Shown: piece by piece, positions 1-64,000 of the stretch
Position numbering within the stretch: position 1 is the first letter of the stretch
How the letters are laid out: every line of letters begins with the position of its first letter
The notes under the pieces: generated by a model
What the model was told of the DNA's origin: nothing
The model's database searches: none
What the model saw: the letters and a program-made list of their open reading frames with translations, nothing else
Program-made: the position numbers and the translations under genes
NCBI GenBank assembly: GCA_002894685.1
Contig: NCRC01000019.1
Span: 1 to 64,000, forward strand
Direction of reading: 5' to 3'
Source of the DNA: Salinivenus lutea
GTDB lineage: Bacteria; Bacteroidota; Rhodothermia; Rhodothermales; Salinibacteraceae
DNA length: 64,000 nucleotides

Positions 1-55
1 CGCCCCCCCCGGCCAGGCCTAACCCGCTCGCTCTCCCCTCTTCTTCCGCGTTGCC

Positions 56-832
56 ATGACACTCGTCATCCCCGCCATCGACATCCGCGACGGTCGCTGT
101 GTCCGCCTCCATCAGGGCGACTACGACGAGGAAACCGTCTATTTCGAGGACCCCGTCAAGATGGCCAAGCTGTGGCGCGTGCAGAACGCCCGCACCCTTC
201 ACGTGGTCGACCTCGACGCGGCCCGCGGGGACGACGAGGACAACGGGGCCGTCATCCGCGAGCTGTGCTCGGCCCTCGACATTCCCGTGCAGCTCGGCGG
301 CGGGATCCGCTCGATGGAGAAGATCGAGGCGGCGCTGGACATGGGGGTGTACCGGGTCATCCTGGGCACCGCGGCGGTCCGGAACCCCGATCTTGTGGAA
401 CGGGCCGTGGATCGGTTTTCGGCACAACGCGTCGTCGTCAGCATCGATGCGCGCGACGGCGACGTGAAGGTGCAGGGCTGGACCGAAGGCTCGGGCGTCG
501 ATGCCGTCGCGTTTGCCCGCGAGATGGAGGGCCGGGGCGTCCGCCGCTTCGTGTACACGGACATCAGCCGCGACGGGACCATGGAGGGCCCGAACATTGA
601 CGCCTACCGAACCCTCGGCCGATCGCTGTCCGAGGCGAAGATCACGGCCTCCGGCGGCGTCGGCGACTACGAGGATCTTCTCGACATCCAAACCCTGCAG
701 CCCTACGGCATCGATTCGGTCATCGTGGGGACCGCACTGTACGAGAACCGGTTCCCCTGCCAGCAATTCTGGGCGTGGCACGACAAGGACACGGTCGACC
801 TCGACACGTTCTCGAGCGCCTCCCTCCGGTAG
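56..832 (+). CDS. hisA: HisA: ProFAR isomerase of histidine biosynthesis
   Basis: 1-(5-phosphoribosyl)-5-[(5-phosphoribosylamino)methylideneamino]imidazole-4-carboxamide isomerase, the cytosolic Amadori-type step of histidine synthesis. The 258-residue protein is a single (beta/alpha)8 barrel of normal length. The N-terminal [14 protein letters not shown] motif carries the base Asp9 and [14 protein letters not shown] carries Asp131, the expected catalytic pair. Phosphate-binding loops are seen as QLGGGIR and [13 protein letters not shown]. It is followed 57 bp later by hisF in the same direction, the usual hisA-hisF order. A reading frame ending at a TAA at 20-22 could be the tail of an upstream his gene, but only six codons are visible. 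Confidence 0.97.
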
Positions 833-889
833 TCGCTCCCCGCTACTGCCTCCCGACCCGATACTCTTTTCCCCTTACGCCGACTTCCC

Positions 890-1693
890 ATGCCGCTTGC
901 CAAACGCATCATCCCCTGCCTCGACGTCGACGACGGGCGCGTGGTGAAGGGCATCAACTTCGTCGACATCCGCGACGCGGGCGACCCGGTGGAACAGGCC
1001 CGCACGTACGACGCCGCCGGTGCGGACGAACTCGTCTTCCTCGACATCACGGCGACGCATGAGGGCCGCGACATCATGCACGACGTGGTGCGCCGGACCG
1101 CCGATCAGGTCTTCATTCCCCTCACGGTGGGCGGCGGCCTCCGCTCGGTCGACGACATGCGCGCGATGCTGCACGCCGGGGCCGACAAGGTGGCCATCAA
1201 CTCGGCTGCGGTCAAGGACCCGTCCCTCATCGAACGCGGGGCCGATGCCTTTGGCGACCAGTGCATCGTGGTGGCGATCGACGCGAAGCGTGTCGGCGAC
1301 GACCCGCCCAAATGGGAAGTGTTCGTGCACGGGGGCCGAAAAGGGACCGGGCGGGACGCCGTGGCGTGGGCCGAAGAAGCCGCGGCCCGCGGCGCCGGGG
1401 AAATCCTCCTCACCTCCATGGACCGGGACGGCACCAAGTCGGGCTACGATCTCGACCTGCTCCGAGCCATCACCGAGCGAATCGACATTCCCGTCATCGC
1501 TTCCGGCGGGGCCGGCACGCTGGAGCATCTACGTGAGGGGCTGGTGGAAGGCGGCGCGAGCGCGGTGTTGGCCGCGTCGATCTTCCACTTTGGCGAGTAC
1601 ACCGTGGAGGAGGCCAAGCGGCATCTGCGCAACGCCGACCTTCCGATTCGTCCGGTGTCCTCCGACTGGCCCGACCGCTATGCCCATGTGTAA
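890..1693 (+). CDS. hisF: HisF: imidazole glycerol phosphate synthase cyclase subunit
   Basis: Cyclase subunit of the HisF-HisH synthase. It uses ammonia passed from the HisH glutaminase to form imidazole glycerol phosphate and AICAR. The 267 residues form a (beta/alpha)8 barrel homologous to His[16 protein letters not shown] supplies Asp12 and [11 protein letters not shown] supplies Asp131, the two catalytic acids. The [13 protein letters not shown] and [12 protein letters not shown] motifs form the phosphate sites. The stop codon overlaps the start of a small membrane-protein gene, which suggests translational coupling. hisH is not in the window. Confidence 0.97.
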
Positions 1694-1994
1694 CGCCTCT
1701 TTCCCCACCCCGGCCCGACTCCTCAAAGGGGGCGCGATTACGTTTGCCGTGTTGGGCACCGCCTTTATCGTGTGGGTGCTCGACAAGTGGCGCCAAGTGC
1801 CGGAGGCGCGGGCCAGCCAGTTCGGGTTCGAGGCGCCCCTGTGGCCGGCCCTCGCGGCCTTCGTTCTCCTGTCGACGGTGGCAGCCGTCGGGATTCTCTG
1901 GCGCGCCGCCCGCCGCGTCGAGGCGGGGGAGGATCTGTTTGCGCAGCGGCATCGCCGTCGCCCCGGCGGCCCCAACGACTCCCCATCGTCGTGA
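1680..1994 (+). CDS. small two-helix membrane protein overlapping hisF
   Basis: I do not recognise a family. From the ATG at 1680 (a second ATG is at 1686) it encodes 104 residues. There are two hydrophobic segments, about residues 20-37 ([15 protein letters not shown]) and 50-72 ([20 protein letters not shown]). A polar, arginine-rich tail follows, so the C-terminus is probably cytoplasmic. The start lies inside the last codons of hisF, an arrangement typical of coupled translation. Residues and composition resemble the small membrane proteins often found in Bacteroidota. No function can be inferred from the histidine-gene neighbourhood. Confidence 0.6.
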
Positions 1995-2017
1995 GGAATT
2001 GGCGTCCGGGTCGGCCC

Positions 2018-2494
2018 TTATCCGGGCGGCGGTTCGGTCTCTGCCTCGAACAGGTCCTCTAAGAGCTGTCGGGCCCGGTCGTAGATGCCCTCGGCCTCGC
2101 TGGCGCGGGGGCCCGCCACGTTCAGGGTGCGGAGGTGGTGATCCTCTCCCCACGCCCGAATCATCGGAATGGGGACGGGATCCGTGGTGCGTACGTGCAG
2201 CACGGGCCGTCCCTGACGCCGCGCCTCGGACATCGTGATGGCCGTCCCGCCCTCCATTGCCCCGTCCGTAATGATGAGCGTCCCGTCGCTGTCGCGCACA
2301 TTCCAGGCGGTGCGCTGCTCGTAGGCCGCCGTCGGCGTTTCCGTGAGCGGATACCGCGCCGGAATGCGCCCGTCCTCGGCGCGTCGCCCCTTCGGGCACC
2401 AGCCGCCCACCGGAACGTCAAACGCCATCGCCGCATCGAGCGCCGCCCGGTCCACTCCGGTTTGACCGCCCGAGATGATCTTGAGAAGGCGCAT
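2018..2494 (-). CDS. Mo-carrier/YpsA-like SLOG-type nucleotide-binding protein
   Basis: The 158-residue protein begins at MRLLKIISGGQTGVDRAALD, the signature start of the putative molybdenum-carrier family (Rossmann-like, related to the SLOG/YpsA group). GWCPKGRRAEDGRIP and the stretch around LIITDGAMEGGTAITM also match. In this family GG and GGT loops bind a phosphate-containing ligand or, in one structure-based proposal, molybdenum cofactor; the true substrate is unsettled. I chose the ATG at 2494 because the family begins there; the frame stays open for 79 further codons of unrelated composition. It is divergent from the cyclic phosphodiesterase gene, 97 bp away. Confidence 0.8.
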   Translation of the reverse strand: MRLLKIISGGQTGVDRAALDAAMAFDVPVGGWCPKGRRAEDGRIPARYPLTETPTAAYEQRTAWNVRDSDGTLIITDGAMEGGTAITMSEARRQGRPVLHVRTTDPVPIPMIRAWGEDHHLRTLNVAGPRASEAEGIYDRARQLLEDLFEAETEPPPG

Positions 2495-2591
2495 CCGTCT
2501 GGTTGCTCCTGGCAAAAGGACCGGATCGAACCTTCCCGCGCACCCTCCGGTTTCGAGTACTCGATCGATTTCACGCATCTGCTCCCGCCCC

Positions 2592-3143
2592 ATGCGGCTG
2601 TTCACGGCCCTGGATCCCCCCTCCGACGCACGCGACAGGTGTGCGGAACTGCAAAACACCCTGTCCCTCCCCACCGCCCGCTGGACGCCCCTCAGCCAGC
2701 TCCACGTCACCGTCCGTTTTGTCGGGGACACCGAGCCCGAACAGGCCCAGCGGTACGAGGCGGCATTGTCGGAGGTGCGGTGCGCCCCGGCCCGGTGCGC
2801 TCCCTACGGCCTGGACGTGCTCCCCTCCCGGCAGACGCCGCGCGTCGTAGTCGTGGGCCTCACCCGCACCGACTCCCTCCTCGCGCTGCACGAGGCGGTG
2901 AGCACGGCGCTGGCGTCCGAGGGACTGGCCCCGGAGGAGGGGACGTACCGCCCCCACCTCACGCTCGCCCGCCTCGACGACCCGGACCCTAAGCGTGTTC
3001 ACCACGCCCTGCGGGCCAACGATGCCCCGCTCCCGGCGGCCTTCGCTGCCGACACGCTCCACCTGTACGAAAGCACACTTGCCCCAGACGGGGCCGTGCA
3101 CGAACAGCGATCCTCGTTTGCGCTGTCTGCGCCCGCCGCGTAG
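2592..3143 (+). CDS. thpR: RNA 2',3'-cyclic phosphodiesterase, 2H family
   Basis: A 183-residue 2H phosphoesterase of the LigT/ThpR type, which opens 2',3'-cyclic phosphates on RNA ends and was first seen as a 2'-5' RNA ligase. Both catalytic HxTx motifs are present, HVTVRFVG near residue 40 and HLTLARL near residue 128, spaced as in the family. The start at MRLFTALDPP is the family start; the upstream extension has no similarity. The gene stands alone between the Mo-carrier gene (divergent) and lolA. Confidence 0.9.
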   Translation: MRLFTALDPPSDARDRCAELQNTLSLPTARWTPLSQLHVTVRFVGDTEPEQAQRYEAALSEVRCAPARCAPYGLDVLPSRQTPRVVVVGLTRTDSLLALHEAVSTALASEGLAPEEGTYRPHLTLARLDDPDPKRVHHALRANDAPLPAAFAADTLHLYESTLAPDGAVHEQRSSFALSAPAA

Positions 3144-3239
3144 CGTTTTCGAGAACCTTTGCGGAAGGAATGGGACATTCCCCCTGGGTCCTCAGTATGC
3201 AGACTGATTCTTTCGATTTCTCGTAGCCCCCCGTTTTTT

Positions 3240-3872
3240 ATGACGCGCCGTCTGCTGTTCGTGGTCGTCCTGCTGGTGAGTGCCCTCCCCGCCGCAGCGC
3301 AGCCCTCGATGACGCTCGATGACGTGCGCTCCGCCTATCAAGCCCTCGACGGCCTGGAAGCCTCCTTCACTCAGGTCGTCGGATCGACGTTCGCCTCCGA
3401 CTCGAGCCGAATCGAGGGAACGGTTCTCCTCGCGGGCGACCGGTACCGGGTGGAGACGCCCGGGCAGGTGGTCGTGACCGATGGCGCAACGACGTGGATC
3501 TACTCGCCGGCCGACGAGCAGGTGGTCATCGACAGTGCGGACACGAGCGACGGCCCCATTACGCCCGAAACCTTTTTGGACGCGTCGGCCCAGCGGTATG
3601 AGGTGACGGATCAGCGATCGAGCGACGTAGACGGCACGCCCCACGTGCGGCTCTCCCTCGCGTCGACCACGTCGGCGTCCCGGTTTCAAGAGGCCCAACT
3701 GTGGGTCCGCCGGTCCGACCGGATCGTGACCCGCCTGCGGGCGACGGATCGCGAGGGGGCCACCTTCGATCTGCGGCTTCGGGACCTCCGGGTCAACCCT
3801 GCGCTCACAGACAGCACATTTTCGTTTCGCCCACCGGAGGACGTCGAAGTCGTCGACTTGCGGGGCGAATAG
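3240..3872 (+). CDS. lolA: LolA-like outer-membrane lipoprotein carrier
   Basis: A 210-residue periplasmic protein with a Sec signal peptide (about residues 1-20, ending AAAQ). It is followed by the LolA fold: an early LDGLEASFTQVVGS segment, then VLLAGDRYRVETPGQVVVTDG and TTWIYSPADEQVVI. LolA takes triacylated lipoproteins from the inner-membrane LolCDE exporter to the outer membrane. Several outer-membrane lipoproteins are encoded in this window (SusD-like, MsrA, acid phosphatase), so a carrier is expected. The ATG at 3240 was chosen because it directly precedes the signal peptide. Confidence 0.88.
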   Translation: MTRRLLFVVVLLVSALPAAAQPSMTLDDVRSAYQALDGLEASFTQVVGSTFASDSSRIEGTVLLAGDRYRVETPGQVVVTDGATTWIYSPADEQVVIDSADTSDGPITPETFLDASAQRYEVTDQRSSDVDGTPHVRLSLASTTSASRFQEAQLWVRRSDRIVTRLRATDREGATFDLRLRDLRVNPALTDSTFSFRPPEDVEVVDLRGE

Positions 3873-3923
3873 GACCCGTCCCCGTCCGTAGCTGCCGCCC
3901 GTCGAACCAATTGGAGTTCTCTC

Positions 3924-5024
3924 ATGCGCCGCCGACTGCTCCAGGCTGCCAGCTTTCTGCTCGCCGGGGGATTGCTCGCTTTGGCCCTCTACGGCGTAGA
4001 TCTTGGCCGCATCGGGGAGGCGTTCCGACAAGCCGACTACTGGTGGCTTCCGCCCCTGGTCCTGCTCGTACTGGTCGGGAATCTGTGCCGCGCCTGGCGC
4101 TGGAATGTGCTGATTGACGCCCTGCCGCCCCTCTCTCCCGCCGACGAGACGCAGGCGTCCCCCGCCGCCAAAAATACGCTGGAGGCGTCCTTCTCGTCGG
4201 TGATGATCGGGTACATGGTGAACTACGTGGCCCCTCGGATGGGGGAGGTGGCCCGAACGGCCAATATGGCGGCCCGCACCCCCTACCGGTTCAGCAGTCT
4301 CCTGGGCACCGTGGTGTCCGAGCGCATTTTCGATACGGCCGTGCTGGGCCTCGCGCTGGTGAGCACGGTCGCGCTGCTCTTCGACCGACTCTCCGTCCTC
4401 CGAACTCAATTCTTTGAACCCGCCTGGAATACGCTTGCGGGCCTCCCCCTCGGCTGGATTGTGGGCGGCAGCCTGTTGGTGGTTGCCCTCGGGGCCGGAA
4501 CCGTCTGGATGGTTCGTCGAATGGGACAGGGCAATTCCGCCCTCGGCCGCTTCTGGCGCAAGACCGTAGAGCCGGCGCTTGTCTCGTTTCGGGACGGAAT
4601 GGGAACGCTGCTGCTCTCCCGCCGGCGCGGCGCCCTCCTCCTTTCGACGGTGGGCATGTGGGGATCTTACCTCCTCATGGCCTACCTCCCGTTTCGGATG
4701 CTGGGGCTGGCCCAGCCCTACGGCATCGGAATCGCGGATGCGTGGGCCCTCATGGCGATCGGGGCGTTGGGGTTGCTCGTCCCTACGCCCGGCGGCATCG
4801 GGTCGTACCACTACATCACGGAGCAGGCCCTCGTCCACCTCTACGGCATGCCCGCGGAGGCCGCCCTCACCTACGCGGTGCTCGCCCACGGGGCCCAGTT
4901 TGTCTTTTACACGCTCGCCGGAGGGGCCGCGATGCTCTATCAGGGAACGGGGATCGAAACGTTCTTCCCGTCGCCCCCCCGGTCGTCCTCCCCCACTCCG
5001 GCCGCGAAGGACGCCTCGACGTGA
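3924..5024 (+). CDS. flippase-like (LPG-synthase TM / UPF0104) membrane protein
   Basis: A 366-residue polytopic membrane protein with about seven to eight hydrophobic helices. Family motifs include LCRAWRWNVLI near residue 52, the region VMIGYMVNYVAPRMGEVAR near residue 95, and LVPTPGGIGSYHYI near residue 288. These are hallmarks of the lysylphosphatidylglycerol-synthase transmembrane / YbhN family, in which the fused enzymes make or flip lipids. This protein lacks the C-terminal aminoacyltransferase domain, so it is most likely a lipid flippase-type protein, substrate unknown. A good GGAG ribosome site precedes the ATG. The next gene converges with an 8-bp gap. Confidence 0.8.
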   Translation: MRRRLLQAASFLLAGGLLALALYGVDLGRIGEAFRQADYWWLPPLVLLVLVGNLCRAWRWNVLIDALPPLSPADETQASPAAKNTLEASFSSVMIGYMVNYVAPRMGEVARTANMAARTPYRFSSLLGTVVSERIFDTAVLGLALVSTVALLFDRLSVLRTQFFEPAWNTLAGLPLGWIVGGSLLVVALGAGTVWMVRRMGQGNSALGRFWRKTVEPALVSFRDGMGTLLLSRRRGALLLSTVGMWGSYLLMAYLPFRMLGLAQPYGIGIADAWALMAIGALGLLVPTPGGIGSYHYITEQALVHLYGMPAEAALTYAVLAHGAQFVFYTLAGGAAMLYQGTGIETFFPSPPRSSSPTPAAKDAST

Positions 5025-5032
5025 GGGCCCGG

Positions 5033-6019
5033 CTATTCAGGGTCGGCCGACTCGCCCGACACGTCGAGGATGCGCTCTGCCTCCTCCGGGTTGAGCACGA
5101 CAAATTCAACGCGGCGGTTCAGCTCTCGTCCGGCCGAGGTCCCATTGCTGGCGATGGGACGGGCCTCTCCGTACCCCCGAACATCGAACCGGTCGGCGGA
5201 CAGGGCAAACTCGTCGACGAGATAGTCTCGCACCGCCGCTGCCCGCTCCCGCGACAGCTGCTGATTGGCCTCGTCGCTCCCGACGGCGTCGGTATGGCCG
5301 GCGATCTCGACCCGAAGGGCCGGGTATTGCTGGAGCACCTCCCCGACCGCGTTCAGGGACCGCTGGGCCCGCGGGAGGAGCGTGCTCTGTCCGGTCGCAA
5401 AGTTCACCTCGAAGGCCCGAAAGAGGCCGGTCTCCAGCAATGAGCGGCGCACCTGCACCACCTGACGCTGAACAACCGTGTCGGGCGCCGGGGCCGCGGG
5501 GCGCGTGGCCGAGTCGACGGCCGGCGGGACGGGCCGGGCCGTGTCCGGCGGAGGGACCGCGAGCGGAGCGGTCGTGTCTGGGCCTGCCCTTCCACGGTCG
5601 GAATACTGGACTACGGTTGGGGCCGAGGCCGGAGGCGGGTAAAAGGATTCCACCGGGCGCTCCGTCCGGCGTGCCTGCGCCTGCTGCGCTTGGCTCAGCG
5701 CCATTTGACGCCGCACCACCTCTCGCACGCGGCGCAGGAGCCGCTCCTCAAACGCTCGAAGGTCGCGAGGCGTCAGCCCCGGGCGCGTCGCGACCGCCGG
5801 GGGTGCCCCGGCGGCACGCCGCGACAGCGTATCGGCGCGCGGGGCCCTCGGCTCGGCCGTCACCGAGGGCGCGGGCGCCTCCCCCCGGATCTCCTGGATC
5901 CGCTCCCGCACCCGCTCCACGCTCGCGGGCGCCTGGGCCGCTCCGGACTGCGGACTGAGACTCCAGACCCCTCCCCCGAGGAGGAGCACGATCAAAAGTT
6001 GAGACGGGAGGCGGGACAT
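5033..6019 (-). CDS. OmpA-family outer-membrane/peptidoglycan-binding protein
   Basis: A 328-residue secreted protein: signal peptide (about 1-29), a long Pro/Ala/Arg-rich low-complexity linker, then an OmpA C-terminal domain (about 205-320). NFATGQSTLLPRAQRSL, IAGHTDAVGSDEANQQLSRE and ELNRRVEFVVL are visible. The Asp and Arg that grip diaminopimelate in OmpA proteins are kept. The N-terminal part is not a recognisable beta-barrel, so it is likely a periplasmic or lipid-anchored tether. The ATG at 6019 is preferred over a GTG two codons upstream. It lies just downstream of a large beta-barrel gene on the same strand, probably in one operon. Confidence 0.9.
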   Translation of the reverse strand: MSRLPSQLLIVLLLGGGVWSLSPQSGAAQAPASVERVRERIQEIRGEAPAPSVTAEPRAPRADTLSRRAAGAPPAVATRPGLTPRDLRAFEERLLRRVREVVRRQMALSQAQQAQARRTERPVESFYPPPASAPTVVQYSDRGRAGPDTTAPLAVPPPDTARPVPPAVDSATRPAAPAPDTVVQRQVVQVRRSLLETGLFRAFEVNFATGQSTLLPRAQRSLNAVGEVLQQYPALRVEIAGHTDAVGSDEANQQLSRERAAAVRDYLVDEFALSADRFDVRGYGEARPIASNGTSAGRELNRRVEFVVLNPEEAERILDVSGESADPE

Positions 6020-6054
6020 GGGCACTGCTCGGCAGGCGAGGCGCAGGGGGACGG

Positions 6055-8517
6055 CTAGAGACGAATGCGGTACCCAACGGTGAACCGGGTGGTGTCGAAG
6101 AAGTCAAGCCCCCCAACTTCCACGAAGCCCGTTTGGCCGTTTCCAAACCGATAGTCGGCCCCCAGGAAGAGGTTCGTGACGAACTCGAACGACAGCCCCC
6201 CATCGCTCTTCAGTCCGAGGCCAAGCCCGCTGTACGGCTCCAGCGGCAGGTTCGTCCACCGCGCGGTTCGGTCGCGGAGGAAGCTGTAGGCGCCGTTCGC
6301 GAGCAGCGTCACCGACGTTTCCCCGCTGCCAAATCCGACGGCGAACTCCGGCAGGAAGTGCAGCCGGGAGTCGGGCTGCTGTCGGTAGTCTCCCCGCACG
6401 CCGACCTGGAACTGGTTCGGTCCCTCTCCCACCCGCACGCCCGTGGTGGGCACGACATAGGTGAGCGGTCGGCCCAGGGCCTGCCGGTAAAACGGCGGGC
6501 GGTCCACTTCCTCTTGGGTCGGGGCCTGAGTAACGACCTGCGTAGACGGGGCGGAGGGCCGTGTGGCCGCCTCCCGTCGCGCCTGCAGTACGTCGGCCGA
6601 CTGCTCCCGGAGACGCTGACGCAGGTCCGCGAGGTCTTCCTCCATTCGCTCAATCGTCCGCTGCTGCGCCTGCCGCTCCTCTGCATCTAGCGCCTGCTCC
6701 GCCGTCGGGGCCTGCCGGTCCAGCGCGCGCTGCACGGCCCGCTGCACGATACGGTCGATGTCCGCGTCCGAGAGCGCGTCGGCCGTATCCGCCTGGAGGG
6801 CCGCAGCCACCGCGCTCTGCACGGCCCGCTGCATCGCCTCCGGGCTGGTCGGGGCCTGCGCCGCGGCCGGGGCCGGTCGGGCCGCGGCCGACGCCGTGTC
6901 GGACGGGGCCCTCGCCCCCGCGGTGCCGCTCCCGTCGCCGTATCGGAGGTACAACTCGCCATTCTCGGGGACCGGAATGGTAATGGTGCGCCCCGACACG
7001 TTGGATCTCACCGTGCGCTCAGCCGGGGCAGTGGCGGCGGGAGGCGGCGTTCGCGCGTCCCGCAGCTGCTCCAGGACCCGCTCCAGCGAATCAACTTGGG
7101 CCAGGAGCTGTGCCTGCTCGGGCGGGAGGGCCTCCTCTTCAGCCTGTTCGGCTTGAACGGCCGCCGCTTCTTCCGCCGCGACGCGCTCGCCCTCGGCCTC
7201 AGCGGGGGCCTCCGCCTCCTCGGCGGCTGGCTCCGGCATTTGGGGCGGCGGCGCCTCCGCCGGCGGGCGCGGCGACCGATCCCCTCCGCCCCCGAGCCGA
7301 AACTCAATGCCCGCGTTGTACATGAGGCTGGACTGCAGGTCCCCGGCATTGTCCATGCCGTCGGCATTCTGGTCACTCATCAGCAGAGACCGGAGCCCGC
7401 CCGACAGCTTGAGGGAGCGAGTCAGGGGCACCTCCAATCCGCCGCCCGCCGTCGAGAAGAACCGGTCGCTCGGCGCCATCGCATCGGCCGGAATGTCGTC
7501 GTCGTAGTCTCCCCGCACGTTCAAGAACCCCCCGCCGAGGGTGGCGTACGGAACAAATCCACGCCCAAATTCCGCGTTCAGCCGCAGCCGCAGCTCTCCC
7601 CCGTACATTTCCATGCCTTCGAAGCCCGACGCAAACTCATCGAGGAGATCCTCCCCGGTGGTGGCCCGCCAGTAAAACCCACGGAGGCCCACGTAGGGGC
7701 CGAGCTCAATGCCGGCATTGACGCCCGTCAGGTTCTGGTCCTTGGGAAAGTTGAGCGCATCGTCGAATTCCACCCGCCCGTAAAAGGGGTTCACGAAGAG
7801 CTGCGTGTTGCGGAAAAGCCCCCGGCCCCCAAACTGCTCCTGCAGTCGCTGGTCTACAATCGTCGGTTCATTCGGCGCCCGTCCCCCCAGGAATAGCGAC
7901 ACGGACGCGGTGAGGGAGGGACTCTGCACCAGTCGCTCTTCGCTCTCAAACCCTGAGTCCGTTTCCAGAAACGTCGTGACGGGGTCGTACCGGTAACTGA
8001 GCAGCTCGCCGCCCACCGACACGCGGTACTGATTGCGGACCCCATACGTGATGCCCGCGCCCCCGAGGGCGTAAATGGTGTGGGAGGCTTCGGCCGCCTC
8101 CGGGTCGATGCGGAGGGCCCCCGTCCCGGCCGTCAGGTACGGCTGCACCTGCCCGCTCGACAGATTGACTCGCATGCGGCCGCCGTAGCGCCGGATATCC
8201 ACCGAGCGATCCACCAGTCCCTCCAGCCCATCGACGCGGGACAGGTCGGCCGTTGCCCCCGTATTCACGAGGTACTCCCCGCTCAACTCAAACGAGCGGC
8301 CAAAGCCGAGCCCCAGGGCGCCCCCGTACAGCGGCGAGTCGTGAAAGGCGGCATTGTCCGCCGCAAACACGTTGACAACCATCGGCTCAAGCGTGTATCC
8401 CAGGTCGCGAAACTGGGCCTCCGCGTTCTGGAGAGGGCCGATCAGGAGACAGAGGGCGAAAAGGAAGCCGGCGATCCATCTCGGGATGCGGCGTGCGGAG
8501 AGTGTAGACAAGAACAT
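6055..8517 (-). CDS. large outer-membrane protein with three predicted barrel domains and a central coiled-coil
   Basis: An 820-residue exported protein with a signal peptide ending near NAEAQ (residue 35). Residues about 40-210 and 235-408 look like two successive eight-strand-type beta-barrels: alternating hydrophobic strands, Gly/Tyr-rich, ending SLFLGG and GIEFRLGG. Residues about 410-680 are Ala/Glu/Gln/Pro-rich with coiled-coil-like stretches such as QLLAQVDSLERVLEQLRD. Residues about 690-820 form a third barrel-like segment ending FTVGYRIRL. I do not recognise the whole architecture. It sits between an OmpA gene and a lipoprotein gene on the same strand, suggesting an envelope complex. 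Confidence 0.75.
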   Translation of the reverse strand: MFLSTLSARRIPRWIAGFLFALCLLIGPLQNAEAQFRDLGYTLEPMVVNVFAADNAAFHDSPLYGGALGLGFGRSFELSGEYLVNTGATADLSRVDGLEGLVDRSVDIRRYGGRMRVNLSSGQVQPYLTAGTGALRIDPEAAEASHTIYALGGAGITYGVRNQYRVSVGGELLSYRYDPVTTFLETDSGFESEERLVQSPSLTASVSLFLGGRAPNEPTIVDQRLQEQFGGRGLFRNTQLFVNPFYGRVEFDDALNFPKDQNLTGVNAGIELGPYVGLRGFYWRATTGEDLLDEFASGFEGMEMYGGELRLRLNAEFGRGFVPYATLGGGFLNVRGDYDDDIPADAMAPSDRFFSTAGGGLEVPLTRSLKLSGGLRSLLMSDQNADGMDNAGDLQSSLMYNAGIEFRLGGGGDRSPRPPAEAPPPQMPEPAAEEAEAPAEAEGERVAAEEAAAVQAEQAEEEALPPEQAQLLAQVDSLERVLEQLRDARTPPPAATAPAERTVRSNVSGRTITIPVPENGELYLRYGDGSGTAGARAPSDTASAAARPAPAAAQAPTSPEAMQRAVQSAVAAALQADTADALSDADIDRIVQRAVQRALDRQAPTAEQALDAEERQAQQRTIERMEEDLADLRQRLREQSADVLQARREAATRPSAPSTQVVTQAPTQEEVDRPPFYRQALGRPLTYVVPTTGVRVGEGPNQFQVGVRGDYRQQPDSRLHFLPEFAVGFGSGETSVTLLANGAYSFLRDRTARWTNLPLEPYSGLGLGLKSDGGLSFEFVTNLFLGADYRFGNGQTGFVEVGGLDFFDTTRFTVGYRIRL

Positions 8518-8574
8518 GAGGGGCAGGAGAAAGAAGAAAGAGGCTGTGAAAGGGAGAAGGGCCTGCGGCGGTAC

Positions 8575-9153
8575 CTACTGGCGTTCAAGTCGGAGGCGCA
8601 GGGTCCCATTCACATTTTGCGAGAGCCCCCCGTACCGCCCCGGGGCGTATTCCCGTAGGTTGACGTCATCGACCGACTGTTCGGCCACGAGGACCGATCG
8701 GTCATTCTGCAACTGAAACCGAACCACGGTCGGCAACAGAAGCTGGAAACGATCCTCCTCACTCGCCTGGCTGAAGTCCACCGTCACCCGATCCGGCCGG
8801 GTCGAAAACTGCCCCGGGATAAAGGAGCTTCCGTCACTGTTCTCGATGCGATACACGAGGTTCGCGGTCGCATTGCCCCCAAAAAACTCCATCCGGGGCG
8901 AGTTTTGGGACTGGACGAGCGTATCGGCCAGAAGATCAAAGTTGTCGACTCCCTGCACCGTAAACTCGAACCGAGTAAAGACATAGGTCCCCTCCAGATC
9001 CGACGGCGGCGGGCCCTCCCCCCCTCCATCACAAGCACTAACGATCGTGCCCCCAACGATCAGAGCGACAACAATACCGGCCCATTGAACGGTGCCTCGC
9101 AGAACGGTTGGCAGGTGGGAGCGAAGCAGTTCTACGGGGGACAAGAAAGACAT
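8575..9153 (-). CDS. hypothetical outer-membrane lipoprotein
   Basis: A 192-residue lipoprotein with a long basic n-region, a hydrophobic helix and a lipobox ending VSAC at Cys41. The mature part starts CDGGGEGPPPSDLEGTYVF and is a mainly beta domain reminiscent of lipocalin-like single-domain lipoproteins (LEGTYVFTRFEF near the start, NGTLRLRLERQ at the end). No specific family is recognised. The ATG at 9153 is chosen because it gives a proper signal sequence; the frame is open further upstream through a strong hairpin. It is probably the first gene of the lipoprotein / three-barrel / OmpA group. Confidence 0.7.
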   Translation of the reverse strand: MSFLSPVELLRSHLPTVLRGTVQWAGIVVALIVGGTIVSACDGGGEGPPPSDLEGTYVFTRFEFTVQGVDNFDLLADTLVQSQNSPRMEFFGGNATANLVYRIENSDGSSFIPGQFSTRPDRVTVDFSQASEEDRFQLLLPTVVRFQLQNDRSVLVAEQSVDDVNLREYAPGRYGGLSQNVNGTLRLRLERQ

Positions 9154-9490
9154 AGAAAAGAGTCTGAGTGTGAGAGAGGAGCGTGGGTCCACCGAACAGA
9201 TCGGCGTCGCCAAACTCCCTGGCGACGCCCGACCGACGGTAACAAATCCGGCTGCCTTGCGTCGCAAGAAAGCGAAGAAACCCGCAGATGTGCCTCAGAT
9301 TTTGGTCCGTATGAGATGAGCTTGAGGCTCATTGGGTTCCCGCTGCGGCCCCTCCGACGGGCAATGAGCGGCCGTGGGGGTGAAAAAATCGCCGCTCAGG
9401 CCCGATACGAACCGAGCTTCAGGAGGCGGTGCCCGGCCCCCGATGGCCGTTCCGATTTCCCCCCCACTACGCCGGCCGGGAGCGAGACAC
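9154..9490. other. 337-bp non-coding gap with strong hairpins
   Basis: No credible gene. On the minus strand this is the leader of the lipoprotein gene and the trailer of the rRNA methyltransferase gene. It contains a perfect 9-bp stem at 9203-9229 and a 6-bp stem with a 5-nt loop at 9316-9332. A run of six A at 9383-9388, read as T6 on the minus strand, follows a weak GC-rich inverted repeat and could end rlmB transcription. Confidence 0.5.
9203..9229 (-). promoter_or_regulatory. perfect 9-bp hairpin in lipoprotein leader
   Basis: GGCGTCGCC at 9203-9211 pairs exactly with GGCGACGCC at 9221-9229 across a 9-nt loop. It lies 50 nt upstream of the lipoprotein start codon, with no T-run on either strand, so a 5'-UTR structure is more likely than an intrinsic terminator. 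Confidence 0.45.
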
Positions 9491-10309
9491 TTACTCCCCG
9501 CCCAGATCCCCCGAGGGGCCCGTCGCCGAGCCGTCGTCGAGGGCAAAGGTGGCTCGGGGGCGGGCCGCCGCGAAGAGCAGAAGCCCCGCCGCGACCGACA
9601 CGTTCAGCGACTCCGCCGGCCCCCGCATCGGGATGGCGGTCCGCTCGTCGCAGGCCTCGGCCACGGCGGGCGCCAGCCCCTCGCCCTCGCTGCCGACGAC
9701 CACCACCAGCGGGCGGTCCCAGTCGACCGACCAGTACGGCGTATCGGCCGCCCCGTCGGCCCCCACGACCCAGTAGCCCCGCTCCTTCACCTGCTCCAGC
9801 ACGCGGGCGAGGTCGCTCGTCCGAGCAATGGGGATGCGCGGGGCGGTGCCGGCACTGGCCTTGATGGCCGCGGCGTTGAGGGGCGCCATCTCGCGGTCCG
9901 GAACGATGACGCCGTCTGCCCCGGCGGCGACGGCACTCCGGAGGATGGCGCCGAAGTTGCGCGGGTCGGTTACGCGGTCGACGGCCAGGAGGAACGGCTT
10001 TTTGTCCTTGACCACGCCCCAGGAAGGGGCAATCTCGGAAAGCATCTCGTCGACCTCCCGGTACCGGAGCGGGGCCGTGATGGCCACGACGCCCTGGTGT
10101 GCCGCGCCCTGCGCCTCGTGACGAAGGCGGGCCGCGGGCACGTACTGCACCGGCGCGCCCCGCGACTGGGCCGCCTGCCGGATGGCGCCAATCTGTTCGC
10201 CACTGGCGCCCTGTTCCAGCATCACCTTTTCGATGCCAAGGTCGTCGCGCTCAAGCGCCTCCAGCACGGGCTGGCGGCCTACAAGGGTCGAGGTGTCGTC
10301 GTCACTCAT
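9491..10309 (-). CDS. rlmB: SpoU-family 23S rRNA 2'-O-methyltransferase (RlmB-like)
   Basis: A 272-residue SPOUT-knot methyltransferase using S-adenosylmethionine. The N-terminal substrate-binding domain (about 1-80) begins LVGRQPVLEALE. The catalytic domain carries motif 1 AVDRVTDPRNFGAILRSA, motif 2 VVVVGSEGEGLAP and motif 3 IPMRGPAESLNVSVA. This matches RlmB, which methylates G2251 of 23S rRNA; TrmH-type tRNA enzymes share the fold, so the exact target is inferred. The ATG at 10309 starts the family alignment; the upstream extension is Pro/Arg-rich and divergent from the thiolase operon. Confidence 0.9.
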   Translation of the reverse strand: MSDDDTSTLVGRQPVLEALERDDLGIEKVMLEQGASGEQIGAIRQAAQSRGAPVQYVPAARLRHEAQGAAHQGVVAITAPLRYREVDEMLSEIAPSWGVVKDKKPFLLAVDRVTDPRNFGAILRSAVAAGADGVIVPDREMAPLNAAAIKASAGTAPRIPIARTSDLARVLEQVKERGYWVVGADGAADTPYWSVDWDRPLVVVVGSEGEGLAPAVAEACDERTAIPMRGPAESLNVSVAAGLLLFAAARPRATFALDDGSATGPSGDLGGE

Positions 10310-10499
10310 ACGAAGGTCGGGACTAGAAAGAAAATCGAATCGATGGGTCGGGCAGGGGCGGCGCCCAGCAGGGCCTCCCGGCGGACGCGATGGGGAGGCA
10401 AGCGGGACGTCCCGGGTGGGGCCTTCTCGTTCCTCCATGCAACGGGCCGGGCGGGCATGCGTTTAGGAAGAGCACTTCATTTTCATCACGTCCCCCGCA

Positions 10500-11795
10500 A
10501 TGTCTTCTCCTGCTCCCCGGACGGCCGTGCTCGTCGACGGCTGTCGTCTTCCGTTCCAGCGCTCCGGCACCGGCTACGAGGACCTGATGGCCTACGACAT
10601 GGGCCGGATGGTGCTCCGGGGCCTTCTGAGTCGTACCGGCCTCTCCCCCGAACGGATCGACCGGGTCGTGATGGGATCGGTCATCCAAGACCCGGAGACG
10701 AGCAACGTGGCCCGCGAGTCGGCCCTCGGCGCGGGCATCCCCCACTCGGTGCCCGCCTTCACGGTCACAATGGCCTGCATCTCCAGCAACCAGGCGTTCA
10801 CCAGCGGGATGGATCTCGTGCGCACCGGCCTGGCCGACGTGGTGGTCGCCGGCGGCACCGAAACGCTCAGCGATCCGCCGATCCGGGTTGCGCGCCCGCT
10901 CCGCAAGCGGCTGTTTGAGGCCCGCAAGGCAAAGGGCCCCGCGGACTACGTGGAACTGCTGGAGGGCCTCCGCCCCTCGGACCTGCTCCCGGAATCCCCG
11001 GCGATCGCCGAATTTTCGACGGGCGAGGTGATGGGCGAGAGCGCCGACCGGCTGGCGGCGATGTTTGGGGTGTCGCGGGAGGAGCAGGACGCCTACGCCC
11101 TCCGCTCGCACCGACGCGCGGCGGAGGCCCGGGACGCCGGACACCTCGGCCCGGAGCTCCATCCGGCCACTCCGCCCCCGCACTGTGAGCCGATCACGAC
11201 CGACAACGTGGTGCGCGACGATACGTCGATGGAGAAACTGCGATCCCTCCCCCCGGCGTTCGTGGACCCCTACGGCACCGTTACCGCCGGAAACGCGTCC
11301 GCCCTCACCGACGGGGCCTCCGCCACGCTCCTGATGGCGGAGGAGGTGGCCGACGCCGAAGGGTTCGCCCCACAAGCTGCCCTCCGCGACTATACGTACG
11401 TGGCCCAGGACCCCGGCACCGAGCTCCTGCTGGGCCCTGCCTACGCGATCCCCCAGGTCCTGGATGCCGCCGGACTTTCCCTCGACGACATCGACGTGGT
11501 GGAGCTCCACGAGGCGTTCGCCGGCCAGGTGCTGGCGGTGCTGGAGGCGCTGCAGTCCGACACCTTTGCCCAGGAAAACTTGGGCCGCGGCTCGGCGGTC
11601 GGAGCGATCGACCCGGACCGCCTCAACGCCTGGGGCGGGTCGCTGTCGCTGGGCCATCCCTTCGGCGCGACGGGCACCCGCCTCGTCACAACCGCCGCCC
11701 ACCGCCTGCACGTGGAGGACGGCCGGTGGGCCCTGGTCGCGGCCTGCGCCGCCGGCGGGCAGGGCCACGCCCTGCTGTTGGAACGACGCCCGTAG
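10500..11795 (+). CDS. fadI: acetyl-CoA C-acyltransferase (FadI/FadA thiolase)
   Basis: A 431-residue thiolase that cleaves 3-ketoacyl-CoA with CoA in the last step of beta-oxidation. The acylated Cys93 is in TVTMACISSNQAF, the catalytic His in VELHEAFAGQVLA and the C-terminal base Cys in AACAAGGQGHA. Length and the insertion after residue 125 resemble FadI rather than the shorter FadA. It is followed after 39 bp by fadJ, making the classic beta/alpha subunit pair of the trifunctional complex. The 190-bp gap to rlmB should hold the promoter. Confidence 0.95.
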   Translation: MSSPAPRTAVLVDGCRLPFQRSGTGYEDLMAYDMGRMVLRGLLSRTGLSPERIDRVVMGSVIQDPETSNVARESALGAGIPHSVPAFTVTMACISSNQAFTSGMDLVRTGLADVVVAGGTETLSDPPIRVARPLRKRLFEARKAKGPADYVELLEGLRPSDLLPESPAIAEFSTGEVMGESADRLAAMFGVSREEQDAYALRSHRRAAEARDAGHLGPELHPATPPPHCEPITTDNVVRDDTSMEKLRSLPPAFVDPYGTVTAGNASALTDGASATLLMAEEVADAEGFAPQAALRDYTYVAQDPGTELLLGPAYAIPQVLDAAGLSLDDIDVVELHEAFAGQVLAVLEALQSDTFAQENLGRGSAVGAIDPDRLNAWGGSLSLGHPFGATGTRLVTTAAHRLHVEDGRWALVAACAAGGQGHALLLERRP

Positions 11796-11834
11796 GACTG
11801 CTCGCGATTCATTTCCTCTCCTCCCCCCCACCTC

Positions 11835-13994
11835 ATGAGCACTCCTCTCTCTCTCGATACCGACCGCCTCCGCCTCACGCTGGACGACACGGGCGTCGCA
11901 ACCGCCTGGCTCGACGCCCCCTCCGCCTCCGTCAACAAAATCTCGCAGGCGACGCTCGACGGCTTCTCCGAGCTGATCGACACCGTCGAGGCCCACGACG
12001 ACGTCCGCGGGCTCGTCCTCATCAGCGACAAGCCCAACTCGTTCGTCGTCGGGGCCGACCTGGACATGCTGTCGAGCTTCGAGATGCCCGCCGAGGCCCG
12101 CGCCGTGTCCCGACAGGCCCACCGGTTGGTCTCGCGCCTCCAGCACCTCGCCCTCCCCACGGTCGCCGCGATTCACGGAGCCTGCGCGGGCGGCGGCCTG
12201 GAACTGACGCTCGGGTGCGACTACCGGATCGCCACGACAGCGGACACCACCACGCTGTCCCTGCCCGAGGTGAAGCTTGGCCTGCTCCCCGGCGGGGGCG
12301 GGACGCAGCATCTGCCCCGGCTCATCGGGGTTCAGCAGGCCCTCACGCTCATCCTCACCGGCAAAAACACCTATCCCGAGAAGGCCCGGCGCCTCGGCCT
12401 CGTGGATGCGCTCATCCATCCCCCGGGCCTCCACCAGGCCGCGGTCCGGGCCGCCCGCGAGCTGGCCGACGGCACGCGCACGGTGGACCGCGACGGGCCC
12501 TCCTTCGGGGAGCAGGTCCTTGAAAGCAACCCGCTCAGTCGGCGCATCATCTACCGCCAGGCCGGGCGCCGAACCGAGTCGCGCACCCGGGGCAACTACC
12601 CCGCCCCGCCCCGCATCCTCGACGCCGTGCGGACGGGCATGGAGGAGGGCCTCGACGCCGGCCTCGACGCCGAGATGCGTCACTTTGGCGACCTCGTGTT
12701 CACGCCCGAGTCGAACGCCCTCGTGCAGGTCTTTTTTGCCAAGCAGGGGGGCGAAAAGAACCCCCTCGCCGACCAGGCGCGCCCGGTCGAGACGGTTGGG
12801 GTGCTCGGGGCCGGCCTCATGGGGGCCGGCATCGCGCAGGTCACGGCCGAGAACGGACTGGAGGCCGTCCTAAAAGACCAGACCCTCGACCTCGCCGCCC
12901 AGGGCAAACGGCGCATCTGGGCGGCCGCACATCGGGAGAAGGAGAAGGGCATCATCAACCGGTTTGAGCGCGACCAGCGGGTCGAGCGCGTGGTCCCCAC
13001 CGGCGACTACGACCTCCTCCACTCGTGCGACCTGGTCATCGAGGCCGTGCCGGAGGATCTGGACCTGAAACACCAGGTCCTCTCGGACACCGAAGCGGTG
13101 ATTGCCCCCGACACTGTCTTCGCCTCGAACACGTCCTCCCTGCCCATCAGCGAAATCGCCGCGGCCGCCGAGCACCCCGAACGGGTGGTCGGAATGCACT
13201 ACTTTTCTCCGGTGCCCGACATTCCCCTCCTCGAAGTCATCGCGACCGACGCAACCTCCGAGGCCGCCCTCGCCACCGCCGTCGACGCCGGCCTCGCCCA
13301 GGGCATGACCGTCATTGTGGTGAACGATGGGCCGGGCTTCTACACCACCCGCATCTTGGCACTCTACATGAACGAGGCGCTTCACCTCCTCGACGCCGGG
13401 GCCGATGTCCCGACCGTGGACACCATGATGAAGGACTTTGGCTTTCCGATGGGGCCCTTCGAGCTCTTCGACTTCGTGGGCCTCGACGTGGCGGGCAAGA
13501 TTACCGAGGTCATGCGCGACCGCCTCCCGTCGGACCGGCTCGACATTAGCGACACCGCCGAGCGCCTGGCGGACGCCGACCTGCTGGGCCAAAAATCCCA
13601 CGAGGGCTTCTACCACTACACGCCGACCGCGGCGGACGACGAGCCGGAGCGGGGAGACTTCAACGAGGCCATTTACGACGTGGTGGCGCCCGCCAACGGG
13701 TCGACCCCGTCCGCCGACACCGTCCAGAACCGACTGGCGCTCATGATGGTGAACGAGGCCGTGCGGTGCCTGGACGAGGGCGTCCTGCGCTCCCCCACCG
13801 ACGGCGACCTGGGGGCCGTCTTCGGGCTCGGCTTTCCGCCGTTTCGGGGCGGGCCCTTCCGGTACGTCGATCAGGAGGGGGCCGGCGCGATCGTCCATCG
13901 CCTCCGCGACCTTGCCGAACGGTACGGGGATCGGTTTCGGCCCGCCGAGTCCCTCCAGGCCTGTGCCTCCGACAATCGCTGCTTCTACGAGTAA
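11835..13994 (+). CDS. fadJ: fatty acid oxidation complex alpha subunit (enoyl-CoA hydratase / 3-hydroxyacyl-CoA dehydrogenase)
   Basis: A 719-residue two-enzyme protein. Residues about 1-190 are an enoyl-CoA hydratase/isomerase with NSFVVGADLDML, GACAGGGLELTLGCDYR and LPEVKLGLLPGGGGTQ. Residues about 315-500 are the NAD-binding 3-hydroxyacyl-CoA dehydrogenase with VLGAGLMGAGIAQV and MHYFSPVPDIPLLEVI. The C-terminal dehydrogenase domain ends with LGFPPFRGGPFRYVD. All catalytic landmarks are present. It works with the thiolase just upstream. The next gene begins 11 bp after the stop, so it is probably co-transcribed. Confidence 0.96.
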   Translation: MSTPLSLDTDRLRLTLDDTGVATAWLDAPSASVNKISQATLDGFSELIDTVEAHDDVRGLVLISDKPNSFVVGADLDMLSSFEMPAEARAVSRQAHRLVSRLQHLALPTVAAIHGACAGGGLELTLGCDYRIATTADTTTLSLPEVKLGLLPGGGGTQHLPRLIGVQQALTLILTGKNTYPEKARRLGLVDALIHPPGLHQAAVRAARELADGTRTVDRDGPSFGEQVLESNPLSRRIIYRQAGRRTESRTRGNYPAPPRILDAVRTGMEEGLDAGLDAEMRHFGDLVFTPESNALVQVFFAKQGGEKNPLADQARPVETVGVLGAGLMGAGIAQVTAENGLEAVLKDQTLDLAAQGKRRIWAAAHREKEKGIINRFERDQRVERVVPTGDYDLLHSCDLVIEAVPEDLDLKHQVLSDTEAVIAPDTVFASNTSSLPISEIAAAAEHPERVVGMHYFSPVPDIPLLEVIATDATSEAALATAVDAGLAQGMTVIVVNDGPGFYTTRILALYMNEALHLLDAGADVPTVDTMMKDFGFPMGPFELFDFVGLDVAGKITEVMRDRLPSDRLDISDTAERLADADLLGQKSHEGFYHYTPTAADDEPERGDFNEAIYDVVAPANGSTPSADTVQNRLALMMVNEAVRCLDEGVLRSPTDGDLGAVFGLGFPPFRGGPFRYVDQEGAGAIVHRLRDLAERYGDRFRPAESLQACASDNRCFYE

Positions 13995-14005
13995 CGCCTC
14001 TCTCG

Positions 14006-15595
14006 ATGCCGATTTCGACGCGAACCCTGCGCGACGCCCTCACCACTCCCAGCGCGTACCCCCACGATCCGGACTGGATCGAAATCGAGCAGACCCATAT
14101 CTCCCTCGTCGCCCTGGCGCCCCCCTGGGCCTACAAGGTGAAAAAGCCCGTCGACCTGGGCTTCCTCGATTTCACCACCCTCGAGCGTCGGCGCCACTTC
14201 TGCGAGGAAGAGGTGCGCCTCAACACACGCCTGTGCCCCGATACCTACGAGGGCGTGGTGCCCATCGTGGCGACCGGGGACGGACTGCACATCGACGGCG
14301 ACCCGGCCGCGGGGGAGGTGGTCGAGGTGGCCGTCAAAATGCGGTACCTGCACCCGACGCAGTTCCTGGATGCCCGACTGGACCGAGGCGAGGCCCCGAC
14401 CGCCGACATTGATCGCGTGGCCCGTCGCCTCTGCTCCTTCTACCAATCCCGCGCCCGCACGCCCGAGGTGGCCGAGGCGGGATGGATCGACCAGCTCCGC
14501 GTGAGCACCGAGGAGAACTTCGAGCAGACGGCCGATCTGGTGGGGACGGCCCTCTCGTCGCCCGCCTTCGAGGCGCTGCGGTACTATACCGATCGGTTTT
14601 ACGACCAGCACGCGGCCCTCTTCCATCGTCGGCGGGCCGAGGGCCACTTCGTGGACGGCCATGGCGACCTGCGCCTGGAGCACGTGCACATCACCGACGA
14701 TCGGGTCGCGATCTACGACTGCATCGAGTTCAACGAACGGTTCCGGCACCTCGATGTGGCCAACGACGTGGCTTTCCTCTGCATGGACCTGGATCGGAGC
14801 GGGTACCCGGCGCTGGCCGCCCGACTGGCCCACCACGTGTCCGACGGTCTCGGCGATCCGGACCTGCACCGCCTCCTGCCGTTCTACAAGTGCTACCGGG
14901 CCTACGTGCGGGGCAAGGTGGAGGGGATGCAGGCGGTCGACGAGGAGGTCGCCTCCCCCGAGCGGGAGGAAAGTCGACAGCAGGCCCGGCACTATTACCA
15001 GTGGGCCCTCCGATACGCCGTCTCCGGCGGCGCCCCCCTCGTCGTGGTCGTGATGGGCCAGTCCGGGACCGGCAAGAGCACCCAGGCCGCCGCCCTGTCG
15101 TCTGCCCTCGGCTGGGCCCACGTCTCGTCCGACCGGGTGCGAAAGGAGCAAGCCGGCGTGCCCCTCCACGACCGCCCGGACCCCGAGACCCGAGAGCAGC
15201 TCTACAGCGAGGATCGCTCCGATGCCGTCTACGAGGCGCTCCGCCACCGCGCGGTGCAGCGCGGACGCTCCCACCAGGGCACCGTGCTCGACGCCACCTT
15301 CAGCGGGGCTGACCGACGGGAGCGCCTCCGATCGGCGCTCCGGGCGGCCGACCTCCCGCATGTATTTATCGAGTTGACGGCCCCGCACGACACCCTCCGG
15401 GCCCGCCTCGCGGCACGGGACCACACGCCGGACACGGTGTCCGACGCCCGACTCGACGACTTTGAGACCCTGATGGCCCGCTACCAGGCCCCCGACGCCC
15501 TCGAAGACGCTCGACACGTCCGGGTTGGGACCGACCGGAGCGAGGACGACACGACCCTGGCCATCCTGAAGGCCCTGATCCGGCTGGGCGGCTAG
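14006..15595 (+). CDS. fusion of APH-like kinase domain and P-loop kinase
   Basis: A 529-residue two-domain protein. The N-terminal about 340 residues resemble aminoglycoside-phosphotransferase-fold kinases: a lysine in APPWAYKVKKPVDLGFLD, a catalytic-loop sequence VDGHGDLRLEHVHI and DCIEFNERFRHLDVANDVAF. The C-terminal domain (about 345-529) is a zeta-toxin/gluconate-kinase-like P-loop kinase with VVMGQSGTGKSTQA. The combination is a known conserved fusion in many bacteria, of unknown substrate. It follows fadJ by 11 bp; a link to acyl-CoA metabolism is only suggested by position. It is not evidence for antibiotic resistance. Confidence 0.85.
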   Translation: MPISTRTLRDALTTPSAYPHDPDWIEIEQTHISLVALAPPWAYKVKKPVDLGFLDFTTLERRRHFCEEEVRLNTRLCPDTYEGVVPIVATGDGLHIDGDPAAGEVVEVAVKMRYLHPTQFLDARLDRGEAPTADIDRVARRLCSFYQSRARTPEVAEAGWIDQLRVSTEENFEQTADLVGTALSSPAFEALRYYTDRFYDQHAALFHRRRAEGHFVDGHGDLRLEHVHITDDRVAIYDCIEFNERFRHLDVANDVAFLCMDLDRSGYPALAARLAHHVSDGLGDPDLHRLLPFYKCYRAYVRGKVEGMQAVDEEVASPEREESRQQARHYYQWALRYAVSGGAPLVVVVMGQSGTGKSTQAAALSSALGWAHVSSDRVRKEQAGVPLHDRPDPETREQLYSEDRSDAVYEALRHRAVQRGRSHQGTVLDATFSGADRRERLRSALRAADLPHVFIELTAPHDTLRARLAARDHTPDTVSDARLDDFETLMARYQAPDALEDARHVRVGTDRSEDDTTLAILKALIRLGG

Positions 15596-15596
15596 G

Positions 15597-16223
15597 CTAC
15601 CGTGCGGCCATGTCCCGGGCCGCCGCCGAGGAGATGACCTGCACGCCGGCGTCGTTCATTTCGTCCCAGGCCTGCGCCAGCGAGCCGTCCTGGTCGATGC
15701 CCCGCGTGGCGTCCTCAACCACATACACGTCGAACCCTTCCGACCGGCCGTCCAGGGCCGACCACTTCACGCAGAAGTCGGTGGCCAGGCCGCAAATGTA
15801 CAGCGTGTCGATGCCCCGCTCGCGGAGATACCCCGCAAGCCCGGTCGGGGTCTCGCCGTCGTTTTCGTAGAAGGCCGAGTAGGAGTCAATCTCGGGCCGA
15901 AATCCCTTCCGGATGACGAGCTCGGTCGGCGTGGTGTTGAGGTCCGGATGGAACTCCGCCCCCTCCGTCCCCTGCACGCAGTGATCCGGCCACAGGACCT
16001 GCTCGCCGTAGTCCACCTCAATCACGTCCATCGGATCATGCTCGGGGTGCGACGAGGCAAACGACTGGTGCCCGGGCGGGTGCCAGTCCTGCGTCTGCAG
16101 CACGTGGTCGAACTGGTCGGCGAGGTCGTTCACGGTGGGGACGATGGTGTCGCCATTCGGCACGGCGAGGGCCCCTCCGGGACAGAAGTCGTTTTGGAGA
16201 TCGACGATGAGGAGTGCCTGCAT
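15597..16223 (-). CDS. pncA: nicotinamidase
   Basis: A 208-residue isochorismatase-fold hydrolase that deamidates nicotinamide to nicotinate in NAD salvage. It starts MQALLIVDLQNDFCPGGALA with the catalytic Asp. TQDWHPPGHQSFAS includes the metal-binding Asp and His, LVIRKGF holds the catalytic Lys, and YICGLATDFCVKWSALD holds the nucleophilic Cys. The ATG at 16223 is the family start, so the 23-codon upstream extension was dropped. Its stop is 1 bp from the convergent kinase-fusion gene. Confidence 0.95.
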   Translation of the reverse strand: MQALLIVDLQNDFCPGGALAVPNGDTIVPTVNDLADQFDHVLQTQDWHPPGHQSFASSHPEHDPMDVIEVDYGEQVLWPDHCVQGTEGAEFHPDLNTTPTELVIRKGFRPEIDSYSAFYENDGETPTGLAGYLRERGIDTLYICGLATDFCVKWSALDGRSEGFDVYVVEDATRGIDQDGSLAQAWDEMNDAGVQVISSAAARDMAAR

Positions 16224-16410
16224 ATCGAGGTGAAACGGGTCGGGAAAACACAAGAACGAGCGAGGCGGCTGTGAGGCGTGTGTTTTACTCATAACACCGC
16301 CAGAAATGAATACGACGCACCGCCCCCCGTGTTTATCGATCGACCGGGATCACAGGCCCAATCCGGAAGGTTCGATTTCTCATAACATCTATGCATCTCT
16401 CCCGCCTCGC

Positions 16411-17868
16411 ATGTCGATTGCTCTCTCCTCCCTTCCCGCGCACGACGCCCTGTCCAGCTCGCCGTCGGACGTCGGCCCCATCGTGGACCGGCAGCGGAAC
16501 CATGCCCCCACCGTCCGCTCCACCGACGCGGCCCAACGAAAGGCCAAGCTGCGGCGCCTCCGCGATGGCCTGTTGTCGAATCGGAGCGCCGTCCAGGAAG
16601 CGCTCCACGCCGACCTCCAAAAACCGCCCGTCGAGACCGACCTCACGGAACTGAAAACCACACTCGACGAGATCCAGCACGCCATCGATCACCTCGACGA
16701 GTGGATGGCGCCCACGCGTGTAGAGACGCCCCTCCTCTACACCGGCACCCGGTCTGCGATTCACTACGAGCCCAAGGGCGTCGTGCTGATCCTGGCCCCG
16801 TGGAACTACCCCCTCAACCTGACGCTCGGCCCCCTGGTGAGCGCCATCGCCGCGGGCAACTGCGCCGTGCTCAAACCCTCCGAGCACGCCCCCCGCACGA
16901 CGGCCCTCCTGCATAACCTCACCGCCGAGCTCTTCGACGAGCGCGAGATCACCGTCGTCCCGGGCGGGCCCGACGTGGCCGAGGCGCTGACCCGAGAGCC
17001 GTTCGACCACATCTTCTTCACCGGGAGCCCCACAATCGGGCGCCGCGTCATGAAAGCCGCCGCCGAGCACCTCACGTCCGTCACGCTGGAGCTGGGCGGC
17101 AAGTCCCCGGCGCTCGTGGACCGCACGGCGTCCCTGAAGCGGACCGCCCGCCGCATTGCCTGGTCGAAGTTCGTCAACGCCGGGCAGACCTGCATTGCCC
17201 CGGACTACGTGCTGGTCGAGCGGGGGGTCCACGATGCACTCGTCGACCACCTTCGCAACGCGATTCATTCCTTCTACGGGGCCTCGCCCGACCAGCAGAA
17301 GGCCAGCGACGACTACGCCCGGCTTGCCTACGACGGGCACTACGAAGCCGTGGTCGAGCTCCTGACGGACGCGCTCAGCGCCGGCGCCCGCGTGGCGACG
17401 GGCGGCCACCACACCGCCGGGGACCGGTTTGTCGCCCCAACCCTCCTCACCGACGTCCCCCTCGACGCGGCCGTCATGCAGGAGGAGATCTTTGGGCCGC
17501 TGCTGCCCATCATCTCCTATCACACGCTGGACGAGGCCCTTCGGATCGTGAATGAGCGGCCGGCGCCCCTGTCCCTCTACCTCTTCACCGAACGCGACGC
17601 CACCATCGACACCGTCCTGTCCCGAACGACCGCCGGAAGCACCTGCATTAACGAGGGCTTCCTTCACTTCAACAACCCGGCCCTGCCCTTCGGCGGAAAG
17701 GGCGAGAGCGGCATCGGGCGCGGCCACGGCCGCCGCGGGTTCGAGGCCTTCTCCAACGAACGATCCGTGCTCCGGCGATCGTACGGCGCCCGCCTCATCG
17801 AGCCACTCTTTCCTCCGTACGGCCGCCTCGCGGAGCGCGTCACGGAGTGGCTTCTGGGACGCTCCTAG
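16411..17868 (+). CDS. aldehyde dehydrogenase, class 3-like
   Basis: A 485-residue NAD(P)-dependent aldehyde dehydrogenase. PWNYPLNLTLGPLVSAIAAG near 130 marks the start of the active site and cofactor pocket. IFFTGSPTIGRRVM binds the dinucleotide, VTLELGGKSPALV carries Glu228, and NAGQTCIAPDYVL carries the nucleophile Cys261. The early ATP-rich region is short and the C-terminus ends LIEPLFPPYGRLAERVTEWL, like membrane-associated class 3 enzymes that act on long-chain aldehydes. The start at 16411 fits the family. Proximity to beta-oxidation genes fits fatty aldehyde oxidation, which is inference. Confidence 0.92.
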   Translation: MSIALSSLPAHDALSSSPSDVGPIVDRQRNHAPTVRSTDAAQRKAKLRRLRDGLLSNRSAVQEALHADLQKPPVETDLTELKTTLDEIQHAIDHLDEWMAPTRVETPLLYTGTRSAIHYEPKGVVLILAPWNYPLNLTLGPLVSAIAAGNCAVLKPSEHAPRTTALLHNLTAELFDEREITVVPGGPDVAEALTREPFDHIFFTGSPTIGRRVMKAAAEHLTSVTLELGGKSPALVDRTASLKRTARRIAWSKFVNAGQTCIAPDYVLVERGVHDALVDHLRNAIHSFYGASPDQQKASDDYARLAYDGHYEAVVELLTDALSAGARVATGGHHTAGDRFVAPTLLTDVPLDAAVMQEEIFGPLLPIISYHTLDEALRIVNERPAPLSLYLFTERDATIDTVLSRTTAGSTCINEGFLHFNNPALPFGGKGESGIGRGHGRRGFEAFSNERSVLRRSYGARLIEPLFPPYGRLAERVTEWLLGRS

Positions 17869-17875
17869 GCAGCAC

Positions 17876-18445
17876 TCAGGCGGAGCCCCCCTCCAGGGCG
17901 TCCAGGGTGTCAAGCAGCCGCTCCCGATCCGCGGTGCTCAGCTTTCCGTCGGCGTGCAGTCGCTCCAGGGCCCGCCGGACGGCGGCCGGGTCCGTTTCGT
18001 CCCCGCCAGGGTCCGCCAGTTGCACGCCCCGGAGCAGCGCCGCCTCCAGGAAATCCGCCACGTAGGAGGCCGCCTCCGGCGCGCCCGAAAAGTCCATCCG
18101 AAGCTCGAAGGTCGCCCGCCCGCGGTTGACCGTTAGCTGAACGAACTTGCCCCCGAGGCCGAGCCACCGGCGTTTCGCCTCCACGTCCACAAGGTCGGCG
18201 TACCGAATGGTCTCGACCGCCTGGAGGTCGTTGTTTTGAAAGACGACCCGATCCGTCGTGAAGACGGCCCCGTCGCCGCCGGTTCCGGTGAGGGTGGCGT
18301 CGTACAGAGCCACCACTTCCTCCCGGGCGACCGCCGTGGCGTAGTCCTCCAGCGCACGCCCCAACCGATTCGACGGGATGTCGGGCGCCACAAAGAGGCC
18401 CATCTTGGGCGCGTGCGGGAGCCGGTCCCGAATCAGGTCTTCCAT
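17876..18445 (-). CDS. PH-like domain protein with SHOCT-like C-terminus
   Basis: A 189-residue cytosolic protein. Residues about 40-145 are a beta-rich domain with DGAVFTTDRVVFQNNDL and TIRYADLVDVEAKRRW, resembling bacterial PH-like (YokE-type) domains. The last 40 residues (VRRALERLHADGKLSTADRE) look like a short SHOCT-type helical hairpin. I can assign no function. It is convergent with the aldehyde dehydrogenase, with 7 bp between them, and upstream of nothing obvious on its own strand. Confidence 0.65.
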   Translation of the reverse strand: MEDLIRDRLPHAPKMGLFVAPDIPSNRLGRALEDYATAVAREEVVALYDATLTGTGGDGAVFTTDRVVFQNNDLQAVETIRYADLVDVEAKRRWLGLGGKFVQLTVNRGRATFELRMDFSGAPEAASYVADFLEAALLRGVQLADPGGDETDPAAVRRALERLHADGKLSTADRERLLDTLDALEGGSA

Positions 18446-18552
18446 GGGTACAGGGCCGGGGCGAACGACCGCCCGGAACGATCAGCGAAATGAGAGAAAG
18501 CGTCCCGGCACTCATCCGACGGCACAGCCCCGAAGGGTCGTCCCGCCCCCGC

Positions 18553-20052
18553 TTAGGGCGCGGCGGCCATGGCCGAGACGTCGAAGAACGCCGCCGTGGT
18601 TTCGAGCACTCCCCCCGCAAAGACGCCGAGAACGAGCAGGGCCAGCGCGCACACCACGAGCGTGCCCACCGCGCCCGAGGTGGCGCGGGGCAGCGCCGAG
18701 TCGGAGAACGTCGAGGCGGCCTCCACGTCCGCCGCCGACTGCATCCAGAAGACGTAGACGACCCGCAGGTAGTAGTAGGCACTCACCGCGCTCATCAGCA
18801 CCCCCACGATCGCCAGCCAGGTCATGCCGGCGTCGATTGCGGGGGCGAAGACGGCCCACTTGCCAATGAAGCCGCCAAAGGGCGGGAACCCGATCAGGCT
18901 AAACATGAAGACCGCCATCGCGACGCCGAGAACGGGGCGCCGGGTGCCGATCCCGGCCAGCGAGTCTAGCGTTTGCTCGCGCCCCTGCTTGCCGTCCCAC
19001 TCCAGCAGCGCCATGACCCCGAAGGCCCCGATGTTCATCACGGCGTAGACGAGCAGGTAGAAGAGCGCGCCCGAGTACCCCGCCGCGGTGCCGGCCGAGA
19101 GGCCGACGAGCACGTAGCCGGCATGCGCAATCGACGAGTAGGCGAGGAGGCGCTTGACGTTGGACTGCGCGAGGGCCATCACATTGCCCCCCACCATCGT
19201 CACCACCGCCACCACGGCCAGCACCAGCGACGCCGGCCCGCGGGGCACGGCGTGGTACAGGACCAGGATCAGGGCCGCAAACGCCGCCGCCTTGGAGGCC
19301 GTCGACATGAAGCCGGTGAGGGGCGTGGGGGCCCCCTGGTACACGTCCGGCGTCCACATGTGGAAGGGCACCGCGCTCACCTTGAAGAAGAAGCCCACCA
19401 GGAAGAGGCCGAGCCCGCCCCAGAACATGAGCTGCGCGCTGGTGGTGCCGAGGGTCGCCTCCGCCATTTCGGGAAGGACCATGGTGCCCGTCGCGCCATA
19501 CATCAGCGCAATGCCGTAGAGGAAGAACCCGGTGGAGAACGCCCCCAGCAGGAAGTACTTGAGCGCACTCTCCACGGCCCCCTCATCCTCGCGCACCAGG
19601 CCGGTCAGGATGTAGAGGCAGACCGACATCGTCTCCAGGCCCACGAAGATGCTGATCATGTCGTTGGCCGTGCCGAGGAGGAGCATGCCCACGGTGGCGT
19701 ACATGATGAGCGCATAGACCTCCCCGTACGCCCGCTTCAGGTCGTTCAGGTAGGGGGTCGACAGCAGAATCGTAGCGAGGGCCGACAGGAGGACGATGAG
19801 GTTGACGAACGCGGCGTAGCCGCCGGTCCGCACCGTGTCAAAGAAGGCCGTGCCCTGCGACGCCCCCAGTTGCGAGAGCTCCCACCCGGCCGCCACCGCG
19901 AGCCCCGCCGCCCCCATCCAGGGGATCGACGGGTGGTCGTTGCGAAACGCCTCAACCCCCAGCATCACCAGTCCCATAAAGGCCACCACCATCATCGAAA
20001 CGACGGCGGGCAAATCCCCAGCCATGGCGGCGTACGCGTCGGCGAGCTCCAT
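18553..20052 (-). CDS. nuoN: NADH-quinone oxidoreductase subunit N
   Basis: A 499-residue polytopic Mrp-antiporter-like subunit of respiratory complex I with about 14 transmembrane helices. It is one of the three proton-pumping subunits. KYFLLGAFSTGFFLYGIALM, FKVSAVPFHMWTPDVYQGAP and LLAYSSIAHAGYVLVGL carry the conserved membrane Lys, Pro and His residues. The ATG at 20052 was preferred to a TTG two codons upstream. It is the last gene of the nuoJKLM cluster and is separated from nuoM by phhB. Confidence 0.95.
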   Translation of the reverse strand: MELADAYAAMAGDLPAVVSMMVVAFMGLVMLGVEAFRNDHPSIPWMGAAGLAVAAGWELSQLGASQGTAFFDTVRTGGYAAFVNLIVLLSALATILLSTPYLNDLKRAYGEVYALIMYATVGMLLLGTANDMISIFVGLETMSVCLYILTGLVREDEGAVESALKYFLLGAFSTGFFLYGIALMYGATGTMVLPEMAEATLGTTSAQLMFWGGLGLFLVGFFFKVSAVPFHMWTPDVYQGAPTPLTGFMSTASKAAAFAALILVLYHAVPRGPASLVLAVVAVVTMVGGNVMALAQSNVKRLLAYSSIAHAGYVLVGLSAGTAAGYSGALFYLLVYAVMNIGAFGVMALLEWDGKQGREQTLDSLAGIGTRRPVLGVAMAVFMFSLIGFPPFGGFIGKWAVFAPAIDAGMTWLAIVGVLMSAVSAYYYLRVVYVFWMQSAADVEAASTFSDSALPRATSGAVGTLVVCALALLVLGVFAGGVLETTAAFFDVSAMAAAP

Positions 20053-20100
20053 AGTCAAAACGGTTGGTCCTTGTCAACGGCGCCTGCGGTCGAGATGCCC

Positions 20101-20397
20101 CTACGTCCACACGAACTCCTCGATTTTCGACGCCAGCTCCACGTCGATCTCCGTGACCTTCCCGCCCGCGTCATGCGTCGTGAGGGCGATGGACACGGTG
20201 TTGTAGACGTTTTCCAGCTCCGGGTGGTGGTTCATCTCCTCGGCGTAGAACGACAGGCGGACGATGAAGCTAATCGCCGCCCGGAAATCGGCAAACTCGT
20301 AGGTGGCCTTCAGCTTGTCGTCTTCGTAGGTCCACCCCTCCAGATCGTCGAGGGCCTCGTGGATCGCGGCGTCGGAAAGTGGGGTGCGGTCAGGCAT
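20101..20397 (-). CDS. phhB: pterin-4a-carbinolamine dehydratase
   Basis: A 98-residue dehydratase that recycles 4a-hydroxytetrahydropterin made by aromatic amino acid hydroxylases. AEEMNHHPELENVYNTVSIA contains the family's EMNHHP catalytic signature, and the length is normal. WTYEDDKLKATYEFADFRAA precedes it. It is embedded in the complex I operon, 41 bp after nuoM and 48 bp before nuoN on the same strand, and is presumably co-transcribed. No phenylalanine hydroxylase gene is in the window. Confidence 0.93.
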   Translation of the reverse strand: MPDRTPLSDAAIHEALDDLEGWTYEDDKLKATYEFADFRAAISFIVRLSFYAEEMNHHPELENVYNTVSIALTTHDAGGKVTEIDVELASKIEEFVWT

Positions 20398-20438
20398 AGG
20401 AAGTGGAATCGAGAGGTGTGGGAAAAGCGAAACGGAAG

Positions 20439-22070
20439 TTACGGCTGCGCGGAAAGGGCCTCGGCGTCGAGGCGAATCTCGCCCGCCCCCTCCGGCGGCG
20501 CCACGGGCACCCGCCCCGAGGCGCGGGGCGTCTCGGCCGCCTCCAGCGCGGCGGCCCGTTTCTCCTCAATGCGATCCAGCAGGAACTCGGTCGTCGGCTC
20601 CGTCTGGCGCAGGAAGGGCGCCGGGTAAAAGCCCATCACGAACATGAGTACGATGAGGGGCGCCATGAGCAGGAACTCTCGGCCGTTGACATCGGCCATC
20701 TGTGCATTCGCCTCCACCGTCAGTTCCCCGAAGAAGGTGCGATACACCATGTAGAGGAGGTACATCGCCGCCAGGATGACGCCACTGGTGGCGAACGCAA
20801 CGAGCAGGACGCTGTCGAGCACGGTGCTCTTGAACGAGCCGAGCAGGATCATGAACTCGCCCACGAAGCCGTTCAGGCCCGGCAGGCCGGCCGAGGCGAG
20901 CACGCTGATCACCATGAGCGTCGTGAGCACGGGGACGGACGAGGCGAGCCCGCCGTAATCGTCCATCAGGCGGGTGTGGCGCCGTTCGTACAGCATCCCC
21001 ACGAGCAGAAAGAGCGCCCCCGTCGAGAGGCCGTGGTTAATCATCTGAATGACGGCCCCCTGCATCGCCTCCGTGGTGAACGCAAACAGCCCAAGCACCA
21101 CGAACCCGAGGTGGCTCACCGACGAGTACGCGACCAGGCTCTTGGCATCCTCCTGCACGCGAGCGATGAGGGCCCCGTACACGATGCCAATGACGGCAAG
21201 GATGCCGATCACGAGCGCCGCGTTCTGGGCGGCATTCGGGAAAAAGGGCAGGCAGAAGCGGAGCAACCCGTAGGTGCCCATCTTCAGCAGCACGCCGGCC
21301 AGAATGACCGAGCCGCCGGTTGGGGCCTGCACATGAGCATCCGGCAGCCACGTGTGCAGCGGAAAGAGGGGCACCTTGATGGCAAAGGAGAACGCAAACA
21401 GCGCAAACAACCAGCCCTGCGTGGCCAGCGGCACGTTGTACTCCAGCAGCGTGTACCAGTCGGTCGTGAACACGCCGTTGTTGACCGCCGCGCCCGCCTC
21501 GTACCCCAGAAACAGGATGGCCACCAGCATCAGCAGCGAGCCGACCAGCGTGTAAATCACAAACTTGACGGCCGCGTAGATGCGGTCTTTTCCGCCCCAG
21601 ACCCCGATGATGAAGTACATCGGGATGAGCGTCAGCTCAAAGAAGATGTAGAAGAGGAAGAGGTCGAACGAGGTAAAGACGCCGGTGACGCCGGTCTGCA
21701 GCAGGAGCAGAAGGGCATAGTACCCCTTCTGCTTCTCCTCGATGTAGGTCCACGACGAGAGCACAACGATCGGGCCCAGGAGCGTGGTCAGCATCACCAG
21801 AAGCAGGCTGAGCCCATCAATCCCGACGAAGTACTTGATGTCGAACGCATCGGGGAACCAGGCACTGGACATGTCCACGAGCTGGGGCGCCTGCGCCGTG
21901 CTCACCGACGGGTCGTAGCCGATAAAGAGCCCGATCGACAAAAGGAACGTGAGCGTGGTGGTGCCCAGAGCCGCCCAGCGGATGGACGACCCATCCCGCA
22001 ACGCCAGCGTCAGGAGGGCACCGACGGCCGGGAGGAAAATGACCAGCGACGTGAGAAACGGAATGTCCAT
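20439..22070 (-). CDS. nuoM: NADH-quinone oxidoreductase subunit M
   Basis: A 543-residue antiporter-like proton-pumping subunit of complex I with about 14 helices. IDGLSLLLVMLTTLLGPIVV, FYIFFELTLIPMYFIIGVWG and FPLHTWLPDAHVQAPTGGSV are typical and contain the conserved Glu and the HTWLPDAH motif. KSLVAYSSVSHLGFVVLGLF is the second antiporter signature. The C-terminal 45 residues are a charged Ala/Glu-rich tail longer than usual. It follows nuoL by 51 bp. Confidence 0.96.
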   Translation of the reverse strand: MDIPFLTSLVIFLPAVGALLTLALRDGSSIRWAALGTTTLTFLLSIGLFIGYDPSVSTAQAPQLVDMSSAWFPDAFDIKYFVGIDGLSLLLVMLTTLLGPIVVLSSWTYIEEKQKGYYALLLLLQTGVTGVFTSFDLFLFYIFFELTLIPMYFIIGVWGGKDRIYAAVKFVIYTLVGSLLMLVAILFLGYEAGAAVNNGVFTTDWYTLLEYNVPLATQGWLFALFAFSFAIKVPLFPLHTWLPDAHVQAPTGGSVILAGVLLKMGTYGLLRFCLPFFPNAAQNAALVIGILAVIGIVYGALIARVQEDAKSLVAYSSVSHLGFVVLGLFAFTTEAMQGAVIQMINHGLSTGALFLLVGMLYERRHTRLMDDYGGLASSVPVLTTLMVISVLASAGLPGLNGFVGEFMILLGSFKSTVLDSVLLVAFATSGVILAAMYLLYMVYRTFFGELTVEANAQMADVNGREFLLMAPLIVLMFVMGFYPAPFLRQTEPTTEFLLDRIEEKRAAALEAAETPRASGRVPVAPPEGAGEIRLDAEALSAQP

Positions 22071-22121
22071 GTAATGCCAACAGCTACACCGAAAAAGAAT
22101 CCGTCGGATCGTCGGAGCGGG

Positions 22122-24122
22122 CTACACGCCGACGAGGAGAATACCCACCACGAGCACAACGCCCAACACGAGGGCGAGGGCATAATTCTGCACGATCCCG
22201 GTCTGCGTCCGCCGGAGCACCTGACTCGCCCCCTGGGACAGTCGGGCGATCCCATTCACCGCCCCGTCCACCACCCGCGTGTCGAAGGCCGCGAAGGCCT
22301 TGCGCCCAAGGCCGTCAATCACCGTCTCCACGACGACGTTCTCGTAGAAGTCGTCCCAGTGGTACGCGTCGCCCCAGTTCTGATACATCCCGCCGAACCG
22401 ATTGGCCAGAATGTCATCGTAGGCGAGCCCTTCGGTCCGGTAGACCGACCAGGCGTAGTACACCACGCCCAGCGCAATCACGGAGCTAAGGGCAATGAGG
22501 CCCCACTCCAGCGCCAGCGGCACGTGACTTTTGATAGAGGCCTCCGCCACCGGCCCCCCGTACTTGGCCCCCAGGTAGTGGTGAATCCAGTTCCAGTCGC
22601 CGCCCTGGATGACCGCCGGCAGCCCGATGAAGCCCCCCACCATCGAGAGGCCCCCGAGCGTCCACAGCGGCACCGTCATGCTCGACGGCGACTCGTGCGG
22701 CGTGTGGGTGTCCGGGTCGGGCCAGCGCGGGGTCCCTTCAAAGGTGAGCACGTAGGAGCGGACCATGTAGAAGGCCGTCAGCGCCGCGGTCAGCACGCCG
22801 ACAATCCACACGGCGTACGCGTACGTCTCTCCCCCCGCATAGCCGTACTCGAAGGCCTTAAACAAAATCTCGTCTTTCGAGAAGAAGCCTGCCGTGAGCG
22901 GGATGCCGGAGATGGCGAGCGTGGCGAGCAGGTAGGTCGTGCGCGTGGAAGGCATGTAGTCGCCGAGCCCGCCCATCGTCCGCATGTCCTGCGGGTCAAA
23001 GTCGCTGACGTCGTGGCCGTCGTGCTCCAGGCCGTGCTCCACCTCCTCCATGCCGTGAATCACACTGCCGGAGCCGAGGAAGAGGCACGCCTTGAAGAAC
23101 GCGTGCGTCACCACGTGGAAGATGGCCACGAAGAAGGCCCCCACGCCCGCCGCCATAAACATGTAGCCCAGTTGCGAGACGGTGGAGTAGGCCAGGACCC
23201 GCTTGATGTCGTTCTGCGCAATGGCAACCGTGGCCGCCATGAGCGCCGTGACCGCGCCCGTGACGCCGATGATGGCCATCACAACGGGCGCATTCAGCAC
23301 GAGGCCCGAGAGGCGCGCCAGCAGGTAGAGGCCGCTCGTCACCATCGTCGCCGCGTGGATGAGGGCCGAGACCGGCGTCGGGCCGGCCATGGCGTCCGGG
23401 AGCCACACGAACAGCGGAATCTGGGCGCTCTTGCCCGTCGCCCCAATAAAGAAGAGGAAGACAATCCAGTTGAGCGTCTCGGTCGGAAGCGACGGCCCCT
23501 CACTCAGCACCACGTCGAAGCTCAGCGAGCCCAACTCCTGGAAGACCAGAAACATGCCCAGCAGAAAGGCAAAGTCGCCAATGCGATTGACGATAAACGC
23601 CTTGTTGGCGGCTGTGCTGTTGCTCAGGTCCGTGTACCAGAAGCCAATCAGCAGGTAGGAGCAGAGGCCCACCCCCTCCCAGCCCAGAAACAGCACCGGC
23701 AGATTGTTCGCCAGCACCAGGTTCAGCATGGCGAAGATGAAGAGGTTGAGGTAGGCGAAGAACCGCCAGTAGCCCTCATCCCCGTGCATGTACCCGATCG
23801 AGTAGAGGTGGATGATCCCGCCCACGCCCGTCACCACCAGCGTCATGATGAGCGACAGCTCGTCGACCCGGTACGCAAAGCTCAGGTCCAGGTCGCCGGC
23901 GGCCATCCACGAGAAGAACTCCGCGACGAAGGGATCGCCCCCGAAGGTCACAAACAGATAGAGCGTGAGCGCGAAGGGGATCGCCACGACGGCCGTCCCG
24001 AGGGTGCCGATCACCGTCTCACGGGTCCGAAACTGCGGCTGGAACAGCGGCACGACCCCATTGAGGACGGCCCCGGCCAGCGGCAGGAGCAGGATGAGAC
24101 GCACGAGCACATCGGGATTCAT
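22122..24122 (-). CDS. nuoL: NADH-quinone oxidoreductase subunit L
   Basis: The largest complex I antiporter-like subunit, 666 residues with about 16 helices, including the long C-terminal helix HL that runs along the membrane arm. NLPVLFLGWEGVGLCSYLL, KSAQIPLFVWLPDAMAGPTP and VLAYSTVSQLGYMFMAAGVG are the conserved segments. ISGIPLTAGFFSKDEILFKA marks the helix 12 region. A His/Glu/Asp-rich insertion near 370 (HGMEEVEHGLEHDGHD) is usual in the family. It lies between nuoK and nuoM. Confidence 0.96.
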   Translation of the reverse strand: MNPDVLVRLILLLPLAGAVLNGVVPLFQPQFRTRETVIGTLGTAVVAIPFALTLYLFVTFGGDPFVAEFFSWMAAGDLDLSFAYRVDELSLIMTLVVTGVGGIIHLYSIGYMHGDEGYWRFFAYLNLFIFAMLNLVLANNLPVLFLGWEGVGLCSYLLIGFWYTDLSNSTAANKAFIVNRIGDFAFLLGMFLVFQELGSLSFDVVLSEGPSLPTETLNWIVFLFFIGATGKSAQIPLFVWLPDAMAGPTPVSALIHAATMVTSGLYLLARLSGLVLNAPVVMAIIGVTGAVTALMAATVAIAQNDIKRVLAYSTVSQLGYMFMAAGVGAFFVAIFHVVTHAFFKACLFLGSGSVIHGMEEVEHGLEHDGHDVSDFDPQDMRTMGGLGDYMPSTRTTYLLATLAISGIPLTAGFFSKDEILFKAFEYGYAGGETYAYAVWIVGVLTAALTAFYMVRSYVLTFEGTPRWPDPDTHTPHESPSSMTVPLWTLGGLSMVGGFIGLPAVIQGGDWNWIHHYLGAKYGGPVAEASIKSHVPLALEWGLIALSSVIALGVVYYAWSVYRTEGLAYDDILANRFGGMYQNWGDAYHWDDFYENVVVETVIDGLGRKAFAAFDTRVVDGAVNGIARLSQGASQVLRRTQTGIVQNYALALVLGVVLVVGILLVGV

Positions 24123-24176
24123 CGGCGCGACGAAAGTCCATTCACGAAAACGATGGAGACCTGCAGGCTTCGGGGG

Positions 24177-24482
24177 CTACCCCTTGAACAGGTCGATCTC
24201 AGTAATATCCACGGTCACCTTACTCCGGAAGATGGCAATCACGATGGCCAGCCCGACGGCCGCCTCGGCCGCCGCGACCGCAATCGCAAAGAAAACCAGC
24301 ATCTGCCCGCTGGCATCGCCCATCGACTGACTCAGCGCCACCAGCGTCAGGTTCACGGCGTTGAGCATCAGCTCGACCGACATCAACACCACGATGGCGT
24401 TGCGCCGGAAGAGCACGCCGAGCGTGCCGATCGTAAACAGCACGGCGCTCAGCGAGAGGTACCAGTTGAGGGCAACTTCCAT
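24177..24482 (-). CDS. nuoK: NADH-quinone oxidoreductase subunit K
   Basis: A 101-residue, three-helix subunit of the complex I membrane arm, homologous to Mrp[21 protein letters not shown] and [11 protein letters not shown] surround the conserved helix-2 Glu, and [20 protein letters not shown] contains the helix-3 Glu that carries protons. Length and motifs are normal. It follows nuoJ by 42 bp and precedes nuoL by 54 bp. Confidence 0.95.
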
Positions 24483-24524
24483 GGCGGACCGACAGGATGA
24501 TCGAGTGCAAACAAGCGTTCCTTC

Positions 24525-25034
24525 CTACTCGAACCGGCGCTGGGCCAGCATCACCGCCCCCACCGTCGCCGCAAGAAGAAGAATGGCCGCGACCTCCAGG
24601 TGCAGGGCGTAGCGGGTGTACAGCATGAGGCCGAGCGACTCGGCCGAGCCGGAGGTCGCCGCCTGTTCGGCCGAGACCGGCTCCACCCCCAGGTCAAACT
24701 CCAGCGCCACCATGTACAGCAGCTGGCTCAGAACGCCAATGCCCAGCACAAAGGCCGCGCCCCACGTCCAGTTAATGTCGCTCAGCTCCGGGAGGGCCGA
24801 TAAGTTCAGCAGCATGATCACGAATAAGAACAAGACCATGATTGCCCCGGCGTACACCAGGATCTGCACGACCCCGATGAAGGCTGCATTCAGGGTCAGG
24901 TAGAGCCCCGCGATGCAAAACATGGTGAGCACCAGCCAAAGGGCGCTGGAGACAGGGCTGCGCGCGACGAGCATGCCGATCGACGCTGCGACGGCGAGGG
25001 TCGCCAGCAGAAAGAACATGAAGGGGGCTGCCAT
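24525..25034 (-). CDS. nuoJ: NADH-quinone oxidoreductase subunit J
   Basis: A 169-residue five-helix membrane subunit of complex I. FIGVVQILVYAGAIMVLFLF contains the pi-bulge helix 3 typical of NuoJ. It is the first gene of the nuoJKLM-phhB-N run. Upstream on the same strand lies a phosphatase gene rather than nuoI, so the NuoA-I genes must be elsewhere on the chromosome. A Bacteroidota-like promoter can be seen about 120 bp upstream. Confidence 0.94.
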   Translation of the reverse strand: MAAPFMFFLLATLAVAASIGMLVARSPVSSALWLVLTMFCIAGLYLTLNAAFIGVVQILVYAGAIMVLFLFVIMLLNLSALPELSDINWTWGAAFVLGIGVLSQLLYMVALEFDLGVEPVSAEQAATSGSAESLGLMLYTRYALHLEVAAILLLAATVGAVMLAQRRFE

Positions 25035-25152
25035 GAGCCATGCGTCCTGGATGCATCCAACACGAAACCTCGTCCCGACGCCCGGAAGAGGTAGAAAATG
25101 TCCCTGCTCTTCGCCGCCGAGTCATCTCCGGGCGGCACGTGAAGCGTGAGCG

Positions 25153-25182
25153 CAAAGTAACGCGCCTTGCTCGTAGGGGCAA
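25153..25182 (-). promoter_or_regulatory. candidate promoter of the nuoJKLM-phhB-N operon
   Basis: On the minus strand TTACTTTG (25153-25160) matches seven of eight positions of the Bacteroidota -7 element TAnnTTTG, and a TTG lies 19 bp upstream at 25180-25182. This puts the start site about 110-115 bp ahead of nuoJ. It is a match by eye only. Confidence 0.35.
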
Positions 25183-25247
25183 GATACGCCGCGGTTAATC
25201 ACCGATGAACTCCCCATTGGCCGGGCCCGTCGCCCGCCGGGGCGGTG

Positions 25248-26927
25248 CTACGACGGGGTCGCATGTGTCATCGCAGGCTCCGGCTCTCCCCCTACGGACG
25301 CGTCCATCGCCTTCGGCTCCACCTGGATGTCCCGATCGAACACCGACGAAAACAGCGCCCCCTCCTCTTCCCCGGACCACACCTCCAGCTGGGGGTCGCC
25401 CTTCGTCGCCACCTGCAGATGCAGGGCGTCCCCGTCCAATCGAACGCGCAGGGCCGTGACGTTCTGGAAGTGGCTCCGGTCCAGTCCCTCGGCAATCCGG
25501 AGCAGGGCCGCCAGCTGGCGGACGCGCCGCTGCTGTGCGGCCGGGAGGGCGGCGAAGGGTGGGTCGTCCGCGCTCGGGGCGGCCCCGCGGTGGTAGCGCG
25601 CGACGAGCGACATCATCCGAATCTCTTCCCTCCGGAAGCCCTGCAGGTCGGCGTGCCGAATCAGGTAGCCAGAATGCTCGTGGTGCTGGTCGTGGCTCAG
25701 GAGATAGCCCACGTCGTGCAGAAGCGCCGCGTACTCCAGCAGCTCGGCGTCCGTGGCGGGGCCCTCGTACAACGGGCGGCAGACGTCGAACAGAAACGTA
25801 GCCGTGGCGGCCACGTGCTGGGCGTGGCGCTCCTCCCACTGAAACCGATAGGCAATCTCGTGCACGCTCCGCCGTCGGGGGTCCCGGAAGGGAGCGATCT
25901 GCTGAATACGGGTGTAGTTCGTCTCAATGAAGTGGACCACCATGCCCTCCCGGAGCGCGTTGGGCGAGACCTGGAACGACTCAACCGCCGGGAGCACATC
26001 GAACAGGGTGTTGAGGAGGACCGCCCCGGCCCCAATCTGGTCGACCCGCTTCGGGGCGATGGCCGGATGGGCCACCCGCTCGTCCGCAGTCGAGGCGAGC
26101 ACCCAGTCCAGGGCCGTCTGGACGGCACGCGTCGCCAGGGTGTGCTGAAACACCGTTTCGTGGTCGCCGCCCTGCTCCTCCAGGGCCACGCGGGCCAGGC
26201 TTTTCAGGGTGCCGGAGGACCCGACGACCGCCGACACGCCGTGCTCCCGACAAGCCGCCCCCACCGGCGCGAGGGCCTCTTCGATGTGGGCCCGGAGCGC
26301 GGCGTGATCGTCCGCCGAAAGCGGGTCGGACGACACAAACCGCTCCGTCATCCGGGCCGCCCCCAGCTTCAGGCTCGTCGCAAACACGTTGTCCCCCCGC
26401 GCCACGACGATGAACTCGACGGACCCGCCGCCGATGTCCACCAGCAGGGCGGGGTCCGGCAGGTCCACGGCGCGCTGCACGCCCTGCCGAATCAGGTCGG
26501 CCTCCTGCTCGCCACTGATCGGCCGGATGCGGAGCCCAATCTCCTCCCGCACGCGCTGGATGAATGCACCGCCGTTCGTGGCCTCCCGGATGGCACTCGT
26601 CGCAAAGGCCAAAAACTCGCGCGCATCCCACCCCCGCGCCAGCAGATGAATCCGCTTGAGCGCCCGAAGGCCCCGCTCCATGGCGTCCTCGGGCAGGGTC
26701 TGGGCCGACAGGCCGTGCTGGCCGAGCCGCACCATCTCCTTCATCCGATCCACGACCTGGAAGCTGCCGTTGGGGTGGGCATCCACGATGACCGCGTGGA
26801 AGGAGTTGGTTCCCAGGTCGATCACGCACACCCGGACCGGCGCGGCACTCTCTTGGGCTCGATAGGTCGTCTCGGGGACGCGAATGCAGGCGGCGCGCTC
26901 AGTGACGTCCGGGGGCGAATCGATCAT
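25248..26927 (-). CDS. ppx: Ppx/GppA exopolyphosphatase family protein with HD-like C-terminus
   Basis: A 559-residue cytosolic enzyme of the sugar kinase/Hsp70 superfamily that hydrolyses polyphosphate or pppGpp. CVIDLGTNSFHAVIVD near residue 33, FATSAIREATNGGAF near 113, LLVDIGGGSVEFIVVARG near 165 and VVGSSGTLKSLARVAL near 237 form the ATPase-like active site. The last about 200 residues are an HD-type helical domain with ALLHDVGYLLSHDQHHEHSG. The ATG at 26927 gives the best start. Whether it prefers polyphosphate or pppGpp cannot be told from sequence. Confidence 0.92.
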   Translation of the reverse strand: MIDSPPDVTERAACIRVPETTYRAQESAAPVRVCVIDLGTNSFHAVIVDAHPNGSFQVVDRMKEMVRLGQHGLSAQTLPEDAMERGLRALKRIHLLARGWDAREFLAFATSAIREATNGGAFIQRVREEIGLRIRPISGEQEADLIRQGVQRAVDLPDPALLVDIGGGSVEFIVVARGDNVFATSLKLGAARMTERFVSSDPLSADDHAALRAHIEEALAPVGAACREHGVSAVVGSSGTLKSLARVALEEQGGDHETVFQHTLATRAVQTALDWVLASTADERVAHPAIAPKRVDQIGAGAVLLNTLFDVLPAVESFQVSPNALREGMVVHFIETNYTRIQQIAPFRDPRRRSVHEIAYRFQWEERHAQHVAATATFLFDVCRPLYEGPATDAELLEYAALLHDVGYLLSHDQHHEHSGYLIRHADLQGFRREEIRMMSLVARYHRGAAPSADDPPFAALPAAQQRRVRQLAALLRIAEGLDRSHFQNVTALRVRLDGDALHLQVATKGDPQLEVWSGEEEGALFSSVFDRDIQVEPKAMDASVGGEPEPAMTHATPS

Positions 26928-27037
26928 GCAACACGGGACACAGAAAGAACAGGACGGAGGCCGGCCGGCAGGGAGCCTTCGCCGGTTAGACGTGATCAAA
27001 CCGTCGGCCGACGCAAATAGTTCGGATCGGGCCCGTG

Positions 27038-28741
27038 CTACGCGTCCGGAGCGTCGGGGGCCCCCGCCGGCTGCGGGAGCGCCTCCAGAATCCGATCGCC
27101 GAATGCATCGGGGGCCTCGCCCGCCGACCAGCGCACCACCGACAGCTCGTCGCGGTGCGCATAGGCCCAGTGCAGGACGAGGCGGATCTCGGTCGCGTCC
27201 CGCTTCGACAGCGACTCCGGCGCCGACATCTCCGGATCGAACAGCGCCCGGCACCGCGCCCGGAGCTGCTGACGATCGGACGCCGTCAGGGGGCGGCTGC
27301 AGACCACCGCGTCCTCCAAGCGGCCGAACCGGATGAACAGCACCTCCACCCGCCCGTCGGAATCGGCTACGGGGTGCAGAAGCGCGGCGTGGTACCGTCG
27401 GATCGGCGCCGCGGCCACCCGCTGCTTCTCCAGAATGGGGTCCAGCTGCTCGATGATGTCCCGAAACTCGGCCGCCCGCTCGAAGTCCCGCTGCTCGGAC
27501 GCCTGGCGCATCCGGTCGCGCAGCCGCTCGACGACCGACGGGTCCTGCCCCGTGAGGAACGCCCGCACGTGGTCGACGACCTCGGCGTAGGCGTCCCGAT
27601 CGTCCGTCTCGCAGGGCGCGGTGCAGCGGTCCATATCGGCGTAGAGGCAGCGCTGCCCCAGGCGCAGGCGCTGGTCGTCGCACTCCCGGAGCTCGAAGAA
27701 GCGCCCGACGACATCCACCACCATCTCCGCCTGGTCGGTATTGCGCACCGGGCCGTAGTATTCGGCCCCGTCCGCCTCCAAGGTCCGGCTCCACGAAATG
27801 GTCGGGTACTCGTGGCTCGTGTCGAGGCGGAGAAACGGCCGGTTGTAGTAGCGCCGCTGCGCTCGGTTGTAGCGGGGCTTGTCGGCCTTAATGCGGCGCG
27901 ACTCCAGGAGAATGGCCTGCAGCTCCGTGTCGGTCGCGGTCCAGTCCACCGCCCGCACCTTCTGCAGCATCTTGCGCATGCGGGCACTCTTCGACTCGAC
28001 CGCCGTGAAGTGGCTCCGGAGGCGGTCGGGAAGGCACTTGGCCTTGCCGATGTAGATCGGGGTGCCGCTGCTGTTGTGCAGCTCGTAGACCCCCGGCGCC
28101 TCCGGCACCTCCGGCAGCGTCTCCTGCCGAATCTCCCGAAGGTGCGACGGCGTCGTGCGGACCTGCTGGTACTGCTGGTGCTGAAACGACAGCAGTCCGT
28201 CGACGGTGTCGATCTCGTGCTCGAAGGCGAGCTGGCGAAGGAACCGGGTCAGGACGTGACCCGTGGCCTCCGCGTCGCCCAGGGCCCGGTGCCGCCCGTC
28301 CACGTTGAGGTCGTAGAACTGCGTGAGGCGGCTGAGGCCCTTGGAGTCGAGCCCCGGCAGCAGGCGGCGGGCCAGGCGCAGCGTACACAGCGTCTCGTTC
28401 GAGAGCGCGTCGTGCCCGGCCCGACGACATTCCGCGTTCAGGAAGCCCTGGTCGAAGGTCAGGTTGTGGGCCGCAAAGATGCCGTCCCCCAGAAAGTCGA
28501 GGTAGTCCGGCAGGACCTCCGCCATGGGCGGCGCCTCAAACACCATCCCCGTGGTGATGCCGGTCAGCTTCGTGATGCGCCCCGGCACGGACCGCTGGGG
28601 GTTGACGAGCTGCTGGAAACGATCCACGATGTCGCCGTCGCGCACCTTTACCGCCCCGAGTTCGATGACGCGGTGCTTCTCGGGCTTCGTCCCCGTCGTT
28701 TCCGTATCGGTGACGACAAAGGTGGCGTCCGAGACGTGCAT
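27038..28741 (-). CDS. DEDDh exonuclease fused to a UvrC-like GIY-YIG nuclease
   Basis: A 567-residue DNA-repair-type nuclease. Residues about 5-170 are a DnaQ-like 3'-5' exonuclease: TDTETTG (Asp12, Glu14), AAHNLTFDQGFL and HRALGDAEATGHVL complete the DEDDh set. Residues about 214-300 are a GIY-YIG domain like UvrC/Cho, with APGVYELHNSSGTPIYIGKA and TDTELQAILLESR. A UVR-like helical segment follows near 415 (RQASEQRDFERAAEFRDIIE). There is no RNase H-like second incision domain. The fusion is known in actinobacteria (Rv2191-type) and some Bacteroidota. A full uvrC lies at 40115. Confidence 0.9.
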   Translation of the reverse strand: MHVSDATFVVTDTETTGTKPEKHRVIELGAVKVRDGDIVDRFQQLVNPQRSVPGRITKLTGITTGMVFEAPPMAEVLPDYLDFLGDGIFAAHNLTFDQGFLNAECRRAGHDALSNETLCTLRLARRLLPGLDSKGLSRLTQFYDLNVDGRHRALGDAEATGHVLTRFLRQLAFEHEIDTVDGLLSFQHQQYQQVRTTPSHLREIRQETLPEVPEAPGVYELHNSSGTPIYIGKAKCLPDRLRSHFTAVESKSARMRKMLQKVRAVDWTATDTELQAILLESRRIKADKPRYNRAQRRYYNRPFLRLDTSHEYPTISWSRTLEADGAEYYGPVRNTDQAEMVVDVVGRFFELRECDDQRLRLGQRCLYADMDRCTAPCETDDRDAYAEVVDHVRAFLTGQDPSVVERLRDRMRQASEQRDFERAAEFRDIIEQLDPILEKQRVAAAPIRRYHAALLHPVADSDGRVEVLFIRFGRLEDAVVCSRPLTASDRQQLRARCRALFDPEMSAPESLSKRDATEIRLVLHWAYAHRDELSVVRWSAGEAPDAFGDRILEALPQPAGAPDAPDA

Positions 28742-28839
28742 GGGCGACGGTCAACTGCGCAGACGGTGGGCACTGGCATGTGTAAACGGTAAGCTACGGC
28801 CCCCGGAAAGTCCACAGAACGCCGGGCTCCCACTCGGCA

Positions 28840-29790
28840 TTAGTCACGGTCTTGTTTCGTCTCCAGACGCGATCGCTTCTGGCGCAGCTGGTCGAGGGGC
28901 GAAAGGCTGTAATCGTAGTCAAACAGCGCCCCCTCCCACGACCCGTACTGCGGGTTGGGGAGCACAATCCATCGGGTGCCCCAGAACCGATCGTAGCGGT
29001 CGGCCATCTGGCGTCGGGCCGTGAGGGACGTGTCGGCCGGTTCTACGAAGTCGCCGAGGTTGTCCCCCATCAGAAGCAGGATGCGGTACCGGTCGGCCAC
29101 CCACGCCCGGCGCGGGGCCTTGGGCTCCCAGCCGGACCGCTCCCCCTGCGTGAGCACCGCGTCGGGGGCGTCGCGGACGGGAAAGCCCAGCTGCTCCAGG
29201 TTGTCCCGCGTGGCGTCTTCCAGGGACGCGTCCCGGTTGGTGAGGTAGATCACCTGCACGCCCATCGAGTCGGCCCGCTGCGTGAAGGCGCGGGCCCCGG
29301 GCACGGGGTCGGCTGTTCGCTCGCGGGTCCAGGCGGCCCAGCTTTCAGAATCATAGGACGCATCCTGCCGAATGAGTCGGGCCTGGTAGGGGCTGTTGTC
29401 GAGCACCGTCTCATCCACGTCCAGCACCACGGCCGGCGGCTTGTCACGGTATTGCGAGGGAGGACGATTGGCCTGCTCCGGATCGGCCGACCACGACGAG
29501 TCCGCCAGTGCGCGGGTCAGCATCTCCTCGGCCAGCTGGTAGGCGCTGCGCGTCACCCCGTCGTACTCGACGGCCGTCTGGGTCCAGAGGGTCGCATCCA
29601 GCAACGGATTCCGGAGCTGCGCCTCCGTCTTCCACCGCTCGGCCTCGGCCTTCAGGCTGTCGGCCGCCCGGGCGAGGCTGTCGGCCTGCTGCCGAAGGGC
29701 GGTGGGGGAGTCGCCGGTGGGCGGGCGGCTGGTGCCACACCCCACCATGAACAGAACGATGAGTCCGGACGCGAGATATTTGTGGCACAT
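28840..29790 (-). CDS. HAD-family acid phosphatase, e(P4)-type lipoprotein
   Basis: A 316-residue outer-membrane lipoprotein phosphatase. The lipobox ends at Cys18 (FMVGC) and is followed by a coiled-coil-like linker of about 50 residues. VVLDVDETVLDNSPYQARL supplies the nucleophile Asp and acid Asp. VIYLTNRDASLEDATRDNL supplies the Thr/Asn motif II, and LLLMGDNLGDF the motif IV Asp. The family removes phosphate from nucleotides outside the cell, as in class C acid phosphatases. The ATG at 29790 gives the signal sequence; the longer frame does not. Confidence 0.9.
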   Translation of the reverse strand: MCHKYLASGLIVLFMVGCGTSRPPTGDSPTALRQQADSLARAADSLKAEAERWKTEAQLRNPLLDATLWTQTAVEYDGVTRSAYQLAEEMLTRALADSSWSADPEQANRPPSQYRDKPPAVVLDVDETVLDNSPYQARLIRQDASYDSESWAAWTRERTADPVPGARAFTQRADSMGVQVIYLTNRDASLEDATRDNLEQLGFPVRDAPDAVLTQGERSGWEPKAPRRAWVADRYRILLLMGDNLGDFVEPADTSLTARRQMADRYDRFWGTRWIVLPNPQYGSWEGALFDYDYSLSPLDQLRQKRSRLETKQDRD

Positions 29791-29833
29791 ACGACCAATG
29801 TCGAACTGTGAGGGCAGACGGGCAGGCCCCAAC

Positions 29834-29876
29834 AAAGGGAGACGCGGCGTCGGTGTCTGTCGGCGCGTCCCCTTTT
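29834..29876. promoter_or_regulatory. 12-bp hairpin with T-run between divergent genes
   Basis: AAAGGG, one bulged A and GACGCG (29834-29846) pair with CGCGTC CCCTTT (29864-29875) across a 17-nt loop, and TTTT ends the plus-strand copy. It sits about 93 nt ahead of the malate dehydrogenase start and 44 nt ahead of the phosphatase start. It could be a leader structure of either gene or an attenuator for mdh. Confidence 0.45.
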
Positions 29877-29968
29877 CGCACAAAATTGCTGGCAAACAGG
29901 TCCGAAATCGCCTTCGTTACAATGCGTGTCCATCTCCTTTTTCTTGCTCATCAATCCCCCTCTTCCCC

Positions 29969-30913
29969 ATGAAAGTTACTGTCATCGGCGCCGGCAACGT
30001 GGGAGCCACCGTGGCCGACGCGGTTGCCCAGAAAGACATGGTCCAGAATGTGGTCATGGTCGACATCAAGGACGGCATGCCGCAGGGCAAGGGCCTCGAC
30101 ATGCTGGAGTCCGGTCCGGTTCACGGCTTCGACACCACAGTGACCGGCACCAACGACTACGGCCCCACCGAGGACTCGGACGTGTGCATCATCACCGCCG
30201 GCCTCCCGCGCAGCCCCGGCATGAGCCGCGACGACCTGCTGGCCAAGAACACGGAGATTGTGGGCGGCGTCACCGAGCAGTTCGTGGAGGGCAGCCCGGA
30301 CAGCACGATCATCGTGGTGGCCAACCCGCTCGACGTGATGACCTACGTCGCCTACGAGGCCAGCGGCTTCCCCTCGAATCGCGTGATGGGCATGGCCGGC
30401 GTGCTCGACACGGCCCGCTACCGCGCCTTCATCGCCCAGGAACTCGACGTGTCGGTGCGCGACATCCAGGCGCTCCTCATGGGCGGCCACGGCGACACGA
30501 TGGTGCCCCTGCCCCGCTACACCACGATCGGCGGCGTTCCCCTGCCCCAGTGGCTCGACGACGAGACGATCGACGAGATTGTGGAGCGCACGAAGGGCGG
30601 CGGCGGCGAAATCGTGGACCTGATGGGCACCTCTGCCTGGTACGCCCCCGGCGCAGCGGCGGCCGAGATGACGGAGGCCATCATCAAGGACAACAAGCGC
30701 ATTCTGCCCGCCGCGGCGTACTGCGACGGCGAGTACGGCGTCGAGGACCTCTTCATCGGCGTGCCCGTCAAGCTGGGCGCCAACGGCGTGGAAGAGATCA
30801 TCGAGGTGGAGCTGACCGAGGAGGAGCAGGCGCAGTTCGACACCTCCGCCGAGCACGTGCACAGCAACCTCGACGACCTGGAGCGCCTTCGGGCCGCCGG
30901 GGAAATCGGATAA
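29969..30913 (+). CDS. mdh: NAD-dependent malate dehydrogenase, LDH-like type
   Basis: A 314-residue cytosolic malate dehydrogenase interconverting malate and oxaloacetate. VTVIGAGNVGATVADAVAQK binds NAD, and VMVDIKDGMPQGKGLDM has an Asp that selects NAD over NADP. AGLPRSPGMSRDDLLAKN forms the substrate loop and contains an Arg typical of malate rather than lactate recognition. ALLMGGHGDTMVPLPRYTTI has the catalytic His. The ATG at 29969 is the family start. The acidic C-terminus ending DDLERLRAAGEIG fits a halophilic protein. Confidence 0.96.
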   Translation: MKVTVIGAGNVGATVADAVAQKDMVQNVVMVDIKDGMPQGKGLDMLESGPVHGFDTTVTGTNDYGPTEDSDVCIITAGLPRSPGMSRDDLLAKNTEIVGGVTEQFVEGSPDSTIIVVANPLDVMTYVAYEASGFPSNRVMGMAGVLDTARYRAFIAQELDVSVRDIQALLMGGHGDTMVPLPRYTTIGGVPLPQWLDDETIDEIVERTKGGGGEIVDLMGTSAWYAPGAAAAEMTEAIIKDNKRILPAAAYCDGEYGVEDLFIGVPVKLGANGVEEIIEVELTEEEQAQFDTSAEHVHSNLDDLERLRAAGEIG

Positions 30914-30923
30914 CCCCCCGCGC

Positions 30924-31895
30924 CTATCCGGAGAAGGTGTGCCGGAGCGGGTCGGCCGGCTCGCGGTGGCCGTCGGGGTGCGCCTCGTCGTGCCGCCGGG
31001 GCTCCAGGTGGGCCGTCACGTAGACGGTATCGTCCGGGAAGAGGGCATCCACCCGGTCCTCCACGGCGTGGGACCGGGTGTGGGCCTCCCGGATCGAAAT
31101 GTCGCCTGGAAACAAGAGGTGGTACTCGACCCACACCTGGTCCCCAGCGCGGCGGTGCCGTACCTGATGAAACCCGGCAATCGTGCCCTCGTCGCGGGCC
31201 TCCCCAAGCTCGTCGAGCAGCGCCTGCGTGGCGTCCCGGTCGGCCTCGTCGAGGAGCCCGTAGACGGAGCGGCGCAGCAGGTGCTTGGCGGTCCAGAGAA
31301 TGTTGGCCGCCACGAGCAGCGCCACCAGCGGGTCGAGCCACGTGATGCCGGTGAGGCCCACGAGGCCGACCCCGGCAATCACGCCGAAGCTGGTCCACAT
31401 GTCGGTCATCACGTGCTGCCCGTTCGAGACCAGCACGAGGCTGTTGGTGCGCCGCCCCACCCGAACCAGGTACTGCCCCAGTGCCAGATTCACCACCGTG
31501 AGCCCGCCCAGCATGTAGAGCCCAATGTCGATCCGCTGGAGGGTGGCCCCCGCCACCAGGTCCTGAATCGCCGTCCACCCGATGATGAGGGCCGCAATCA
31601 GAATCAGCGTCCCCTCGACGGCGGAGGCAAAATACGAAATCTTGCCGTGGCCGTAGGGGTGATCGGGGTCCGGCGGGGTCGCCGCGTACCACAGACTGAA
31701 CCCCGCAAACCCCGTCGCAAAGAGGTGGATGACCGACTCGGCGGCGTCCGACAGGATGGCGGCACTGCCGGTGAGGTAGGCCGCCCCCACCTTCCCGCCC
31801 AGCATCACAAACGAGACCACGAGGCTCACCGCCATGGCCCGCTTCCGGGCCCGGTCGATTGCCGCGCGGTCGGATGTGTGTTTCTGGGTAGTCAT
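30924..31895 (-). CDS. cation diffusion facilitator (CDF) family metal transporter
   Basis: A 323-residue inner-membrane efflux protein with six helices and a cytosolic C-terminal domain. AAILSDAAESVIHLFATGF and VLVSNGQHVMTDMWTSFGV contain the paired Asp/His residues of the divalent metal sites. PDPDHPYGHGKISYFA is the CDF loop motif. CDF proteins export Zn, Fe, Mn or Co in exchange for protons; the metal cannot be read here. The C-terminus is His/Asp-rich (EPRRHDEAHPDGHREP), possibly another metal site. It converges on malate dehydrogenase. Confidence 0.92.
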   Translation of the reverse strand: MTTQKHTSDRAAIDRARKRAMAVSLVVSFVMLGGKVGAAYLTGSAAILSDAAESVIHLFATGFAGFSLWYAATPPDPDHPYGHGKISYFASAVEGTLILIAALIIGWTAIQDLVAGATLQRIDIGLYMLGGLTVVNLALGQYLVRVGRRTNSLVLVSNGQHVMTDMWTSFGVIAGVGLVGLTGITWLDPLVALLVAANILWTAKHLLRRSVYGLLDEADRDATQALLDELGEARDEGTIAGFHQVRHRRAGDQVWVEYHLLFPGDISIREAHTRSHAVEDRVDALFPDDTVYVTAHLEPRRHDEAHPDGHREPADPLRHTFSG

Positions 31896-31963
31896 GACGA
31901 GAATCTGTACTCGACCGACGGCGGTTCAGTTCGCACTGCTTCTTTCGTTTTCCCCAAAGCCCC

Positions 31964-33130
31964 ATGCCTCGACTCGAACACATCGGCATTGCCGTCGACG
32001 AGGTGGCGGCCGTCCTCGATCGGTTCGAGGACCTACTGGGCGAGCGCCCCTACAAAACCGAACCGGTCGCCGACCAGGGCGTCCGGACCCACTTTTTGAA
32101 CGCCGACTCCGCCAAGTTGGAGCTGCTGGAGGCGATGGGGGAGGCATCGCCGGTGGCGCGGTTTGTAGAATCCCGCGGCGAAGGGATTCACCACTTGGCC
32201 TTCGAGGTCGAGGACCTGGAGGCCACGATGGACCGCCTCCGTGCGGCCGACCTTCCCCTTCTGAGCGACGCGCCCCAGCCCGGCGCCGACGACAAGCGCA
32301 TCTGCTTCGTCCACCCGAAGGCCACCCACGGCGTGCTGGTCGAGTTTTGCGAGACCCCTCCCGTGGCGGACTGGCCCCCGCACACGGTCGCCCATGGCGA
32401 CGGGTCCCTCGCCGTGTACGAGCGCGGCCGTCGCTCGCGGGAGACGATCCTCTGTCTTCACGGGGCGGCCGGGTGCGTGCGCCACGACCTCGCGCCACTC
32501 ATGCGCCGCCTGGAGCCCCGGGCGCACGTCGTCGGGGTCGATTTGAGCGGACACGGCGCCTCGTCGATGCCGCCCAATGGGCCCCTCACGCTCGATCGCT
32601 TCGTCGACGATGCGCGGGCCGCCCTCGACGCGGCAGAGACCGAGTCGGCGCACGTCTTCGGCTTTTCGCTCGGCGCCTCGGTGGCCCTCCGGCTTGCCCA
32701 GCGCACCCCAGAGCGCGTCCGACGCCTCGCCCTCCTCAGTCCCCACCTCGACTGGACGGAGGCCCAGTCGGAGACCCTGCAGTCCCGCCTCGACCTGGAC
32801 GCCCTCCGCGCAAACGCCCCCGACCGGGCCGCGTCCCTCACGGCCCGCCACGAGGCCCCGGACCGCCTGCTCTCGCGCCTCCGGGCCTTCGTGGCCGCCC
32901 TTCCCCAGGCGACGGAGGGGACGCTCGACTCGCTGGCCCAGATCACCGCCCCCACCCTGGTCGCGGCCCTCGACGACGACCCGCTCTTTCCACTGGACGC
33001 GACGCGGGCCGTTCAGCACTCCCTCCCGGACGCGCGGTGGGCCGTGCTCCCCGGTTCAACCCACGCCCTCTCCGCCGTCCCGCTCGACGTGCTGGGGCCC
33101 CTCCTCCGCCGCCACTTCGACCTCTCGTAG
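31964..33130 (+). CDS. fusion of methylmalonyl-CoA epimerase and alpha/beta hydrolase
   Basis: A 388-residue protein with two enzyme domains. Residues 1-130 are a vicinal-oxygen-chelate domain like methylmalonyl-CoA epimerase: MPRLEHIGIAVDEVAAVLDR (His6), EGIHHLAFEVEDL (His76/77) and GVLVEFCET (Glu127) supply the metal ligands. Residues about 145-388 are an alpha/beta hydrolase with LCLHGAAG, GVDLSGHGAS, nucleophile Ser235 in VFGFSLGAS, an acid near DDDP and His367 in GSTHALS. Both active sites look intact. The hydrolase could be a thioesterase of methylmalonyl-CoA or of another CoA ester; this is inference. Confidence 0.87.
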   Translation: MPRLEHIGIAVDEVAAVLDRFEDLLGERPYKTEPVADQGVRTHFLNADSAKLELLEAMGEASPVARFVESRGEGIHHLAFEVEDLEATMDRLRAADLPLLSDAPQPGADDKRICFVHPKATHGVLVEFCETPPVADWPPHTVAHGDGSLAVYERGRRSRETILCLHGAAGCVRHDLAPLMRRLEPRAHVVGVDLSGHGASSMPPNGPLTLDRFVDDARAALDAAETESAHVFGFSLGASVALRLAQRTPERVRRLALLSPHLDWTEAQSETLQSRLDLDALRANAPDRAASLTARHEAPDRLLSRLRAFVAALPQATEGTLDSLAQITAPTLVAALDDDPLFPLDATRAVQHSLPDARWAVLPGSTHALSAVPLDVLGPLLRRHFDLS

Positions 33131-33169
33131 CCCCGCCTTTCGCCCACTGCTCCCCATTCCGCTTCCACA

Positions 33170-34171
33170 ATGCCGCTCCCCGACACCCGTTACCTCGGCT
33201 CCACCGGCGTCAAAGTGTCCCCGCTCTGCCTCGGCACCATGTCGTTCGGCGACGAGGCCGACCGGGCCACCGCCGCGGCCCTCTTTCGGCGCTGCCGCGA
33301 CGCCGGCATCAACACGTTCGACTGCGCCAACGTGTACGCCGACGGCCGCTCCGAGGAAATTCTGGGCGACCTGATTGCCGACTGCCGCGACGAGGTGGTC
33401 CTTACCACGAAGGCCTACTTCCCCACGAGCGACGCCCCGAACGCCCGGGGCGCCCACCGCTACCACCTGATGCGGGCCGTGGAGAACAGCCTGCGCCGCC
33501 TCGGCACCGACCGGATCGACGTGTTTTTCGTTCACCGCTTCGACGAGCAGACCGCCCTCGACGAAACGCTGCGCGCCCTCGACGACCTGGTGCGGCAGGG
33601 CAAGGTGCTGTACCTCGGGGCCTCCAACTATGCCGCGTGGCAGGTGATGAAGGCCCTCGGGCGGCAGCGCGCCGAAGGGTGGACGCCCTTCCACGTCCTC
33701 CAGCCGATGTACAACCTCGCCAAGCGCCAGGCCGAGGTCGAACTGCTCCCCATGGCCCGAAGCGAAGGACTGGGGGTGCTGAGCTACAGCCCCCTGGGCG
33801 GCGGCCTACTGACCGGCAAGTACGGCGTCGACGAGCGACCGGACGAGGGCCGCCTGGTCGACAATCAAATGTACCAGACGCGGTACGGGGCCGAGCGGCA
33901 TTACAAGGTGGCGGACCGCTTTGCGACGTTTGCCCGGGACCACGGGTACGATCCCGTCGCCCTCGCCGTGGCGTGGGTGGCCCACCACCCGGCCGTCACC
34001 GCCCCGATCATCGGGGGGCGCACGGTGTCCCAGATTGAGGGCTCGCTGGGCGCGCTCGACATCGACATGACCGACGCCCTGTACGACGAGATCAGCGGCC
34101 TCGCCCCCACGCCGCCCCCGGCCACCGACCGCACCGAAGAACGCTCCGAACACACCTACGGCTCCCGATAG
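33170..34171 (+). CDS. aldo/keto reductase
   Basis: A 333-residue NADPH-type aldo/keto reductase with a (beta/alpha)8 barrel. The catalytic tetrad is visible: NTFDCANVYADGRSEEI (Asp, Tyr), EVVLTTKAYF (Lys) and RIDVFFVHRFDEQTALDETL (His). GASNYAAWQVM and VLSYSPLGGGLLTGKYG follow. It resembles the YajO/YghZ-type members that act on aldehydes and methylglyoxal. It lies 39 bp after the epimerase-hydrolase fusion and is likely in the same operon. Substrate not known. Confidence 0.9.
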   Translation: MPLPDTRYLGSTGVKVSPLCLGTMSFGDEADRATAAALFRRCRDAGINTFDCANVYADGRSEEILGDLIADCRDEVVLTTKAYFPTSDAPNARGAHRYHLMRAVENSLRRLGTDRIDVFFVHRFDEQTALDETLRALDDLVRQGKVLYLGASNYAAWQVMKALGRQRAEGWTPFHVLQPMYNLAKRQAEVELLPMARSEGLGVLSYSPLGGGLLTGKYGVDERPDEGRLVDNQMYQTRYGAERHYKVADRFATFARDHGYDPVALAVAWVAHHPAVTAPIIGGRTVSQIEGSLGALDIDMTDALYDEISGLAPTPPPATDRTEERSEHTYGSR

Positions 34172-34181
34172 CCCCCCACCC

Positions 34182-34688
34182 ATGCAGTACTTTGCCTCCA
34201 CGTCCGGCGACTGGACGGCCACCGATGCCGTGCCCGACGCGTCCCCCTACCTCGCAATCGACGAGACCGCCCCGGCCGTCCGCTTTACGGGCGCCGCCGG
34301 CACGGGGTACGCGCTGACCGGCGCCCCCGTCGACCCGTCCGCCGACACCCTCCACACCGTGGCCCTGGTCGACCTGGAAACCGGGCGGGGCACGCCCCTC
34401 TGCGCCATCTACGTGCACGACCGCACGCTCGACCTCGAGGATCGCCGCGCCCCGGATGCGCCCCCCGCCCACGCCGACCTGCTCGATCAACTCCGGTCGG
34501 CCCTCGACGAGATCCTGATCCCCGTCTACATCGACGACGCGCTCGAAGAAATGAGCGAGAACACCGATGCGGCCGCCGCCCTCCACACCGTTCAGTACGC
34601 CGACGCCTCCGGGGCGCCCTCGTACTTCCGCACGGCCGTCGTGCAAAACGGCGACCTGTTGCTGGAAGCCGAGTGGGGGGAATTGTAG
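34182..34688 (+). CDS. hypothetical acidic cytosolic protein
   Basis: A 168-residue acidic protein (many Asp, Ala) with no signal peptide or membrane segment and no motif I recognise. VAFTALV-type strands alternate with helices, and DLLDQLRSALDEILIPVYID is amphipathic. The start is at an ATG 10 bp after the reductase stop, suggesting the end of the same operon. A strong terminator follows. Confidence 0.6.
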   Translation: MQYFASTSGDWTATDAVPDASPYLAIDETAPAVRFTGAAGTGYALTGAPVDPSADTLHTVALVDLETGRGTPLCAIYVHDRTLDLEDRRAPDAPPAHADLLDQLRSALDEILIPVYIDDALEEMSENTDAAAALHTVQYADASGAPSYFRTAVVQNGDLLLEAEWGEL

Positions 34689-34712
34689 GCGCGTCCCGTC
34701 CGCCGGACCGAA

Positions 34713-34754
34713 CAAAAAAAAGCGCCGGGCGGCCGAAGCTGCCCGACGCTTTTT
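34713..34754. terminator. bidirectional rho-independent terminator
   Basis: AGCG-C-CGGGC (34721-34730) pairs with GCCCG-A-CGCT (34741-34750), nine pairs and one mismatch, across a 10-nt loop. A8 precedes and TTTTT follows, so it can end transcription from both the hypothetical gene and the convergent FAS1 gene. Confidence 0.88.
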
Positions 34755-34790
34755 ATCACCTCCGCCCTCTGCCCGGGCCGGAGGGAATGC

Positions 34791-35219
34791 CTACGACAGA
34801 AGGACCCGGTCGATGACGTGCACAATGCCGTTCTCGGCCTCCAGGTCCGTCTGCTGGATCGTCGCGTCGCCGATGCGGACACGGGTTCCCTTCGCCCGCA
34901 CGGGGACGGCGTCCCCACTCATCGGGGAGAGGGACGACTGGCGCGATACCTCCTTGGCCATGCGCCGGCCCGAAACGACGTGGTGCTTCAGGACCTCCTG
35001 CAGCCGGGACTTGTTCTTCGGGAGCATGAGGTCCTCCAGCGTCTGCTTCGGAAGACGGTCGAAGGCGGCGTTCGTCGGGGCGAAGACCGTGAACGGGCCG
35101 TTGCCCTTCAGCGTGTCGACGAGGCCGGCGGCCTGAAGGGCGCCGACCAGGGTGGTAAAGTTGTCGTCGCTCGTGGCGATGTCGACGATGGTTCGGGCTT
35201 TTTTCTGGACTTTAGACAT
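34791..35219 (-). CDS. fasciclin (FAS1) domain protein without export signal
   Basis: A 142-residue protein that is almost only one FAS1 domain. H1-type GPFTVFAPTNAAFDRLP and the H2-type segment with VLKHHVVSGRRM and GIVHVIDRVLLS are both present, in the order and length of the family. FAS1 domains usually act in adhesion or as secreted beta-ig-h3-like proteins. This copy starts MSKVQKKARTIVDIATSDDN with no signal peptide at this ATG, and the upstream frame does not provide one either, so it is predicted to be cytosolic or exported by an unknown route. Confidence 0.85.
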   Translation of the reverse strand: MSKVQKKARTIVDIATSDDNFTTLVGALQAAGLVDTLKGNGPFTVFAPTNAAFDRLPKQTLEDLMLPKNKSRLQEVLKHHVVSGRRMAKEVSRQSSLSPMSGDAVPVRAKGTRVRIGDATIQQTDLEAENGIVHVIDRVLLS

Positions 35220-35623
35220 CTGTTTGCAGGTTGGTGTGATGGAGAATTCCGGAGCCTGTCTCGACTGGGCATCCCAGCCGGCCCTCCGATGGAAGGAGTC
35301 CTCGCGGTTCGCATGGGGGGACCCCGGTCCACTCCCTCCCGGACGGCCATCCCCCCACGACTCGGCGCGAAGTGCCCCCATGATAGCATCCCCTCAGCCC
35401 GAGCGCCGGGGGGTCTTCTCCCCGGCAGTTGTGATCCAACGGTGCGGTGTTCGTATCGCCTTCCCCTTCTCGTCGATCGCGCCACGGCGCAGCCGGGAGG
35501 CCCTACATCTCTGTAACGCATCGGTCCCTCCTGCAACCAAACTGAATCACGGGCGATAAAGAAACTCGATACAGTCGTCGCCCCACGTAAGCGTTCTCTC
35601 CACTCCCTACGCGTCCCCCGTCT
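35220..35623. other. 404-bp gap between divergent FAS1 and msrA genes
   Basis: No credible gene, tRNA or intact mobile element. It should contain both promoters. An 11-mer GAGCCTGTCTC at 35252-35262 recurs at 39059-39069. Confidence 0.4.
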
Positions 35624-36316
35624 ATGCCTCGCCCCCTCCCCTCCTGGGTTCCTGCCCTCCTGCCCGGGCTCCTCATCCTCGTACTGCTGAGCGTCCTGGG
35701 ATGCACCTCGACGGACGCCGACGGCACGGCCCCGGCCCCGCCGGACACCACCCTGCCCGCCGCCGTGGCCGACACCGCCACCTTTGCCGGCGGCTGCTTC
35801 TGGTGCATGGAGCCGCCCTACGACAAAATTGAGGGCGTGGCCTCCACCATTCCGGGGTTCGCGGGGGGCGACGTCAAAAACCCAAGCTACGACCAGGTCA
35901 CCACCGGCACCACGGGGCACACCGAGGTCGTGCAGGTCATCTACGACTCCACCACGGTCGACTACGAGCGCCTCCTCCGCGTCTACTGGCACAACGTCGA
36001 CCCCTTCGACGACGGCGGGCAGTTCTGCGACCGCGGCTCGTCCTATCGGCCCGTCATCTTCGCCCACAACGCCGAGCAGCGGCGCCTGGCCGAGCAGTCG
36101 AAGGCCACCGTCGCCGCGCGGTTCGACCAGGAGATCGTCGTGCCGGTCCAGTCGCTCGACGCGTTCTACGCCGCCGAGGAGTACCACCAGAACTTTTACC
36201 AGAAAAACCCGGGCCGCTACAACAGCTACCGCGACGGCTGCGGCCGGGACGCCCGCCTGAAAGAGATCTGGGGCGAGGCGGCCATGACCGACGCCTCCCT
36301 CGATGGTGGAGCATAA
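35624..36316 (+). CDS. msrA: lipoprotein peptide methionine sulfoxide reductase MsrA
   Basis: A 230-residue MsrA that reduces methionine-S-sulfoxide in damaged proteins. FAGGCFWCMEPPYDKIEGV has the catalytic Cys58 in GCFWC. TGTTGHTEVVQVIYD, GQFCDRGSSYRPVIF and EYHQNFYQKNPG are conserved. DGCGRD provides a likely resolving Cys. A lipobox ending LGC at Cys27 precedes a Pro/Asp-rich linker, so the enzyme is probably tethered in the envelope rather than cytosolic. It would need an external electron donor. Confidence 0.93.
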   Translation: MPRPLPSWVPALLPGLLILVLLSVLGCTSTDADGTAPAPPDTTLPAAVADTATFAGGCFWCMEPPYDKIEGVASTIPGFAGGDVKNPSYDQVTTGTTGHTEVVQVIYDSTTVDYERLLRVYWHNVDPFDDGGQFCDRGSSYRPVIFAHNAEQRRLAEQSKATVAARFDQEIVVPVQSLDAFYAAEEYHQNFYQKNPGRYNSYRDGCGRDARLKEIWGEAAMTDASLDGGA

Positions 36317-36487
36317 TCTTTTCCCCCTCCGCCGTCGCCCCGTCCATGGGTCCCAGGGGCATTGATCCTTTTCGGGGGCGACCATATCTTTAGAATACGC
36401 ACGGTTCGCCCGTCGCCAAAAGAGGCAGTGCGATGTCCCATCGATCCGGCACCTCGTGCGGCCACCGTGGAGAACTTTTCGGGCCCC

Positions 36488-36913
36488 TCATCCCCCGTTC
36501 GCCGGCAGACCCTGGAATCCCGCCTGTCGGAAGTGATCATCGAACGTGAGCGCACGGTCCAGGTCCCTCCGGTTCATCACGACAAACGACAGGCAATCCG
36601 TGAGCGAATATCGCTTGTCGGGCCGATTGCGGAAGCGGGCCCATCCGGCCTCCAACAGCGGTCGTGTTTCCGGCACAACCTCAACCCGCGGGCTTGTGCG
36701 AAGTCGCTCCCCAATCTCCACAGCCTTCGCGTGGTGCCCGCGTCCGTTGAAGAAGGTCACGCACTCGTCGAACACATAGGTCGTCGTGACAATCGACGGA
36801 TACTCCGGGCCGATGTGGCGCCAGTGGTCAATCGCGCGCCGATGATGCTGGTCATCAGCAGCCTCCAGCGCAATCACGTACCCGGTGTCCAGAAAGAGCG
36901 CCTCACCGGTCAT
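36488..36913 (-). CDS. vapC: PIN-domain toxin (VapC-like)
   Basis: A 141-residue PIN-domain ribonuclease. LFLDTGYVIALEAAD carries the first Asp, TTYVFDECVTFF the second acid, and SLTDCLSFVVMNRRD plus ALTFDDHF the last Asp residues, so all four metal-binding acids are present. VapC toxins cleave tRNA or rRNA when free of antitoxin. Its start overlaps the end of the upstream antitoxin gene by 11 bp. The ATG at 36913 is the only start that gives the PIN N-terminus. Confidence 0.9.
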   Translation of the reverse strand: MTGEALFLDTGYVIALEAADDQHHRRAIDHWRHIGPEYPSIVTTTYVFDECVTFFNGRGHHAKAVEIGERLRTSPRVEVVPETRPLLEAGWARFRNRPDKRYSLTDCLSFVVMNRRDLDRALTFDDHFRQAGFQGLPANGG

Positions 36914-37226
36914 AGAGATACTGGTCGTGATGCTCCGACGCGTCGGGGGGTTCACAAGAGACCGGATTCCGACCGAGTCCCTGAAGGGGATCCTCCTCCG
37001 GTGCGCCGTCTCGCTCGTCCGCCTCCCGGACCGGTTCGAGAATGATCCGCCCCTCCTCTTCCCGCACCTCAACCTCCTTCACATTCCCGAGCATGCGCCT
37101 GGGAATCGTCACGCCGTGCGTTCTGACGGATAACTTTATGGCGGTATAAAGAGGACATGAGACAGTGCCTTGCTTTTGCAACGCAATATCGCAAGCGAGG
37201 GTTCGTTTTGGCGACCCCCAGGGCAC
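36903..37226 (-). CDS. vapB: AbrB/MazE-type antitoxin of the PIN toxin (start uncertain)
   Basis: A short DNA-binding antitoxin. IKLSVRTHGVTIPRRMLG and EVREEEGRIILEPV form a swapped-hairpin AbrB-type domain; the acidic C-terminal tail is expected to wrap the toxin. It ends inside the toxin gene start, so the two are coupled. The start is unclear: GTG at 37226 gives 107 residues and TTG at 37181 gives 92, but the family normally begins near the Ile codon at 37139, which is ATA. I kept the GTG; a shorter form is likely. Confidence 0.65.
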   Translation of the reverse strand: MPWGSPKRTLACDIALQKQGTVSCPLYTAIKLSVRTHGVTIPRRMLGNVKEVEVREEEGRIILEPVREADERDGAPEEDPLQGLGRNPVSCEPPDASEHHDQYLYDR

Positions 37227-37497
37227 CCCCTACCGTCACCGCGCCTGGCTCGGAACGCCATCCACAACCCATCGGAGGAACCTCGCCGTCCGTCTGATCG
37301 GCCCAAAATGAGCTGAGCGCGACGGCTTTCCCTGCCCATTACTTGACGGTCGACGCCCGGCCCGGCGCAAAAGAGTTCGGGGACAGTGGCCGGTTTCGGA
37401 CGCCACAGAAATCGACGTTGCCTTCGCCGGTGCTCATTTGTAGTATCAGCAGGAGAGTTGCCGTCCCCTCGCACCGTTCCCGCAACGTCGTTTCGCC
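37227..37497. other. 271-bp gap upstream of abgT and the vapBC operon
   Basis: Divergent intergenic region. It should hold the autoregulated antitoxin promoter and the abgT promoter. A palindromic-looking TTGCGATATTGCGTTGCAA lies at about 37176-37194 on the minus strand, within the annotated antitoxin extension, and may be an operator. No gene seen. Confidence 0.35.
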
Positions 37498-39039
37498 ATG
37501 GCCTCCGAGTCTCCCTCCACCGACACCGCCCCCACCTGGTCCGATCGCTGGCTCAACCGCATCGAGCGGACCGGCAACGCGCTCCCCGACCCCGTCACGC
37601 TCTTCTTCATCTTCATCGCCATCGTGATGGTGGCGTCGTGGATCGCGCACACCGCCGAGGTGAGTGTGGTGCACCCGGGCACCGACGAGACGATCGCCGC
37701 CGACAACCTCTTCTCGTCGGACAACATCCAGCGCCTCTTCACGGACATGGCGGAGACCTTCGCCGACTTCCCGCCGCTGGGGCTGGTGCTGGTGGTGATG
37801 CTCGGCATCGGCGTGGCGGACAAGACCGGCCTCATCAGCGCGGCCCTCAAGTCGTTCGTCACGAGCGTGCCGGACGTGCTGCTGACCGCCGCCCTCATCT
37901 TTGCGGGCGTGATGTCGAGCCTCGCCGTCGATGCGGGCTACGTGGTCGTCATTCCGCTGGGCGCCGTGCTGTTTTACGGCGTGGGGCGGCACCCGCTGGC
38001 GGGCCTGGCCGCCGCCTTTGCGGGGGTCTCGGCCGGCTTTAGCGCCAACCTGCTCCTGACCTCCCTCGACCCCCTCCTCGCCAGCTTCACCGAGCCGGCG
38101 GCCCAGTTGATCGACGAGGACTACAGCGTGCCGGTGACGGCCAACTGGTACATTATGATTGCGCTCACCCCCGTCTTTATCGCCGTGGGCAGCTACATTA
38201 CCGAAGCCATTATCGAGCCCTACCTCGGCGACTACGAGCCGCCCGAGGACTTCGAGGCCGAGGACATCGACGACGGCGCCCTCTCCGACACGGAGCGCCG
38301 CGGGCTGCGTTGGGCCGGGGGCGTGACCCTCGCCGCGATCCTCGGCGTGGTGCTGATGGCGGTGCCCGAGGGCGCCCCGCTGGCCGAGTTCGAGGCCCTC
38401 ATCGAGAGCATCGTCGCCCTCATGGTCTTCCTCTTCTTCCTCCCCGGCCTGGCCTACGGCATCGTGGTGGGCGAGATTGAGGACGACTCCGACGTGGCGG
38501 ACATGATGGCGGATACGATGGCCGACATGGGCGCGTACATCGTCCTGGCCTTCGCGGCGGCCCACTTCATCGCCATGTTCGAGTGGTCAAACCTCGGCTC
38601 CATCATCGCCATCAGCGGGGCCGACCTGCTGCAGAACATCGGGTTCACCGGCATTCCGCTCCTCATCGCGTTTATCTTCGTCTCCGGCCTCATCAACCTG
38701 TTCGTCGGCAGCGCCTCGGCGAAGTGGGCCATCATGGCGCCCGTCTTCGTGCCGATGCTCATGCTGGCGGGCGACCCCGGCTACTCCCCCGAAACCGTGC
38801 AGGCCGCCTACCGCATCGGCGACGCCTTCACCAACATCCTCACGCCGCTCCTGCCCTACTTCCCCCTCGTCATCATCTTCGCGCAGCGGTACGACGAGGA
38901 CGTGGGGATCGGGAGCATCATTGCCCTCATGCTGCCCTACTCCATCGCCTTTGGCGTGGTGAGCACGCTCGTCTTTCTGCTGTGGGTGCTCTTCGGCCTG
39001 CCGCTCGGGCCGGGCGCGGAGCTGTACTACATGGGATGA
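37498..39039 (+). CDS. AbgT-family transporter
   Basis: A 513-residue membrane transporter with about 11-13 helices. The N-terminus LNRIERTGNALPDPVTLFFI is the AbgT-family signature, followed by ADKTGLISAALKSFV and SSLAVDAGYVVVIPLG. GSASAKWAIMAPVFVPMLML is the second hairpin motif. Known members import p-aminobenzoyl-glutamate or export sulfonamides and p-aminobenzoate by ion coupling; the substrate here is unknown. The gene stands between two toxin-antitoxin modules. Confidence 0.92.
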   Translation: MASESPSTDTAPTWSDRWLNRIERTGNALPDPVTLFFIFIAIVMVASWIAHTAEVSVVHPGTDETIAADNLFSSDNIQRLFTDMAETFADFPPLGLVLVVMLGIGVADKTGLISAALKSFVTSVPDVLLTAALIFAGVMSSLAVDAGYVVVIPLGAVLFYGVGRHPLAGLAAAFAGVSAGFSANLLLTSLDPLLASFTEPAAQLIDEDYSVPVTANWYIMIALTPVFIAVGSYITEAIIEPYLGDYEPPEDFEAEDIDDGALSDTERRGLRWAGGVTLAAILGVVLMAVPEGAPLAEFEALIESIVALMVFLFFLPGLAYGIVVGEIEDDSDVADMMADTMADMGAYIVLAFAAAHFIAMFEWSNLGSIIAISGADLLQNIGFTGIPLLIAFIFVSGLINLFVGSASAKWAIMAPVFVPMLMLAGDPGYSPETVQAAYRIGDAFTNILTPLLPYFPLVIIFAQRYDEDVGIGSIIALMLPYSIAFGVVSTLVFLLWVLFGLPLGPGAELYYMG

Positions 39040-39304
39040 CGCGCAGGGCCCCTTCTTAGAGCCTGTCTCAACGCCGTGTCCGAACGTCGCGCTGAGCCCC
39101 GTGCTGAACCCGCTTCAGTATTGATTCAGAGCCCATCCAGCCAATCGATGAGGTTTTGGCCCGCGGATGGATAGGCGCCACACGAGCGAAGGGCGGTGAC
39201 CAGAGGGAACGAGTGCTCGTGGGCCGCGACTGATGCAATAGATCACGTCTGGAGCGACGACGGAGCGTGTTTCAGAGCAACAGTGCTGGTCTTGGGAAAG
39301 ACAC
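39040..39304. other. 265-bp gap after abgT, possible insertion-sequence scar
   Basis: Non-coding. It begins with AGAGCCTGTCTCAA at 39058, resembling IS5-family ends as I remember them, and then shows no open frame. No matching inverted end was found. Confidence 0.25.
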
Positions 39305-39727
39305 TTAGTCGCGCCGGTGGTCGAGGATCGTGAGAAGCTCCCGCGGGGTGTGCACCGACAGGGCGGCGCCGCTGAAGTCCGCCGCGTTGCGGGTCACAAT
39401 GCCGTCCGCCCCGGCCCTCCGGGCCGCACTGTGGAGAACGGCGTCCTCGTAGTCGGCAAATCCCGATTGGGTCGCCCGCAAGAGCACGTGGCGATTCACC
39501 CCCGCGACATCGAAAAGCTGGAGAAGCACTTCCACCTTCTCATGGGCGACGGTGGATCCACGGTTGCTGTCGAGAAGGTAATAGATCGTCGTGACGGTGG
39601 TCGCCCCAAGGAGTCCGTCTACCGTCCCGTGAGCATTTGCGTCGAAAAGGCGCGCGGCGGGCTCGACGAACGGTTCTCGATTCAGAAAAACGTCGAGGAC
39701 CATGTTGGTATCGAACAGGATCCTCAT
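39305..39727 (-). CDS. vapC: second PIN-domain toxin (VapC-like)
   Basis: A 140-residue PIN ribonuclease unrelated in detail to the first. ILFDTNMVLDVFLNREPF gives Asp6, GATTVTTIYYLLD follows, and GFADYEDAVLHSAARRAGAD plus IVTRNAADF hold the other acids. This is the PIN type that pairs with ribbon-helix-helix-like antitoxins. Its start codon overlaps the antitoxin stop in an ATGA arrangement. Confidence 0.9.
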   Translation of the reverse strand: MRILFDTNMVLDVFLNREPFVEPAARLFDANAHGTVDGLLGATTVTTIYYLLDSNRGSTVAHEKVEVLLQLFDVAGVNRHVLLRATQSGFADYEDAVLHSAARRAGADGIVTRNAADFSGAALSVHTPRELLTILDHRRD

Positions 39728-39975
39728 GTCGGTTCCTCCAGGTGTTTCTCTTCAAGATACTGCTTGTAGTCGGCCTCATCGGCCCCTTCCAAGAGCCCGA
39801 CAAACTGTCGGGTGGTTTCGGAGATCGACGTCTGCGGTTGCTCCCCCTCGTTTTCCGTCACGGCGGCAAAATACTCTTCCACAAGCCGCGACACGGACGT
39901 GTCTCGCTCCGCCGCGTAGGCCTTGGCCCGCTCAATCACGTTTTCGTCCAGCCGCAGGGTGAGTTTTTTGGACAT
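39724..39975 (-). CDS. vapB: RHH-like antitoxin (DUF6364 type)
   Basis: An 83-residue antitoxin beginning MSKKLTLRLDENVIERAKAY, a ribbon-helix-helix-like start typical of DUF6364 partners of PIN toxins. SVSRLVEEYFAAV completes the DNA-binding part, and an acidic tail (QYLEEKHLEEPT) should bind the toxin. The stop shares 4 bp with the toxin start (ATGA). The ATG at 39975 was chosen; earlier ATGs add only a poorly conserved leader. TTGAAA and TAATGA elements lie upstream, a possible promoter. Confidence 0.85.
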   Translation of the reverse strand: MSKKLTLRLDENVIERAKAYAAERDTSVSRLVEEYFAAVTENEGEQPQTSISETTRQFVGLLEGADEADYKQYLEEKHLEEPT

Positions 39976-40114
39976 GGCGGCACTGCTCATTATGGATGCG
40001 ACGTACATTTTCAAAAACTCTATACGTCCCGCCGCACCCCAGGTTCGGCCGAATCACGCCCCCACGCCGCGGCGTTACTCTCGTGCACGACTTTGGGCGC
40101 CATCCCTCCGGTCC

Positions 40115-41995
40115 ATGACAGAGATTCTCGACGACAAGCCCGACGCGCTCCGGCAGAAGCTCGACTCCCTCCCCACCGAGCCGGGCGTCTACAAATTTCT
40201 GGACGACGAGGGCGCTGTCCTGTACGTGGGCAAGGCCAAAAACCTGCGCAGCCGCGTCCGCTCCTACTTCCAGAGCAGCCGCCAGCGCGACGGCCGCATC
40301 GAGGTGATGGTGAAAAAGGCCGTCGACGTGGACCTCATCGTGACGGACACGGAGGCGGAGGCGCTCATCCTGGAGAACAACCAGATCAAGGAGCTGCAGC
40401 CCCGCTACAACGTCAACCTGCGGGACGACAAGACCTACCCCTACATCTGCATCAAGAATGAGCGCTTCCCCCGCGTCTTCAAGACGCGCACCGTAAAGCA
40501 GGACGGCTCCGACTACTTCGGGCCGTACACCAACGTGTCGAAGATGAACGACATGATGGACGCGATCCGGTCCGTCTTTCAGCTGCGCACCTGCTCGCTC
40601 GACCTCACGGAGGAGAAGATTGCGGAGGGAAAGTACGACGTGTGCCTGCAGTACCACATCGACAACTGCCAGGCCCCGTGCGTCGGGAAGCAGTCCGAGG
40701 CCGACTACATGGAGACCATCGAGCAGGTGAAGTCGCTGCTGAACGGACAGACCCAGTCGCTCATCGACCGGCTGACGGACGAAATGGAGACCGCCTCCGA
40801 GGAGCGCAACTTTGAGGAGGCCGCCCGCCTGCGCGACCAGATTCAGGCCCTCAAGGAGTACTCGCAGCAGCAGAAGGTGGTGAGCCAGGACTTCGAGGAC
40901 CGCGACGTGTTTGCCCTGCACGTCGACCGCGACGAGGGCATCGCCTGCGGGGTCCTCTTCCAGGTGCGCGAGGGCAAAATGATTGGCGAGCGGCACACCT
41001 ACCTGAAGCGCATCGACGGCCGCACGGACGAAGAACTCATGCTCTCCTTCGTGGAGACCTACTACGCGGACGCCAACTTCGTCCCGGAGGAGGTGCTTCT
41101 CTCCCACGACCCCAACGACCATCCCGCGCAGGACACCCACGCCCTGGAAGCACTGCTGCGGCAGGCGAAGGGCCATCAGGTGCCGATCAAGGTCCCCCAG
41201 CGCGGCGAAAAGGCCAGCCTCGTCCGCATGGCCCAGTCCAACGCCAAGCTGAAGGTGGGCGAGTGGAAGACCCAGCGCATGAAGCGGGAGCGCGACCGCA
41301 TCCCCGAAAGCCTGAAGGCCCTGGCCGACCAGCTGGGCCTCGACGATCCGCCGCGCCGCATCGACGGAATCGACGTGTCGCACCACGGCGGCAAGGAAAC
41401 CGTCGCCTCCTGCGTGGTCTTCACGGACGCCACCCCCCGCAAGAGCGACTACCGCACCTACAAGATCCGGTCTACCGACGAGGGCACGCCCGACGACTAC
41501 CAGGCCATGCGCGAGGTGGTGCGCCGCCGCTACCGACGCATGATCGAGGAGGACGGCCCCTGGCCCGACCTCGTCGTCATCGATGGCGGCAAGGGACAGC
41601 TCTCCAGCGCCGTCGAGGTCCTCAAGGACGTGGGGGCGTTCGACCGGGTGCCCGTCATCGGCCTCGCCAAGCGGCTGGAAGAGGTCTTCCGCCCCGGCGA
41701 CTCCGACCCGGTCTTCTTCGCCAAGGACAGCCCGGCGCTCCAGGTGCTGCAGAAGGTGCGGGACGAGGCGCATCGGTTTGCGGTCACCTATCAGCGCAAG
41801 CGGCGCAAGAAGCAGACGCTGCAGTCCGAACTCCTCGACATCCACGGCATTGGGGAGAAGACCGCGCAGACCCTCCTCAGCGAGTTCGGCTCGGTGGCCA
41901 AGGTAAAAGAGACCGACGAAGACGCCCTCGCCGACGTGGTGGGCCCGGCCAAGGCCGAAAAGGTGACGTCGTACTACGCCGAAAATGGCGACTGA
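40115..41995 (+). CDS. uvrC: UvrABC excision nuclease subunit C
   Basis: A 626-residue dual-incision nuclease of nucleotide excision repair. The N-terminal GIY-YIG domain (PGVYKFLDDEGAVLYVGKAK) makes the 3' cut. A UVR motif (EEAARLRDQIQALKEYSQQQ) near 240 binds UvrB. The RNase H-like C-terminal domain (IDGIDVSHHGGKETVASCVV, then DLVVIDGGKGQLSSAVEVL) makes the 5' cut. A helix-hairpin-helix pair (LDIHGIGEKTAQTLLSEFG) ends the protein. The start at 40115 matches the family; the frame is open upstream over the antitoxin's region. Confidence 0.96.
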   Translation: MTEILDDKPDALRQKLDSLPTEPGVYKFLDDEGAVLYVGKAKNLRSRVRSYFQSSRQRDGRIEVMVKKAVDVDLIVTDTEAEALILENNQIKELQPRYNVNLRDDKTYPYICIKNERFPRVFKTRTVKQDGSDYFGPYTNVSKMNDMMDAIRSVFQLRTCSLDLTEEKIAEGKYDVCLQYHIDNCQAPCVGKQSEADYMETIEQVKSLLNGQTQSLIDRLTDEMETASEERNFEEAARLRDQIQALKEYSQQQKVVSQDFEDRDVFALHVDRDEGIACGVLFQVREGKMIGERHTYLKRIDGRTDEELMLSFVETYYADANFVPEEVLLSHDPNDHPAQDTHALEALLRQAKGHQVPIKVPQRGEKASLVRMAQSNAKLKVGEWKTQRMKRERDRIPESLKALADQLGLDDPPRRIDGIDVSHHGGKETVASCVVFTDATPRKSDYRTYKIRSTDEGTPDDYQAMREVVRRRYRRMIEEDGPWPDLVVIDGGKGQLSSAVEVLKDVGAFDRVPVIGLAKRLEEVFRPGDSDPVFFAKDSPALQVLQKVRDEAHRFAVTYQRKRRKKQTLQSELLDIHGIGEKTAQTLLSEFGSVAKVKETDEDALADVVGPAKAEKVTSYYAENGD

Positions 41996-42020
41996 CTCCC
42001 CGTACCGGCTTCCCCCTGCC

Positions 42021-42299
42021 ATGACGCGATGCCCCAATTGCGACGCCCACCGGGAGAAGGACGACGAGTACTGCCCCGTGTGCGGCGAAATGTTTACGGG
42101 CCCGACGATCTCGGAGCGGACCGGGCCGCCCTGGTACCGTCGGTCCGATTTCATGGTCGCGTACGTCCTGCTCCTCTGGCCCGTCGCGCTCTACGGCCTG
42201 TACCGGCGCGATGCGTGGAATCAGAATGAGGACCAGTGGATGTTGGCCGGCTGCCTGCTCATGATGGGCGTGTGGGCGCTGTTGCTTCGGGGGCTGTAG
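42021..42299 (+). CDS. small zinc-ribbon membrane protein
   Basis: A 92-residue protein with an N-terminal zinc ribbon, CPNCDAHREKDDEYCPVCG, i.e. two CxxC knuckles. Two membrane helices follow (FMVAYVLLLWPVALYGLY and WMLAGCLLMMGVWALLL). I do not know its function. ATG 42021 is preferred; an ATG at 41985 overlaps the uvrC stop and adds 12 residues. It is probably co-transcribed with uvrC. Confidence 0.65.
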   Translation: MTRCPNCDAHREKDDEYCPVCGEMFTGPTISERTGPPWYRRSDFMVAYVLLLWPVALYGLYRRDAWNQNEDQWMLAGCLLMMGVWALLLRGL

Positions 42300-42384
42300 C
42301 CTGCAGAGGTCCCTCAGTCGCATCGGCCCCATCAATGTCCGGTCTCCGCCTCCCGTGCGGCGGTGTCCGGAGCCCCCACCGTGT

Positions 42385-42421
42385 CCCCTCCGTCGGACCT
42401 GCGGAGAGGGGCCCTCGTTTT
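42385..42421 (+). terminator. candidate terminator after uvrC operon
   Basis: CCCCTCCG (42385-42392) pairs with CGGAGAGGGG (42402-42411), eight pairs with a two-base bulge and a 9-nt loop. TTTT follows nine bases later at 42418-42421, which is farther than ideal. Confidence 0.4.
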
Positions 42422-42472
42422 GGGAGACTGCACTGCTCCTTCTCCTTTCTTGCAATAACGGAACAGATCCCC

Positions 42473-43003
42473 ATGGCGCTTGATGACCAGCACATCGTCG
42501 TCCTCCTCGACAAATCCTTCGAGGACCTGGAATTCTGGGTCCCCACCATGCGCCTCCGCGAGGAAGGGGCCGACGTGGTGATCGCCGGGCGCGAAGCGAA
42601 CCGCACCTTCACCGGCAAGCACGGCCTCACGGCCACAACCGAGGTGGCCGCCCGCACCCTGAGTGCCGACGACTTCGACGCGGTCGTGGTGCCCGGCGGC
42701 TGGGCGCCCGACAAGCTGCGGCGCGACCCGGGCGTGACGGACCTCGTGGCCGACATGGACGCGCACGACAAGATCGTCGCGCAGATCTGCCACGCCGGCC
42801 TGGTGGGCATCTCGGCCGGGATCGTGGAGGGGAAGCGCGCCACGGGGAGCCAGGGCATCAAGGACGACCTCGTGAACGCCGGGGCCACGTGGGTTGACGA
42901 GGCCGCCTTCCGCGACGGGAATCAGGTGTGGGGCCGGGTGGTGAAGGACATCCCCGCCTTCTGCCGCGTGCTCGTCGACGCGCTTCGGTCTCAACGCGAG
43001 TAG
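42473..43003 (+). CDS. DJ-1/PfpI-family protein
   Basis: A 176-residue protein of the class I glutamine amidotransferase-like fold, closest to YhbO/PfpI. IVVLLDKSFEDLEFWVPTMR has the conserved Glu, VVVPGGWAPDKLR follows, and AQICHAGLVGISAG holds the nucleophile Cys-His pair. Members act as deglycases, chaperones or proteases, and the debate is unresolved; here it is probably a stress protein. The ATG at 42473 fits the family. Confidence 0.9.
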   Translation: MALDDQHIVVLLDKSFEDLEFWVPTMRLREEGADVVIAGREANRTFTGKHGLTATTEVAARTLSADDFDAVVVPGGWAPDKLRRDPGVTDLVADMDAHDKIVAQICHAGLVGISAGIVEGKRATGSQGIKDDLVNAGATWVDEAAFRDGNQVWGRVVKDIPAFCRVLVDALRSQRE

Positions 43004-43070
43004 AACGTGCCCGCCTGCATCCTGGGCGGCCTGCCCTCCCCGCTGCTCTATCCGTTGAGGTGTACGCGTC

Positions 43071-45581
43071 GTGACGTGGCCTTCTCCTCTTGACCGCGCC
43101 CTGCGGGAAGCCGTAACGCTGGGCATCGTCCTGCTGGCGGTCCTCCTGCTGGGGCGCGGGCTGGAGTTTCTCTTTGTGGCCCGTGCGCACTCGCTCGGGG
43201 TGCCCCTCTGGCGATACGAGGCTCTCGGCCTCCTCCAGGACCTCGACCTGGGTCTTCTGCTGGCGGCCGGGGGCACGGCCCTGTACCTCGGACTCTCCGC
43301 CCTCAGCCGCCGACTGGCGGTCGGGCTGTACGGCGGGGCCCTCCTCGGTACGGGGCTTCTCAGCGTGGGGCTTGCGCGGTACTACGCCACGACCCTCCAG
43401 CCCCTGGGCACCGACCTCTGGGCCTACAGCCTCCCGGAGGTGACCAGCACCGTGCAGGCCTCCACCGCCGCCGGCCCGCTGTTCTGGCTCGGCGCCGTCG
43501 GAATCGCCGTCCTCGCGGTCGGGGGGCTCGTCGCCGCCGTCCGGCGCCCGGTCCCCTCCCGCGTTTCGTACGCGGGCGTGGCGCTCATGCTCGGGGGCCT
43601 GGTCGCCTCCCCGCCCCCGCCCGGAGCCGACGCGCCCGGCACCGAGCATCTTGCCACGAGCAAGGTCGGCTATTTTGCCGCGGAGACGCTGTCGCTCCTC
43701 TCCTCGTCGCCCCCGTCCGCGGCGTCCCTGGCGTCGGCGTCCGATGCCGACTCGTCGCAGCGCCCCTACCCGTGGATGCATCGGCCGTCGTCCGCCGATG
43801 TGCTGGGCCCATTTTTTGAGGACGCAGCCACCGGGGAACCCGCCCGTCCGCCGAATCTGGTCTTCATTATCTTCGAGGGGCTGGGGACAACCTTCGTCGG
43901 GGACGACGCCCGCTACGGCGGGTTCACGCCCTTTGTCGACTCCCTGGCGCAGGAGGGGCTCTACTGGCCCAACATGCTGAGCACCACCGGGCGCACCTTC
44001 GGCATCATGCCGTCCCTCTTCGGGTCGCTCCCCTACGCCGAGCGTGGCTTCATGGCCCTGGGCGCAGACATGCCCCGCCACCAAACCCTCATCCGGCTGC
44101 TCGGCGAACGGGGCTACGACACCCACTACTACAGCGGGTTCGACCTCTCCTTCGACAATGTCGACCAGTTCCTGGACCGGCAGGCGGTGGACCACGTCGT
44201 CGGCCGGCAGGGCCTGGACGCCCGCTTCGGGGGCGATCCGGGGGTGGAAACGCGCTACTGGGGCTACCCCGACAAGGAGATGTTCTCCCTCGTGTCGACC
44301 CTCCTGGATACGGTGGGCCGGGGGCCGCGGCTCGAAATCTACCACACCCTGCAGACGCACGAGCCGTTTGAGGTGCCGACCCCGGCGGCCTACCAGAACC
44401 GTTTCGAGCAGCGCCTCCGCACGCTCGACCGGCGGCCGGAGGTCCGGGAGCGATACCGCACCTACCAATCGCAGCTCACGACCTTCCTCTACACCGACGA
44501 CGCCCTCCGGGAGTTTTTTGCCTCGTACCGGCAGCGCCCCGAGTTCGACAACACGATCTTCGTGATCACCGGGGATCACCGGCTCATTCCGATTCCCCAG
44601 CCCAACCAGATCGCCCGGTACCACGTCCCCCTCATCGTCTACTCCCCCCTCCTCGACCGGCGCGCGACCTTCCGGTCCGTCTCCACGCTGGCCGACGTCC
44701 CGCCCACCCTGCTTTCCCTCCTGGGCGACACGTACGGCCAACCGCTCCCCGACCGGGCCCACTGGCTCGGCAGCGGCCTCGATACCACGCGGCAGTTCCG
44801 CAGCACGCACGCGATGCCGCTGATGCGCAACAAGAACCAGCTGATCGACTATCTACACCGGGACTACTACCTGTCCGGCGACCAGCTCTACCGCCTGACG
44901 GAATCGATGGGCCTGACGCCGGTGGACCAGCCCGACACCCGGCGCACGCTGGAGGGACGGCTGGCCCGCTTCAAACAGGTCAACCGGTACGTCACCCAGG
45001 AAGACAAACTGTTCGACCCGGACGTCCCCCTCGCCGACCTGCCGACGGCCCCGCCCCTCCAGCCCGCCGATTCGGGTGCCGTCCGCCCCGACGCAGAGGC
45101 CGTGCTCGCCCGGATCGAGGAGCAGGCGATGGCGCCCGACGAGCAGTTTCAGCTGGCCCGCCAAAACGCATTCGCGGGGAACTACGCCGTCGCCCGCGCG
45201 ATTGCCCGCCGGGTGCTGGACGCCCACCCCGAGTACCACGACGTGCGCCTGCTGCTGGGCCGCACCTACGCCTGGACGCACCAGTTCGAGACGGCTCGTG
45301 CGCACTTCCGGGCGGTTCTGGACCGCGAGGAGACGTATCTCGACGCCTACAACGCGCTGGCCGACGCGGAGCGGTGGGCCGAACGGCCCCGGACCGCCCT
45401 CCAGGTGCTCGACACCGGCCTCCAGCACCACCCAGAGGCCCCGTCCCTCCTTACCAAGAAGGCCGAGGTCCTGCTGACCCTGGACCGGACCGCCGACGCC
45501 CGCCCCGTGGTCCGCCGGCTGGAGCAGGTGGCCCCGGGGTCCGACGCGCTCTCCACCCTCAAAGAACGGGTTCGCTCGTAG
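43071..45581 (+). CDS. LtaS-like sulfatase/phosphoglycol-transferase membrane protein with TPR tail
   Basis: An 836-residue protein starting at GTG. About four to five N-terminal helices (residues about 13-180) anchor a sulfatase-fold domain (about 260-600). Glu269 in VFIIFEGLG, Thr309 in STTGRTFGIMPSL, His430 in LQTHEPF and Asp502-His503 in VITGDHR correspond to the LtaS metal and nucleophile residues. A TPR region (about 690-830) ends the protein. This family transfers phosphoglycerol or phosphoethanolamine, or hydrolyses sulfate. The next gene, 5 bp away, is a TPR/barrel protein, so it may decorate a glycan before export. Confidence 0.85.
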   Translation: MTWPSPLDRALREAVTLGIVLLAVLLLGRGLEFLFVARAHSLGVPLWRYEALGLLQDLDLGLLLAAGGTALYLGLSALSRRLAVGLYGGALLGTGLLSVGLARYYATTLQPLGTDLWAYSLPEVTSTVQASTAAGPLFWLGAVGIAVLAVGGLVAAVRRPVPSRVSYAGVALMLGGLVASPPPPGADAPGTEHLATSKVGYFAAETLSLLSSSPPSAASLASASDADSSQRPYPWMHRPSSADVLGPFFEDAATGEPARPPNLVFIIFEGLGTTFVGDDARYGGFTPFVDSLAQEGLYWPNMLSTTGRTFGIMPSLFGSLPYAERGFMALGADMPRHQTLIRLLGERGYDTHYYSGFDLSFDNVDQFLDRQAVDHVVGRQGLDARFGGDPGVETRYWGYPDKEMFSLVSTLLDTVGRGPRLEIYHTLQTHEPFEVPTPAAYQNRFEQRLRTLDRRPEVRERYRTYQSQLTTFLYTDDALREFFASYRQRPEFDNTIFVITGDHRLIPIPQPNQIARYHVPLIVYSPLLDRRATFRSVSTLADVPPTLLSLLGDTYGQPLPDRAHWLGSGLDTTRQFRSTHAMPLMRNKNQLIDYLHRDYYLSGDQLYRLTESMGLTPVDQPDTRRTLEGRLARFKQVNRYVTQEDKLFDPDVPLADLPTAPPLQPADSGAVRPDAEAVLARIEEQAMAPDEQFQLARQNAFAGNYAVARAIARRVLDAHPEYHDVRLLLGRTYAWTHQFETARAHFRAVLDREETYLDAYNALADAERWAERPRTALQVLDTGLQHHPEAPSLLTKKAEVLLTLDRTADARPVVRRLEQVAPGSDALSTLKERVRS

Positions 45582-45586
45582 TCGCC

Positions 45587-46822
45587 ATGCCCCGGTCGTC
45601 CGTATTCGTTGCGTTGGCCGCTCCACTGCTCGCAGTGGCCCTGGTCGTCCCGCCCCCGGCCGCCGGGCAGTCGGTTGACTCCCTCTTCAGCCGGGCCCGG
45701 GCCGTGGCGTTTCAGGAGGGCGACTACGAGCAGGCCCGCGCCCTCGCCTACCGCGCGCTCGACCGGAGCCCCGACTACCACGGCATCCGCGTCTTCGCCG
45801 CCCGGACGTGGGCGTGGGAGGGCCGCCGCGACACCGCCCGCACCGAACTCCGGTATGTACTGGAGCGGGCCCCCAACCACTACGAGGGGCTCAAGGCCAT
45901 GATCGACGTGCAGATGTGGTCGGACCAGCCCAACCAGGCCCTCACCTACGCCAATCAGGCCCTTGAGCACTACCCCGAGGACGCCGACTTCCTGAACAAG
46001 CGGGCCAGCCTCCTGCGCTGGCTCAATCGTCCGGCCGCCGCCCGGCGCCAGCTTCTCTCTCTTCTCGAACGGAATCCTTCCGACGAGACCGCCCGCCGCA
46101 CCCTCCAACAGGTGCGGGCCGAGCAGCGAACGTACACGGCCACCGCCACGTACCAGCGCAGCTCGTTTACGAGCGGCCTCGTCCCCTGGCACGTGGGCAG
46201 CATATCGGTGAGCCGCCCCACCCCCATCGGGACCCTCATCGGCCGGGCCCGCTACGCCAATCGATTCGCGAGCAGTGGGCTGCAGTTTGAAGTCGATGCC
46301 TATCCCTCCCTCGCCTCCGGCCTGTACGCCTACCTGAGCGCCGGGGCCTCGGCCTCCGCCATCTTCCCCGGGTATCGGTTTGGGGCGTCCCTCTACAAGA
46401 GCCTGCCCCGGAGCCTCACGGGCGAACTCGGCACCCGCTACCTGAACTTCGGCGGGGGCGGGGTCTTCGTGCACACCGCCTCCCTCACAAAGTACTACGG
46501 CAACTACCTCCTTCGGGCCGGCACGTACGTCACTCCGTCCGGAAGCGGCACGTCGGTCTCCGTGAACGGGACCGTCCGTCGGTACCTGGGCGGGGCGACA
46601 ACCTACGTGGGCCTGAGCGGCAGTGTGGGCTCGGCCCCCAGCGACCCCACCTTTCAGGACGACGTGGAGCGCCTCCGATCGTGGGGCGTCTCCGCGGAGG
46701 GGCAGACGCCCCTGGGCGCGCGCACGCTGCTGAGCGGATCGGTCGGCTACGACTTTGAGGAGTTCGCGGCCCGCTCCCGGGGCCAGATCAGCGTCAGCCT
46801 CTCTGTGAGTTATGACTTTTAG
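45587..46822 (+). CDS. YaiO-type outer-membrane beta-barrel with N-terminal TPRs
   Basis: A 411-residue exported protein with a signal peptide to about residue 27. Residues about 30-160 are TPR repeats (for example EQARALAYRALDRSPDYHGI), and about 182-411 form an outer-membrane barrel with alternating strands and a terminal Phe (ISVSLSVSYDF). This is the YaiO family, which resembles a small version of PgaA and of the NfrA outer-membrane parts of glycan export systems. It is co-transcribed with the sulfatase gene and converges on the glycosyltransferase gene (27-bp gap). Confidence 0.87.
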   Translation: MPRSSVFVALAAPLLAVALVVPPPAAGQSVDSLFSRARAVAFQEGDYEQARALAYRALDRSPDYHGIRVFAARTWAWEGRRDTARTELRYVLERAPNHYEGLKAMIDVQMWSDQPNQALTYANQALEHYPEDADFLNKRASLLRWLNRPAAARRQLLSLLERNPSDETARRTLQQVRAEQRTYTATATYQRSSFTSGLVPWHVGSISVSRPTPIGTLIGRARYANRFASSGLQFEVDAYPSLASGLYAYLSAGASASAIFPGYRFGASLYKSLPRSLTGELGTRYLNFGGGGVFVHTASLTKYYGNYLLRAGTYVTPSGSGTSVSVNGTVRRYLGGATTYVGLSGSVGSAPSDPTFQDDVERLRSWGVSAEGQTPLGARTLLSGSVGYDFEEFAARSRGQISVSLSVSYDF

Positions 46823-46849
46823 CCCCGCGGGGTCCTGCTGTCCCCGTCC

Positions 46850-48256
46850 TCAGGAGTCCGCCGTACGAAACCCACTGCGCTCCATCACGCCCCATCCTTC
46901 CTTGCTCCGGAAGTACGACCAGAGCCCCTTGATGCGCCACCAGGCATTGAGTTGCCGGTAGCCGAACATTTCGACCACCGGCAGCGCCAGGAGCTGCAGC
47001 AGGTCGGCGGTCGACTCGTACCGGCGAAAGGAGAGCTCTTCCAGCGCCACCGCGCTGAGGGACAGCGCCATCCCCAGCACGAACGCCACCAGAAAGAAGG
47101 CAAGGGCAAACGGCCCGGAGATCGCGCCCATCGAAAGGGCAATCACGAACATCACGTAGCCGAGCGCCTCCACGATTGGGCCGAACGTCTCCAGGACGTA
47201 GAAAAATGGGTACGCCCCGAGCCCCACGCGCCCGTAGCGGGGATTGGCCAGCATGCGCTGGTGACGAACCATGGTGTCGGCGAGGCCTCGCTGCCAGCGA
47301 TCCCGCTGGCTGCCCAGCACCCGGAGGGTCGACGGCACTTCGGTCCAGGCCACCGGGTCGGGAACGAAGCGAATCTGGTAGTCGCGGTCGTCCTCCCGCA
47401 TGCGGCGGTGCATGCGCACCACCAGCTCCATGTCTTCGCCGACCGTGTCGGTGGCGTACCCACCCACGTCGACCACCGTCTCGCGCCGAAACAGCCCGAA
47501 CGCACCCGAAATGATGAGCATGGCCCCGAGGGCGTCCCATCCCACCCGGCCAAAGAAAAACGCCCGGAGGTACTCCAGCACCTGCAGCTTGGGCAGCCAC
47601 CGGCTCGGCATGCCCACCTCCTGTACGCGTCCCGCCCGGACGCTGCACCCGTTCGCCACCCGCACGATGCCCCCCACCGCAATCGTCGATCGGTCCTCCA
47701 GGAACGGACGGATCATACGAATCAGCCCCTCGCCCTCCACGAGCGTGTCGGCGTCCATGGCACAGAAATAGGGCGTGTTGCAAAAGTTGATCCCCGTATT
47801 CAGGGCGTCGGCCTTGCCGCCGTTGTCCTTGTCGATCACCCAAAGATTGGGGTGGATCTGGCTCTGGTAGACCTCCCGCACGTCCGCCGTGGGAAGCGTC
47901 GCCGTGGGCGGGCGGCTGGCGGGGGCGAGGTCGAAGGCCGCGTGGAGGCGCTCCATCGTGGCGTCGCCGGACCCGTCGTTGACCACCATCACCTCAAAAT
48001 TCGGGTAGTCGAGGCTCAAAAAGGCCCGGGTAGACTCGATGCAGGTGGCCTCCTCGTTGTAGGCCGGCGCGATGAGCGTGATGGGGGGAAGCGCCTCCGA
48101 GGTGAGCGCCTCTTCGGGGCTGTAGGCCGAGAGCAGGTGCCGGTACCGGACCAGCGCCCCGAACGTGACCAGGGTCATGACCAGGTAGCCCGAATTGAGC
48201 AGGACGAAATACCCCAGAAGGAGATAATTCGTCCACTGCAAGATCGTCTGTATCAT
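46850..48256 (-). CDS. processive-type family 2 glycosyltransferase
   Basis: A 468-residue inner-membrane enzyme. A helix at about 10-35 is followed by a GT-A domain: ITLIAPAYNEEATCIES, MVVNDGSGDAT, DKDNGGKADALN, CAMDADTLVEG (Asp168/170) and DTVGEDMELVVRMHRRMRED with Asp275. SQRDRWQRGL (residues 316-325) is the Q(Q/R)xRW motif of chain-elongating synthases such as PgaC, HasA and BcsA. Two to three C-terminal helices (about 345-415) could form a pore. There is no PilZ domain. The start shares ATGA with the HEAT gene, so it is coupled to it. Confidence 0.92.
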   Translation of the reverse strand: MIQTILQWTNYLLLGYFVLLNSGYLVMTLVTFGALVRYRHLLSAYSPEEALTSEALPPITLIAPAYNEEATCIESTRAFLSLDYPNFEVMVVNDGSGDATMERLHAAFDLAPASRPPTATLPTADVREVYQSQIHPNLWVIDKDNGGKADALNTGINFCNTPYFCAMDADTLVEGEGLIRMIRPFLEDRSTIAVGGIVRVANGCSVRAGRVQEVGMPSRWLPKLQVLEYLRAFFFGRVGWDALGAMLIISGAFGLFRRETVVDVGGYATDTVGEDMELVVRMHRRMREDDRDYQIRFVPDPVAWTEVPSTLRVLGSQRDRWQRGLADTMVRHQRMLANPRYGRVGLGAYPFFYVLETFGPIVEALGYVMFVIALSMGAISGPFALAFFLVAFVLGMALSLSAVALEELSFRRYESTADLLQLLALPVVEMFGYRQLNAWWRIKGLWSYFRSKEGWGVMERSGFRTADS

Positions 48257-49341
48257 GCCGGGGCGGGGAGCACGTCCGAGGCGAGGGCGGCGCGAGGGTG
48301 GTCTGATTGGCGGATGCGGTGCAGGGGGCCGGGGCGTCCCAGTTCGAGAAGGCTTTTGGCGGCACTCAGCGCGACCCAGCGGGAGTCGTCCCCGCGGACA
48401 AGGGCGGCGAGCAGCGGCTCTTCCGCTCGGTCCCCCAATCGGCCGAGCGCACGGGCGGCGTGGATGCGAACGAACGGCACCTCCGACGCCAGGTAGGGCC
48501 GCACCTCATCCACGTGGCGCGACTGACCGACCCGCCGGATCAGCCGGAGCAGCCCGGCCACCAGCTCGGGCTCGGGGGCCGACGAGGCGTCGGGAGCGTC
48601 CCGCAGGAGGCGTGCGGCCCCCGCCGCGGCGTCGCTATCGCCCAGCCAGCGCAGCGTTTCGGCCGCACACACCCGCACAAACGTCGACCGCTCGTCGTCT
48701 GCCAGGGCCGCCCGAAAGGTCGGCGCCGCGTCCTCCCCGAGCTCCAGGAGGGCCGAGGTCACCTGCCGGCGGTCCATGTTCTGGAGCCGATCGAGCACGC
48801 CCAGCAGCCGCTCCGCATCCTCCGGATGCCCCAGCTGCGCGAGGCGACGCAGTGCCATGCCCACAACCCGGCCCGACGGGTCGTCGAGCCGCTCCCGGAG
48901 GGCGTCCGCGTAGGCGTCTCCTCCCAGAAGGCCCAACCGCTGGACGGCCTGGGCCCGGACCAGCGGCCACCGGGCGGTCAATGTGTCCGCCACGGCGTCG
49001 AGGAAGGGCGCGGCCACGGCGCGAATTTGGCGGAGGGCCTCCCCCCGCACCGTCGTGGCGTACGGCACCAGAAACGACAGGAAGGCCGTGCGCTGGGCCC
49101 GCGACACCGACTCCGCAAAGGCATCGGGCGACCGTTCCCCGGCCAGCACGTCCAGCAGCCCCTCCCGCCAGGCCGTCCGGCGCGCCCTCTCCGTCCGGGC
49201 CTGGCGCCGGGACCAGAGGTGAAGCCCCAGGGCCACCACGGCAAACACAAGAGAGAGGGCCGTCAGGATCAGGGTCGCCCAAATGAGGACGGTGAGGACG
49301 GGGGACGCCTCCGATACGAAGGGGACGGGGCCAGAAAACAT
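48253..49341 (-). CDS. membrane-anchored HEAT-repeat protein
   Basis: A 362-residue protein with one N-terminal helix (about 14-42, SPVLTVLIWATLILTALSLV) and a long cytosolic array of HEAT-like repeats, for example VRAQAVQRLGLLGGDAYADA and VRIHAARALGRLGDRAEEPL. Such scaffolds bind other proteins. It lies between the degenerate receiver gene and the glycosyltransferase gene, with its stop inside the glycosyltransferase start (ATGA). This fits a partner of the synthase; the partner itself is not identified. Confidence 0.82.
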   Translation of the reverse strand: MFSGPVPFVSEASPVLTVLIWATLILTALSLVFAVVALGLHLWSRRQARTERARRTAWREGLLDVLAGERSPDAFAESVSRAQRTAFLSFLVPYATTVRGEALRQIRAVAAPFLDAVADTLTARWPLVRAQAVQRLGLLGGDAYADALRERLDDPSGRVVGMALRRLAQLGHPEDAERLLGVLDRLQNMDRRQVTSALLELGEDAAPTFRAALADDERSTFVRVCAAETLRWLGDSDAAAGAARLLRDAPDASSAPEPELVAGLLRLIRRVGQSRHVDEVRPYLASEVPFVRIHAARALGRLGDRAEEPLLAALVRGDDSRWVALSAAKSLLELGRPGPLHRIRQSDHPRAALASDVLPAPA

Positions 49342-49367
49342 CCGGCACAACGGGGTGAGGGAACGAA

Positions 49368-49787
49368 TTACTCGGTGCTCAGGGCCTCCGGAACGCTCGA
49401 CGGACGCGCGGCGGCCCGAAACTGGAGGCATCGCTGGATGCGGGCCACGGCCACCCGGGGAGCGAACGGGCGCGTGATAAACTCGGCCGCCCCCATTTCG
49501 AAGGCGCGCACAATCTCATCGTCGTTGCCGCGTCGCCCTAGCAACACGACGGGCGGGCACATGGGAGGAAGCGACCGCAGGAGCTCAAGTCCGGTCCGGC
49601 CGGGGAGGCGCACCTGAGCCACGACCACGTCGATGTCGGTCTCCTGAATGCGTTCGTGTGCCGCCTCGCCATCCTCGACCCGTGGCACCTCAAGGCCGGC
49701 GCGTCGGAGCCGGTCGCCCAGAAGATCGGCACTGGGCTGATGCTCTAAAGCCAGGAGAACCGTGGTGTGGGTGGCGTCTACATCCAT
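49368..49787 (-). CDS. degenerate receiver-domain protein (pseudoreceiver)
   Basis: A 139-residue single receiver domain. It has the fold pattern (VVLLALEHQPSADLL at the first strand, VVVAQVRLPGRTGLELLRS, AAEFITRPFAPRV). However, the acidic pair is replaced by Glu15-His16, the phospho-Asp by Gln58 in VAQVRLP, the Thr/Ser by Gly84 in VLLGRRG, and the Lys by Arg106 in ITRPF. So phosphorylation is not expected. It would work as a fixed-state or ligand-binding scaffold. A GTG/ATG choice at 49799 would add four residues. It lies 38 bp after the GGDEF gene and 26 bp before the HEAT gene. Confidence 0.85.
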   Translation of the reverse strand: MDVDATHTTVLLALEHQPSADLLGDRLRRAGLEVPRVEDGEAAHERIQETDIDVVVAQVRLPGRTGLELLRSLPPMCPPVVLLGRRGNDDEIVRAFEMGAAEFITRPFAPRVAVARIQRCLQFRAAARPSSVPEALSTE

Positions 49788-49825
49788 GCCGGGGCACATC
49801 GTCAAGAAGCAAAACGGTGGGGGGC

Positions 49826-52078
49826 CTAGGAGGCGTCGCGGGTGTTGATCGCTGATTCAGCGCCCCAGAGGCTACGCCAGGGCGGATGTGCAATCATGTT
49901 TTCGACCGCATCGGCGGCCACAGGGGGCGACAGAAGATAGCCCTGCCCGTAGGCGCACCCAAACGACCGGAGGAGCGACAGCTGCTCTTCCGTTTCAATG
50001 CCCTCGGCCGTCACCGTGAGATCCAACTGCCTGCCCAGATTTAGGACCGACCGCACGAGTGCCGTCCCCGCCTCGCTCTCCGGGACTTCGTCAATCAGTC
50101 CCCGGTCCAGCTTGAACCCGTCCACCGGGAACTTGAGAAGGGACTGCAGCGAGGAGTATCCGGTGCCAAAGTCATCAATTTCCATGCGGATGCCGAGGGA
50201 CTGGAGCTTTTGCACCTCCGCCCAGCGGGTTGTCTCCCCCGTTCCGACGGCGCGCTCCGTGATCTCCATCGTGAAATCGGACGGTCCGATGTCGTATCGC
50301 TGCAGCACCGTCGCCACAAAGTCCTTGGTGTCCGGCTGGAAGAACTCCTGGCGGGAGAAGTTGCCACTGAGCGAGAGCTCCCACTCCCGGTTGAAGGTCG
50401 ACCGGAGGTCGTGCAGGACGGCACAGGCGGAGTCAATCACCTGGTGCCCAATGGGGACGATGAGGCCCGTTTCCTCCGCCACATCGAGGAACGCCCCGGG
50501 CGATACCAGCTCGCCGTCGGGACGGCGCCACCGAGCCAGCACCTCAAACCCGAAGAGCCGCCCCTCCTCCAACCCCACGATGGGCAGGAAGAACGGCTCA
50601 AACTCCTCCCGCTCCACGCCGCGGCGGAGGGCCGCATCCATCCGAAGCCGCGTGTCGACCTTCTCCGTCATGGTCGGCTCGTGGATGGCCACGTCCTGGG
50701 TCATCGCGTCCTTGGCCTCGTACATCGCCACGTCGGCGTCCCGCAGGGCGGCCTCCGCCGACTCGTACTGCGAGAGGTCCGGCACAATCCCAATGCTGGC
50801 CCCCACGAACACCTCCTGTCCGTCAATGTCGAGGGGCGTCCCGATTGCCTCCAAGATGCGGTGGGCAACGTCGGTGGCCTCGGGTTCCGTCTGCCCCGAT
50901 CGCAGCCACACCACGAACTCGTCGCCCCCCAACCGGGCCACCACATCCCCGTCCCGCACGGCCGACCGGAGCCGACGGGCCACCACTTGGAGCAACCGAT
51001 CGCCCGCGCTGTGGCCCAGGCTGTCGTTGACCTCTTTGAAGCGGTCCAGGTCCATGAAGAGGAGGGCCCCGGACGCAGGGTCGGCGGCCGGGTCATCGGC
51101 GTCCGCGTCGTTGGGGGCAAGGGCCGCGTCCAGTCGCTGGTCGAGGGCCTCCCGGCCCAGCAGACCGGTAAGCTGGTCGTAGGTGGCCCGGTGCTCCAGC
51201 TCATCTTCGCGGGCCCGCCGCTCGGTCACGTCGCGCTGGGCAGACACCCAGTGGGTGAGGCGCCCGTTCGCGTCGCGGACCGGGGTCACGGTCCACTCCA
51301 CCGTGTACGGCGTGCCGTCCTTGCGGTAGTTGACCGCTTCCACTTTCACGCTCGTCTGCGCCTTCAGGACCGAACGCACCTGATCCAGCGTCTCGCGGTC
51401 CGTTTCGGGGCCCTGGAGCATTCGCGGGGTGTTTCCGACCAGTTCCTCTCGCTCGTATCCGGTGAGCTCGAGGAACGCCTCGTTGACCCAGACAATGCGG
51501 GGGCCGGGGGGATCGATGGGCTCCCCCTCGGTCACCACCACCGCCTCTTCAATCTGCTCCAGCGCCGAGGTCAAATACCCCACCTGATAGGTCCGCTGGC
51601 GCGACTCCAACAAGCCGGACACAAGATCCGCGAGGCGACGAAGCAGAGTCCGATCGGCGTCGCTGAACGACCGGGGCGTCGGGCCGCTCACGCACAGCGT
51701 GCCGACCCGATAGTCGTCCTCGACGGTAAGCGGCGCCCCGGCGTAAAACCGAATGCCGTCCGTCTTCAGCGCAAACGGGTTGCCCTTGAATCGGTCGTCG
51801 GCCCGGGCATCCTCCACCACCAGGACCTCGGCCCCGTCAATGACGTGGGCACAAAATGAATCCTCCCGGGGCGTTTCTGAGATCCCGAGCCCGCAGGTGG
51901 CCTTGAACCACTGCCGATCCTCATCCACAAACGTCACGGCCGCGTTTGGGACGTCGAACACCTGTTGCGCAACCCTTACCACACGATCGAAGGCCGCCTC
52001 AGACTCGGTATCCAGGATGTCGAGCCGATGGAGGGCCTTAATACGGTCGGCCTCGTGTTCGGGGACGGGGTAGCTCAT
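49826..52078 (-). CDS. GAF-PAS-GGDEF-EAL c-di-GMP turnover protein
   Basis: A 750-residue cytosolic protein. GAF-like domain about 25-160, PAS about 165-285 (VWVNEAFLELTGYEREELVG), GGDEF about 290-460 and EAL about 490-730. GGDEF at 384-388 is intact, with an inhibitory RxxD (RDGD, 375-378) exactly five residues before it. The EAL motif is EVL (512-514); Asn573, Glu605, Asp635, Asp636, Lys656, Glu692, Glu695 and Gln712 are retained, so phosphodiesterase activity is plausible. The ATG at 52078 starts the GAF domain. It heads the glycosyltransferase operon and is divergent from susC. Confidence 0.95.
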   Translation of the reverse strand: MSYPVPEHEADRIKALHRLDILDTESEAAFDRVVRVAQQVFDVPNAAVTFVDEDRQWFKATCGLGISETPREDSFCAHVIDGAEVLVVEDARADDRFKGNPFALKTDGIRFYAGAPLTVEDDYRVGTLCVSGPTPRSFSDADRTLLRRLADLVSGLLESRQRTYQVGYLTSALEQIEEAVVVTEGEPIDPPGPRIVWVNEAFLELTGYEREELVGNTPRMLQGPETDRETLDQVRSVLKAQTSVKVEAVNYRKDGTPYTVEWTVTPVRDANGRLTHWVSAQRDVTERRAREDELEHRATYDQLTGLLGREALDQRLDAALAPNDADADDPAADPASGALLFMDLDRFKEVNDSLGHSAGDRLLQVVARRLRSAVRDGDVVARLGGDEFVVWLRSGQTEPEATDVAHRILEAIGTPLDIDGQEVFVGASIGIVPDLSQYESAEAALRDADVAMYEAKDAMTQDVAIHEPTMTEKVDTRLRMDAALRRGVEREEFEPFFLPIVGLEEGRLFGFEVLARWRRPDGELVSPGAFLDVAEETGLIVPIGHQVIDSACAVLHDLRSTFNREWELSLSGNFSRQEFFQPDTKDFVATVLQRYDIGPSDFTMEITERAVGTGETTRWAEVQKLQSLGIRMEIDDFGTGYSSLQSLLKFPVDGFKLDRGLIDEVPESEAGTALVRSVLNLGRQLDLTVTAEGIETEEQLSLLRSFGCAYGQGYLLSPPVAADAVENMIAHPPWRSLWGAESAINTRDAS

Positions 52079-52438
52079 CGGGTGGGGGATTTGGACAAGA
52101 GATACGGGCAAACCTCTCCACTCGGTGGGGGAAAGGCAAATCCCGGAACGTGGGCCCGGCGGAAAACGACGGGGGGCCCCTGCCGTCCGCCCGGGGGCAC
52201 TGGGACGGGGCCGACGGGCAAACAGGCGCCTCTTGGGCTGCGCCGATGGCGCAAATCGAGGGCCGCCGACGACGCAATCCGTTCCGGTCGGGAGCCCCGT
52301 CCGGCCCGGCGCATAGGAGGGGCGTTGCGGTGCTCCCACACGGCCCGTGTGGCCGGGAGCCCTCTCCCACGCATCCTACCCCTGGCGGTCCCCACCCAAC
52401 GGGACCCTACTCCCCCGGCCCCAACTCCTGTTGCCCCT
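52079..52438. other. 360-bp divergent regulatory gap
   Basis: Between the c-di-GMP gene and susC. It holds both promoters. There is an imperfect hairpin at 52332-52360, ahead of susC. No gene or tRNA seen. Confidence 0.4.
52332..52360 (+). promoter_or_regulatory. hairpin in susC leader
   Basis: GCTCC pairs with GGAGC, and inside it CACACG pairs with CGTGTG across a 3-nt loop, with a 4-nt bulge between the two stems. It lies about 79 nt ahead of the susC ATG. Confidence 0.35.
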
Positions 52439-55400
52439 ATGATCGTCCGCTCCCTCCTTTTCCTCTTCGCCGCGTGTGCCCTTGCGATGGGCCCCGCCCC
52501 CGTCCTCGCCCAGTTTACCGTCGAGGGAACGGTGCTCGATGACGTGTCCGGCGACCCGATCCCCGGCGCCAACGTCCTCGTCGTCGGCACCTCGACCGGC
52601 GTCGCCACCTCTGCCGACGGCACCTTTGAGGTGAGCGTCGACGGCGAGTCCGGCACCCTGCGCTTCACATTCGTCGGCTACCGGGCCACGGAGCGGGAGG
52701 TGACCCCGTCGTCCGGCGCGCTGGAGGTGCGCCTGCAGCCCGACGTGTCGAACCTCGACGAGGTGGTGGTCACGGGCCTGGCCTCCTCGGTGCAGCGGCG
52801 CAACCTGGCCAACGCCGTCACCAAGATTGACGCCGAGGACATCGCCGGGGCCGTCGACCCCTCCACGCTCGACAACGCCCTGCAGGGCAAGCTGCCCGGC
52901 GTCAACATCGTCTCGCAGAGCGGCGCGCCCGGCGGGGGCAACAACGTGCAGCTGCGCGGCATCAGCACGCTCGGCGCCGGCTCCTCCCAGCCCCTCTACA
53001 TCATCGACGGCGTCTACCTCAACAACAGCCAGATCTCTGTGGGCCGCTCGGTGGCGGACCAGGCCGGCGGTCCGTCCCAGGACAATACCGCCAACCGCCT
53101 CGCCGACCTCAGCCCCGAGGACATCGAGAGTGTGGAGGTGCTGAAGGGCCCCTCCGCCGCCGCCATCTACGGCCAGCGCGCCAACGCCGGCGTGGTCATC
53201 ATCCAGACGAAGCGCGGCCAGGCCGGCCGCACCACCGTGTCCTTCTCGCAGGACCTCGGCGCCAACACTGCGCTCAACCTGTTGGGCCCCGCCGACTGGA
53301 GCGAGGACAAGATTGCGCTGTTCGAGGAAGAGGGCACCGCGAGCTTCCAGCGTGAAATTGAGCGCTTCCGCGAAGGCAATCGCTTCGACTACGAGGACGA
53401 AGTGTACGGCGGCACTGGGCTCACGACCAACTCGCAACTGAGTGTGGGCGGCGGCACCGAGGACACACAGTTTTACCTCTCCGGCGGGCTGCGGGACGAG
53501 GAGGGCATCGTCGAGGGCACGCAGTTCACTCGGAAGTCGATCCGGGCCAACATCGACCACGCGGTGAGCGACCGCCTCCGCCTCACCTCGCAGTCGAACT
53601 ACATCTACACCGACAACAACCGCGGCTTTACCGGCAACCAGAACAGCACGGGCGGCTCCATCGGCTACAGCCTGGCCTACGCCCGCAGCTACGCCGACTT
53701 CTTCGCCCGCGAGGACGGCACCTTCCCCGACAACCCCTACTTCGCCGAAAACCCGCTCCGCATCATCGACGGGGCCACCAACAACCAGGAAATCAGCCGG
53801 TACATCCAGTCGTTCTCGGCCGACCTCGACCTCTGGTCGAGCGACGCCGCCTCCCTGACCCTCCGCGGGCAGGGCGGCTTCGACTACCTGAACAGCAACA
53901 GCCTCGTCTACTTCCCGCCGTTCTTCCAATTCCAGCAGGCCCAGCCCGACCCCGGAGATGCCATCCGCGGCAAGCAGGACGACTTCAACACCAACGCTCA
54001 GGCCTTCCTCGTCTACAACCAGACGATCGACCGCGGCATTGGCGAACTGAACCTGACCACGCAGGCCGGGTTCTCGCGCTTCACGCAGGACACGAACCGC
54101 CAGCTCATCCGCGGCCGCGGGCTGCCCCCCGCCCAGACGAACCCAATCAACGGCAGCATCCAGGAGATCGTCAATCAGACGGCCGACGACGTGTACAACA
54201 CGGTCCGCATCCGCGACATCGGGTGGGTGGGCCAGCAGGAGGTCAACTGGGCCAACCGCCTGATCGGCACCGCCGGGGTGCGCCTCGACCGCTCCACCCT
54301 CAACGCCGCACAAGACGACTACTACGTCTACCCGAAGGCGTCCCTGGCCCTCAACCTGCACGAGTTCGACTTCTGGACGCTCCCGCAGGTCGGCCAGTTC
54401 AAGCTCCGCGGCGCCTACGGCGAGACCGGCGGCCTCCCACAGTACGGCGTGACGTTCGAGGCCCTCACCAGCCAGAACATCGACGGCAGCCTCGGCTCCA
54501 CCATCGCCACCCGGGGCGTCGATCCCGACCTGACCCCCGAACGCGCCCGCGAGTTCGAGTTCGGCCTCGACGCCAGCGCGCTCGACCAGCGCCTGGGCCT
54601 GGAGCTCACCTACTACCGCAAGACCGTGTCCGACCTCATCCTGGACCGCGAAAACCCGATCTCGACCGGCATCACCGAGATCGCCGTGAACGCCGGCACG
54701 CTCCGCAACACCGGGTGGGAGCTCGGCCTCACCGTCGCGCCCTTCCAGTCCGAGCGCTTCGGGTGGAACTCCAAGACGTTGTTCTGGACGAACGACTCCG
54801 AAATCACTGAACTCAACATCCCCCGCTTCACCACGGGCGGCTTCGGCGCGGCCCTGGGCACCTACCTCATCCAGGAGGGCTTCTCGCCCACCACCATCGT
54901 GGGCACCCCCGCCACGCCGGACGCGGAGAGCCCGTTCACCGTGTACGGCGACGCGCAGCCGGACTTCCAGATGTCGTTCTCGAATGACTTCACGGTCTTC
55001 CGCAACTTCCAGCTCGGCGTTCTTTTCCACTGGAAGCGCGGCGGCGAAAACATCAACCTGTCCCGCCTCCTCGGCGACATTGGCGGCACGACGCCCGACT
55101 GGAACGAGGACGAGGACGGCGACGGCGTCCCCAACGGACGCGACCGGGTCGACCAGTTTGGCCCTGGCGCCGCGCAGTTTATCGAGACCGCCTCGTACGT
55201 GAAGCTGCGCGAAGCGTCGCTCCACTACAACGTGCCCTCCTCCTTCCTCGAAAACCAGCTCGGGGGCGCCCTGAGCCGGGCCCGCCTCGGGATTACGGGC
55301 AACAACCTCCTGCTCTTCTCCGACTACTCGAGCTACGACCCGGAAGTCTCCGTCTTCGGGACGCAGGCAGTGGCCCAGTCCGTGGAGGTAACCCCGTACC

Positions 55401-55444
55401 CCAGCGCTCGCAGCGTCACCTTCCAGCTCCGGCTCACGTACTGA
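52439..55444 (+). CDS. susC: SusC/RagA-type TonB-dependent outer-membrane transporter
   Basis: A 1001-residue outer-membrane receptor. Signal peptide to about residue 24, a CarboxypepD-like N-terminal domain (about 25-105), then a plug with NLDEVVVTGLASSVQRRN and the SusC signature NALQGKLPGVNIVSQSGAPG followed by LYIIDGVYL. The rest is a 22-strand-type barrel. SusC proteins carry oligosaccharides with the SusD lipoprotein next door, powered by TonB. Here they are linked to a GH13 enzyme, so an alpha-glucan is the likely cargo. Confidence 0.95.
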   Translation: MIVRSLLFLFAACALAMGPAPVLAQFTVEGTVLDDVSGDPIPGANVLVVGTSTGVATSADGTFEVSVDGESGTLRFTFVGYRATEREVTPSSGALEVRLQPDVSNLDEVVVTGLASSVQRRNLANAVTKIDAEDIAGAVDPSTLDNALQGKLPGVNIVSQSGAPGGGNNVQLRGISTLGAGSSQPLYIIDGVYLNNSQISVGRSVADQAGGPSQDNTANRLADLSPEDIESVEVLKGPSAAAIYGQRANAGVVIIQTKRGQAGRTTVSFSQDLGANTALNLLGPADWSEDKIALFEEEGTASFQREIERFREGNRFDYEDEVYGGTGLTTNSQLSVGGGTEDTQFYLSGGLRDEEGIVEGTQFTRKSIRANIDHAVSDRLRLTSQSNYIYTDNNRGFTGNQNSTGGSIGYSLAYARSYADFFAREDGTFPDNPYFAENPLRIIDGATNNQEISRYIQSFSADLDLWSSDAASLTLRGQGGFDYLNSNSLVYFPPFFQFQQAQPDPGDAIRGKQDDFNTNAQAFLVYNQTIDRGIGELNLTTQAGFSRFTQDTNRQLIRGRGLPPAQTNPINGSIQEIVNQTADDVYNTVRIRDIGWVGQQEVNWANRLIGTAGVRLDRSTLNAAQDDYYVYPKASLALNLHEFDFWTLPQVGQFKLRGAYGETGGLPQYGVTFEALTSQNIDGSLGSTIATRGVDPDLTPERAREFEFGLDASALDQRLGLELTYYRKTVSDLILDRENPISTGITEIAVNAGTLRNTGWELGLTVAPFQSERFGWNSKTLFWTNDSEITELNIPRFTTGGFGAALGTYLIQEGFSPTTIVGTPATPDAESPFTVYGDAQPDFQMSFSNDFTVFRNFQLGVLFHWKRGGENINLSRLLGDIGGTTPDWNEDEDGDGVPNGRDRVDQFGPGAAQFIETASYVKLREASLHYNVPSSFLENQLGGALSRARLGITGNNLLLFSDYSSYDPEVSVFGTQAVAQSVEVTPYPSARSVTFQLRLTY

Positions 55445-55493
55445 CCCGATCCCCGTCGTCCCCGCCCGTCCCTCCCTCCTGCCTTCTGCCCGA

Positions 55494-56861
55494 ATGACCA
55501 TGCCCCTCCTCCGCCTCGCGGTCGTCACCGTCGCCCTCACCCTCGGCCTCACGGCCTGCGACTTTTTCGACCCGGACCCCATCACGAACGCCGACAGCCC
55601 CTCCACGGAAGCGGTCTTGCAGAACGCAACCCGGGCCGAACTGCAAAACCTGGTCTCCGGCCTCGAATTCCAGCACCGGAACTACACCGACGGCACGGCC
55701 GGTGTCACGCAGCTCTACGGCTCCTTTGGGCGCGAGGTGTACGCGGCCTACGCCTCGGACCCCCGCTTCATCACCAACTGGCTGGGCAAAGGGGGCGTGA
55801 CGCCCGACCCTGAGTTTTTTGCCGACGCGGCCTCGTACGACTCGCCCTATGAGGCCATCAAACAGGGCAACACGCTGATTGAGGCGGTCAACAACACCGA
55901 CGCGGTCACGGAGGCCGAGCGGGCCGGGTACGTGGGCCTGGCCCAAACCCTCCAGGCGTTTCAGTATCTGATTCCGCTACAGGGACAGTACCGAAACCCC
56001 GACGGCGCCATTCGGATCGACGTGTCCGACCCGCTGAATCCCGGCCCCTTCCTGCCCTACGACGAGGCCCTGGCGCGCATCCGCACGCTGCTCGACGAGG
56101 CGAACACTGCGCTCGGGCAGGCCGGTGGCGACTTTGCCTTTACACTCACGAGCGGCTGGAATGAGTTCGGCAGTCCCGCCGGGGTGCAGGAGGTCAACCG
56201 CGCCATTGCGGCCCGCGCCGCACTCTACGCTGAGGACTGGGACGGGGCCCTCGACGCCCTCGACGACTCCTTCCTGTCGCTCACTGCCGGCGCCGAAAGC
56301 ATGAACACGGGGGCCTACCACCCCTTCGGCGCCCCGCCCGACCTCTTCAACCCGCTCTTCTACCCCCGCAACGCCAACACGAGCCAGATCCTGATGGTGC
56401 ACCCGTCGATGATTGACGACGCCCTCCCCGGCGACGAGCGGGTGCCCCTGAAGTTTTTCGAGCGCGACACCCCCATCACGAACGGCGACCTCCCTGGGGT
56501 GGAGCTCTTCTACCAGGACAACCGGTACGACTCCAACACAGCGCCCGTGCCCTTCATCCGAAACGAGGAACTGATCCTCATCTACGCGGAGGCCCAGGCC
56601 CAACGGCAGGAGTTTGGGGCCGCCGTAGACGCCATCGACCTGATCCGGACAACCTGGGGTCTCGACCCGTACGCCGGCCCCGAGACCACCGACGCCCTGA
56701 TCGACGAGATTCTCTTCCAGCGGCGATACTCGCTCTGGGCCGAGGGCGGGCACCGCTGGATTGACGCCCGGCGCTACGACCGCCTCGACGAGATCCCGAC
56801 GGCCCTGGACGAAGGGCAGGTGTTCGAGCGCCTCGTCCGCCCGCTCAGCGAAATCTCGTAG
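55494..56861 (+). CDS. susD: SusD/RagB-type surface glycan-binding lipoprotein
   Basis: A 455-residue lipoprotein with a lipobox ending LTAC at Cys22. The mature part contains helical TPR-like repeats. The C-terminal region around RNEELILIYAEAQAQRQEFG, IDLIRTTWGLDP and EILFQRRYSLWAEGGHRWID has the SusD hallmarks. SusD forms a lid on SusC and binds the sugar outside the cell. It follows susC by 49 bp. A perfect 13-bp hairpin lies 48 bp after the stop. Confidence 0.94.
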   Translation: MTMPLLRLAVVTVALTLGLTACDFFDPDPITNADSPSTEAVLQNATRAELQNLVSGLEFQHRNYTDGTAGVTQLYGSFGREVYAAYASDPRFITNWLGKGGVTPDPEFFADAASYDSPYEAIKQGNTLIEAVNNTDAVTEAERAGYVGLAQTLQAFQYLIPLQGQYRNPDGAIRIDVSDPLNPGPFLPYDEALARIRTLLDEANTALGQAGGDFAFTLTSGWNEFGSPAGVQEVNRAIAARAALYAEDWDGALDALDDSFLSLTAGAESMNTGAYHPFGAPPDLFNPLFYPRNANTSQILMVHPSMIDDALPGDERVPLKFFERDTPITNGDLPGVELFYQDNRYDSNTAPVPFIRNEELILIYAEAQAQRQEFGAAVDAIDLIRTTWGLDPYAGPETTDALIDEILFQRRYSLWAEGGHRWIDARRYDRLDEIPTALDEGQVFERLVRPLSEIS

Positions 56862-57342
56862 CGCGCCGCCCGGGCCCGGGACCATGATTTGAGGGTCTGG
56901 TTGTCCATGGAGAGACGATGCCTCCCGAGACCGCATCGTCTCTCCGTGCTCGACGCGCCCGCCGTCCACCGGCTCGTCGGTCTCCTCTTCGATGCCGGCG
57001 TACAGGCCCCCAACACTCGGCCCCCCCTGAGAGGGTGGCGCCCGTTTGCCCGCCCGCGGCGGACTGGTGCCCGCGGTTCCCTGCTGTGGAAAAGCCCCTC
57101 ATTGTCCGCCTGCTGCCTTCCCGGCGTCCGCTCGTCTACCGACGGTCCCATTCATCTCTCCGTTGCGCCATCCATCGAACGGGCGTGGACAGAGCGGGAT
57201 CGCATCCTTACGCTGTAAGTGCCGACGCGTCTGGATCGGCCTCTGTGCCTGGGATGCCGCTGCGGGAGGCAACTGCCCGCCGTTCGGGATCCCGAATTCG
57301 CGGGACGCCGTCGCGTTGCTTTCGGATCAATGCCGGACCGCC
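56862..57342. other. 481-bp gap between susD and lytS
   Basis: No credible gene. It contains the 13-bp hairpin at 56909-56945 and should hold the promoter of the lytS-lytR pair. Confidence 0.4.
56909..56945. terminator. perfect 13-bp hairpin after susD
   Basis: GGAGAGACGATGC (56909-56921) is exactly complementary to GCATCGTCTCTCC (56933-56945), with an 11-nt loop. There is no T-run, so it may end or stabilise the susCD message rather than act as a classic intrinsic terminator. Confidence 0.5.
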
Positions 57343-58464
57343 ATGCTGAGTCGACGCCACGCCTACTGGCTCTGCCAGATCGCCGGGTGGGGCAGCCTGA
57401 ACGCCATCAAGGTGTTCATGATCGGCCTCCAGTCGACGTTTACCCTGGCCCAGGTGGCGAACCCCGTAGCGCACGCCGCCCTCGGCATCGGCCTCACGCA
57501 TGCTTTCCGGCACTACGCAAAGCGCCAGGACTGGCTGCGCCTCCCGCTCCGTGCCCTCCTGCCCCGCATTCTCGGGGGCACGCTGGCCCTGTCGGTGCTG
57601 TTCTTCGTGTGTTTCTTTGCGCTGTGCCAGTACACCCCCATCGACCCCCTCGTCCCCGACGACCTCTCGGCGTGGTCGTGGACGTACCTGGTCTCGGCCT
57701 TCCTCAACTCGATCATCTTCCTGCTCCTCTGGTCGACCCTCTACTTCGGCCTCCACTCGTTCTGGCGATACCGGCAGGCCGAGATCGACAAGTGGAAGAT
57801 GGAGGCCCGCGCCGAGGCGGCCCGGATGGAAGCCCTCAAGCTGCAGCTCAACCCGCATTTCTTCTTCAATAGCCTCAACAGCCTGCGGGCCCTGATCGCG
57901 CAGGACCCGGACCGCGCCCAGTCGATGGTGACGCGCCTGGCCCGCCTCCTCCGGCGGACCCTCATGGCGAGCGACGAAAAGACCGTCCCCCTCCAGGAGG
58001 AGCTCTCCACCGCCCGCACCTACCTCGAACTCGAAAAGGTGCGCCTGGAGGACCGCCTCCGGTGCGACATCACAATGGACGACGGGACGGCCGACGCCCT
58101 CGTGCCCCACCTGCTGATCCAGACGCTCGCGGAAAACGCGATCAAGCACGGCATCGCGGCGCGGGCGGACGGGGGATGCCTCACCATCACCGCCACGCGG
58201 GAAGACGAAATGCTCGAGATCCGGGTCACCAACCCCGGCAGTCTCGCCCCGGCCGGCGGCGGCGTGGGGCTTGAAAACGCCCGGGAGCGGCTCCGCCTGC
58301 TGTTCGGGGAGGCCGCCCACCTCACGCTCGAGGAGGCCGACGGAACCGTCATCGCCACCGCCCGAATGCCCTTCCGAACCAGCCCGCCGGACCTCAGCCC
58401 CCGCTCGGCTTCCCGGGCCGATGGCGAGGCCCCGCAGCCCCAGGAGGTTCCTCAGCACGTATAG
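57343..58464 (+). CDS. LytS-type sensor histidine kinase
   Basis: A 373-residue kinase with about four membrane helices (residues about 10-135) and no recognisable sensor domain. The His_kinase domain contains EALKLQLNPHFFFNSLNSLR with His172. HLLIQTLAENAIKHGIAARA is the N box, and GGGVGLENARERLRLLFGEA the G box. This is the LytS/YehU type, which usually signals to LytTR regulators. The lytR gene follows 6 bp later, so the two form a two-component system placed inside the alpha-glucan locus. The start at 57343 was chosen because it gives a membrane N-terminus. Confidence 0.92.
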   Translation: MLSRRHAYWLCQIAGWGSLNAIKVFMIGLQSTFTLAQVANPVAHAALGIGLTHAFRHYAKRQDWLRLPLRALLPRILGGTLALSVLFFVCFFALCQYTPIDPLVPDDLSAWSWTYLVSAFLNSIIFLLLWSTLYFGLHSFWRYRQAEIDKWKMEARAEAARMEALKLQLNPHFFFNSLNSLRALIAQDPDRAQSMVTRLARLLRRTLMASDEKTVPLQEELSTARTYLELEKVRLEDRLRCDITMDDGTADALVPHLLIQTLAENAIKHGIAARADGGCLTITATREDEMLEIRVTNPGSLAPAGGGVGLENARERLRLLFGEAAHLTLEEADGTVIATARMPFRTSPPDLSPRSASRADGEAPQPQEVPQHV

Positions 58465-58470
58465 CCCGCC

Positions 58471-59202
58471 ATGCCTGCCCCCCTCCGCACCCTTATCGTC
58501 GACGACGAACGGCTGGCCCGCGACGAGCTGAAGCGCCTGCTGGCCCCGCACGACGCGGTTGAGATCGTCGGCACGGCCGCCCACGCGGACGCCGCGGAAG
58601 AGGCCATCGCGGCCCAGGCCCCCGACCTGCTCTTCCTGGACGTGCAGATGCCCGGCGCCAGCGGCTTTGATCTCCTGGAACGCCTCGACGCGGTGCCCCA
58701 CGTGGTGTTCGCCACGGCCTACGACGAGTACGCCATCGAGGCCTTTGAGGCCAACGCGCTCGACTACCTCGTCAAGCCCATCGAGCCGGACCGCCTAGCG
58801 GAGGCCATCGACACGGTGCGGGCCCGCACCCCCGCCGACCCCGCGGCGGCCGACGATGCGCCGCCCCTGACGGCTGAGCAGCAGGTGTTCGTGCGGGATG
58901 GGGACCGCTGCTGGTTCGTCCCGCTGGCCGACGTGCGGCTCTTTGAGTCCGCCGGCAACTACACGCGCCTCTACTTCGGCGACGAAACGCCCCTCATCGA
59001 CCGATCGCTCCGCTACCTCCAGGATCGGCTGGACCCCGCCACCTTCTTTCGGGCCAGCCGGCAACACATCCTCAACCTGCAGTGGATTGAGGACGTGGAG
59101 TCGGCCGGTGGGGACAAGCTGCGGGCGATTCTTCCCAACGGACGAACCATCGGGCTGTCCCGCCGCCGGGCCCGGGCCTTCGAGGAGCAGATGCGTCTCT
59201 AG
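58471..59202 (+). CDS. LytTR-family response regulator
   Basis: A 243-residue regulator. The receiver domain has Asp11-Asp12, phospho-Asp57 in LLFLDVQMPGASGFD and Lys102 in DYLVKPIEP. The LytTR DNA-binding domain (about 135-243) includes VPLADVRLFESAGNYTRLYF and FRASRQHILNLQWIEDVES. It binds paired direct repeats in target promoters. It is cotranscribed with the LytS-type kinase and probably controls the Sus-like genes. Confidence 0.94.
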   Translation: MPAPLRTLIVDDERLARDELKRLLAPHDAVEIVGTAAHADAAEEAIAAQAPDLLFLDVQMPGASGFDLLERLDAVPHVVFATAYDEYAIEAFEANALDYLVKPIEPDRLAEAIDTVRARTPADPAAADDAPPLTAEQQVFVRDGDRCWFVPLADVRLFESAGNYTRLYFGDETPLIDRSLRYLQDRLDPATFFRASRQHILNLQWIEDVESAGGDKLRAILPNGRTIGLSRRRARAFEEQMRL

Positions 59203-59340
59203 CCCCCGGGACGCCGCCCCCATCCCTCGATTCTTCAGGCGGACCGGATGGACAGCGACGGTCCGAATTGCTATACTGGACGGGTCCGGACGCCGTCGCG
59301 TCCGGTGCACGCGTTCTCCTGACCATCCCCCTCCCTGTCC

Positions 59341-61194
59341 ATGCGCCGCCTCTGTGTCGCGACCCTCTTCCTGCTCGCCGTTCCGCTCCTCGCCGTCGCC
59401 CAGGCGCCGGAGATCGACCGCATCGACCCGCCCTTCTGGTGGACGGACATGGAGCGGCCCACCCTCGAGCTCATGGTGTACGGCGAGGACATTGGCGAGG
59501 CACGCGTCCAGGTCGCCGACTATCCGGGCGTCTCCCTCGACCGGGTGACCCAGGTCGAAAACCCAAACTACGCCTTCGTCCGCCTCCGCATCGCCGACAG
59601 CGCCGCGCCCGGCACGCTCACCCTCCGCTTTCAGCACGCGGACGGCACCCTCACCCGCGACTACGAGCTCCGGTCGCGACGAGAGCCCGGCACCTACGCG
59701 CAGGGCTTCTCCAGTGAGGACGTGATCTACCTGCTGATGCCGGATCGCTTCGCCAACGGAGCCCCCGAGAACGATTCCATCCCTGGCTTTCTGGAGGGCG
59801 TCGACCGCTCCGACCCGAACGCCCGCCACGGCGGCGACTTTGCGGGCATTCAGGAGCACCTTGGCTACATCGACGACCTGGGCATGACGGCCCTCTGGAT
59901 GACGCCCATCTTCGAGAACGACATGCCGCCCGAGTACGGCGCCTACCACGGCTACGCGGCGACCGACATGTACCAGGTCGACCCGCGCTTCGGGAGCAAC
60001 GACGAATTCCGCGCCCTCGTCTCCGCCACCCACGACCGCGGAATGAAGGTGATCATGGACATGATTCACAACCACGTGGGGCGGCAGCACTGGTGGATGG
60101 ACGACCTGCCGACGGACGACTGGGTCCACGACCTCGACACCTACGGCACCACCAACTACCAGGGCGCCCCCATCATGGACCCCTACGCCTCGCAGCACGA
60201 CCGGGAGAAGCTCACCAACGGCTGGTTCGTGCCCAACATGCCGGATCTCAACCAGGACAATGAACTGCTGGCCACCTATCTCATCCAGAACACCCTCTGG
60301 TGGATCGAGTCGACCGGCATCGACGGGATTCGGATGGACACCTACTTTTACGCCGACAAGGAGTACATGACGCGCTGGACGTCCGCCGTGCTCGAAGAGT
60401 ATCCCGACTTCAACATCGTCGGGGAAAACTGGGTCTCCACCGTTCCGCACGAGGCCTACTGGCAGGACGACTTCCGCGGCTACGCCGACGACTACGACTC
60501 CGACCTGCCCAGCACCACGGACTTCCCGCTCAGCTTTGCCATGCAGGAGGCCTTCTCGGACGAGGGCGACGGCCTCTACGCCCTGTACGAGACCTTGTCA
60601 CAGGATCACCTCTACTCCGACCCGAACGACCTCGTCACCTTCCTCGACAACCACGACCTGAACCGCTTTTTCTCGGAGGTCGGCGAGGACGAGGCCGCGT
60701 TCCGGCTCGCCTATACGTTCCTCATGACGACCCGCGGCATCCCGCAGGTCTACTACGCCACGGAGCTGATGCAGCCGATGCTGGACGTGGAGGGCGACGG
60801 CGCCAAGCGCCCCGACATGCCCGGCGGCTGGCCCGACGACGACCGGAGTGTGTTCACCGAAGAGGGACGCACGGCTCGCGAGAATAGGGCGCACGACTTC
60901 GTGACGACCCTGACCACCTGGCGCGAAGACGCCGACGTGATCCACGACGGGGAGCTCACGCACTACATTCCGCAGGACAACACCTACGTCTACTTCCGCC
61001 ACGACGCGGACGACAGCGTGATGGTCGTCCTCAACAACGCCGAGGACGAGCGGACCCTCGACCTCGCCCGCTTCGAGGAGCAGCTGGAGGGATTCCCCTC
61101 GGGGCGCGACGTCATTAGCGGCGAGACGGTCCCCCTGAACGATTCCCTCACGGTGCCGGCGACGACGCCCAGGGTGCTGGAACTGCGTCAGTAG
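59341..61194 (+). CDS. susA: exported GH13 alpha-glucan hydrolase (neopullulanase/cyclomaltodextrinase-like)
   Basis: A 617-residue enzyme with a signal peptide (MRRLCVATLFLLAVPLLAVA). An N-terminal immunoglobulin-like domain (about 22-110) precedes the TIM barrel (about 125-500) and a C-terminal beta-domain. Catalytic residues are Asp333 in GIRMDTYFYAD, Glu362 in NIVGENW and Asp439 in TFLDNHDLNRF. QDRFANG-type metal motif is seen as MPDRFANGAPEND. The architecture fits the periplasmic neopullulanase SusA. The ATG at 59341 is used. The stop overlaps the convergent oxidase gene by 7 bp. Confidence 0.92.
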   Translation: MRRLCVATLFLLAVPLLAVAQAPEIDRIDPPFWWTDMERPTLELMVYGEDIGEARVQVADYPGVSLDRVTQVENPNYAFVRLRIADSAAPGTLTLRFQHADGTLTRDYELRSRREPGTYAQGFSSEDVIYLLMPDRFANGAPENDSIPGFLEGVDRSDPNARHGGDFAGIQEHLGYIDDLGMTALWMTPIFENDMPPEYGAYHGYAATDMYQVDPRFGSNDEFRALVSATHDRGMKVIMDMIHNHVGRQHWWMDDLPTDDWVHDLDTYGTTNYQGAPIMDPYASQHDREKLTNGWFVPNMPDLNQDNELLATYLIQNTLWWIESTGIDGIRMDTYFYADKEYMTRWTSAVLEEYPDFNIVGENWVSTVPHEAYWQDDFRGYADDYDSDLPSTTDFPLSFAMQEAFSDEGDGLYALYETLSQDHLYSDPNDLVTFLDNHDLNRFFSEVGEDEAAFRLAYTFLMTTRGIPQVYYATELMQPMLDVEGDGAKRPDMPGGWPDDDRSVFTEEGRTARENRAHDFVTTLTTWREDADVIHDGELTHYIPQDNTYVYFRHDADDSVMVVLNNAEDERTLDLARFEEQLEGFPSGRDVISGETVPLNDSLTVPATTPRVLELRQ

Positions 61195-63488
61195 CGGTCG
61201 TCCGTGGCAATCGGGGCGGCGAGGCACGCGTCCGGAATGCCGAAGGCGTCGACCAGCGCCTCGGCCTGCGGGCGCACCTCGTCGCAGAGGGCGTTCACCT
61301 CGCCCCGAATCGCTTTCGACTTGCTCCCCTCCACCACGCCCGCCTCCAAAAACCAGTCGAGGTTTTGCTCGATGCGATAGAGGCCAAACAGTTGGCGGAG
61401 ACGAGTCAGGGAGTTTCGAAGGGAGTCCTCGTCGAGCTCCTCGGTGGCCGCCACGAAGCGGTCGTACACGACCCGCTCCGCTTCGGCGTGCGCGAGCTGC
61501 ACGAGGTGGTCCTGCACGTCGGTGAAGGCGTCGAACGGGTCCATGTCTTCGTTCTCGATGCGGCGCCGGAGCCGCTGCCCCGCAGACAGCAGCATCCGGT
61601 CCGCGCGGTACTGAAAGGCGAAGCGCTGGAAGTCGCGGCTCCGCAGGTGCTCCGGATCCGTCGTCCGCGTCACCACGGGGTTTAGCTCCGAGAGTCGCGT
61701 CGCCACCTCGTCCACCACGAAGCGGGCCATGCCCAGCAGGTTCATGTCGCGGAACTCACGGCGGAAGTCCGAGAGGAGCCCCTTCGCCACCTGCAGCAGA
61801 AGCACCGTGTTGTCGCCCTCGAACGTGGTAAACACATCCGTGTCGGCCTTCAGGGCCCCGATGCGATTGTCGGCCTTGTACCCCTGCCCGCCGCACGCCT
61901 CCCGGGCCTCCTGGAGCGTGTCGGTGGTGTGCCAGGTGGCGTACGCCTTGAGCGCGTTGGCCTCGGCCTCCACCTTTTCGAGCGGCTCCTCGGGCCCCTT
62001 CGCCGCGAACCGCTGCGTAAGGTCGTCGAGGGCAAAATGGAGCGCGTAGGTGGTCGCCAGCTTCGGCAGCAGGCGGCGCTTGTGGGTGCGGTAGTTGAAG
62101 AGCGGCACCTCCGCCTCGTCCTTCGGGCCAAACTGCCGCCGCCGGGCGCCGTAGCGCACCGCAATGGTGAGGCCCGACTTTGCGGCGCTCAGCCCCGCCC
62201 GCGCCACGCTAATCCGCCCCCCGATGAGCGTGCTGAGCATCGTAAAAAACCGCCGGCCGGGGCTCGGGATCGGACTCTCGTAGGTGCCGTCGGGCTGCAC
62301 CGTGGCAAACCGGTCGAGCAGATTCTCGCGGGGGATGCGCACCTCGTCGAACCAGAGCCGCCCGTTGTCCACGCCGTTGAGCCCCATCTTTTCGCCGCAG
62401 TCCTCGATGCGGACCCCGGGCGCCGGCGTGCCGTCCGCGGAGCGGATGGGCACGAGAAACGCGTGCACACCGTGGTGCGCCCCGTCGGTGTGGAGCTGGG
62501 CAAAGACCGTCGCCAGCTGCCCGTGCGCCGCGGCGTTGCCGATCCATTCCTTGTGCGCCTCGTGGCGGGGCGTGTCGATCACAAACGATTCCGTGTCCGC
62601 GTCGTAGTGGGCGGTCGTCTCCAGCTCGCGCACGTTGGAGCCGTGGGCGCGCTCCGTCATGGCGAAGCAGCCCGGCAGGTCGAGCGTGCCGGCACGCCGC
62701 AGGTACTTCTCGTGGTGCTTCTCCGTGCCCAGGCGGTGGATGCTGCCGCCGAAGAGGCCAAACTGCACGCCGAACTTGATGACCATGCTGAGGTCGTGCT
62801 CGGCCAGCGTCTCGAAGGCGGCAATAAACTTCTCCATGTCGCCCTCTCCCCCGTACGCTTCGGGGTAGCCGAGCGCACCCAGCCCCTGCTCGGCCAGCCG
62901 CTCGCACCACGCCAGCACCTGCTCGCGATAGGCCTCCGTGCGGGGCGCCTCGGGGTACTCGAAGACGGGATCCTGCAGGAGCGTGCGGATGTGGGTGCGG
63001 AGCTCGGCGTGCGGACCGTCGAGCAGCGCCGTCATCGCCTCCACGTCGAACGGGGCCTCCCGGCGCGGCGGTTCAGGCTCGGGCCGCTCCCCCAGCAGGT
63101 CCGCCACCAGCTCTTCGCCGTCCACCCCCAGCGCCGCCTCGATGTCCGCCAGCGCCCGCCGGGAGGCGTCGGGCAGGGTGGAGCCGTTGCCCGCCGCGGC
63201 CATCTGCACCCCCAGCTCGGCGAGGGAGCAGCGCGCCGTCACGGGCGCGTGGGCCGCCCCCTCCCGCAGCGCTCGTATCCAGCGGAAGTACTGCGTGGCG
63301 GAGGGCGGCGACTGGGGATCGAGGTGGGCACAGACGGCCTCTCGGACCTCGTCGTCGAGCCAGTCCTGCGCCCGAATTTGGGCGTGGAGCGTGTCGGCCT
63401 CGGAGGGGGTCAGGACGCCGTCGGCCCAGGCCACGTAGAGCAGCGGAAGCAGGGAGCGAACCTGGGGGTGGGCGGTGTCAAGAGACAT
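61188..63488 (-). CDS. acyl-CoA oxidase/dehydrogenase with TerB-like N-terminal domain
   Basis: A 766-residue flavoenzyme. Residues about 10-115 look like a TerB-type helical domain (LLPLLYVAWADGVLTPSEAD). The rest is an acyl-CoA dehydrogenase/oxidase: CFAMTERAHGSNVRELETTA, DCGEKMGLNGVDNGRLWFD, CGGQGYKADNRIGALKADTD and VFTTFEGDNTVLLLQVAKGL, the last carrying the catalytic Glu. The length and C-terminal half match peroxisomal-type oxidases rather than small FadE-like dehydrogenases. It may act on long-chain acyl-CoA. Its stop overlaps susA by 7 bp. Confidence 0.9.
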   Translation of the reverse strand: MSLDTAHPQVRSLLPLLYVAWADGVLTPSEADTLHAQIRAQDWLDDEVREAVCAHLDPQSPPSATQYFRWIRALREGAAHAPVTARCSLAELGVQMAAAGNGSTLPDASRRALADIEAALGVDGEELVADLLGERPEPEPPRREAPFDVEAMTALLDGPHAELRTHIRTLLQDPVFEYPEAPRTEAYREQVLAWCERLAEQGLGALGYPEAYGGEGDMEKFIAAFETLAEHDLSMVIKFGVQFGLFGGSIHRLGTEKHHEKYLRRAGTLDLPGCFAMTERAHGSNVRELETTAHYDADTESFVIDTPRHEAHKEWIGNAAAHGQLATVFAQLHTDGAHHGVHAFLVPIRSADGTPAPGVRIEDCGEKMGLNGVDNGRLWFDEVRIPRENLLDRFATVQPDGTYESPIPSPGRRFFTMLSTLIGGRISVARAGLSAAKSGLTIAVRYGARRRQFGPKDEAEVPLFNYRTHKRRLLPKLATTYALHFALDDLTQRFAAKGPEEPLEKVEAEANALKAYATWHTTDTLQEAREACGGQGYKADNRIGALKADTDVFTTFEGDNTVLLLQVAKGLLSDFRREFRDMNLLGMARFVVDEVATRLSELNPVVTRTTDPEHLRSRDFQRFAFQYRADRMLLSAGQRLRRRIENEDMDPFDAFTDVQDHLVQLAHAEAERVVYDRFVAATEELDEDSLRNSLTRLRQLFGLYRIEQNLDWFLEAGVVEGSKSKAIRGEVNALCDEVRPQAEALVDAFGIPDACLAAPIATDDRY

Positions 63489-63587
63489 GGGGGCAGGGGG
63501 ACCTGGGAAGAAGGACGTGAGCGAAGCGGCGACGGGACGCTGCCCTCCCCCGAACGGGCGGTCGGCGAGGGCCTGGGCCCCCGCAGC

Positions 63588-64000
63588 TCAGACCGTCCGC
63601 ATCTGCTCGGACTGCTCGTGGACGGTTTCGACGAAGACCCGAGCGTGCTCGGGGTCGTGATCGGGCAGCATGCCGTGGCCCAGATTTGCGATGTGGTGGT
63701 GCGGCCCAAAGCCCGCCAGCATGTGCTGCACGCGGCGGCGCAGCGCATCGGGCGGGGCGTAGAGCGCACAGGGGTCGAGGTTGCCCTGCAGGACCGCCCG
63801 GTCGCCCACCGTGTCGCGGGCCGCGCCCGGGTCCATCGACCAGTCCAGGCTAATCACGTCGTAGTCGGTGTCGGCCAGGGCGTCGAGCGCGTAGTGGGCG
63901 TTCTTGGCAAACACGACGAGCGGGACGTCCGGGCAGGCCGATTTGACGCGCGACGCCACCTCGTCGAGAAACGGGTAGCAGAAGGCCCGGAACGTGTCGG
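63588..64000 (-). CDS. hemE: uroporphyrinogen decarboxylase, C-terminal part
   Basis: The window ends inside this gene; the start is beyond base 64000. About 137 C-terminal residues are seen. FRAFCYPFLDEVASRV, PLVVFAKNAHYAL, DVISLDWSMDPGAARDTVGD and LQGNLDPCALYAPPD are the HemE substrate-binding segments, and NLGHGMLPDHDPEHARVFV is the conserved end. The enzyme decarboxylates uroporphyrinogen III to coproporphyrinogen III in heme synthesis. It is on the same strand as the oxidase gene, 99 bp upstream of it. Confidence 0.94.
   Translation of the reverse strand, partial: DTFRAFCYPFLDEVASRVKSACPDVPLVVFAKNAHYALDALADTDYDVISLDWSMDPGAARDTVGDRAVLQGNLDPCALYAPPDALRRRVQHMLAGFGPHHHIANLGHGMLPDHDPEHARVFVETVHEQSEQMRTV

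Follow-up and report, generated by a model that had tools for sequence, protein, structure and literature searches.

A putative receiver/HEAT-gated surface-glycan synthase locus in Salinivenus lutea and its likely link to a single c-di-GMP enzyme

How might c-di-GMP act on a glycan synthase that has neither a PilZ nor an MshEN domain? This question is raised by a locus in a 64,000-nucleotide stretch of Salinivenus lutea DNA (the window), in which a family-2 glycosyltransferase (GT2) gene shares an operon with the gene for a GGDEF-EAL protein. All six genes that an earlier note had claimed for window positions 43071-52078 were found in place by open reading frames (ORFs) and Pfam, as follows:

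43071..45581, + strand: LtaS/OpgB-type phosphotransferase of sulfatase fold; TM helices at the N terminus, TPRs at the C terminus (Pfam)
45587..46822, + strand: TPR protein with a YaiO outer-membrane beta-barrel and an N-terminal hydrophobic, signal-like segment (Pfam, TIGR04390)
46850..48256, - strand: processive GT2 (DxD, QxxRW, TM helices), the synthase (Pfam GT2 families)
48253..49431 (alternative start 49341), - strand: membrane-anchored HEAT-repeat solenoid with one N-terminal TM helix (Pfam HEAT_2, 1.1e-20)
49368..49805, - strand: stand-alone degenerate receiver domain (Pfam Response_reg, 5e-16)
49826..52078, - strand: GAF-PAS-GGDEF-EAL protein, start at 52078 (Pfam, motifs)

We consider it probable that these six genes specify one receiver/HEAT-gated, synthase-dependent surface-glycan system, which in this organism would have been rewired to a private c-di-GMP enzyme.

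The four minus-strand genes are closely packed. The GGDEF-EAL and receiver genes are separated by about 20 nt, the receiver/HEAT junction is a 64-nt overlap or a gap according to the HEAT start codon chosen, and the HEAT/GT2 junction is the only one with an ATGA, so that the plural ATGA overlaps previously claimed for the operon reduce to one. On the plus strand, the YaiO gene begins 5 nt past the LtaS stop. That this pair is convergent with the four-gene GT2 operon would fit a chance or loose neighbourhood, with the LtaS-type and YaiO proteins functionally separate from the synthase; but in a congener (L122) the six genes are co-directional in one operon (GGDEF-EAL>REC>HEAT>GT2>LtaS>YaiO), with gene overlaps at GT2/LtaS and LtaS/YaiO, the two genes lie near GT2 in many diderm loci, and LtaS and GT2 form one ORF in four Bacteroidota, Sphingobacterium, Chryseobacterium, Kaistella and Empedobacter (borne out by Pfam for L067). 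The fusions and the congeneric operon largely refute a chance neighbourhood already, and we regard it as highly improbable. Elsewhere in Bacteroidota, too, GT2 frames can be long (1135-1273 aa). Another congener has, besides the locus itself, an incomplete copy with a GT2 fragment, YaiO, EAL and GGDEF (L183; genome G071, contig C217). Divergent to the window operon lie genes for a TonB-dependent receptor (Plug, CarbopepD_reg) and then a SusD-family protein (51965-56861, + strand), and a SusCD-type glycan uptake pair thus adjoins the glycan synthesis locus.

The synthase itself has the DxD and QxxRW motifs (here QRDRW) of a membrane-embedded processive GT2, and D168, D170, Q317, R320 and W321 are invariant in our GT2 alignment (A1). 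From its fold and motifs, it would polymerise a sugar on the cytoplasmic face and move the chain through the inner membrane. AlphaFold modelled the window HEAT protein (pLDDT 94.3) with a long N-terminal helix leading into a HEAT solenoid, which matches HEAT solenoids in the PDB and resembles alphaRep, importin and CpcE folds. A single ORF of a Spirochaetales genome encodes both HEAT and GT2, with Pfam matches to HEAT_2 and GT2. Folded by AlphaFold with GT2 alignment rows only, this natural fusion gave a model (pLDDT 84, pTM 0.73) that describes the overall fold without interface confidence: a helical solenoid (residues 62-420), a disordered linker (423-443) and then a membrane GT-A synthase, the nearest solved folds of this relative of the window GT2 being hyaluronan, cellulose and chitin synthases. 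Two further long GT2 ORFs (L075, L110) are extended at the N terminus by about 500 residues, and Pfam detected no HEAT in the extension of L075. The HEAT protein is a putative adaptor or gate of the synthase; anchored in the membrane beside GT2, it may relay a control signal from the receiver, as its conservation and the HEAT-GT2 fusion suggest.

Conservation of the genes in relatives, which the earlier note had proposed as a check, could be confirmed for a core of receiver, membrane-anchored HEAT protein and processive GT2, which spans about 14 phyla of bacteria as well as haloarchaea (GTDB genomes and plasmid loci). The GTDB genome scan gave 80 loci beyond the annotated plasmid relatives, and neighbourhoods were counted in the 77 loci whose flanks on both sides of GT2 reach 3 kb or more. 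HEAT adjoins GT2 in 75 of these 77, against none of 480 ORFs more than 4 kb away from GT2, and the gene arrangement is therefore far from chance. A receiver is present in 59 of the 77 loci, and in 61 of 82 loci checked a GT2 start codon is found no more than 10 nt from the stop of HEAT. Labels such as HEAT and YaiO come from our own profiles; Pfam bore out 56 of the 63 HEAT labels tested and 38 of the 41 YaiO labels. GT2 matches in the window's order have the receiver and HEAT upstream, in the same order. Among annotated plasmid relatives, the arrangement is receiver-HEAT-GT2 in Haloarcula and Halosolutus, receiver-YaiO-HEAT-GT2 in Mesorhizobium, YaiO-HEAT-GT2 in Legionella and TPR-HEAT-GT2 in Deinococcus, and an Emticicia relative has receiver-HEAT-GT2-TPR-YaiO-LtaS, with its HEAT gene annotated as hypothetical. 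The GT2 family is accessory, occurring in 70 of 296 good genomes of the window's phylum. No NCBIfam model names a HEAT-linked GT2, and a full-text literature search, with most subscription journals outside its reach, returned no description of a system of HEAT, GT2 and receiver; the Stutzerimonas 'sea' exopolysaccharide and lsfS genes were considered as such a description and rejected, as the text does not show it. On these comparisons, receiver-HEAT-GT2 appears to be a conserved control scheme for glycan synthases, apparently undescribed and without a curated family name.

Several branches of the family have neighbours of their own. In one Bacteroidota branch (L040, L100, L102, L104, L105, L109), HEAT-GT2 is followed by a TPR/YaiO gene and a gene for a DUF4838 protein, often also with a DUF1573-type gene. 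Large proteins without a Pfam match are encoded upstream of HEAT-GT2 in Bacillota (L036, L046, L057, L087, L099, L113); by eye they look like clan-A glycoside hydrolases and are possibly a glycan-processing partner in monoderms. Tandem duplicate GT2 genes stand behind receiver-HEAT in L105, L106, L108 and L109, the last of which is labelled Beijerinckiaceae but groups with Chitinophagaceae and hence represents a transfer or contamination.

Decoration and export are the predicted roles of the two plus-strand genes. The LtaS-type protein matches Pfam Sulfatase (1.2e-35) in addition to TPR, and has the active-site E, T and DH motifs of the sulfatase fold. Its scores lie below both equivalog cut-offs (31.8 against 970 bits for NCBIfam LtaS and 27 against 572 for phosphoglycerol transferase I), which by sequence makes it a relative, not a member, of the LtaS/OpgB phosphoglycerol transferases. 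It is a putative periplasmic decorating enzyme and, judging from its fold and natural fusion to GT2, would add a phospho-substituent, probably phosphoglycerol. The same kept active site and GT2-LtaS fusions would also suit a different product, in which a short lipid-linked glycan from GT2 would serve as primer for a teichoic-acid-like polyglycerol-phosphate chain made by LtaS, giving LTA-like material. However, LtaS is near GT2 in just 11 of 62 diderm loci, so that HEAT and GT2 persist where LtaS is mostly lacking, and the QxxRW processivity motif in GT2 and the match of a relative's fold to processive synthases also speak for a polymerising enzyme; we find an LTA-like product quite unlikely. 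The second protein, the only YaiO of the genome, belongs to the YaiO family by Pfam (YaiO 9.2e-53; PF19413, 179 bits against a cut-off of 23.9) and by TIGR04390 (152.7 bits against 32). YaiO lies near GT2 in 41 of 62 diderm loci and in none of 15 monoderm or archaeal loci (p=1.6e-6), which is the pattern expected of an outer-membrane exporter; the window barrel and this diderm-only spread agree with a TPR/beta-barrel exporter of diderms. The TPR-YaiO barrel is a putative outer-membrane exporter that, from the absence of the gene in monoderms and archaea, would carry the chain across the outer membrane. The single pathway of glycan synthesis, decoration and export proposed in the earlier note is well supported by the cross-phylum conservation, the L122 operon, the GT2-LtaS and HEAT-GT2 fusions and the diderm-only YaiO.

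We then turn to control. The window receiver has Gln at the phospho-Asp site, has lost the acidic pair and has Arg for the conserved Lys, and so has none of the three features (phospho-Asp, acidic pair, Lys) of a phosphorylatable response regulator. Of the six receivers in the window's genus, five have a residue other than Asp (Glu in three congeners), and none retains the acidic pair or the Lys. To call the receiver phosphorylation-dead is thus right for the window and for most of the genus, but most relatives differ: in 56 of 74 loci compared, the receiver nearest to HEAT has retained the phospho-Asp, the other 18 having Glu in 10 cases and otherwise other residues. A histidine kinase is encoded within 4 kb in 25 of 45 loci with an Asp-intact receiver and in none of 9 with a degenerate one (p=0.002, kinship ignored). 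Most relatives would accordingly have a receiver that looks phosphorylatable and often adjoins a sensor kinase, and the simplest reading of these sequences is that the ancestral control was a kinase-receiver pair acting via HEAT, a link that some lineages, including that of the window, may have cut.

What could have taken the place of the kinase is suggested by the fourth gene of the operon. In the window genome (99.6% complete), Pfam searches, which would miss diguanylate cyclase (DGC) or receptor families of unrecognised type, found a single GGDEF and a single EAL domain, both belonging to the operon's protein, and no PilZ or MshEN anywhere. The absence of these domains, claimed before for GT2, therefore extends to the whole genome. 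The GAF-PAS-GGDEF-EAL protein is a predicted bifunctional enzyme and, by sequence, the one c-di-GMP enzyme that can be recognised in the genome. Its PAS domain (in 49826-52078, - strand) has a LOV-like GNTPRMLQ motif with Thr at the photoactive Cys position, a motif not found in the congeners.

Within the genus, GGDEF occurs in five of six genomes with the GT2 locus and in none of seven without it. Across 114 genomes of the order, it is present in 20 of 26 with GT2 against 7 of 88 without (p=1e-11, kinship ignored), and by genus in 10 of 12 against 3 of 37 (p=2e-6, kinship beyond genus ignored), GGDEF without GT2 being found in three other genera. One of the seven genomes with GGDEF but without GT2 (G038) has the locus with the C-terminal part of GT2 and YaiO deleted; this natural deletion (L174, ~9847-11400) leaves receiver-GGDEF and HEAT, and the rest is ~96% identical to L131. 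PilZ occurs in few genomes of the order (5 of 114) and in none of the window's genus. From these genome and order counts of GGDEF, PilZ and MshEN, the enzyme most likely serves this operon, through a receptor of a kind that Pfam does not recognise. With the only GGDEF and EAL of the genome encoded in the operon, the c-di-GMP link in this genus is stronger than the earlier note could know. As a general rule, its label 'c-di-GMP-controlled' fails: elsewhere, including in archaea, control looks to be by a receiver and sensor kinase, and c-di-GMP as a general control of the module was rejected, given that the archaeal loci and many of the bacterial ones lack a GGDEF in their vicinity and that the link lies outside the wider core. 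In a sister family (L127-L132), a degenerate GGDEF with an RxxD site is attached to the receiver and lies between two receivers; this domain was rejected as a c-di-GMP receptor, being the sole GGDEF of each g33 genome, and c-di-GMP is an unlikely signal there because no recognised enzyme is present to make the ligand.

A real glycan system could also dispense with c-di-GMP as its signal, if the GGDEF-EAL protein acted by contact, as a trigger protein, or on another target, and the degenerate receiver/HEAT pair kept the synthase constitutively on. The phosphomimetic-like Glu in three of six congeners and in 10 of the 18 non-Asp cases is consistent with this, as are the genome's lack of a known c-di-GMP receptor domain and a congener (G072) that keeps the locus and has no GGDEF. 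However, the GGDEF and EXL catalytic motifs and the RxxD I-site are intact in the window and in the five congeners with the enzyme, which is the only one of the window genome and in the genus never occurs without this locus; we judge constitutive synthesis unlikely, though it carries some weight. Under the rewired, c-di-GMP-linked reading that we prefer, the loss of the receiver's phospho-chemistry, with the organism's only GGDEF-EAL protein in the operon, suggests that c-di-GMP made and destroyed at the operon most likely acts locally on the synthase. Its receptor, of an unrecognised type, would be HEAT, the receiver or GT2, and our best guess is the HEAT/receiver pair. We propose, tentatively and with less confidence than for the system as a whole, that receiver and HEAT adaptor are a new kind of synthase gating common to bacteria and archaea, and that here the phospho-dead pair became a new c-di-GMP receptor. 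If so, the operon would be the organism's complete c-di-GMP circuit of enzyme, receptor and target. With one enzyme, no known receptor domain and one apparent target, this genus offers a minimal c-di-GMP system in which the reading of c-di-GMP without PilZ or MshEN becomes directly testable, and it suggests how one synthase can shift from phospho-signalling to second-messenger control.

Comparison with known systems yields likenesses to several and identity with none. Hyaluronan synthase, the nearest solved fold to the window GT2's relative (~15% identity), acts alone according to the literature, without HEAT or receiver. The E. coli enzymes have very long branches in our GT2 tree, which leaves their exact placement unsure. 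The E. coli yaiO-yaiP region resembles the window locus in having a YaiO barrel with a GT2 nearby but has no HEAT, receiver or LtaS gene, and YaiP reaches 66 bits with our GT2 profile, on which identity was rejected. NfrA-NfrB of E. coli, which make the N4 receptor glycan (NGR) under local control of a dedicated diguanylate cyclase, share with the window the combination of GT2, large outer-membrane protein and local dedicated cyclase (PMC8669469, PMC8669472). In contrast to the window GT2, NfrB carries an MshEN domain for c-di-GMP and lacks a HEAT or receiver partner; it scores just 14 bits with our profile (730 for the window GT2), and with no MshEN in the genome NfrAB was likewise rejected. 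PgaABCD has a processive GT2 and a TPR/beta-barrel exporter, and PgaC is the nearest curated GT2 family, but the window locus has no PgaB deacetylase or PgaD (Pfam found no polysaccharide deacetylase among the six genes or flanking ORFs scanned), its barrel is of YaiO type, and its GT2, at 138 bits, falls short of the PgaC/IcaA cut-off of 422, which led us to reject that identity. Bacterial cellulose synthase, rejected on a CelA score of 52 bits against a cut-off of 699 and on the absence of genomic PilZ, resembles the window locus where Bcs acts with BcsG, a synthase decorated by a phosphotransferase of alkaline-phosphatase fold, whereas the window system has no PilZ, an LtaS/OpgB-like decorating enzyme and receiver/HEAT control. 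Judged by its predicted parts, the window system would work like the synthase-dependent exopolysaccharide systems.
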